Shown here: positions 1-33,619 of the stretch, piece by piece
How positions within the stretch are numbered: position 1 is the stretch's first letter
Layout of the letters: every line of letters begins with the position of its first letter
DNA from: Syntrophus sp. GWC2_56_31
GTDB taxonomy: Bacteria; Desulfobacterota; Syntrophia; Syntrophales; UBA5619
Direction: 5' to 3'
Length of the DNA: 33,619 nt
NCBI GenBank assembly: GCA_001829875.1
Contig: MICN01000059.1
Location: forward strand, 4,436-38,054
Program-made: the position numbers and the translations under genes
The notes under the pieces: model-generated
What the model was told of the DNA's origin: nothing
What the model saw: only the letters and a program-made list of their open reading frames with translations
Database searches by the model: none

Positions 1-1
1 T

Positions 2-19
2 CCCCGGCTTTCGCCGGGG
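2..19. terminator. Hairpin at window edge, possible end of an upstream unit
   Basis: A perfect 7-bp inverted repeat (CCCCGGC, four-base loop TTTC, GCCGGGG) lies at the very start of the window. It could be the stem of a terminator for a gene left of the window. No T-tract follows on the plus strand, so it may serve only as an mRNA-end hairpin or belong to the other strand. Confidence 0.35.
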
Positions 20-112
20 CAGGCTTATTGCGGCGTACGCAACAGTACGCCTCATTCCTCTGAATTCGCGCGCCTTGCCTGCGGCCTTTTTACGAAGCGG
101 TCATCTTTTAGC

Positions 113-140
113 TTGACAGCGTTCGAGTATTCATAATAAA
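113..140 (+). promoter_or_regulatory. Probable sigma-70 promoter of the pyr operon
   Basis: A perfect -35 hexamer TTGACA at 113-118 is followed by an A/T-rich stretch at 132-140 that can supply a -10 box (CATAAT or TAATAA, spacing 13-15). The -35 is convincing and the -10 register is uncertain. Transcription from about 146-148 would give a leader holding the whole PyrR attenuator before pyrR. Confidence 0.5.
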
Positions 141-168
141 AGCTATCGCGTCAGCAGATGGTTGCAGA

Positions 169-203
169 CCCTTTTAATTGAATCCGGTGAGATTGAAAAG
201 GGG
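169..203 (+). promoter_or_regulatory. PyrR-binding RNA stem-loop (anti-antiterminator)
   Basis: A perfect 7-bp stem (CCCTTTT 169-175 with AAAAGGG 196-202) carries the segment AATCCGGTGAGATT at 181-194. From memory, the PyrR-binding consensus in Bacillus pyr leaders is ARUCCNGNGAGGYU, and this segment matches 13 of 14 positions. Its 3' arm (GAAAAGG, 195-201) can pair instead with the 5' arm of the downstream terminator (CCTTCTC, 245-251; six of seven pairs). That is the expected antiterminator switch. UMP-bound PyrR would hold this stem-loop and let the terminator form. The position directly upstream of pyrR strongly supports the call. Confidence 0.8.
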
Positions 204-244
204 TGATCGGTGCGGAAAGTTCAGGTTGATATGATCAAGACAAG

Positions 245-274
245 CCTTCTCACATCAGGGGAAGGTTTTTTTTT
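245..274 (+). terminator. Intrinsic terminator of the pyr attenuator
   Basis: A 7-bp stem (245-251 with 259-265, one G-U pair) with a 7-base loop is followed directly by nine T residues (266-274). It lies 26 bases before the pyrR start codon and after the PyrR-binding stem-loop. The order is the one expected for transcription attenuation of pyrimidine biosynthesis. Confidence 0.85.
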
Positions 275-290
275 AATCATTGCCGAATGA

Positions 291-839
<549 letters not shown>

Positions 840-850
840 TCCCTCAATCT

Positions 851-940
851 CGACAACCCCGTAAAAAGTAAATTTTCCCCTCCCCTGGCAGGAGGGGGTT
901 AAGGGGCGGGGGAGGGATTCTTAGAGTTTTTACGAGGTCG
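851..940. repeat. Imperfect inverted-repeat element (MITE/REP-like) between pyrR and pyrB
   Basis: The outer arms CGTAAAAA (860-867) and TTTTTACG (927-934) are perfectly complementary, and the pairing extends imperfectly outward (CGAC 851-854 with GTCG 937-940). Nested inside is a perfect 7-bp stem CCCCTCC/GGAGGGG (877-883/891-897). There is no coding potential. The outer arm TACGAGGTCGTC (931-942) recurs with one mismatch in reverse orientation at 32340-32351, which suggests a dispersed non-autonomous element. It separates pyrR from pyrB by about 150 bases inside the operon. Confidence 0.5.
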
Positions 941-987
941 TCAATATTCACCCGCGGGCCCCCCCGCACGCATTTCGAGGCTTGACC

Positions 988-1914
988 ATGAAACTCAGAA
1001 GCAAAGACATCCTCGGCATCAAGGAACTCTCCGTGGAGGAGATCACCCTCATCCTGGATACGGCGGACTCCTTCCTCGAGGTCTCGACACGGGAGATCAA
1101 GAAAGTCCCGACACTCCGCGGGAAGAGCATGATCAACCTCTTTTACGAGGCAAGCACCCGGACAAGGACCTCTTTTGAGATCGCCGCCAAGCGCCTGAGC
1201 GCCGATACGATCAACATCTCCGCCTCGACCAGCAGCGTCGTCAAGGGGGAGACCCTGATCGACACGGCAAAAAACATCGAGGCGATGAATCCGGACATCA
1301 TCGTGATCAGGCACAGCGCCGCCGGGGCGCCCCACATGCTCGCCTCACTCCTTAAGCAGTCGATCATCAACGCCGGCGACGGGGCCCACGAACACCCCAC
1401 CCAGGCGCTTCTGGACATGATGACGATCCGGTCAAGAAAAGGACGGATCGCCGGGCTCAAAGTGGCTATTGTCGGCGATATCTCCCATAGCCGCGTCGCC
1501 CGTTCCAATATCCACGGCCTGACCAAGATGGGGGCCCGTGTCTTCGTTGCGGGACCCGCGACCATGCTCCCCCGCGACATCGAGTCGCTGGGTGTTGTCG
1601 CGTACAGCCGCATCGATGAGGCGATCAGGGATGCGGACATCGTCATGATGCTTCGTATCCAGACCGAGAGGGAAAAACAGAACCTCTTCCCGTCGCTGCG
1701 CGAATATGCAACATACTTTTCCCTCAATCGAAAAAACATCGCCCTCGCCCGCGAGGATTGCATCGTCATGCACCCGGGTCCGTTGAACCGCGGAGTAGAG
1801 ATCTCCCCGGACATCGCCGATGGGCCCCATTCGGTCATCCTCGATCAGGTCACCAACGGCGTGGCCGTGCGGATGGCGCTGTTGTATCTGCTGACAGGAG
1901 GCGGCAATTCATGA
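988..1914 (+). CDS. pyrB: Aspartate carbamoyltransferase, catalytic subunit
   Basis: PyrB joins carbamoyl phosphate and aspartate to give N-carbamoylaspartate, the first committed pyrimidine step. The 308-aa length is usual for the catalytic chain. Diagnostic motifs are present: STRTRTSFE (carbamoyl-phosphate loop, about residues 53-61), [10 protein letters not shown] (about 132-141), MLRIQTER, and [12 protein letters not shown] near the C terminus. I chose ATG 988 over the in-frame TTG 982 because GAGG at 977-980 gives normal spacing. No pyrI follows, so the enzyme is probably the PyrR/PyrC-linked type without the allosteric chain. The stop overlaps the pyrC start (ATGA), implying translational coupling. 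Confidence 0.96.
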
Positions 1915-3197
1915 CTCTCTTACTGAAAGGCGGCAGGGTGGTCGATCCCTCCCGGAAGGTCGACGGCGTAGCCGACCTGCTTATCGAGAACGGGAAAATC
2001 GTTTCCTCCGGCAAGGCGCTCCCGAAAGGGAAAAAGAGTCCAGATCCGGAGGTGCTCGATCTCCGGGACAAGTGGGTCGTTCCCGGCCTGATCGATATGC
2101 ACACCCATCTGCGCGAACCGGGATTCGAATATAAAGAGACCATCGCTTCCGGCAGCGAGGCCGCCGTTGCAGGCGGCTTTAGCTCCATCGCCTGCATGCC
2201 CAATACGGACCCCATAAACGACAGCCGGTCCGTTACCGAATTCATCCGGAGAAAAGCGACGGAATGCGGCCTGGCGAATGTCTATCCGATTGCGGCGATC
2301 ACCGTGAAGTCGGAAGGTTCTCTCCTCAGCGAATTCTGGGATCTCAAGGATGCCGGCGCCATCGGCTTCTCCGACGACGGGAAATCGGTCATGAATGCCT
2401 CCCTGATACGCAGGGCGCTGGAATACGCCGCTTCGCTGAACATGCCGGTCATCGTCCACTGCGAGGACAAAAACCTCTCCGCCGGCGGGGTGATGCACGA
2501 GGGGGCCGTGGCTACGGAGCTGGGGCTTGCCGGCATCCCGGCGATCGCCGAAGACGTCATGGTCGCCCGGGATCTTCTCCTTGCCGAATACACCGGGGCG
2601 GCGCTGCACATTGCCCATGTGAGCACCGCCGGGGCGGTCCGCCTGATCCGCGAAGCGAAGTCCCGCGGCGTCCGCGTCACCGCCGAAACCGCGCCCCATT
2701 ACTTTTCCCTGACCGATGAGGCCCTCCGCGGTTTCGACACGAACACCAAGGTCTACCCGCCGCTCCGGAGCTTTGAAGATTGCAGGGCCATCCGGGAGGG
2801 ACTCTCCGACGGGACGCTCGACGTCATTGCGAGCGATCATGCCCCCCACGCCCGAACCGACAAGGAGGTCGAATTCGACTACGCGGCAACCGGTCTGACG
2901 GGGCTCGAGACCTCGTTTGCCCTCTCGCTGCGGCTTGTCGCCGACGGCGTCCTCGCCTTTCCGGACCTGATCGAAAAGATGACCATCAACCCGGCGCGCA
3001 TCCTCCGCATCCCCAAAGGCACGCTCGCCGCCGGCGCAGACGCCGATATAACCGTCATCGATCCCGACAGGGAGTGGACCGTCGACCGCACTCTCTTTCA
3101 TTCCCGCGGCAAAAACTCCCCCTTTCACGGCTGGGTCATGAAAGGCAAACCGGTCATGACCATCGTCGGAGGCGTCATCCGGTATCGTGATGTATAA
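1911..3197 (+). CDS. pyrC: Dihydroorotase (multifunctional complex type)
   Basis: This 428-aa zinc amidohydrolase cyclises N-carbamoylaspartate to dihydroorotate. Motifs in order are [10 protein letters not shown] (zinc HxH, about residue 62), [40 protein letters not shown] and IASDHAPH (metal Asp). This is the long type I/II dihydroorotase architecture. The start is ATG 1911, which overlaps the pyrB stop by four bases and is preceded by AGGAGG at 1896-1901. An upstream in-frame extension within pyrB is not real. The full metal-ligand set suggests an active enzyme. It is the third gene of the pyr operon, and its end overlaps recO. Confidence 0.96.
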
Positions 3198-3987
3198 CAA
3201 AATGATGAAGGCAAGAACCCAGCACCGGACCGAAGCGATCGTCCTGCGCCTGCTCGACTATGGTGAATCCGACCGGATCGTCACCTTCTACACCGCCGGA
3301 TTCGGGAAGCTCCGGGGAATCGCCAAAGGGGCGAGGCGGAGCCGGAAGCGGTTCGCCAACGCCCTCGAGCCTTTTTCCTGCTCGCAGATCCTTTTTTCCA
3401 GTCGGGGGCCCGACAGCCTGGCCCTGATCGAGGGGTCGGACGTGATCGCTCATTTTCCCGCGATTCGCGCCGACCTGGAAAAGACGCTGAGCGCCTCCTA
3501 TCTGATCGACCTGACCGACCGGTTCACTTTGGAAGACAAGAAAAACGAGGCGTTGTTCTCACTCCTGCATGGATTTCTCAAGATAATCGAAACCGGACCC
3601 GTGACGGAGGCGATCCTCCGCTTTTTCGAGATCCGCCTCCTGAAGCTCTCCGGGTACGACCCTTTGCTGGATCACTGCCTGATCTGCAAAGCGCCGCTTG
3701 AAAAAGAGCAAACCTACCGGTTCAAAGCGGCAGACGGCGGGCTGACCTGCATGGCCTGCCGTCCCGACAGCCAGGGCGCGATCCCCGTCTCCCTGGGAAC
3801 GATCCGGACGCTGCTTTTGGGACGCGAGATGGAGATCGACCGGCTGGGCCGGCTCCTGCTTTCGGATCGGTCCGCCGACGAAAGCCGGCAGCTCCTCGCC
3901 CACTTCATCCGGCACATCCTCGGGCGGGAGCTGAAATCGGTGCATGTCCTCAATGAAATTCGATCAATGGGGGAATTTAGTCGATAA
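3190..3987 (+). CDS. recO: DNA repair protein RecO
   Basis: RecO is a recombination mediator that works with RecR and RecF to load RecA on SSB-coated DNA. The 265-aa protein has the N-terminal OB-fold signature (TEAIVLRLLDYGESDRIVTFYT, about residues 14-35) and the C-terminal zinc-finger region with CLIC at about 160-163 and CMAC about 30 residues later. The start could be GTG 3187, ATG 3190 or ATG 3202/3205. I chose ATG 3190, which overlaps the pyrC stop. The tight packing suggests it is co-transcribed with pyrC. It is adjacent to, and probably read through into, the AOR gene 13 bases downstream. Confidence 0.93.
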   Translation: MYNKMMKARTQHRTEAIVLRLLDYGESDRIVTFYTAGFGKLRGIAKGARRSRKRFANALEPFSCSQILFSSRGPDSLALIEGSDVIAHFPAIRADLEKTLSASYLIDLTDRFTLEDKKNEALFSLLHGFLKIIETGPVTEAILRFFEIRLLKLSGYDPLLDHCLICKAPLEKEQTYRFKAADGGLTCMACRPDSQGAIPVSLGTIRTLLLGREMEIDRLGRLLLSDRSADESRQLLAHFIRHILGRELKSVHVLNEIRSMGEFSR

Positions 3988-4000
3988 AGGAGAAAAAAAC

Positions 4001-5854
4001 ATGAAAACAGATTTGACACGTATCGGTTATGCAGGGAAAATAGTGCGGATCGATCTTTCCAGCGGGAACGCCTCGTCGGAGGACTTGAGTCTGGATACCG
4101 TTAAAAAATGGGTGGGCGGCGTCGGCCTGGGGACAAAGTACCTTTATGAGGAAGTTCCTCCGGGGATAGAATGGGATGATGCGGAAAACCGATTGATCTG
4201 GACGACGGGACCGCTGGCGGGAACCGATGTTCCGGGCGCCGCAGCGATCAACATCATGGCGAAAGGCCCGATGACGAATCTTGCGGGAGCGTCCCAGGCA
4301 AACGGGTTCTTCGGCGCCTATCTGAAATTCTCCGGATACGACGGGATCATATTCCAGGGCAAATCCGCGAAGCTGGTCTACGCGGTGATCAAAGACGGCA
4401 AGGCAACGCTTCACGATGCACAGCACCTTGCGGGAAAGGATGTCAACGAAACCGAGCGTCAGATCCGATCCGATCTGGGTGTGAAACAGAGGGATGTCAG
4501 CATTTTCGGTATCGGACCCGCCGGTGAGAATCTGGTTCGCTATGCCTGCATCACGGGCGATGAAGGCCACGTTGCAGGGCATAACGGTATCGGGGCGGTG
4601 ATGGGTTCGAAGAATCTCAAAGCGGTCGTGGCGTACCGGGCAAAACCCGCGTTCGGCGTTGTCAATCCGGGATTGCTCAAGGAGAAAGCCAGAGAGATGC
4701 TCGATTATGCAAAGACCCGCGCGGGAGGGCAATATTTTCTATGGGGCACCGGTGGAAGCTTTTCGAATATCCACAGCGGTGGATCCCTGCCGGTCAGGAA
4801 TTACACCACGAACATTTTCCCCGAACACGAGAAAATGGGCGGCCAGTATATGAGAACCCATTTCAAAGTCCGCTCAAGACCCTGTTATAAATGCGGCCTT
4901 GCCCACGTCAAGGAAGTCACCGTCACGGAAGGGCGTTACACGGGGTTTGTCGGAGAAGAGCCCGAATACGAGCAGCTCTCGGCGTGGGGCCCCCAGATCG
5001 GCAACACGGACCTGGGCGCTGTCGTGATGCTCGCCAATGAGGTGGACAAGCTGGGGATAGATTGTAACGAAGCGAGCTGGGTGGTCGGTTGGGCCATGGA
5101 ATGCTTCGAGAAGGGGGTCTTTACACCCAAGGAGACCGACGGTCTCGATCTTTCCTGGGGAAATGTGGAGTCGGTCAAGGAACTTCTCAACCGTATCGTT
5201 CGAAGAGAGGGAACTCTCGGGAACCTCCTTGCCGAAGGCGTGATGCGGGCCTCCCAGGCGATAGGAGGAGAAGCGGCGGACTGGGCCGTCTATACCCAAA
5301 AGGGCGCTGCGCCAAGAGGCCATGATCATCGGGGGAAAACCCGATGGTTCGAACTTTTTGACACGTGTTTATCCAACACCGGCACCATCGAGGCGACCTG
5401 GGCCGGCGTACAACCGGAGATGGTGGATATGGAACCGGTCAAGGATCATTTCTCACACGAGGAGGTCTCCACATTCAACGCCAAATACAACGGCATCCGG
5501 CAATTCGACGATTGTGTCGGAACCTGCCGGCTGGTATCGCCCGCCCCCAAAATGGTCCTGGAATGCTTCAATGCGGTGACCGGCTGGAACTGGACCCTCG
5601 AAGACGCCTTTATTTTGGGACAGCGTACCGTCAACCAGCTCAGGATGTTCAACGTCCGGCACGGTCTGAAGAAAGAATTCGAGCGTCCTTCCGCCCGCTA
5701 CGGTTCCGTACCGGTGGATGGTCCGGCGAAGGGGGTGAACATCATGGAAAAATGGGACTGGATGATAGAGAATTATTACACCCTGATGGGATGGGATCCC
5801 AAAACCGGAAAACCTACGGCGGAGACATTAAGCAGGCTGGGTATCGGAGAGTAA
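4001..5854 (+). CDS. Aldehyde:ferredoxin oxidoreductase family protein (tungsten/molybdenum pterin enzyme)
   Basis: This 617-aa protein belongs to the AOR family, whose members oxidise aldehydes to carboxylates with ferredoxin, or in BamB-type members act on aryl-CoA. The N terminus (YAGKIVRIDLSSGN), the pterin-binding segments (ASQANGFFGAYLKFSGYDGIIFQGKS and GIGAVMGSKNLKAVV) and the C-terminal YYTLMGWDPKTGKPT segment are typical. In place of the usual CxxCxxxC cluster motif there is C295-x2-C298-x3-H302, with C505/C509 (DDCVGTC) as candidates for the last ligand. The start ATG 4001 follows AAAGGAG at 3986-3992. It lies 13 bases after recO, so it may be transcribed with the pyr genes. Substrate is unknown. 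The family is certain, the specific reaction is not. Confidence 0.9.
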   Translation: MKTDLTRIGYAGKIVRIDLSSGNASSEDLSLDTVKKWVGGVGLGTKYLYEEVPPGIEWDDAENRLIWTTGPLAGTDVPGAAAINIMAKGPMTNLAGASQANGFFGAYLKFSGYDGIIFQGKSAKLVYAVIKDGKATLHDAQHLAGKDVNETERQIRSDLGVKQRDVSIFGIGPAGENLVRYACITGDEGHVAGHNGIGAVMGSKNLKAVVAYRAKPAFGVVNPGLLKEKAREMLDYAKTRAGGQYFLWGTGGSFSNIHSGGSLPVRNYTTNIFPEHEKMGGQYMRTHFKVRSRPCYKCGLAHVKEVTVTEGRYTGFVGEEPEYEQLSAWGPQIGNTDLGAVVMLANEVDKLGIDCNEASWVVGWAMECFEKGVFTPKETDGLDLSWGNVESVKELLNRIVRREGTLGNLLAEGVMRASQAIGGEAADWAVYTQKGAAPRGHDHRGKTRWFELFDTCLSNTGTIEATWAGVQPEMVDMEPVKDHFSHEEVSTFNAKYNGIRQFDDCVGTCRLVSPAPKMVLECFNAVTGWNWTLEDAFILGQRTVNQLRMFNVRHGLKKEFERPSARYGSVPVDGPAKGVNIMEKWDWMIENYYTLMGWDPKTGKPTAETLSRLGIGE

Positions 5855-5861
5855 CAAGCTT

Positions 5862-6011
5862 GATTTCCGGCAGCACTTCCAGAAGATGGGCTGTGTAGTC
5901 GATAACCGCGCCCCCGTGGTTTGAAAGGAGGTAGAGCGCGGGATCTACCCGGTTGGTGGCGGTACGGTGCGATGCGTAACGTAATTTTTGTGGTCACCCA
6001 ACCCTTCGAAT
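5862..6011 (-). pseudogene. Possible short coding remnant between convergent genes
   Basis: The gap 5855-6038 between the convergent AOR and GT9 genes has no complete gene. On the minus strand one frame reads a coding-looking stretch of about 32 residues (DPALYLLSNHGG, then AVIDYTAHLLEVLPEIKLV) with a GC-rich third-position bias. It has no start codon and a stop (TGA) about 20 codons upstream of the DPAL segment. It may be the remains of a fourth gene of the polysaccharide operon. I do not recognise a family. The competing plus-strand reading ends in a stop after about 22 codons. Confidence 0.25.
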
Positions 6012-6038
6012 GGTAACTTATCAATTTGGAGGTCATCC

Positions 6039-7151
6039 TTAAAGCCGGTTTAACATCGCCCCCATGACTTCGTCGGGAGTGATCGTATCCATGCAGTTCG
6101 GCGTCACTTCGCAATCGGTGAGATAGCAGGTGCGGCATCCTTTGGCGACGAGCTTGTCGCCATTGCCGTAGAGCTCGATTTCCGCCGCGCTGGTCGGACC
6201 GAAAAGGGCGACCACCGGCACGCCGAGCGCGCACGCCACGTGCAGGCATAGCGTATCTCCGGTGACCACAGCGGCGCATGCGCCCACAAGTGCGATGAGC
6301 TCCCTGAGAGTCCGGTCGTGGCCGGAAGAAACGACACTCGGGGGGAGTTTGGAGAGCATTCTGCCGATCAGCTCCCTCTCAAAAGGGCCGCCGATCAGCA
6401 GCAGCCTGAAGTCGGGCCGCGTCAGAACGCTCCCGGCGAACGCGAGCATATGCTCCTCCGTCCAGCGTTTTCGCTTCCAGCGCCCTCCGCCGCCCAGGTT
6501 CAGCCCGATGACCCTCTCCCCACCCCGCACCCCGGCTCCGGAAAGGAACTCCCCCGCCCACTCTCTCTCGGCGCGTGTCGTCTCGAGCACGATTCTCTGC
6601 CGCGCATACGCCATCCCGCACATCTCATAGACAATCTGCTGATACGTTTTTGTGTTCTTTTTTTTCAGATCGTCGAATGCCCCCATCTGGAGCCACTCCA
6701 CAGCCTCGGGATTCGCCGGTTGCACGCTCCCCCGTTCGTCGAGCGTCATGCCGAGTTTCACTGCACAATTGGCCGCCGCGGCGAGGGCCGCGGTGAATTT
6801 GTCGGCATCGGGGTTGATCACCAGATCGAAACGCTCCACTCCCAATCGCGCCAGGGCGTCATTCTCGACCGTCCAGATCTCGCTCACAAAAGCGTTGTTC
6901 AAAAACAGATCTCGCGTGCGGGCCCGGGTCACCCAGATGATCTCAGCGTCGGGATATTTTTCGCGGAGCCCCGGCAGCAGGCAGGTGGTGCGCAGGACAT
7001 CGCCCACCGCGTCGAGTTTGATGATGAGAATTCGGAAGTTCTTGGGTGCGTAGTGGACGCACCCGGGGCAGGTCGTGCCGTCCGCCTTGTTGAACGTACA
7101 GGGCCGGCTTCCCGGAAAGTGGCGGCAATCGCTCTTGAGTATGGTGTTTAT
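6039..7151 (-). CDS. Glycosyltransferase family 9 (heptosyltransferase-like) with Cys-rich N terminus and ATA start
   Basis: GT9 enzymes add heptose or other sugars to lipopolysaccharide core or related glycans at the inner membrane. Visible signatures are ILIIKLDAVGDVLRTT (about residues 41-56), GLNLGGGGRWKRKRW, and VVTGDTLCLHVACALGVPVVALFGPT near the C terminus. The obvious start, GTG 7007, would cut the first beta strand in half. The reading frame stays open upstream to a position only one base after the epimerase stop, where ATA 7151 follows AAGGAG at 8-base spacing. This N-terminal extension contains four cysteines (C9, C18, C28, C31), and the C-terminal part has another four (CRTCYLTDCEVTPNC). 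I therefore annotate 370 aa with ATA as start. A conventional caller would begin at 7007. Confidence 0.85.
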   Translation of the reverse strand: MNTILKSDCRHFPGSRPCTFNKADGTTCPGCVHYAPKNFRILIIKLDAVGDVLRTTCLLPGLREKYPDAEIIWVTRARTRDLFLNNAFVSEIWTVENDALARLGVERFDLVINPDADKFTAALAAAANCAVKLGMTLDERGSVQPANPEAVEWLQMGAFDDLKKKNTKTYQQIVYEMCGMAYARQRIVLETTRAEREWAGEFLSGAGVRGGERVIGLNLGGGGRWKRKRWTEEHMLAFAGSVLTRPDFRLLLIGGPFERELIGRMLSKLPPSVVSSGHDRTLRELIALVGACAAVVTGDTLCLHVACALGVPVVALFGPTSAAEIELYGNGDKLVAKGCRTCYLTDCEVTPNCMDTITPDEVMGAMLNRL

Positions 7152-7152
7152 C

Positions 7153-8574
7153 TTAGAAGCTCCTTTCGAGCTGGGATTCGTCCACTCCGAACCCGAGAAT
7201 CTCGTGACTCAACCGGTGGGACGACGCATTCGAAGCCGTATGCGGTTCTATGGCATCGGCGAACTTCCGGCCCTGATTCTCGCCGTACAGGGGTATCGCG
7301 CCTTCGAGCTTCGCCAGAATGGACCGGTCTTCGACGATCGTTGCGACCGCCCTTTCGAGAAAACCGGCGCTGATCGGCGGAACCAGCACATTCCCGTGAT
7401 TCCCCATGACCGTCTCGGGCCGGTCGGTGTTGAACCGGCAGGTGATGCAGGGTTTGCCGAGCATGTTCATGTCCTCCTGAATTCCGCCGCTGTCGGTCCA
7501 TGCCGCCAGGCAGTGCTCGGAGGAATAGAATTCCACTACGTGTCCGTAGGCGGGCCACACTTCGGTCGCGAGGAAGTTGGGCATCTTTTTGAGCTTCTCG
7601 AACCGGTCTTCGAGACCCCAGCGGCCGATCGCATGCCTGGTGGCGTTCATCATGACCAGCGTGATCAGATGCCGCCTCTCGACCAGTCTTTCCAAAGCCT
7701 CGAAAATGGCGGTGAACCTGCGATGGCCGAGATTCTCCTTGCGGTGGATATCGAGCCTGATCCAGCGTCCCTCCGCCAGCCTGGGATGAATCTCGAACAC
7801 GCTGGGAACCGGCCGCTCCTGGAGCTTGAGCTTCAGCGCGTCCACGACAACGCCGCCCGTCAGGTAGATATGGTCTTCGGGATATCCCTCCCGAAGCAGG
7901 TGCTGCCTGTTGAGCTCGACAGGGGCCATGTGATGCTCGCAGCCGGCAGCGGAAACATAGGTATCCCACTGCTCGGGGAAGGGCTCCGTTCGCATCAGCC
8001 GCCACTCCCCGTTCCATTGTCCTTCCATGAATTCGGGCATGGCGATCGCCTCGCTCATATGCTCGAAGATCACGGGCGACATCGATCTCAGTCCTGCTTC
8101 GTTCTGTATCGATTTTTCGCCGCGGGTGAACATCCAGGCAGCGGGAATGATGGGGCAGAGTATCGTGTCGCCGTTCACCACGGGAACAACCGCCACATCG
8201 GGCCATTTGTCCTTGAGCCAATTGGCGACCCGTGTGGTTTTGTAGAACAGCTCGCCCGATTTCTGCGCGAGATCGCCCCTGAGCTGCAGATTGAACGCCA
8301 CATGCGCTTCGAACCCGAACTCCATCAGACCATACGTCAGCGTGCTGTCGTAATGCTGGTTTGCGTCGATCACGAACATGGGGATGCCCCGATGACGGCA
8401 CGCCGTCATGGCGCCATATACTTTATTGAAACAGGGTTTTGTCCCGACCACGAAGGCCAGCACCCACGACCGTTTCGCCCTGCCGTCGGACATCGCCGCT
8501 TCCACGACGTCTTGATCAACCACAATAGGCAAACTCGATGGATAGAAATCGGACAGTTCAACTCTACCAGACAT
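7153..8574 (-). CDS. UDP-N-acetylglucosamine 2-epimerase-like protein (WecB family) with insertion
   Basis: The fold is the GT-B-like non-hydrolysing UDP-GlcNAc 2-epimerase, which supplies UDP-ManNAc for surface polysaccharide. Family marks are FVVGTKP near the N terminus, NGDT, EAGLRS, LTGGVVVDAL, DIHRKENLG and TDSGGIQED followed by CRFNTDRPETVMGNHG. At 473 aa it is about 100 residues longer than usual. The extra length is an N-terminal segment of about 35 residues and an insertion of about 60 residues after EAGLRS, where the normal PEExNR motif is not evident. Function may thus differ from plain WecB. It is the middle gene of the minus-strand operon, and its 3' end carries the ribosome site for the GT9 gene. 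Confidence 0.8.
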   Translation of the reverse strand: MSGRVELSDFYPSSLPIVVDQDVVEAAMSDGRAKRSWVLAFVVGTKPCFNKVYGAMTACRHRGIPMFVIDANQHYDSTLTYGLMEFGFEAHVAFNLQLRGDLAQKSGELFYKTTRVANWLKDKWPDVAVVPVVNGDTILCPIIPAAWMFTRGEKSIQNEAGLRSMSPVIFEHMSEAIAMPEFMEGQWNGEWRLMRTEPFPEQWDTYVSAAGCEHHMAPVELNRQHLLREGYPEDHIYLTGGVVVDALKLKLQERPVPSVFEIHPRLAEGRWIRLDIHRKENLGHRRFTAIFEALERLVERRHLITLVMMNATRHAIGRWGLEDRFEKLKKMPNFLATEVWPAYGHVVEFYSSEHCLAAWTDSGGIQEDMNMLGKPCITCRFNTDRPETVMGNHGNVLVPPISAGFLERAVATIVEDRSILAKLEGAIPLYGENQGRKFADAIEPHTASNASSHRLSHEILGFGVDESQLERSF

Positions 8575-8647
8575 TTATGGTCCTTTCTTTACTCGATCAC
8601 TCGACCGCGGCGGGATCGTCTATATACCCCGGTGTCCCTATTGAAAG

Positions 8648-8677
8648 CGAAGCCCCCCGCTCACGGGGCGGGGCTTC
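8648..8677 (-). terminator. GC-rich hairpin between the GT2 and epimerase genes
   Basis: GAAGCCCC (8648-8655) and GGGGCTTC (8670-8677) form an 8-bp perfect stem with further G-C pairs inside. On the minus strand it follows the GT2 stop by nine bases and is followed by a short T-rich stretch (CTTTCA). It may be a leaky terminator or an mRNA-stabilising hairpin that lowers expression of the two downstream genes. Confidence 0.45.
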
Positions 8678-8686
8678 CCGGGTGTG

Positions 8687-9646
8687 CTACCGGTCGGGAT
8701 TCCCGATCGGCTCACGGTCGAATCCCTCGGCCCGATCCACGATGAACTTCGGGCGCCCCTTGACTTCATCGTAAATCCGCGACACGTATTCGCCGAGGAG
8801 TCCGATGCTGAGCAGATGTATCCCTGCCAGAAGCAGGATAAGAACAACCATGACCGGATGCTCGACCGGACGACCGGCGCCGGTGATTTCCATGAAAGCG
8901 AACGCCACCGCCAGGCAAACGGCCGCCACGCTAATGAAAAATCCTGTAACCGACGCCAGAAAGAGGAGTTTGCCCGAGAAGCATACGAGGCCGTTGATGC
9001 CGATCCGGATCGATCCGATGAACCGATTGTACTGGCCCGCTCCCGAAAACCTGGCGGGTCTGTCGAAGCGGATGCAGGTCTGCTTGAACCCGACCAAAGC
9101 CACCATGCCTCTGAGAAATCCGTGGCTCTCCTTCAGTTTGTTTAGTTCGTTCACCACCCGCCGGCTCATGAGCCGGAAATCCCCGGTGTTGGGCGGTATG
9201 TCCACCTCCGAAAGGCCCCTGATCGCACGGTACGCGATCCAGGCCACCAGTTTTTTTATGGATGTCTCCCCTGCCCGGCTCTTCCTTTGTGCGCAAACCA
9301 CATCGTACCCTTCGCTCCATTTGGCGGTCAGCTCCGGAATCAACTCCGGCGGATCCTGCAGGTCCACATCCATCACAATCACCGCTTCTCCGGAGGAGTA
9401 TTGGAGTCCGGCCAGCGTGGCCATTGGCTGACCGAAGCGGCGGGAAAATTTCAGCATCTTCACCCGGGGATTCGACTCCCTGGCCCGAAGGACCGCCTCC
9501 TCGCTCCCGTCCGGCGACGGATCCAGCGTAAAGATGATCTCGTAGTCATCGGTTACCCTCTCCATCACGGACGCGACCTGGGTCACAAATTCAGGAATGT
9601 TCCGTTCCTCTTTATATACAGGCACCACTATCGACAACATTGTCAT
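8687..9646 (-). CDS. Family 2 glycosyltransferase, GtrB/DPM1 type (polyprenyl-phosphate sugar transferase)
   Basis: This 319-aa protein has a cytoplasmic GT-A domain (MLSIVVPVYKEERNIPEF, the VDLQDPPELIPEL segment with the metal-binding DxD-like D-V-D, and GDFRLMSRR) followed by two C-terminal membrane helices (about residues 225-260 and 262-290). That is the GtrB / dolichol-phosphate-mannose-synthase-like layout. Such enzymes load a sugar onto undecaprenyl phosphate for later use by periplasm-facing transferases such as the ArnT-like protein encoded divergently. It is the promoter-proximal gene of the minus-strand operon, with a good promoter at 9747-9775. The sugar is unknown. Confidence 0.9.
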   Translation of the reverse strand: MTMLSIVVPVYKEERNIPEFVTQVASVMERVTDDYEIIFTLDPSPDGSEEAVLRARESNPRVKMLKFSRRFGQPMATLAGLQYSSGEAVIVMDVDLQDPPELIPELTAKWSEGYDVVCAQRKSRAGETSIKKLVAWIAYRAIRGLSEVDIPPNTGDFRLMSRRVVNELNKLKESHGFLRGMVALVGFKQTCIRFDRPARFSGAGQYNRFIGSIRIGINGLVCFSGKLLFLASVTGFFISVAAVCLAVAFAFMEITGAGRPVEHPVMVVLILLLAGIHLLSIGLLGEYVSRIYDEVKGRPKFIVDRAEGFDREPIGNPDR

Positions 9647-9746
9647 CTATGCACTCCTGGAGAGTCTTGAAAATAAGGTCTCTCCTGCCAAAAACTAGAA
9701 GTCCGCCGCCGGTATGCGAAGCTCCCCGCAATCGATGCAGGGCGAG

Positions 9747-9775
9747 ACTATAATCGCAAAGCCCGTTCTTTGCAA
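9747..9775 (-). promoter_or_regulatory. Sigma-70 promoter for the minus-strand polysaccharide operon
   Basis: On the minus strand TTGCAA (9775-9770) is separated by exactly 17 bases from TATAGT (9752-9747). Each hexamer is one mismatch from consensus. The predicted start near 9740 lies about 95 bases upstream of the GT2 start codon. Confidence 0.65.
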
Positions 9776-9819
9776 GTCGAAAGGCCCAAAAAGTCCTTCG
9801 AGTTTCTTATAAGATTTTC

Positions 9820-9848
9820 TTGACATGCGGGGCGGCTTCTCTTACTAA
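9820..9848 (+). promoter_or_regulatory. Candidate promoter for the ArnT-like gene
   Basis: TTGACA at 9820-9825 is followed after 17 bases by TACTAA at 9843-9848. The -35 is perfect, the -10 is weak. It lies 54 bases upstream of the start codon of the divergent glycosyltransferase gene. Confidence 0.4.
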
Positions 9849-9901
9849 ACACCCATGCTCGGTGCGGGCATAACGAAGCATGAGAATATAAAGGCAGGCT
9901 C

Positions 9902-11467
9902 ATGAAAAGGCTTTCTTCCCGTTTTCCACATGATAAGCTTTGGATGGCGATTCTATTAGGAATAGCCTTTCTTAGTCTTTTCCCCCTTCTGGGATCTGCG
10001 CCGCTTTTCGATGAGGACGAAGGGTTCTACGCCGAAGCCAGTCGTGAAATGCTTGAAAACGGCGACTACCTTACCGCGCACTTCAATGGGGCGCCGCAAT
10101 ACGATAAACCGATTCTCATTTACTGGTTACAAACCCTGAGCTTCAGGATATTCGGCCTGAATGAATTCGCGGCCCGCTTCCCCTCCGCGCTGGCGACCTT
10201 TCTGTGGATGCTGGCGATTTTCGGTTTTACCCGCCGCCACCTGGGGCTTCGATGCGGCGCTCTGTCCGCTCTGTTTTTCATCAGCGCCGTTCAGATCACC
10301 ATCACCGGGAAAGCCGCCATTGTGGATTCCGCCCTTAATCTGTTTATGACCCTATGCCTCTTTCACTTCTATGAATACACGCAAAACAAAAAAAAGCTGC
10401 ATATTTACACGGCCGCTTTTTATACCGGCCTTGCCTTTCTGGCGAAAGGCCCGGTCGCCATTGTCATACCGTTCGGCGTCAGCCTGATCTATTGCCTTAT
10501 GCAAAAAGAGTTTCGACTCTGGTTGAAAATGGTGTTTAACCTCCCGGCGATTTCGATTTTTGCACTCATCGCCCTTCCCTGGTATGTCCTGGAATATCTG
10601 AATCAAGGGACGATTTTCATACAGGATTTTTTTCTTAAACACAACTTGGAACGATACTCCCGGGCGTTCGAAGACCATTCCGGATCCCTGTTCTATTATA
10701 TTCCCGTGATCATCGTCGGAACCCTTCCCCATTGCGGCCTGCTGTTTCCATTGATCCGCCGGGCCGGATTGTTATGGAAGCAGGAGGTGTATCGTTTCTG
10801 CTTTATCTGGGTTGGATTCGTACTGATACTGTTCTCTTTCGGGGGCACCAAACTCCCCCACTATATTCTCAGCGCATTTCCTCCGCTTTTCATCCTTTAC
10901 GGGGGAGCGTACGAACGGTTGGAGCGTCTCCGGTCATATCTGGCGCCGGCAGTGATATTTCTGATTTTTTTTCTGATTTTCCCCATGGCCCTTCCGCTGG
11001 CCATCCCGTATGTCCAGGATGACTTCGCCGCATGCGTCATGGTTTCTGGGCAATCGCTCTTTGGCGCAGACTACACCATTTTCTGCGGCCTGCTGGCCGT
11101 AGCCGTGGCGCTTCTTTTCTTCATCCGGCAATCCGGATCCCTGAAGCCCGCTGTCGTGGTCTCCGTCGCGTATCTGCTTCTGATCAATCTCGCGCTGATG
11201 CCGCGGATAGGGACACTGATGCAGTCTCCTGTTCGCGAGGCCGCCCTGATAGCCGGCCGGCTTCCCGAACAGGCGGTGATGTGGGGACATTCCCTGCCGA
11301 GTTTTATATTTTATTCACGCAAATTCGTCGCCCTCCGCACGCCTTCGCCGGGTGATGTGCTGATCACCAAGAAGACCAAATTATCCGAGGTCGGCAGCCC
11401 CCATGAAATCCTCTACGAAAAGAATTGTATTGTCTTGGTAAGAATCCTGAATGATCCACCACCATAA
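9902..11467 (+). CDS. ArnT-like membrane glycosyltransferase (GT83, PMT family)
   Basis: A 521-aa multi-spanning membrane protein. It has an N-terminal helix, then the periplasmic-loop motif LFDEDEGFYAEASREML (about residues 36-52) with acidic residues typical of ArnT/PMT enzymes, then DKPILIYWLQ. About a dozen hydrophobic segments follow, and a short soluble C-terminal tail. Family members move a sugar from a polyprenyl-phosphate carrier onto lipid A or another acceptor on the periplasmic face. It is divergent from the GT2 gene that could supply the lipid-linked sugar. The gene ends directly against a transposase remnant, but its length is close to the family norm (about 520-550 aa), so it appears intact. 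Confidence 0.88.
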   Translation: MKRLSSRFPHDKLWMAILLGIAFLSLFPLLGSAPLFDEDEGFYAEASREMLENGDYLTAHFNGAPQYDKPILIYWLQTLSFRIFGLNEFAARFPSALATFLWMLAIFGFTRRHLGLRCGALSALFFISAVQITITGKAAIVDSALNLFMTLCLFHFYEYTQNKKKLHIYTAAFYTGLAFLAKGPVAIVIPFGVSLIYCLMQKEFRLWLKMVFNLPAISIFALIALPWYVLEYLNQGTIFIQDFFLKHNLERYSRAFEDHSGSLFYYIPVIIVGTLPHCGLLFPLIRRAGLLWKQEVYRFCFIWVGFVLILFSFGGTKLPHYILSAFPPLFILYGGAYERLERLRSYLAPAVIFLIFFLIFPMALPLAIPYVQDDFAACVMVSGQSLFGADYTIFCGLLAVAVALLFFIRQSGSLKPAVVVSVAYLLLINLALMPRIGTLMQSPVREAALIAGRLPEQAVMWGHSLPSFIFYSRKFVALRTPSPGDVLITKKTKLSEVGSPHEILYEKNCIVLVRILNDPPP

Positions 11468-11474
11468 AAGACGA

Positions 11475-11849
11475 ACATGGATTGGATGGGGAGAGGTTGA
11501 TCCATTGGCATCGCGAACGTTGCGGCAAGTCGGAGGAGGCGCACTCGGTGATGAAGGGGGATTTTGCCGGGGGGCAACTGCCGTCGGGGGATTTTGGGGA
11601 GAATGCCGCCTGGTGGTGGATCATGATTTTGGCGATGAACTTAAACACGATCATGAAGCGTCTGGTCTTGGGAGGTTCCTGGGTCTCCCGGCGGATGAAG
11701 GCGATTCGGTTTTTGTTCATCAACATTTCGGGCCGGATTGTTGAAAGATCCATGAACTGATCGTCCGGTTGGTGAAGTGCCATCCCGCCCTTGAGCTTTA
11801 CCTGGAGGCCAGGCGCCGGATCATGGCGGTGACGCCGGTTTATGGGTGA
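11475..11849 (+). pseudogene. Truncated IS1380-type transposase (C-terminal part, frameshifted)
   Basis: The reading frame from 11482 (DGERLIHWHRERCGKSEEAH, then the FGENAAWWWIMILAMNLN and VSRRMKAIRF segments) matches the C-terminal third of IS1380-family DDE transposases as I know them. Two frameshifts are visible. Upstream, NMDW (11475-11486) is in another frame. Near 11757 the reading moves by one base into LIVRLVKCHPALELYLEARRRIMAV, which ends with TGA at 11847-11849. The N-terminal two-thirds, with most of the catalytic core, is missing. The fragment starts eight bases after the ArnT-like stop. It marks an old insertion or deletion event at the left border of the catabolic island. Confidence 0.75.
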
Positions 11850-12195
11850 TAACGATATAGAATCATTTAGAGTGAATGAAATTAGCGGTGGATTTTTGGA
11901 GCATAATTTTCCGGCTGGAGGCGGAAGTGTGTTCCGAGACGGACATGGTACAAGTAGTTTCGGCAAACTCTAAAAAATTTGAGGTCGCCATGGAATTCTT
12001 GAGCGGATAACCGGCCCAGGAACGAACAAAATGAATCCAAAATGTAAAAAAACCGGCCATCCAAAAGCTGGTGGTGGATTATGGCATTACGATTTGCTTG
12101 ACAGAACCATTTTCGCCTGCCACTATACCAAATTATGAAGTGAGTGAAGGGAATGCCTGTGTAAAGTCCTTCTCAAGACATCAGATCCGAGTTAA
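11850..12195. other. Gene-free stretch between the transposase and regulator remnants
   Basis: Both strands have only short frames without recognisable motifs. It is A/T-richer than the flanks and probably contains the right-end noncoding part of the insertion sequence plus decayed sequence. A TTGACA at 12098-12103 has a poorly placed -10 (CACTAT at 17 bases, TATACC at 20), so it is not called as a promoter. Confidence 0.4.
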
Positions 12196-12483
12196 TCGGG
12201 AGACCTTGGCTTTAACCGGCAGTTCCACGACCTGATGGTCCTTTGTTCGCACGATCAGAAGGTAATTCAGGCCAATGGGTCGCTGGCGAAGCAGGACTGC
12301 CGGATTGCACCCGGAACCCTTCTTTCCAAAAATCGCCCTGAAATGTATCTCACGGAGCACAGGACCATGTTCGAAGCATTTGCAAGAAGAAAGGGCGAGG
12401 AAGCGCGCGTCCTGATGGAGACCCATACCAACGAAAGCATGGAACGAAACCTCCCGAAACTGGAATCCCCCAAAGGCGGTTGA
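12196..12483 (+). pseudogene. C-terminal FCD-domain remnant of a GntR/FadR-type regulator
   Basis: After an in-frame stop at 12193-12195 the frame reads FNRQFHDLMVLCSHD, then about 30 residues later LTEHRTMFEAFARRKGEEA and LMETHTNES, ending at 12483. This is the second half of the FCD ligand-binding domain. The three histidines that bind metal in that family (FHxxL, EH, and the late TH) are in place. There is no start codon for a sensible protein and no winged-helix DNA-binding domain upstream. The first ATG (12235) would give only 82 aa. I infer that the pathway-specific repressor of the island was beheaded by the adjacent insertion/deletion event. Confidence 0.65.
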
Positions 12484-12554
12484 GGGCTTGCGAGGATTCC
12501 GGTTTCGCGGGGGTGCTCTCGCAGGCTCATTTTTTTATACAAGGAGCGTTATCG

Positions 12555-13538
12555 ATGCAGCACAACCAAGATCCCTTCAGCGTGGTGGTGACGAGCGACA
12601 GGATTTCATCGGAGGCGATGGAGATGCTGTCGGAGAAATGCCGGATCGCATTTATCGGTTCCTATTCGAAGCCGTCTGTTATCGCCCAGGTCGTAGCGGA
12701 CAATCGAGCGGATGGATTAATCGTGCGGACGGGCAAGATCTCGCGGGAGGTCATTCAAGCCTCTCCGCGGTTGAGGGTGATCGCCAAGCACGGAATCGGC
12801 GTCGACAACGTCGATGTCCCTGCGGCGACGGAATTGAGGATCCCCGTACTGATCAGCGCTTCCGCCAATTACCGGTCGGTGGCCGAGCATGCGCTGGCCC
12901 TGATGCTGTCGCTTGCCAAGGACATCCCGACCCTGGATGCCCGGGTGCGCGGGGGGCATTGGGACAAAGCGAACTATTGCGGGGTTGAGCTTTTCGGCAA
13001 GGGGCTGGGGCTGGTCGGGTTCGGGCGGATCGGGCGGCGCCTCGCGGAACTGCTTACACCTTTTGGGATGAATGTCATGGTGTTTGACCCCTTCATGGCC
13101 GGCGAGGTTCCTCCGGGGATAACCCGGGTGCAGGAGATCGGAGCGCTGCTAAAAGCCGTCGACATCGTCAGTCTGCACCTCCCGCTGACCGAGGGGACCC
13201 GGCGTCTCATCGGAGCTGCGGAACTCGCGATGATGAAGAAAACGGCGTGGTTGATCAACACGGCGAGGGGTGAGATCATTGATGAGAAAGCCCTCATCGA
13301 CGCACTGAAGGGGGGAATCATCGCTGCCGCCGGACTGGACACATTCGCCCAGGAGCCCCCGGAAAATCTGGATCGCCTCTGCGGATCGGGCAAACTTGTC
13401 CTGACCCCCCATGTCGGTGCTGCCACGGCGGAATCCATCGTGCGCATGGCTGTCGAAGCGGCCAGGAACGTCTTGACGGTCCTGGAGGGAAAGAAACCCG
13501 AGCAGGCCGTTATGGTCAACCCGGAGATATACGGCTGA
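12555..13538 (+). CDS. D-2-hydroxyacid dehydrogenase, phosphoglycerate dehydrogenase-like
   Basis: A 327-aa NAD-dependent D-isomer 2-hydroxyacid dehydrogenase that interconverts a D-2-hydroxyacid and a 2-oxoacid. The NAD-binding GLGLVGFGRIGRR (about residues 150-162) and the catalytic triad are visible: R238 in NTARGE, E267 in FAQEPPE and H286 in LTPHVGAA. It lacks the C-terminal ACT domain of classical SerA, so it is more likely a catabolic enzyme than serine biosynthesis. ATG 12555 is preceded by AAGGAG (12541-12546). Open frame upstream overlaps the regulator remnant and is not used. It is the first intact gene of the island. The true substrate is unknown. Confidence 0.88.
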   Translation: MQHNQDPFSVVVTSDRISSEAMEMLSEKCRIAFIGSYSKPSVIAQVVADNRADGLIVRTGKISREVIQASPRLRVIAKHGIGVDNVDVPAATELRIPVLISASANYRSVAEHALALMLSLAKDIPTLDARVRGGHWDKANYCGVELFGKGLGLVGFGRIGRRLAELLTPFGMNVMVFDPFMAGEVPPGITRVQEIGALLKAVDIVSLHLPLTEGTRRLIGAAELAMMKKTAWLINTARGEIIDEKALIDALKGGIIAAAGLDTFAQEPPENLDRLCGSGKLVLTPHVGAATAESIVRMAVEAARNVLTVLEGKKPEQAVMVNPEIYG

Positions 13539-13622
13539 TTGTCTCCCCCATCTGATTGCCGTGGACACCTTCCAATTTTTCTTACCAAGGCTACTGAGAT
13601 AAACCATGTTTTTAGAAAACCG

Positions 13623-13636
13623 ACTGAATAGTCAGT
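13623..13636. promoter_or_regulatory. Palindromic operator-like site upstream of the tandem hydroxyacid dehydrogenases
   Basis: ACTGA-ATAG-TCAGT is a perfect 5-bp inverted repeat with a 4-base spacer, 27 bases before the start codon at 13663. The pattern resembles TetR-family operators, but no TetR gene is in the window, so the regulator would be encoded elsewhere. It could also be chance. Confidence 0.3.
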
Positions 13637-13662
13637 AAAGTGAAAAGTTCACGGGGTGTAAT

Positions 13663-14625
13663 ATGGAATTACGTAATATTAAAACGATAGGCATTGCGGG
13701 CGGTGGGACAATGGGTTTCGGGCTGGCGATCAACTTCGCTCTTTGGGGATACCCGACGACAATTTACGACCTTGATGATCAGATTCTGGCAAAAACAATT
13801 CAACGGGTAAAGAAGGCTCTGGACATGTTTGCCACGGAAGATCTCATCAGCCGCCGGCGTTCTGAGGAGACATTTGAACGGATCGCTTTCACCTCCGATA
13901 TTGAAAATCTTGCCGACGCTGACTTCATAACCGAAGCAATCGTGGAGCGGCTGTTTGACAAGCAGGAACTCTTTAATCACCTGGATAAGATCTGTAAATC
14001 CCAGACGATCATTGCCTCCAATACGTCTACCCTTCGCATGGGGGACATTGCCGAGGGGGTCAAGAGACAGGACAAGGTGGTCCTTACCCATTATTTTACC
14101 CCACCCCATATTGTTCCCGGTGTCGAGGTTGCGAAGGGACCGGGAACGACAGATGAAACCTTTAACCTGACTTACGATTTGCTGAAGAATGTGCGGAAGA
14201 CGCCTGTCAGGGTTCTCAAAGACTTTATTATCCCTGAATTGCCCGGCTATCTGTTGAACACGATGCAGAGGGCACTGGAAGGCGCCGCATACCGCTTGTG
14301 GGCGGAGGGCGTTGCAAGCGCGGAGGATATCGACCTCGGCATCAAGGCTTCGTTTGGTTTTCGTAACCCGCATGAAGGGCCGTTTATGCACGCTGATTTC
14401 TCAGCCCACTTCAAATGGCCAGCCGATGTCCAGGACAGGCAAGTGAAAAGGACACTGGCAATGCCGGGTCTCAGCGAAGAGGCAAGGGAGAGATTGCGTA
14501 AACGCTTTGCCGACGGCGTTGGGACTTGGTTTATTGACCCGAACAAATTTGAGGAGGCCGAAGAGATGAGGGACCGTCAGTACGCCAGACGTCTCAAGGA
14601 ACTGTACTGGGGAAAGCTGGATTAA
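13663..14625 (+). CDS. 3-hydroxyacyl-CoA dehydrogenase family protein, gulonate/carnitine dehydrogenase-like (copy 1)
   Basis: A 320-aa NAD-dependent L-3-hydroxyacid dehydrogenase. It has the Rossmann motif IGIAGGGTMGFGLAINFALWGY (about residues 9-30), the catalytic segments SNTSTLRM and THYFTPPHIVPGVEV (His-Glu pair), and GYLLNTMQRALEGAAYRLWAEGVASAEDIDLG in the C-terminal domain. The PPHxxPxVEV form is what I associate with L-gulonate 3-dehydrogenase, carnitine dehydrogenase and lambda-crystallin, which act on free acids, rather than with FadB-type CoA enzymes. So a free 3-hydroxyacid substrate is plausible. It is followed 43 bases later by a close paralogue. Compared with copy 2 it has a few extra residues before PGYLLNT. 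Confidence 0.85.
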   Translation: MELRNIKTIGIAGGGTMGFGLAINFALWGYPTTIYDLDDQILAKTIQRVKKALDMFATEDLISRRRSEETFERIAFTSDIENLADADFITEAIVERLFDKQELFNHLDKICKSQTIIASNTSTLRMGDIAEGVKRQDKVVLTHYFTPPHIVPGVEVAKGPGTTDETFNLTYDLLKNVRKTPVRVLKDFIIPELPGYLLNTMQRALEGAAYRLWAEGVASAEDIDLGIKASFGFRNPHEGPFMHADFSAHFKWPADVQDRQVKRTLAMPGLSEEARERLRKRFADGVGTWFIDPNKFEEAEEMRDRQYARRLKELYWGKLD

Positions 14626-14668
14626 TGAGCATGGTACGGCTCTTTCTTTGATAAGTTAGAGAGGGGAA

Positions 14669-15613
14669 ATGAAACTGAGTGATATCAAAAATATCGGTGT
14701 TGCCGGCGGCGGCGCAATGGGTTTCGGGATTGCCATTAACTTCGCTCTCTGGGGATATCCAACCGTGGTTTTTGATCTGAACGACACGATACTAGAGAAA
14801 TCGGCACAGAGGGTCAAGAAGGGACTGGATATCTTTATTACCGAAGGATTGATAAGCCGCAAACGTGCCGATGAAACCTTCAATCGCTTAACCTTCACTT
14901 CCGATATAACCAGACTGGCTGACAATGATTACATAACGGAAGCAATCGTGGAGCGGCTGACTGACAAGCAGGAACTCTTTAATACATTGGATGCTCTGTG
15001 CCCCCCGCAGACAATAATCGCAAGTAACACATCAGGGTTCGTGATGAGCGATATCGGTAAGGGGGTGAAGAGACAAGACAAGGTGGTCCTGACCCACTAC
15101 TTCTCCCCGCCACATTTTGTTCCCGGGGTCGAGGTTGCTAAAGGACCCGGGACGACGGATGAGACCTTTAACCTGACGTATGACCTGCTGAAGCAGGTAA
15201 AGAAAATCCCCGTGAGAGTGCTGAAAGAGTGTCCCGGTTATCTGCTCAACACCATCCAGGCGGCATTGGGATCTGTGGCTATCCGGCTCTGGGCGGAGGG
15301 AGTGGCTAGCGCGGAGGATATTGATCTTGGCGTCAGGACGTCTTTCGGTTTTCGTCATCCCCATGAAGGCCCGATGATGCATGCCGATCTGTCCGGCGCC
15401 TGGAAGAGGCCCAAGGATCTTCTGGCCGCGAGGGCGAAGAGGAACGTTCAGATGCCCGGGTTGAGCGAAGAGGCAAGAGAGAGGCTGTACACTCGCTTGG
15501 CGGACGGCAGAACATGGTTCGTTGATCCCGATAACATCGATGAGATTATTGAAATTAGGGACCGGGAGGCCATCAGACGTCTCAAGGAACTGTACTGGGG
15601 CAGGGTCGATTGA
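14669..15613 (+). CDS. 3-hydroxyacyl-CoA dehydrogenase family protein, gulonate/carnitine dehydrogenase-like (copy 2)
   Basis: A 314-aa paralogue of the preceding gene with the same domain order: IGVAGGGAMGFGIAINFALWGY, SNTSGFVM, THYFSPPHFVPGVEV and CPGYLLNTIQAALGSVAIRLWAEG. All catalytic positions (Ser, His, Glu, Asn) are present. The segment VEVAKGPGTTDETFNLTYDLLK is identical in both proteins, and DNA around the EAIVERL codons is nearly identical. This points to a tandem duplication kept similar by gene conversion. The two copies may form a heterodimer or act on two stereoisomers or successive intermediates; neither is shown by the sequence. The start ATG 14669 follows AGAGAGGGGA. Confidence 0.85.
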   Translation: MKLSDIKNIGVAGGGAMGFGIAINFALWGYPTVVFDLNDTILEKSAQRVKKGLDIFITEGLISRKRADETFNRLTFTSDITRLADNDYITEAIVERLTDKQELFNTLDALCPPQTIIASNTSGFVMSDIGKGVKRQDKVVLTHYFSPPHFVPGVEVAKGPGTTDETFNLTYDLLKQVKKIPVRVLKECPGYLLNTIQAALGSVAIRLWAEGVASAEDIDLGVRTSFGFRHPHEGPMMHADLSGAWKRPKDLLAARAKRNVQMPGLSEEARERLYTRLADGRTWFVDPDNIDEIIEIRDREAIRRLKELYWGRVD

Positions 15614-15659
15614 TGCTCATTCACATGATTCCATCAAGAATCAACCACAGGAGGATGAA

Positions 15660-17333
15660 ATGCCAAAAATGACCGGAGCGCGACTGTTCGCCGATATGAT
15701 GATGGGCTATGGCGTGTCGTATATTTTCTTTGTGCCCGCTGTTATGATGAAAGCCTTGACGGAGATGGATGACATGCCTGTCAAGAGGGTTATGGTGCAC
15801 GGTGAGAAGGCAGCAGCCTACATGGCGGACGGTTATGCCCGAGCGAGCGGCAAACCGGGAATTTGTATGACACAGAGTGTTGGTACTTCAAACCTTGCTG
15901 CGGGGGTGCGTGACGGCTACATGTCGGGTTCGCCGATTATTGCCATTTCGGGCGGACCTTTACCCAGTAACCGCTATCGGTCTCCCTACCAGCAGATAGA
16001 GGACTTTTCCCAGTTCGAACCGGTCACGAAATTCAGCGCCCACGTGGAGTCCGTCACGCGGCTGCCTGACTTGCTTCGCCAGGCTTTCCGCGAGGCGACC
16101 TCGGGTGTGCCGGCGCCGGTGCATTTACAGGTACAGAATCGCGGCGGTCAGATAATCGAGCAGGAAGCCGATCTCGATCTCATAGTCGAGCAGCAGTACT
16201 CATGCGCACCTGCTTGGCGCCCGGAACCCGATATGGAATGTGTACGCAACGCATTGGCAGTGCTGGCCAAAGCCCAGAGGCCCGCGATTGTGGCGGGTAG
16301 TGGTGTTGTGTGGTCGCGTGCGCAACGTGAGGTGGTGGAATTGGCAGAGAAGCTGCAGATTCCGGTAATCACTTCACTCAAGGCAAAGGCGACGATCGTG
16401 GACAGTCATCCATTATCGGTCGGGGTTTCGGGGAGCTACTCGCGCGATTGCGCCAACAGCACGTTGCGTGAGGCGGATCTCGTGTTTTTCATCGGGAGTA
16501 AAGCGGGCGGACATGTAACGCACTTTTGGCATTTCCCGTCCGCAGGCACCCCGGTGATCCAGCTTGATATCAATCCCTCGGAACTGGGCCGCAATTATCC
16601 GAATACGGTTTCGATCCTGGGGGATGCAAAGGTCTCGTTGCAGCGCATGATTGACGCGGCACAGCCGAAGTCTACAGAAGCGGCAAAGGCGTGGCTGGGG
16701 CGCGTGCATGAAATCGTTGCCAAGTGGCGTACCGAGAACGAGCCGAATCGTAACTCCGATGCGGTGCCGATACGGCCGGAGCGCATCTGCAAGGAAATCT
16801 CCGAGATGTTGCCGCCCGATGGTGTGGTGGTGTCGGATACCGGACATGCCGGCATCTGGACCGGTACCATGCTCGACTTCAAGTATGCCACGCAGCGTTA
16901 TTTCCCCTGTGCGGGTTCGCTGGGTTGGGGCTTTCCCGGAGCGCTCGGCGTGAAGTGCGCGCTGCCGGACAAGCCGGTGCTGTGTTTCACCGGCGACGGC
17001 GGCTTCTATTACCACATAGCCGAACTCGAAACCGCCAGGCGCTACAGCATCAACGTTGTAGTCCTGGTGAACAACAACGGCGGACTCAGCCAGGAGATCC
17101 CGCTCAATAAAATCAACTACGCCGGAAGGCCGCTCGGCAATTGGACCGACTTATGGACATTTACCGACAACAATTTTGCGAAGATTGCAGAGGACTTCGG
17201 CTGCGGCGGTATCCGGGTCGAAAAGCCGGGCGAGATCAAGGATGCTCTTAAGCAGGCATTTGCGATGAACAAACCCGTGGTGGTTGATGTGGTAACCGAT
17301 GTGAACGCGCTCGCCAAAAGGGTACCCAACTGA
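15660..17333 (+). CDS. Thiamine-diphosphate-dependent enzyme (acetolactate synthase / 2-oxoacid decarboxylase family)
   Basis: A 557-aa three-domain ThDP enzyme. The catalytic glutamate is E49 in VMVHGEKAAAYMADGYARA. The central domain runs from about residue 200 to 330. The ThDP/Mg motif GDGG starts at residue 445 and ends with NNNG about 27 residues later. Family members decarboxylate or ligate 2-oxoacids (acetolactate synthase, benzoylformate, oxalyl-CoA, sulfoacetaldehyde enzymes). It has no FAD-specific marker that I can point to, and no regulatory subunit gene is adjacent, so amino-acid biosynthesis is unlikely. The start is ATG 15660 with GGAGG just upstream; an earlier in-frame start overlaps the previous gene. 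A role in the pathway could be decarboxylation of a 2-oxoacid made by a neighbouring dehydrogenase. Confidence 0.85.
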   Translation: MPKMTGARLFADMMMGYGVSYIFFVPAVMMKALTEMDDMPVKRVMVHGEKAAAYMADGYARASGKPGICMTQSVGTSNLAAGVRDGYMSGSPIIAISGGPLPSNRYRSPYQQIEDFSQFEPVTKFSAHVESVTRLPDLLRQAFREATSGVPAPVHLQVQNRGGQIIEQEADLDLIVEQQYSCAPAWRPEPDMECVRNALAVLAKAQRPAIVAGSGVVWSRAQREVVELAEKLQIPVITSLKAKATIVDSHPLSVGVSGSYSRDCANSTLREADLVFFIGSKAGGHVTHFWHFPSAGTPVIQLDINPSELGRNYPNTVSILGDAKVSLQRMIDAAQPKSTEAAKAWLGRVHEIVAKWRTENEPNRNSDAVPIRPERICKEISEMLPPDGVVVSDTGHAGIWTGTMLDFKYATQRYFPCAGSLGWGFPGALGVKCALPDKPVLCFTGDGGFYYHIAELETARRYSINVVVLVNNNGGLSQEIPLNKINYAGRPLGNWTDLWTFTDNNFAKIAEDFGCGGIRVEKPGEIKDALKQAFAMNKPVVVDVVTDVNALAKRVPN

Positions 17334-17374
17334 TTGCAGGAGAGGGCTGCCTGAAACAAAGGAGGAAACATAAC

Positions 17375-18175
17375 ATGCTGCGACTGGACGGAAAAATCGC
17401 CTTTATCACCGGTGCAGGTTCGGTGGGCGAGGGGTGGGGAAACGGGCGAGCGATCGCGGTGTTGCTGGCGCGGCAGGGGGCCACCGTGTTTGCTACCGAC
17501 ATCGATATCGCCGCCGCTGAGGCGACCCTTGCTATCATAACAGGTGAGGGAGGAAGTGGTGCGGTGAAACGCTGCGACATGACCGACGGCAATGCGGTAA
17601 AGGATGCCGTCGATGACTGCCTCGCGCGGTACAGGCGGATCGACATCCTGGTGAATAATGTCGGCGGCTCAGTCCCCGGTGATCCGGTGACGATGGATGA
17701 AGCGGTCTGGGACCGGCAGATGGACCTCAACCTCAAGACCGTGTTCTTGACATGCAAGCATGTGCTGCCGGTGATGCGGCAACAGGGTGCGGGCGTCATC
17801 GTCAACATTGCCTCGGTAGCTGGTATTCGCGACGCCCCGGACCGGAACTACGTCGCCTATGCCGCCAGCAAGGCGGGGGTGATCCGCATATCGAAAGCGA
17901 TCGCCATGGCCAACGCGAAGGTGGGCATTCGTTGTAATGCGGTGCTACCCGGCTTGATGAACACGCCGCTGGTGACTCATCGCCTGGTGCGCGACATCGG
18001 CGGCAACGATGCCGAGCGGTTGATTGCCGAACGCAATGCCCGCGTGCCGCTCGGGCGCATGGGCGATGCATGGGACGTGGCACATGCCGTGCTGTTCCTG
18101 GTCGCCGACGAGGCCCGGTACATCACGGCAACGGAGATCGTGGTGGATGGCGGGCTGACGGCCACGCGTTCTTAG
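17375..18175 (+). CDS. Short-chain dehydrogenase/reductase (SDR)
   Basis: A 266-aa classical SDR. The cofactor motif TGAGSVGEGWGNGRAIA (about residues 12-28) has a six-residue expansion of the usual TGxxxGIG. NNVGG is at 94-98, and the catalytic S147, Y162 and K166 (YAASK) are present. The acidic D42 after the second strand favours NAD over NADP. The ribosome site AAAGGAGG is strong. Substrate is unknown; aldehyde or keto-acid reduction or oxidation fits the setting. This gene and the ThDP gene look GC-richer, with more CGC/CGT arginine codons than the genes that follow, hinting at a different origin within the island. Confidence 0.88.
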   Translation: MLRLDGKIAFITGAGSVGEGWGNGRAIAVLLARQGATVFATDIDIAAAEATLAIITGEGGSGAVKRCDMTDGNAVKDAVDDCLARYRRIDILVNNVGGSVPGDPVTMDEAVWDRQMDLNLKTVFLTCKHVLPVMRQQGAGVIVNIASVAGIRDAPDRNYVAYAASKAGVIRISKAIAMANAKVGIRCNAVLPGLMNTPLVTHRLVRDIGGNDAERLIAERNARVPLGRMGDAWDVAHAVLFLVADEARYITATEIVVDGGLTATRS

Positions 18176-18189
18176 AAGGAGCTGATGGT

Positions 18190-19617
18190 ATGGAAATATC
18201 CAATAAAAAGTTGCCGGTGGAACAATTTTTCGCGGAACGACAGGAAGTGCTGAAGATGTGGCCCACCGGAAGCGAGGTCGATCTGGAAGAAGCCTTTCAG
18301 TATCACCGTGCAAGCGGACCTGGAAAAAACGTGGCCGCTGCATTACAAAAAGCCCATGCCGAAGGACGGGTGCTCATCGCGTTAAGGGCTGGGAAACCTA
18401 AAGTAGAGGGGCAAATAGAAGATCTGCTCTGCGTGCAGGAAGCCGGTGCGGATCTGCTGCCCATTACGGTAGACAGTTACTCCCGGAACCTTCGTTTCAA
18501 AGAAGTTGAAAACGCCCTGCAAGCGGGAAAAGATATCAATGGTTATCCAGTCGTAAATTACGGGGTCAAAGGCGGACACCGTATTATGGAAGCTGTGGGG
18601 CGGCCGGTAACCATAAAACACGGTTCCATTGACGCCCGGTTGGTGGCTGAAATAGGTTTTGCCAGCGGTATGTCGGATATAAACGGCAATATATACAGCT
18701 GGGGTTTGACATACAACAAAAATGTATCCCTGCTGAGTATCTTAAAAGTACAGCAGTACATTGACCGCCTGGCAGGGTATTATGCAGAAAACGGTATCAT
18801 TATAGCCAGAGAACAAGGGGGCGGACAAGGACCGGGGTGTTTCAGAGTACCCTGTATCTCTCTCTCCAATACTATCCTTGGGGCATTAATCTCAGCGGGG
18901 CAGGGGGTAAAAGCGACCCAAACTGCCTATGGCCAGGGAACAAACCTGATTCAGGATGTGGCTTCCCTGAAAATACTTCGCAAACTGAGTAATGAATACT
19001 TCCACAAATACGGTTTCGACAATGTTCAAATAACAACGATTTTTCACCAGTGGCAGGGGGCTTTCCCTGAAAAGCCCGAGGAAGCTATGGGTGTTATTTG
19101 CCTGGGTGCGACAACCGGCGTGCTGGGCGGATCCGATCAGATCGTTGTCAAATCAACCCAGGAAGGTGTAGGGGTTCCCTCGAAGGAGGCCAATGCCGCG
19201 GGAGTTACCGCTACAAGAAAAGTCATCGACATTTTAGGCAGGCAGCGGATGCCGGATAGTGAACAACTGCAGGAGGAAATGGAAATCGTAGAAGCTGAAA
19301 CCAGGGCTATTATTGACGCTGTGCTGGAAATAGGCGACGGAGACCCGGCCCTTGGTACATTAAAAGGGATTGAAACAGGGATTGTCGAGGTACCCTTTAC
19401 TCCCAGCATCTATAATTACGGGAAAGCCATTCCTGTCAGGGACGCCTATGGGGCTTACCGATTCCTGGATGCCGGTAATTTGCCGCTTCCCAAAAGGGCG
19501 TTAGCGTATAACCGGAGAAAGATTGACGAGCGATCCAGAATGGAAGGAGGACGGCCACCCTATGAAATGGTGCTGGATGACGTCTATGCCATGTTGAGAG
19601 TAAAGGAGGGGAAATAG
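18190..19617 (+). CDS. Glutamate mutase epsilon-subunit-like protein (GlmE/MutE), probably with altered substrate
   Basis: A 475-aa TIM-barrel subunit of an adenosylcobalamin carbon-skeleton mutase of the glutamate mutase class. Length and collinearity match Clostridium GlmE (483 aa) as I recall it. Residues matching cofactor contacts are kept: E208 (GlmE E214), and Lys and Glu in IVVKSTQE (K326, E330). Of the arginine claw, R66 and R99 (R66, R100) are kept, but the third (R149) is K143. The residue that contacts the substrate amino group (E171) is N165, and Y177 is W171; Y181 is kept as Y175. These comparisons rest on a remembered alignment. With no methylaspartate ammonia-lyase nearby, a non-amino dicarboxylate substrate is likely. 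ATG 18190 follows AAGGAG; the next gene starts one base after the stop. Confidence 0.88.
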   Translation: MEISNKKLPVEQFFAERQEVLKMWPTGSEVDLEEAFQYHRASGPGKNVAAALQKAHAEGRVLIALRAGKPKVEGQIEDLLCVQEAGADLLPITVDSYSRNLRFKEVENALQAGKDINGYPVVNYGVKGGHRIMEAVGRPVTIKHGSIDARLVAEIGFASGMSDINGNIYSWGLTYNKNVSLLSILKVQQYIDRLAGYYAENGIIIAREQGGGQGPGCFRVPCISLSNTILGALISAGQGVKATQTAYGQGTNLIQDVASLKILRKLSNEYFHKYGFDNVQITTIFHQWQGAFPEKPEEAMGVICLGATTGVLGGSDQIVVKSTQEGVGVPSKEANAAGVTATRKVIDILGRQRMPDSEQLQEEMEIVEAETRAIIDAVLEIGDGDPALGTLKGIETGIVEVPFTPSIYNYGKAIPVRDAYGAYRFLDAGNLPLPKRALAYNRRKIDERSRMEGGRPPYEMVLDDVYAMLRVKEGK

Positions 19618-19618
19618 A

Positions 19619-20062
19619 ATGGAAGATGAAGGAAATCCAGCTACCCTGGTAATGGGAGTGATAGGTTCCGATTCACACGCCATAGGCAACAGGATCCTCG
19701 CTTATGCCCTTAATGAAGCGGGTTATAACGTAATCAACCTGGGGTCTTTTGTCAGCCAGGAAGAATTTATTAACGCAGCAATCGAGAGCAGCGTCGATGT
19801 AATCCTGGTATCATCCCTCTGCGGCCACGCAGAAATTGACTGCCAAGGCTTTAAGAACAAACTGATCGAAGCCGGACTGCAGGATACCTTGCTGTATATT
19901 GGCGGAACTTTGGCCGTAGGTGAAACCAAATGGGAAGACATTGAACAACGTTTCAAAAAGATAGGGTTTACACGGATTGCACCACCCTACACGAGGCCTG
20001 GCGAGGTCATAAAGTGGCTACACGAAGACCTCGATAAAAGAAAAAATACGAAGGTTGCATAA
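19619..20062 (+). CDS. B12-binding sigma-subunit-like protein (GlmS/MutS of glutamate mutase type)
   Basis: A 147-aa cobalamin-binding Rossmann-like domain. The base-off/His-on motif DxHxxG is D18-S-H20-A-I-G23, with H20 as the cobalt ligand. SSLCGHAEIDCQG (about 65-77) matches the SSLYGxGEIDC segment of GlmS, and YIGG (93-96) is the C-terminal GG motif. The length is close to GlmS (137 aa). It starts one base after the GlmE-like gene, so the two are translationally coupled and form the mutase E2S2 complex by analogy. The order E-S-lyase-L differs from the S-L-E order of clostridial glutamate mutase operons. Confidence 0.93.
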   Translation: MEDEGNPATLVMGVIGSDSHAIGNRILAYALNEAGYNVINLGSFVSQEEFINAAIESSVDVILVSSLCGHAEIDCQGFKNKLIEAGLQDTLLYIGGTLAVGETKWEDIEQRFKKIGFTRIAPPYTRPGEVIKWLHEDLDKRKNTKVA

Positions 20063-20063
20063 G

Positions 20064-21002
20064 ATGGAAATAATGCAGAAGCAATCAAAAGAATTGAAGA
20101 AAACAACCAGGTTAAAAAATCTGCTGATACCGGGGAAGCCCTTGATGTGCCCAGGGGCTTACGACGCACTCAGTGCCATGGTTATTGAGAAAGTTGGTTT
20201 TTCCGCCGCACAGGTGACGGGGTTTGGCTTGGCCGGTAGTCTTCTCGGGTTGCCGGATGTGGGTATTTTCTCCCTGACGCAAATGGTGGACGCAACCCGG
20301 AACATCTGCCGGAGCGTATCCATACCTGTGATGACTGATGGCGACACCGGATTCGGGAATGCGGTTAATACGTATTATGCAGTTAAATTGTTTGAAGAAG
20401 CCGGGGCAGCCGGAATCAACCTGGAGGATCAGGTCTTCCCCAAACGCTGTGGCCATATGGAAGGCAAGATGGTTATTCCCATGGAGGAAATGACCGGAAA
20501 AATCGAAGCGGCAGTCGCGGCACGGAATGACAGCGATTTTATTATTAACGCCAGAACGGACGCAGGCACCCTTTACGGCATTGACGAGGCCATCAGACGC
20601 GGGAAAGCTTATGCTAAAGCAGGCGCAGATATGATCTTTCTGGAGGCACCGAAGATAGACAATCTGGATGACATCAAACGTGCCGGAGAAGAAATCGGCA
20701 TCCCCATCAGCATCGGTATTGTTTTGGGCGGCAAAGCACCTGTTTTAAGTTACGAGGAGTATTGCCGCTTAGGCTTGGCACGACTTAGTTTTCCCGTTGC
20801 CCCCTTGATGGCTGCCATGCACGGCCTGGAAGAAGCCCTGAAACTCCTGGCGGCGAAGAAGGGCTTTACCGGTGAGGATGCCCGGCATTATATGGCTTTC
20901 CAGGATTACCTGAAATTTGTCGGTCTGCCGCAAATCAGGGAAATGGAGAAAAAATACCTTCCGGGCGATGAAGTTATTGCCCGGTACGAAAGGAAGCAAT
21001 AG
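20064..21002 (+). CDS. Isocitrate lyase/PEP mutase superfamily C-C lyase (2,3-dimethylmalate / 2-methylisocitrate lyase-like)
   Basis: A 312-aa Mg-dependent lyase of the superfamily that cleaves 2-hydroxy-dicarboxylates into pyruvate or glyoxylate plus a second acid. The active-site loop PKRCGH has the catalytic cysteine C129, which marks lyases rather than the PEP mutase branch. The metal/substrate motif TDGDTGFGN is at about 91-99, NARTDA at about 162-167 and FLEAP at about 192-196. LGLPDVG fits methylisocitrate and dimethylmalate lyases. I start at ATG 20064, one base after the GlmS stop; a TTG nine bases earlier or ATG 20073 are alternatives. Placed between mutase genes, it probably cleaves a product derived from the mutase reaction. 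In nicotinate fermentation the equivalent enzyme makes propionate and pyruvate. Confidence 0.9.
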   Translation: MEIMQKQSKELKKTTRLKNLLIPGKPLMCPGAYDALSAMVIEKVGFSAAQVTGFGLAGSLLGLPDVGIFSLTQMVDATRNICRSVSIPVMTDGDTGFGNAVNTYYAVKLFEEAGAAGINLEDQVFPKRCGHMEGKMVIPMEEMTGKIEAAVAARNDSDFIINARTDAGTLYGIDEAIRRGKAYAKAGADMIFLEAPKIDNLDDIKRAGEEIGIPISIGIVLGGKAPVLSYEEYCRLGLARLSFPVAPLMAAMHGLEEALKLLAAKKGFTGEDARHYMAFQDYLKFVGLPQIREMEKKYLPGDEVIARYERKQ

Positions 21003-21011
21003 GAAGCCTCC

Positions 21012-22412
21012 ATGCGTATTATGCTCCTAATTGATTTTGGCAGCACCTTCACTAAGGGCGTAATGATTGATCTGGAGGGCGAAGAAGTTATTGCCAAAGC
21101 AAGCGTTTCCTCTACCGTTGACCGTGATGTTCGTTTGGGGTTGTCTGAGTTGCTGGTCGAACTGCGCGGTCAGACCTCTGACCGGCTGGTAAAAAACGCC
21201 CCCAAATTAGCCTGCAGTAGTGCGGCCGGTGGCCTACGGATGGTTGTCATCGGATTGGTCCCCGAACTCACCGTGGAGGCAGGCCGCAAGGCCGCCTGCA
21301 ATGCAGGGGCCAAAGTGATCGGCAGCATAGCGGGAGTCATGGATGACCCCGCGCTGCTCCAGTTGGCGGCGCTTAAACCGGATTTGATTCTTCTTTCCGG
21401 CGGCACCGACGGGGGGAATAAGGAGGTGATCATCAGCAACGCGGTGCTGCTGGCCGGCACACAGATAAACGTCCCGGTAATTATCGCCGGCAATAAAAAC
21501 GCTGTTCGGGAGTGCCGCGGAGCCTTGGAAAAAATGGGCAAGGCAGTTGTGGTTACAGAAAATGTGATGCCAAGCGTCAATTGCCTTCATATTGAACCGG
21601 CCCGGGAAACAATCCGGCGGGTCTTTATTGACAGGATTGCCAAAGCCAAAGGCATTAATACAGTGCAAAATCAGGTTGCACTCCTGATGCCGACGCCTAA
21701 CGCCGTATTGCAGGCAGTGGCTATCCTGGCCCAAGGCACGCCTGAAGAAGAAGGCCTTGGTGAATTGCTGGTTATAGACGTAGGCGGCGCTACCACCGAC
21801 GTTTATTCGGCCGGAGCGGGGATGCCAACCATGACCAATGTAATTCTCAAAGGACTACCCGAGCCATTTGTCAAACGAACCGTAGAAGGGGATTTGGGGG
21901 TACGGCATAACGCCCTCTCCATTGTGGAATTGGTCGGAATGACTCAGTTGCTCAAAGATGCCGGATTTTCTTCCGCAGAGGGAAAGAGAGTTATGGAATA
22001 CTGTCAAACCCTGCCTCCGGAGCAGTTGCCCCGGGAAGCATGGGAATTTGAGGTAGACAGCGGGCTGGCCAAGGCGGCAGTCAGATTGGGCGTGGAACGT
22101 CATGTTGGTTCACTGAAATTAGCGTATATACCAGGGGCCGGTGAGACGTTTATTCAAACCGGTAAAGACCTGCGCGGATTGAAAACCATTATCGGCACCG
22201 GTGGGCCGGTGATATTTGCCAAAGAGCCCTGCGCCATCTTGAACGAGGCGGTTTTCGACCCACGCACCCCCCATTTGTTGAAACCGGCACAGCCCAGGTT
22301 TATGCTGGATAAAACATACATACTGTATGCTCTGGGGCTACTGTCCGGTCAGTACCCTCACCGGGCTTTGCATCTGGCGAAGAAAAACCTTCAGCTCATG
22401 CACTGTCCTTAA
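21012..22412 (+). CDS. GlmL/MutL-like ASKHA ATPase, mutase partner
   Basis: A 466-aa protein of the glutamate mutase MutL family. The actin-like ATPase phosphate-1 motif is LLIDFGSTFTKGVMID (about residues 5-20). The family-specific LACSSAAGGLRMVVIGLVPELT is at about 67-88, LLSGGTDGGN at about 130, and the phosphate-2 motif LLVIDVGGATTDVYSA at about 251. GlmL is thought to repair or recharge the B12 mutase, by analogy with diol-dehydratase reactivases. Its presence means the cluster encodes a complete, maintained mutase. It is separated from GlmE/GlmS by the lyase gene, which supports a functional link between lyase and mutase. Identification of the family is firm, the molecular role is inferred. 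Confidence 0.92.
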   Translation: MRIMLLIDFGSTFTKGVMIDLEGEEVIAKASVSSTVDRDVRLGLSELLVELRGQTSDRLVKNAPKLACSSAAGGLRMVVIGLVPELTVEAGRKAACNAGAKVIGSIAGVMDDPALLQLAALKPDLILLSGGTDGGNKEVIISNAVLLAGTQINVPVIIAGNKNAVRECRGALEKMGKAVVVTENVMPSVNCLHIEPARETIRRVFIDRIAKAKGINTVQNQVALLMPTPNAVLQAVAILAQGTPEEEGLGELLVIDVGGATTDVYSAGAGMPTMTNVILKGLPEPFVKRTVEGDLGVRHNALSIVELVGMTQLLKDAGFSSAEGKRVMEYCQTLPPEQLPREAWEFEVDSGLAKAAVRLGVERHVGSLKLAYIPGAGETFIQTGKDLRGLKTIIGTGGPVIFAKEPCAILNEAVFDPRTPHLLKPAQPRFMLDKTYILYALGLLSGQYPHRALHLAKKNLQLMHCP

Positions 22413-22423
22413 GGGAAGCGGCC

Positions 22424-23323
22424 ATGAATAAAATTGGTTTTGTTGGCATTGGGAAAATGGGTATGCCCATCGCCTGCAATTTGCTGAAAGAGGGCTATGC
22501 CGTCACTGTTTGTGATCCTCACCGGGAAGCCCTGCAGTTCTTCACAAAAAAAGGCGGCCGATACGATGCATCATTGGGTAGATTGACGGCGCACTGCGAT
22601 ATTATTTTCCTCTGCCTGCCCGGCTCCCGGGAGACGGAAGAGGTAATGCACGGTCCAGAGGGGATTTTGGCGCAGCCGCCTGCGGGCAAATTGGTGATTG
22701 ATCTGGGGGATGGCGACCCTTACAGAACGGAACGAATTGCACAAGCGGCCGAAGCAAAGGGAGTGTCCTACCTGGACGCGTCGGTAGACGGGGGCATCGG
22801 AGAAGCGACCGCAGGAACCCTCACGATCATGGTGGGTGGGTCATATGCAGCCTATGAAAAAATTGAGGAGGTTCTCAATAAGATTGCCCGGAAAATCTTT
22901 TATATGGGTACCAGCGGAACGGGACACAAAGCCAGGCTTGTCCATACAATTATTTTCTGGGCTCATCTGGCTGTTTTATGTGAAGCTATGGTACTGGGAG
23001 TGAAGGCGGGGCTGGAGCCGGAGCAGATTTTGACCGTAATTAATGCCGGAGCAGCCGAAAGTCAAATTTCCAGTCGCTGCGGATCCCTTATTATCAAGAA
23101 CAACGGTAATGTTGAAGATACAGTAATGATCGACGACCAGTACATGGAGCATATCATGGCGATGGAAACACAGACCCGGACGACATTGCCTTTAGTGGGT
23201 TTGGTTTCCCAGTTGATGGTCGCCGCAAAGAACAGGGGTTTGTCCGCAGGGAATATTTCCGCGATACTGAAACTTTATGCAGAATTTGCCCGAATCAATA
23301 TGAGTGATGCCCGGAGAGATTGA
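22424..23323 (+). CDS. 3-hydroxyisobutyrate dehydrogenase family protein with altered catalytic residues (HIBADH-like 1)
   Basis: A 299-aa beta-hydroxyacid dehydrogenase fold: NAD motif IGFVGIGKMGMPIACNLL (residues 4-21), FLCLPGSRE, and YLDASVDGGIGEATAGTLTIMVGG. The family includes 2-(hydroxymethyl)glutarate, tartronate-semialdehyde and 3-hydroxyisobutyrate dehydrogenases. Three key positions depart from the family: the substrate Ser before GG is D122, the catalytic Lys is R171 (GHKARLVHT) and the Asn four residues on is T175. The paralogue at 25733 has S122, K171 and N175. So this protein may have a different reaction, a partner role, or no catalysis. It is well preserved otherwise and sits eleven bases after the GlmL-like gene, so it is likely under selection. 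Confidence 0.85.
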   Translation: MNKIGFVGIGKMGMPIACNLLKEGYAVTVCDPHREALQFFTKKGGRYDASLGRLTAHCDIIFLCLPGSRETEEVMHGPEGILAQPPAGKLVIDLGDGDPYRTERIAQAAEAKGVSYLDASVDGGIGEATAGTLTIMVGGSYAAYEKIEEVLNKIARKIFYMGTSGTGHKARLVHTIIFWAHLAVLCEAMVLGVKAGLEPEQILTVINAGAAESQISSRCGSLIIKNNGNVEDTVMIDDQYMEHIMAMETQTRTTLPLVGLVSQLMVAAKNRGLSAGNISAILKLYAEFARINMSDARRD

Positions 23324-23384
23324 GGCAAGAGAGAGGTCGCGTCATCTTGAGCGGATTGGTCAAAACCCGGGGGTAAAAAACCCG

Positions 23385-25055
23385 ATGAACAGATGCGATG
23401 TGCTCGTGATCGGTTCCGGTGCTGCCGGGACCTTCGCCGCCCTGGCTGCAGCGGAGCAGGGAGCGCGGGTCTGCATTGCCTCCAAAGGTTCCCTCCTCTA
23501 TGGGAATACCCGCCTGGCCGGCGGCATCGTGGCCTGCCCGGGATTTGCCGATAATGATCTACCGCGTCATTTTGTGGAAGACGTTTTCCAGGCCGGGGAA
23601 CGGATCAGCAGGAGAAATCTGGTCGAACTGGTGGCGGAGGGAGGCCTGCAGTCTCTGCAGGCGCTGGAGGAATGGGGGTATCTTTTCAAAAGGAATGACC
23701 AGGGTGAGCCCCGCCTGACGCAGGCAGGCGGTCACCGCAGCGCCCGAACCATGATCTGTTGCTACCGCGGCAGTTCCCTTGCCAACCTCTTGCGCTGCAA
23801 AATTGCCTGCCATGACCGGATTAGGGTCCTGGAAAGCCATGTGCTTTATCGGCTGATCTTGACCGAGGGGGGGATGAGCGGCGCCCTGTTTCTCGATATG
23901 TACCGAGGTGAACCCGTTGTTATCGAGGCGCCTGCTGTGGTCTTGGCCACCGGAGGGGCGGGAATGGTATATGCCCCGCATACGGATAATACGCGGGAGG
24001 TCACGGGCGATGGAATGGCTCTGGCTCTACTGGTGGGCGCCCGGCTGGTAGACATGGAATTTATGCAGTGGATGCCCTTTGCTGTAACCTCTCCCCCTGA
24101 CCTGGTTGGCATCAACTGCGGCGAACCATCTTCCGCCGGTCCGCAAGGGGTGCTCTTGAACTGCCGGGGACGCGTGATTCTTCGTTCCTTCCATAGGATG
24201 ACCAGGGCTCAGGTGGCTCGAGTTATTTTCCGGGAAATAAAAAACGGCGGGGGCACTAGGAACGGAGGGGTAATCTTCGATCCACGGGCAAACCGAGGCG
24301 ACCCGGACGGTGAGAGAACCTATCAGGAAAGACGCTCCTTAGGCACCCTTGACGTGGTAAGGCAGGCCTACGGCCAAGAGGCCTATCAATGGTCTGTCCC
24401 CTATGAAGTGGCGCCCAGTGTTCATTTTACCCTAGGAGGTATTGTGGTGGATAATCAAGGGTCAACCGGGGTGGAAGGGCTTTTTGCCGCAGGCGAAGTA
24501 ACGGGGGGTTTTCATGGCGCCGACCGTTTGGGATCCGCAGCCCTGACCGAATGTTTCGTTGTTGGCAGCACCGCCGGATACCATGCCTGGGAGAAGTCCC
24601 GGCGAAAAATGAAGGTCCAGAAACGCATAGATTGCCGGGGCCTTGTCCGGGAACTGCATGCATTATTTGACCAGCCAGGCCGGGAGACACCGGAAAAACT
24701 TGCCCGGGAACTGGGGGATTTAATGTGGCGGAGGGCCGGGGGCGTCCGAGACCGGCAGGACCTGGAAAAGGCCAGAAGAGGTATTGCAGATCTTGTCCTT
24801 AAAAGTGAAGAAATTAAGACCCCGGGGCTGAAAAAATGGAATTTGCCGGTGCAGGCAGCAATAGAACTTCAGTCAATGCTGGTCGTGGCCGAGGCCATGG
24901 TGCTGGCCTCCCAGACCAGGGAAGAGACGAGGGGGACCCATTATCGACTTGATTATCCCGAACTCTCCAAGACCTGGGAAGGAAAGAATATCGTGATCGA
25001 GAGGGGGATCGACGGCGTTCTTACGGCATCGGTCAAGGACACGGACGAGTTATGA
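23385..25055 (+). CDS. Fumarate reductase / succinate dehydrogenase-like flavoprotein
   Basis: A 556-aa FAD protein of the FrdA/SdhA/NadB superfamily: CDVLVIGSGAAGTFAAL (residues 4-20), VVLATGGAG (186-193), APSVHFTLGGI (343-352, H347) and FHGADRLGSAALTE (376-389). The catalytic Arg is probably R274 (MTRAQVARVI). There is no histidine for covalent FAD (LLYGNTRLAGG replaces the SHT motif), so FAD is probably non-covalent. In place of the substrate His of the HPT motif there is M230 (QWMPF), so the substrate probably is not plain fumarate or succinate. The start is uncertain: ATG 23385 puts the FAD fold at the N terminus; GTG 23304 would overlap the previous gene and add 27 residues. The next gene, its iron-sulfur partner, overlaps by four bases. 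Confidence 0.87.
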   Translation: MNRCDVLVIGSGAAGTFAALAAAEQGARVCIASKGSLLYGNTRLAGGIVACPGFADNDLPRHFVEDVFQAGERISRRNLVELVAEGGLQSLQALEEWGYLFKRNDQGEPRLTQAGGHRSARTMICCYRGSSLANLLRCKIACHDRIRVLESHVLYRLILTEGGMSGALFLDMYRGEPVVIEAPAVVLATGGAGMVYAPHTDNTREVTGDGMALALLVGARLVDMEFMQWMPFAVTSPPDLVGINCGEPSSAGPQGVLLNCRGRVILRSFHRMTRAQVARVIFREIKNGGGTRNGGVIFDPRANRGDPDGERTYQERRSLGTLDVVRQAYGQEAYQWSVPYEVAPSVHFTLGGIVVDNQGSTGVEGLFAAGEVTGGFHGADRLGSAALTECFVVGSTAGYHAWEKSRRKMKVQKRIDCRGLVRELHALFDQPGRETPEKLARELGDLMWRRAGGVRDRQDLEKARRGIADLVLKSEEIKTPGLKKWNLPVQAAIELQSMLVVAEAMVLASQTREETRGTHYRLDYPELSKTWEGKNIVIERGIDGVLTASVKDTDEL

Positions 25056-25714
25056 TAATGGCGAAAATACGAAGAACTGATCCCACCACTGGGGACAGCC
25101 AGTGGCAAGATTATACTGTGCCCCTGGATGCCGGTAAAAAGCACAGTGTGCTGGGGATGCTTCATTATATATACACAAATATGGATGACACCTTAGGCTA
25201 CAGCTATGCCTGCCGTTTTCAGAGGTGCGGGTTGTGTGCCATGGTGATAAACGATAAAGAAAGCCTGGCTTGCATAACATTATGTGGCGAGGATATAAAG
25301 ATTGAGCCTCTTGGCAACCTTCCGCTCGTCAGGGATTTGGTCGTCGACCGCAGATTTTTGCTGGCGGAATTAAGACAACACCGCCTTCTTCCCCGGATGC
25401 ACACAGGAGAAGAAAAAGGTCCTTTTGCCAGGCGAACTGTTGTACAAAATTTCCAGCATCTTGTTAAATGTCGGGAATGCCTCTGCTGCCTTTCCTCTTG
25501 CCAGCGTTACGATTACCGTAATACCAGTTTCGGCGGCCCCTTCCTTTTCGTAAAAATAGCTCAGCTCGCCTATCAGGAAAGTAACCTGGGCTGCAGGACA
25601 GAACTCCTCCGAGACTTGGGTCTTGAACAGTGCCGCACCTGCGGAGAGTGCGCGTGCCCGGTGGGTGTGCCCATTTACAGAACAGCAATAAAACCATTTT
25701 TAGCTCTTCTATAG
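25052..25714 (+). CDS. SdhB/FrdB-like iron-sulfur subunit
   Basis: A 220-aa electron-transfer subunit. The [2Fe-2S] ferredoxin domain has C54-x4-C59-x2-C62-x11-C74. The C-terminal domain has C140-x2-C143-x2-C146-x3-C150 and a second motif C194-x2-C197-x2-C200-x-C202-P, two residues tighter before the CP than the usual arrangement. It overlaps the flavoprotein stop (ATGA), so the two are coupled and make a FrdAB-like pair. No membrane-anchor gene follows, so the complex is probably soluble and uses a soluble donor or acceptor, as in thiol:fumarate reductase-type enzymes. It likely adds or removes a double bond in a branched dicarboxylate intermediate. Confidence 0.88.
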   Translation: MIMAKIRRTDPTTGDSQWQDYTVPLDAGKKHSVLGMLHYIYTNMDDTLGYSYACRFQRCGLCAMVINDKESLACITLCGEDIKIEPLGNLPLVRDLVVDRRFLLAELRQHRLLPRMHTGEEKGPFARRTVVQNFQHLVKCRECLCCLSSCQRYDYRNTSFGGPFLFVKIAQLAYQESNLGCRTELLRDLGLEQCRTCGECACPVGVPIYRTAIKPFLALL

Positions 25715-25732
25715 GTTAAGAGGTGGAAGGTG

Positions 25733-26623
25733 ATGTTCACTATAGGACTCATCGGTACAGGAATCATGGGGTTGGCCATAGTCAGCCATCTAACTAAAAG
25801 CGGCTATCAGGTTTATGTCCATGACAACAAACCCGAACAAATGAAACGAGCCAGGGAGGCAGGAGCGCTGCCCGTCCAATCAGTCATCGAACTGGCGGCT
25901 AAATGCAATCCGGTATTTTTGTGCCTGCCTTCCTCCGCGGTAACTGAGGAGGTATGTGTAGGCGGCACCGGCCTGTTCAGTCATATGGCTAAGGGCAACA
26001 CCCTGATCGACCTGGGGACGGGCAATCCCACCGTGACAATATCCTTGGCCACTGCTGCGTCGGAGCAAGGGATAAACCTGCTCGATGCCCCCATCAGCGG
26101 CGGTTTCAAGAATGCTGAAGAAGGTAAACTCTCAATAATGGTCGGCGGTAATTATCAGGAATATCTCAAATATGAAGGACTCTTAAAGTCTATCGGCACA
26201 AGCGTAACCTATCTTGGTACGGCCGGGATGGGTCATACCGCGAAAATTGTCAATAATATTGTTTCGGGAGCAAATCTAATCGCCTTATGTGAAGGCCTGG
26301 TGTTGGGAACAAAAAGCGGGCTGAACATTGAAACGCTTCTCGATTCTATTAATGCAGGAGAGGCTCGCAGCTATATGTCACGGGTAAAAAAAATGGCCAT
26401 AATCACGAAGAACTTTACCCCCGGCGCCAAAGTGTCCATCCACGTCAAATGCGAGGATATTGCACTTGATCTTGGCCGGTCCTTGGGAGTTTTCTTGCCC
26501 ATTTGTTCCCTTACCAGAACCATCTATCACACAATGCTACACAAAGGAATGGGAGACCTGGATACGGCATCCGTTTACCGGTTTCTTGAGGAATATGCAA
26601 GTGCGAGGCGGTTAGGGGAATGA
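25733..26623 (+). CDS. 3-hydroxyisobutyrate dehydrogenase family protein, canonical active site (HIBADH-like 2)
   Basis: A 296-aa beta-hydroxyacid dehydrogenase with the full family signature: IGLIGTGIMGLAIVSHL (residues 4-20), LLDAPISGGFKNAEEGKLSIMVGG with S122, and GHTAKIVNNI with K171 and N175. It should oxidise a 3-hydroxyacid to an aldehyde or keto acid, or the reverse, with NAD(P). D31 at the end of the second strand favours NAD. In nicotinate fermentation this family supplies 2-(hydroxymethyl)glutarate dehydrogenase, which is relevant given the mutase and lyase nearby. ATG 25733 is chosen over the adjacent GTG 25730. It is the last gene of the main island run; a 265-base gap and a promoter follow. 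Confidence 0.88.
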   Translation: MFTIGLIGTGIMGLAIVSHLTKSGYQVYVHDNKPEQMKRAREAGALPVQSVIELAAKCNPVFLCLPSSAVTEEVCVGGTGLFSHMAKGNTLIDLGTGNPTVTISLATAASEQGINLLDAPISGGFKNAEEGKLSIMVGGNYQEYLKYEGLLKSIGTSVTYLGTAGMGHTAKIVNNIVSGANLIALCEGLVLGTKSGLNIETLLDSINAGEARSYMSRVKKMAIITKNFTPGAKVSIHVKCEDIALDLGRSLGVFLPICSLTRTIYHTMLHKGMGDLDTASVYRFLEEYASARRLGE

Positions 26624-26734
26624 CCAATGTCCGGGAAGATTAAGGACCACCGAGGTAGCGGTAATCACTACTTCTTGTTAGAGAACGTACCGATAAGCTC
26701 ACTTAACCATTTAAGAAAGTCGCGAAAATATTCC

Positions 26735-26763
26735 TTGACAAGCCCCTCCCCTCTCCCTATACT
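26735..26763 (+). promoter_or_regulatory. Strong sigma-70 promoter for the dehydrogenase-transporter unit
   Basis: TTGACA (26735-26740), a 17-base spacer, then TATACT (26758-26763): a perfect -35, a five-of-six -10 and ideal spacing. The expected start is near 26770, leaving a leader of about 120 bases before the Ldh2-type gene. The rest of the gap 26624-26888 shows no gene. Confidence 0.8.
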
Positions 26764-26888
26764 TTAATAGATGTCCTACCGAAAACCTTATCAAAGAACC
26801 CAGTGGCTTTATTCCATGGTGAGGAACATTTGCACTGTGGTGTTATCAAGACAGAACATAGACCCCGATGGGAGATGAATGAAGGATT

Positions 26889-27962
26889 ATGGATAATGAT
26901 CGCATCGGTGGAGTACGGAATGTTCCTTACGAGGAGCTCTTGGAGCTCGGAATTCGCGCCTTCCAAGCCGTAGGGGTCCCCGCTGAAGATGCGCGTACCG
27001 CCGTGGAAATCCTGCTCTGGGCGGATCTTCGCGGGGTCAGCAGCCATGGAATCCTGAGAGTGCTCACGTATGTGCCCCGGATCCGGAAGGGGCTGATAAA
27101 TCCCCGCCCGCGGATCGAGGTGCAATCCCCGGCCGCAGCCTTGCGGATCGTGCACGGGAACGATGGGCTGGGACCGGTTGTGGGTGCTCGGGGGATGCGG
27201 GAAGCGATTGATTTGGCCCACACCCTGGGAACTAGTTTCGTCGGCTGCTGCGACAGCAATCATTTTAGCGCGGCTTCCCCCTACGTTCTGATGGCCTGCC
27301 AGGAGAGGTTGATCGGGATCGCCGGAACCAACGCCTTTCCGACGATGCCCCCGTGGGGGGGGATGGGAAATATCGTCGGCAACAATCCGCTGGCCATCGG
27401 GGTTCCCTGTGAGGGGGAGGATCCCTTTGTGCTGGATATGGCCATGTCGGTTTCTTCTCGAGGTCGCATCCGTCATATGGCCGAAAAGAAGGAAAAAATG
27501 CCGGATGGATGGGCCTTGGACAGTCAAGGCAGGCCGACGAACGACCCGATGGAGGGTCTCAAGGGGGTTGTCCTTCCCACGGGGCAGCACAAAGGATATG
27601 GTCTGGCGGTCGCACTGGATATCCTCAGCGGCGTCCTTACAGGATCCGGATTTGCCACGGGGGTGAAATCTCTCGTTCAGCAATGGGAGGAGCCGCAGCA
27701 CGTCGGCCATTTCTTTATTGCCATTGATCCAGTTCGGTTTATGCCTTGGGAGGAATTTTCGGAAAGGCTGAAGGCCCTTTTTTCGATCCTGCGGGGGGCC
27801 AGGCGCATCGACCCGGAAACGGCCATCATCCTTCCGGGGGAGTACGAGGCGGACCTGGAGAGAAAAAGACGGGCGCAGGGAATTCCTCTGGAAGTGAAGA
27901 CCCTGGAAATCCTCCAGGGTCTGACGTGCGGGCGATACGAATACGATATTCCCAAAGTTTGA
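26889..27962 (+). CDS. Ldh2/malate dehydrogenase-type NAD(P)-dependent 2-hydroxyacid oxidoreductase
   Basis: A 357-aa member of the LDH2/MDH2 family, unrelated in fold to classical lactate and malate dehydrogenases. Motifs are GVSSHGILR (about residues 50-58), DSNHFSAASPY (about 122-132), GNNPLAIGVP (about 162-171), LDMAMSVSSRGRI and LPTGQHKGYGLA. Family members oxidise malate, sulfolactate, ureidoglycolate, 2,3-diketogulonate and similar 2-hydroxyacids. The gene is first in a unit with its own promoter and precedes the TctBAC transporter, so it may carry out the first oxidation of the imported acid. ATG 26889 is used. The length is normal and the frame intact. Specific substrate is not shown. 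Confidence 0.88.
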   Translation: MDNDRIGGVRNVPYEELLELGIRAFQAVGVPAEDARTAVEILLWADLRGVSSHGILRVLTYVPRIRKGLINPRPRIEVQSPAAALRIVHGNDGLGPVVGARGMREAIDLAHTLGTSFVGCCDSNHFSAASPYVLMACQERLIGIAGTNAFPTMPPWGGMGNIVGNNPLAIGVPCEGEDPFVLDMAMSVSSRGRIRHMAEKKEKMPDGWALDSQGRPTNDPMEGLKGVVLPTGQHKGYGLAVALDILSGVLTGSGFATGVKSLVQQWEEPQHVGHFFIAIDPVRFMPWEEFSERLKALFSILRGARRIDPETAIILPGEYEADLERKRRAQGIPLEVKTLEILQGLTCGRYEYDIPKV

Positions 27963-28138
27963 TGACTCGTTATAATAATCCGCGGCGTCATGCGCTGCAC
28001 GGCATTCTCAGCGCTGCACCACTGCGGAGTACGGCAAAGGACATAAATTCCTCAGGACTGAGATCCCGTGCCAGGCAGCAGAGGTGAGGGACGATTGGTC
28101 GTGGCTAAGGTGAGAGCGCCGTTTGCGGGGAGGGGGTT

Positions 28139-28612
28139 ATGCAGAGGGTTCAACGGGCAGCCGCGGTTTGTTTCATCGCACTTTCTGGTTACGTCTGTAT
28201 AGCGGCCATTGGGATGGAATATTATACCAAATTGGGGCCGGGTCCCGGCTTTTTCCCTTTCTGGTTGGGATCGATCATGGGGGGACTTTCGATTGTATGG
28301 CTCATACAGCTTTTCAGGCAATCGGAAAAATCTAACGAAGGCAGATTTCTTCCTGAAAAAAAGGGTGTTATCCAAATCGTTTTAATCCTCGCGGCCCTCG
28401 CGGCGACTGCCGTTATGAGCGTCATCGGGTTTCAACTGACGATGTTTCTGTTTATGGTCTTTTTGCTGAGAGTTCTGGGGAGGAGCTCCGTCTGGACGAC
28501 TTTGAGCATTGCCCTTGTCTGCAGTGTCGGTGTATTCCACCTGTTCGGAAGATATCTGGATGTGCAGTTGCCGGCGTCGTCCCTGTCGATGCTTGCCGCG
28601 CTAGGCTTATAG
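28139..28612 (+). CDS. tctB: Tripartite tricarboxylate transporter, small membrane subunit TctB
   Basis: A 157-aa membrane protein with four predicted helices. The pattern GPGPGFFPFWLG (about residues 33-44) is the TctB signature loop. TctB is the small, poorly conserved subunit of the TTT family of secondary, binding-protein-dependent carboxylate importers. ATG 28139 follows a GGGGAGGGGG ribosome site. It lies immediately upstream of TctA with an eleven-base gap, the usual order. The 176-base gap before it holds no recognisable gene or strong signal. Confidence 0.85.
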   Translation: MQRVQRAAAVCFIALSGYVCIAAIGMEYYTKLGPGPGFFPFWLGSIMGGLSIVWLIQLFRQSEKSNEGRFLPEKKGVIQIVLILAALAATAVMSVIGFQLTMFLFMVFLLRVLGRSSVWTTLSIALVCSVGVFHLFGRYLDVQLPASSLSMLAALGL

Positions 28613-28623
28613 GAGGGAAAACG

Positions 28624-30135
28624 ATGGATGCCTTTTCGAACCTGATGATGGGATTCTCAGTTGCCCTGCTCCCCCAGCATTTGATGTTGGCTTTTGTGGG
28701 ATCTCTGCTGGGTACACTTATCGGCGTACTTCCGGGAATCGGCCCGGCGGCAGGCACGGCGATGCTCATTCCCCTGACCTTCAGCATGGGACCCACGGGG
28801 GCCATCATCCTATTGACGGCGCTTTTCTACGGAACGCAATACGGGGGAACCATCACCAGCGTCCTCCTCAATGTCCCTGGTGAAGCCGCTTCTGCAATCA
28901 CCTGTCTGGATGGGTACGCAATGGCCAAGCAGGGGCGGGCCGGGGTCGCTCTCAGCATGGCAGCCATCGGCTCGTTCATCGGGGGAACGTTTGCCGCTCT
29001 GTGCCTGGTTTTGGCGGCCGGGCCGCTCACCCGACTGGCGCTGCAGTTCGGACCGGTGGAATTTTTCACCCTGGTCCTGTTGGGAATCTCCTTGCTGATG
29101 GGCCTGGCGGGCAAATCCATGATCAAGGCCCTGATGATGGGGGTCTTCGGACTCCTGCTCGCAATGATCGGCATGGATCCCGTCCGGGGACTGCCGCGTT
29201 TCACCTTCGGTACCATGGAGCTAATGGATGGCATCAGTTTTGTCCCCGTAATCATGGGGTTGTTCGGGGTTGGTGAGATTCTGTTGAATGCCGAGAAACC
29301 CTTTGCGCAGATGGTTCTCGCAAAGATGAGCACGCTTATCCCCAACCGCCAGGAGATGCGTGATTCTCTTGGACCCGTCGTGCGCGGCAGTCTTATCGGG
29401 ACCCTACTGGGCCTCGTGCCGGGAATGACGAACTCTGCATCATCGTTCCTGTCGTACATCGCCGAAAAGAAATCTTCCAATTACCCGGAGCGATTTGGAA
29501 CCGGCATGCTCGCAGGTGTTGTGGGACCGGAAACCGCCAACAATGCCCACGCCAACGGGGCGCTCATTCCGCTTTTCACGTTGGGTATTCCCGCCTCGCC
29601 CACGGTAGCGATAATCATGGGAGCTTTTATGATGCACGGGCTGATCCCGGGCCCTCTGCTCTTCAAGGATCATCCCGGCATAGCTTGGGGGGTGATTGCC
29701 AGCTTCTACATCGGGAACGTGATGCTTGTCATCCTCAATCTGCCTCTGATCGGCATATGGGTCAAGCTCTTGAAAATCCCTTACGGCATACTTTCCGCGA
29801 TCATTTTGTCTTTCACCGTTTTGGGTGCATACAGCATCAACAACAGCGTCTTTGACGTGCTGGTCATGACCCTTTTCGGTGTGATAGGATACCTTCTGCG
29901 AAAGATGGATTTTCCGTTGGCGCCCGCGGTATTGACCCTCATCTTGGGGCCAATGATGGAAAGTTCGCTCCGGACATCCCTGGAAATGTCTCAGGGGTCT
30001 TTCGGCATCTTTCTGGAGAGCCCCGTTGCCGTCGTCTTCCTGGTGCTGACAGCGGTAATCCTCATCGCTCCGTCGTTTTCATTCTTCAGGAAGAAGAAAC
30101 AGTCCTTGGCGGCGGGGGAGGAGGATTTGCTCTGA
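28624..30135 (+). CDS. tctA: Tripartite tricarboxylate transporter, large membrane subunit TctA
   Basis: A 503-aa integral membrane protein with about 11-12 helices. The conserved GTLIGVLPGIGPAAGTAMLIPLT (about residues 28-50) and YGGTITSVLLNVPGEAASA (about 76-94) are the highly conserved TctA motifs. A second internal repeat contains SLIGTLLGLVPGMTNSASSFLSY and GVVGPETANNAHANGALIPLFTLGIP. TctA forms the ion-driven translocation pore; it accepts substrate from the periplasmic TctC. It is a strong marker that the cluster imports an organic di- or tricarboxylic acid. It sits between TctB and TctC. Confidence 0.95.
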   Translation: MDAFSNLMMGFSVALLPQHLMLAFVGSLLGTLIGVLPGIGPAAGTAMLIPLTFSMGPTGAIILLTALFYGTQYGGTITSVLLNVPGEAASAITCLDGYAMAKQGRAGVALSMAAIGSFIGGTFAALCLVLAAGPLTRLALQFGPVEFFTLVLLGISLLMGLAGKSMIKALMMGVFGLLLAMIGMDPVRGLPRFTFGTMELMDGISFVPVIMGLFGVGEILLNAEKPFAQMVLAKMSTLIPNRQEMRDSLGPVVRGSLIGTLLGLVPGMTNSASSFLSYIAEKKSSNYPERFGTGMLAGVVGPETANNAHANGALIPLFTLGIPASPTVAIIMGAFMMHGLIPGPLLFKDHPGIAWGVIASFYIGNVMLVILNLPLIGIWVKLLKIPYGILSAIILSFTVLGAYSINNSVFDVLVMTLFGVIGYLLRKMDFPLAPAVLTLILGPMMESSLRTSLEMSQGSFGIFLESPVAVVFLVLTAVILIAPSFSFFRKKKQSLAAGEEDLL

Positions 30136-30265
30136 TCGGAGGGAATAGTGATGCACGACGGCAGATGGGGTCACAGAGTCCCGATTTCTGTCTGCAAAAT
30201 GTAGTCCGGCAAGTGTCATGGGGCGTGTTTAAAGTTTACTCGAATTTTGAAAAGGAGGAAAAGTC

Positions 30266-31246
30266 ATGGCTCAGTACAGATTTCACTCAAGAATAGTAGG
30301 TTTTTTCTGCGTTTTCGCGGTCTTTGTTCTCTTTTTACCAGCCTGGGCGGCGGAGTTTCCCCAGAAGGATAAAACTATTCAGCTTATGGTACACTGGTCG
30401 GCCGGTGGGAGCTCTGATACTGGCGCCCGTCTCATAGCAAGTGGCCTGGAGAAGGAGCTTGGGACTTCTGTCGTGGTGGTCAACAGGCCGGGGGCGGGCG
30501 GTCAGATCGGCTATACCGCACTTTCTCAAGCCAAACCCGACGGCTATACTATTGGGAGCACCAATTTCCCCTCCGCCATCAGCTCATACTTGGACCCCAA
30601 CCGTAAGGCCACCTATAATCGTCAGAGCTTCGAGTTGCTGGCATTGCATGTGCTGGATCCGGGTATCATTGCCGTCAAGGCCGACAGTCCGTACAAGACC
30701 CTGCAAGACGTGATCGCTGCCGCCAAGGCGGCGCCGAAGAAACTTAGGGTCAATACCACAGGTATCCAGACCGATGAGCACTTTGCCACTCTCTGGCTGG
30801 AGCAACTAACGGGAGCGCAGCTTGCGAGGGTCCATTTGAAGGGGTCCGCGCCTTCGGTTACGGCCGTCTTGGGAGGGAAGATCGAGGTATACTGCGGCAA
30901 TGTGGGGGATCCACAGGTCAGGGGCGGTGAATTTCGGGTCCTTGGAATCATGGACTCTGAACGAAATCCATTTCTCCCAGGGGTCAAAACCTTTGAAGAA
31001 CAGGGGTATAAAATATACTTCGGTTCGTCGCGGGGTTTCGCAGCCCCCGCAGGAACCCCCAAAGAGGTCGTAAACATCCTGAGCAAGGCAATAGGGAATG
31101 TCACCAAGACCGAAGATCACAAGCAAAAGATGCTGAATATGGGACTGACCCTCCGGTACTTAGACCCAGCGGGATACAAGAAATACTGGGATGAGTTCGA
31201 AGCGAAGATGAGGGACTTGATGCCGCTCATTCAGAAGGAATCCTAA
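30266..31246 (+). CDS. tctC: Periplasmic solute-binding protein TctC (BugT family)
   Basis: A 326-aa secreted receptor. The N-terminal signal peptide has a basic start (QYRFHSR), a hydrophobic core (IVGFFCVFAVFVLFLP) and a likely cleavage at AWAA near residue 29. The mature part has the Bug fold marks GGSSDTGARL, NRPGAGGQIGYTAL, and AAPAGTPKEVVNILSKA near the C terminus. It should bind the carboxylate and deliver it to TctAB. No tctDE two-component system is nearby. It lies 130 bases after tctA, with AAAAGGAGGAAAAG before its ATG. Confidence 0.93.
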   Translation: MAQYRFHSRIVGFFCVFAVFVLFLPAWAAEFPQKDKTIQLMVHWSAGGSSDTGARLIASGLEKELGTSVVVVNRPGAGGQIGYTALSQAKPDGYTIGSTNFPSAISSYLDPNRKATYNRQSFELLALHVLDPGIIAVKADSPYKTLQDVIAAAKAAPKKLRVNTTGIQTDEHFATLWLEQLTGAQLARVHLKGSAPSVTAVLGGKIEVYCGNVGDPQVRGGEFRVLGIMDSERNPFLPGVKTFEEQGYKIYFGSSRGFAAPAGTPKEVVNILSKAIGNVTKTEDHKQKMLNMGLTLRYLDPAGYKKYWDEFEAKMRDLMPLIQKES

Positions 31247-31305
31247 ATCAGTGACATGGAGTATGGGTACGCGTCCTGACGGATCGAAAAGGGGGGGGGG
31301 AACAA

Positions 31306-31335
31306 GCGGGGGGGCCTGCCGCTCGATCCCCCCGC
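31306..31335. other. GC-only hairpin after tctC
   Basis: GCGGGGGG (31306-31313) pairs perfectly with CCCCCCGC (31328-31335) around a 14-base loop. It is preceded by a run of ten G at 31291-31300. There is no T-tract, so it is a weak terminator candidate or an mRNA-end/attenuation structure between tctC and the aldolase gene. Confidence 0.4.
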
Positions 31336-31398
31336 CCCGAAAAGACGGAGTGGGGCGGTGTATAACGGAGTACGGGGCGCGAAAGGATCGGAGGTTCG

Positions 31399-32178
31399 AT
31401 GAAAAGAGTGAACAGACTGCGGCAGGTGCTGGCTGAAGGGAGGGTCGCCGTCGGAACCTGCGTGGATTCTTACAGCCCGGCGGTCATCGAGACGGTCGGC
31501 TATAGCGGTCTGGACTGGGTCCGTGTGGACAACGAGTATTCCTGGCGTCGGGACGAGTCGATGGAGAACATGATGCGGGCCGCCGCTCTGGTCGGCATCA
31601 CCGCCATGGTTCGGGTAGAGAAGGACGACCCTTACCTCATCTCGAAGGCCCTTCAGTCGGGGGCGCAGGCGATCGTTGTCTCCGACATCGTCAGCTATGA
31701 GGAGGCGATGGCCGTCGTCAGAGCGGCGAAGTATCCCCCAAAAGGCCACCGGGGCTATAGCGGATACTGCTTTGCCGCCGGTTGGGGGGCCGACGGCGGC
31801 AGGGAGTGGGTCGAATGGAGCGATCGCGAGGTCATGGTTGGGGTCATGATCGAAAACGAAGAGGTCGTGAGCGAAGTGGACAAGGTCATGGCCATCGAGG
31901 GGCTGGATTACTGCCTCTTCGGGCCGGCAGACTACAGCATGTCGCTCGGCCTTCGCAGCAGTCAAAAAGACCATCCCAAGGTTCAGAACGCCATCAAGCG
32001 GACCGCCGATGCGGCAGCCAGGCACAACAAGGCCGTCGCCATCGGTATCGGCGAGCCATGGCAGGGGGAGGCAAAGAAATACATCGACATGGGCATCAGG
32101 ATCATCGAGGTCGGCCATGAACTGGGCGTCCTGAGATCAGCCTTCAAGAAGGCAGGAGAGACGATCAGGGCCCTCTGA
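31399..32178 (+). CDS. HpcH/HpaI aldolase-family protein with His-to-Tyr change
   Basis: A 259-aa TIM-barrel class II aldolase-like protein. Family members cleave 4-hydroxy-2-oxoacids (to pyruvate plus aldehyde) or related compounds. The scaffold is complete: the conserved Arg in MVRVEKDD (R72), the metal-binding Glu in MIENEEVV (about residue 153) and Asp in LFGPADYS (about 179). At the site of the catalytic His in HpaI (DxEH) it has DNEY (Y47). So a classical aldol mechanism is doubtful. ATG 31399 follows GGAGG (31390-31394). It is the last gene of the transporter unit. It could act on a breakdown product of the imported acid, but this is inference. Confidence 0.8.
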   Translation: MKRVNRLRQVLAEGRVAVGTCVDSYSPAVIETVGYSGLDWVRVDNEYSWRRDESMENMMRAAALVGITAMVRVEKDDPYLISKALQSGAQAIVVSDIVSYEEAMAVVRAAKYPPKGHRGYSGYCFAAGWGADGGREWVEWSDREVMVGVMIENEEVVSEVDKVMAIEGLDYCLFGPADYSMSLGLRSSQKDHPKVQNAIKRTADAAARHNKAVAIGIGEPWQGEAKKYIDMGIRIIEVGHELGVLRSAFKKAGETIRAL

Positions 32179-32191
32179 TCGCATTCGAGAG

Positions 32192-32223
32192 ACGCCTGCC
32201 TGACTCAATCGCCTTTCAGGCGT
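32192..32223 (+). terminator. Hairpin after the aldolase-family gene
   Basis: ACGCCTG (32192-32198) and CAGGCGT (32217-32223) form a perfect 7-bp stem fourteen bases after the stop. No U-tract follows directly, so termination may be weak or Rho-assisted. Confidence 0.4.
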
Positions 32224-32300
32224 TGAATTCATCCTAGTAAAAAAACGGTGGCGGTATTGCTGGAGAGGGAAGGCATGCAATCCCGAATCCTGAATACGTA

Positions 32301-32329
32301 TTGACACCTGCCCACCTCCGTGTTAGGAA
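32301..32329 (+). promoter_or_regulatory. Candidate glyQ promoter
   Basis: TTGACA (32301-32306) with a 17-base spacer precedes a weak -10 (TAGGAA, 32324-32329). It is about 80 bases upstream of glyQ. A TACGAG arm shared with the 851-940 repeat lies between (32340-32351). I found no T-box consensus in this leader. Confidence 0.4.
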
Positions 32330-32407
32330 ATCCAATATAGACGAACTCGTAACGAGTAGAAAAGCCTTGAATTGAGGGCATCTGCAATTGGTTACACGGG
32401 AGGAACT

Positions 32408-33307
32408 GTGACTTTTCAGGAGTTGATCTTCGCCCTCGGAAGGTATTGGGCTGATCAGGGATGCGTCATCCAGCAACCCTATGACATCGAGGTGGGGGCC
32501 GGCACCTTCAACCCGGCCACTTTTTTGAGGGCCCTGGGACCCGAGCCATGGAAAGTGGCCTATGTCGAGCCTTCCCGGAGACCCACGGATGGCCGCTATG
32601 GTGAAAACCCGAATCGACTTCAGCATTACTATCAGTATCAGGTGCTCATGAAACCCTCGCCGCTCAACATCCAGGAGCTCTACCTCGATTCCCTCAAGAG
32701 CTTCGGGATCGATCCGCTCGACCACGACATACGTTTCGTGGAGGACGACTGGGAATCCCCCACGGTCGGCGCCTGGGGACTCGGCTGGGAGGTCTGGCTC
32801 GACGGGATGGAGATCTCGCAGTTCACCTACTTCCAGCAGGTCGGCGGTTTCGACTGCCGCCCCGTCAGTGCCGAGTTGACCTACGGAACCGAACGGATCG
32901 CGATGTACCTCCAGGGGATCGACAACGTCTACGACCTCGAGTGGACCAAGGGGATGACTTACGGAGACGTCCATCACCAGAGCGAGGTCGAGTGGTCGGT
33001 GTACAACTTTGAGACCGCCGACATCGGTGAGCTTCGCAAGCGCTTCGACATATACGAAGCGGAGGGGATGAGGACAGCGGAAAAAGGGCTGGTTCTCCCC
33101 GCCTACGACCACTGTCTGAAGTGTTCCCACACCTTCAACCTGCTGAACGCCCGGGGGGCAATCAGCGTGGCCGAGCGGACCAGCTATATCGGCCGTGTCA
33201 GGAAACTGGCCCGCCTGAGCGCCGAGAGCTACCTGCGGCAGCGGGAAGCCCTGGGCTACCCGCTGATAGGCCCTCTTGAGCCCATGCCACCGAACAAGGA
33301 GTGCTAA
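32408..33307 (+). CDS. glyQ: Glycyl-tRNA synthetase alpha subunit
   Basis: A 299-aa class II aminoacyl-tRNA synthetase subunit of the bacterial alpha2beta2 type; it carries the catalytic core for charging tRNA-Gly. Signature stretches are [25 protein letters not shown] (N terminus), [49 protein letters not shown] and [22 protein letters not shown]. The start is GTG 32408, preceded by GGGAGG; an in-frame ATG 12 codons earlier lacks a ribosome site and conservation. glyS follows, but separated by an unusual 192-base gap that contains a palindromic repeat. Confidence 0.96.
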
Positions 33308-33431
33308 GTGCATCATTTCATAAGGTGTCATATCGACCGAAGGGAGATATCTTGTAACGTTTATTCATCATAAAGATTTCTCACTGCGTTCGAAATGACA
33401 ATAACGTGCATATGTTTATGAAATGATGCAC
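33308..33431. repeat. Palindromic mobile-like element between glyQ and glyS
   Basis: A 124-bp element starts directly after the glyQ stop. Its 16-bp terminal arms (33308-33323 and 33416-33431) are perfect inverted repeats (GTGCATCATTTCATAA and its complement). Inside lies a second, imperfect inverted pair: GACCGAAGGGAGATATCTT on the left and AAGATTTCTCACTGCGTTC on the right. The inner motif resembles a widespread bacterial intergenic repeat family. There is no open reading frame, so it is a non-autonomous MITE or a REP-like element. Confidence 0.75.
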
Positions 33432-33499
33432 TACGTTTAATATTTAAAATAATCGTGCAATATCAGTAGATAAGCATCGTTATATAAAGGAGTACATGA

Positions 33500-33619
33500 A
33501 TGGGCAAGGAACTGCTGCTCGAAATCGGCACAGAAGAGATCCCGGCCGCCTTTCTGCCGAAGGCGCTCAACGATATGGAAGAGATGATCCGGCGGGCGTT
33601 TGCGGAGAGCCGCATCCCG
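33500..33619 (+). CDS. glyS: Glycyl-tRNA synthetase beta subunit (start only; runs off the window)
   Basis: The first 40 codons are present and begin MGKELLLEIGTEEIPAAFLP, which is the conserved N terminus of GlyS. GlyS is the partner of GlyQ that helps bind tRNA-Gly. ATG 33500 follows AAAGGAG (33487-33493). The rest lies beyond 33619, so no statement about integrity is possible. Confidence 0.93.
   Translation, partial: MGKELLLEIGTEEIPAAFLPKALNDMEEMIRRAFAESRIP

Follow-up and report, generated by a model that had tools for sequence, protein, structure and literature searches.

A soluble FrdAB-like pair with a changed substrate site, encoded beside a B12-dependent mutase in Syntrophus sp. GWC2_56_31

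The window analysed here, a stretch of 33,619 nucleotides from Syntrophus sp. GWC2_56_31, encodes a flavoprotein and an iron-sulfur protein that resemble the FrdA and FrdB subunits of fumarate reductase and share a gene cluster with a B12-dependent mutase (Table 1). On balance, we favour the view that the two proteins form a soluble two-subunit oxidoreductase of the complex II superfamily, which belongs to a distinct clade without the usual anchor for a second carboxylate and acts on an acid other than fumarate. By analogy with urocanate reductase, it is probably an enoate reductase or a saturated-acid dehydrogenase, and not a fumarate reductase. The traits of its altered site are not private to the window gene, but mark a whole clade, which is widespread in bacteria and archaea and apparently uncharacterised; no literature on FrdAB of this kind was found among open-licence papers.

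Table 1. Genes of the window discussed in the text
Feature	Position	Strand	Remarks
MutE-like B12 mutase large subunit	18184..19617	+	R149K, E171N, Y177W vs glutamate mutase
MutS/GlmS B12-binding subunit	19619..20062	+	DxHxxG motif present
PEP mutase / isocitrate lyase family lyase	20064..21002	+	KRCGH motif; nearest solved relative petal death protein
GlmL/MutL accessory protein	21012..22412	+	family matches
HIBADH-family protein, first	22424..23323	+	closest in PDB 2-hydroxymethylglutarate dehydrogenase (3cky)
FrdA-like flavoprotein	23385..25055	+	556 aa; ATG at 23385, where residue numbering starts; stop ends 25055
FrdB-like iron-sulfur protein	25052..25714	+	220 aa; ATGA overlap with FrdA-like gene
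HIBADH-family dehydrogenase, second	25730..26623	+	closest tartronate semialdehyde reductase; KIVNN intact
TctB, TctA, TctC, tripartite tricarboxylate-type transporter	28139..31246	+	named from translations

The flavoprotein has both Pfam domains expected of the complex II flavoprotein family, FAD_binding_2 and Succ_DH_flav_C. Structure prediction with AlphaFold, which a preliminary description of this DNA had suggested, yields an FrdA fold with a pLDDT of 94.1, and the best solved match of this model is E. coli FrdA (Z 54.4, rmsd 2.5 over 540 residues; Foldseek against 1kf6, E 3.2e-43). All listed NCBIfam equivalog cut-offs, however, lie far above the scores of the protein: its best match is TfrA (305 bits vs a cut-off of 718), and it likewise stays below the cut-offs for sdhA_frdA_Gneg (246.6 vs 567.3) and NadB (268.9 vs 452.75 bits). 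Only one other full-length FrdA-type flavoprotein was recognised in the same genome, a NadB-like protein encoded on C35.

The substrate site was assigned from alignments with solved structures and with relatives (90 loci for the residue comparison), together with the ligand-free predicted model. At the position of the His that links FAD covalently in FrdA and SdhA, the protein has an Asn (in the motif GNTR), and Asn or Asp is found there throughout the clade; given this residue, the FAD is expected to be bound non-covalently. The His of the HPT motif is replaced by M230, followed by P231 and by F232 in place of the Thr. Since M230 sits gap-free between the invariant Q228 and P231 and the model is confident at this point, none of the alignments made here brings the His back. 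In the Thr-Glu pair that follows, the Thr is a Gly, and the Glu is retained as E247 (Asp in the Bacilli members), so that some dicarboxylate binding may survive. The catalytic Arg (R274), the second His (H347) and the carboxylate Arg (R381) are all retained. The preliminary description, which had listed the missing FAD-linking His, M230 at the HPT position and the preserved catalytic Arg and other His residues, thus read this site correctly.

A precedent for such a half-conserved site is urocanate reductase, in which the carboxylate contacts R411, R560 and H520 are common to fumarate reductases, the HPT His is Tyr373, and the exchange Y373H results in low fumarate activity (PMC7921117). The HPT His matters for fumarate binding, and its loss is an experimentally known route to a changed substrate in this superfamily (PMC7921117). 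On this analogy, the retained half of the window enzyme's site should grip one carboxylate as usual, while the other half appears to be respecified for something else, and it is this combination that makes an enoate reductase or dehydrogenase probable.

The FrdB-like partner contains a Fer2_3 domain (Pfam) and passes the dhsB model TIGR00384 (115.5 vs 88 bits; NCBIfam), while its best NCBIfam match, TfrB, reaches 124 bits against a cut-off of 385. Its Cys residues fall into three sets (C54/59/62/74, C140/143/146/150 and C194/197/200/202), namely a [2Fe-2S] motif, a CxxCxxCxxxC motif and a C-terminal CxxCxxCxCP motif. The last of these stands in place of the third-cluster pattern CxxxxxCxxxCP, and its spacing agrees with the tightened motif noted previously. 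Most FrdB proteins of the clade share a C-terminal CxxCxxCxC; that of locus L053 is long, with the wider spacing CxxCxxCxxxCP and a C-terminal extension like that of TfrB, and those of L061 and L067 have small insertions. The Bacilli FrdB proteins nearest to that of the window (L059:11642-12283, L063:11629-12270 and L066:11642-12298) are without most third-cluster Cys, and the latter two additionally lack the last Cys of the middle motif.

No membrane-anchor gene adjoins the pair in the window, no small anchor genes were recognised beside it in relatives, and a genome-wide search of its own genome (78% complete) gave no Sdh_cyt match, in line with the earlier claim that an anchor is missing. 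An ordinary complex II was rejected on the residues, the scores below cut-off and the failure to find an anchor in this incomplete genome.

On this basis, R381 and H347 would hold one carboxylate, R274 would act as proton donor or acceptor, and hydride would pass to or from the neighbouring carbon of a C=C or CH-CH unit via the non-covalent FAD. The face that receives the second carboxylate in FrdA (H232, T234, T244) would be rebuilt from M230-P231-F232 and a GEPxxAGPxG loop, which may suit a group that is larger, branched or less polar. Electrons would travel through the FrdB-like protein, by way of a [2Fe-2S] cluster, a [4Fe-4S] cluster and a third site where four Cys replace the [3Fe-4S] pattern, and their final partner would be a soluble carrier and not quinone. 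Most likely, the enzyme would convert a saturated acid into an unsaturated one, or the reverse, as a step in the operon's B12-mutase pathway.

Among known systems, E. coli FrdAB (1kf6) shares with the window pair the fold, both flavoprotein domains, the catalytic Arg, the equivalents of H355 and R390, and a Fer2_3 partner. However, identity is just 28-30%, the window protein lacks the FAD-linking His and differs at H232 (M230), T234 (F232) and T244 (Gly), its FrdB ends in CxxCxxCxCP, and no FrdC or FrdD was found. L-aspartate oxidase NadB has the same fold (Z 48) and non-covalent FAD, but keeps HPT and has no FrdB partner. The urocanate reductase UrdA (6t85-6t88) also has the HPT His replaced and holds one carboxylate with the conserved Arg/His/Arg; there, however, the replacement is Tyr, whereas it is hydrophobic in the window clade, and UrdA has a covalent FMN domain but lacks an iron-sulfur subunit, whereas the window enzyme is paired with an FrdB-like protein.

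A scan of public genome contigs with the single flavoprotein sequence found no relatives, but an alignment-based scan of public genomes recovered the clade and added further members. Across the phylum (395 genomes), six proteins with 36-42% identity were found. The sampled genomes of the window's own family and order yielded no clade member (best 34%). In a maximum-likelihood tree of 70 rows, a branch with support 100/100 sets apart 22 of them, all of which read '[MILF]PF' instead of 'HPT'. Within this clade, the window protein groups with three Bacilli (96/84) and an Archaeoglobi sequence (100/99), although these exact neighbours are less sure than clade membership, as the branch of the window row is long (1.46). 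Six Bacillota members added later have the same motif and an adjacent FrdB. The clade comprises members from Desulfobacterota, Bacillota, Archaeoglobi, Methylomirabilota, Rokubacteria, Poribacteria and Pseudomonadota, and in every one of them the HPT His is a hydrophobic residue ('[MILFV]PF'). The His is also missing from other lineages outside the clade, where the motif reads 'YP' (L055-L057, L075, L107, L121), and its loss is therefore recurrent.

In the window, the pair is preceded on the same strand by two 3-hydroxyacyl-CoA dehydrogenase-like genes, a TPP enzyme, an SDR, MutE, MutS, the lyase, GlmL and the first HIBADH, and is followed by the second HIBADH, an LDH2-type dehydrogenase, TctBAC and an HpcH-type aldolase. 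Its position between two HIBADH-type genes is as previously described, with one refinement: the first reads GHKARLVHT where the second reads GHTAKIVNN, and has thus exchanged the usual catalytic Lys for Arg and the following Asn for His. TctA and TctC have no NCBIfam match, but homologues are present at other MutE loci. Small-acid transport genes likewise lie near the pair in several relatives.

The MutE protein passes the methylaspartate-mutase model TIGR01503 (456 vs 390.1 bits). In glutamate mutase, R149 forms the arginine claw together with R66 and R100, and the amine and the acrylate are contacted by E171 and Y177, respectively (PMC9545868). The window protein keeps R66 and R100 and has K149, N171 and W177 at the other three positions; judged by these residues, it is probably not a glutamate mutase despite its curated score, and the loss of the amine-binding residues suggests a non-amino substrate. 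With E171 lost and no methylaspartase match in the genome, the canonical route from glutamate to mesaconate was rejected. The known dimethylmaleate route was rejected as well, there being no match for a PrpF-type isomerase or an aconitase-type hydratase; these absences, like those of methylaspartase and Sdh_cyt, weigh little, since the genome is 78% complete.

An operon combining FrdAB and the mutase was not found to be conserved across genomes. MutE homologues of the phylum sit with Tct genes, MutS and GlmL and without clade FrdAB, and in the sampled genomes of the window's own family, no clade FrdA and no clear MutE were found outside its own genome, so that the combination looks recently assembled. 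Four Desulfobacterota loci (L155, L156, L158 and L159) combine TctA, mostly with TctC, with MutS, GlmL and a MutE with Ser149 and Leu171, and represent a further group of respecified mutases linked to a Tct transporter; at L161, Tct genes occur with the same type of MutE, without MutS or GlmL matches. At L163:3975-11050, a variant MutE/MutS/GlmL cluster occurs together with an MmgE/PrpD protein and a FAD_binding_2 protein of a different kind.

The neighbourhoods of clade FrdAB pairs are diverse. In Bacilli, they adjoin liv-type ABC genes, an enoyl-CoA hydratase and CoA ligases; in Desulfobacterota, UbiD or a type 2 isopentenyl-diphosphate isomerase / FMN-dehydrogenase-like gene; in Dethiobacter-like Bacillota, UbiD, a PaaK-like ligase and TRAP genes; and elsewhere, CoA-transferase or succinyl-CoA-ligase-like genes. 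These widely differing contexts do not point to one reaction common to the clade. From the differing neighbourhoods, and from the finding that 21 other clade-bearing genomes gave no MutE match, we conclude that the type of reaction is probably shared and the substrate is not. In NaphS2 (L064:7639-11707), the pair follows a type 2 isopentenyl-diphosphate isomerase gene, and L050 has a related gene in addition to UbiD. At L178:7902-13332, it follows genes whose N-termini resemble those of the ornithine OrtAB thiolase and of 2,4-diaminopentanoate dehydrogenase, and in a Granulosicoccaceae MAG (L096:3-3691), a clade member has a HIBADH-type neighbour encoded on the opposite strand.

Several alternatives were weighed for what the window pair acts on. 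TfrAB of methanogens is a soluble two-subunit enzyme and provides the best NCBIfam match of both subunits, and the long FrdB at L053 has a TfrB-like extension, which the window FrdB lacks; the pair could thus be a conventional soluble fumarate reductase able to do without the His. We consider this very unlikely, as both scores are far below the curated cut-offs, the TfrA-like Methanobrevibacter sequences keep HPT and fall outside the clade, and the lost His is important for fumarate binding (PMC7921117). An enoate reductase or dehydrogenase for mono-carboxylic or aromatic-chain substrates of the cinnamate or acrylate type, merely located in this operon, would fit the single conserved carboxylate grip and the presence of UbiD (L029, L050, L062, L067), acyl-CoA ligases and an enoyl-CoA hydratase near relatives. 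This, too, appears unlikely to us, since the remaining operon resembles dicarboxylate chemistry and the contexts disagree on a substrate.

The preliminary description had proposed a dedicated enoate reductase or dehydrogenase for a branched dicarboxylate, a specific case of the reading we favour. The pair's non-classical character is supported by the scores, the clade-wide loss of the His and the failure to find an anchor, but this support does not extend to a substrate. In its specific form, a respecified B12 mutase would make or use a methyl-branched, non-amino dicarboxylate similar to 2-methyleneglutarate or 3-methylitaconate, and FrdAB would reduce or oxidise one such acid. The operon points toward non-amino branched acids: FrdAB is co-directional with MutE, MutS and GlmL, MutE lacks its amine binder, the lyase and the first HIBADH have the closest structures given in Table 1, Tct-type transporter genes are present, and methylaspartase is unmatched. 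A branched dicarboxylate is therefore plausible in the window. On the other hand, the known steps from methylitaconate to dimethylmalate lack PrpF-type and aconitase-type matches in the incomplete genome, the 21 other clade genomes gave no MutE match, contexts differ, and the usual catalytic Lys is missing from the first HIBADH, so that we regard this redox step as a tentative possibility. The fullest version, in which a widespread soluble FrdAB-type clade with a respecified half-site and a four-Cys third site acts on acids other than succinate and fumarate, and here takes part in a new B12-mutase pathway that handles a non-amino branched dicarboxylate, strikes us as rather speculative.

As fumarate reductase and succinate dehydrogenase models give the genes of this clade their best scores, these genes are likely to be named accordingly. 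In a clade that spans at least seven phyla and has uniformly lost the second-carboxylate anchor, such names are probably wrong, and anaerobic electron sinks or acid-oxidising enzymes may lie behind them. Furthermore, because FrdAB sits here with a MutE that is also stripped of its amine-binding residues, a direct test becomes possible for the substrate of what may be a new carbon-skeleton pathway.
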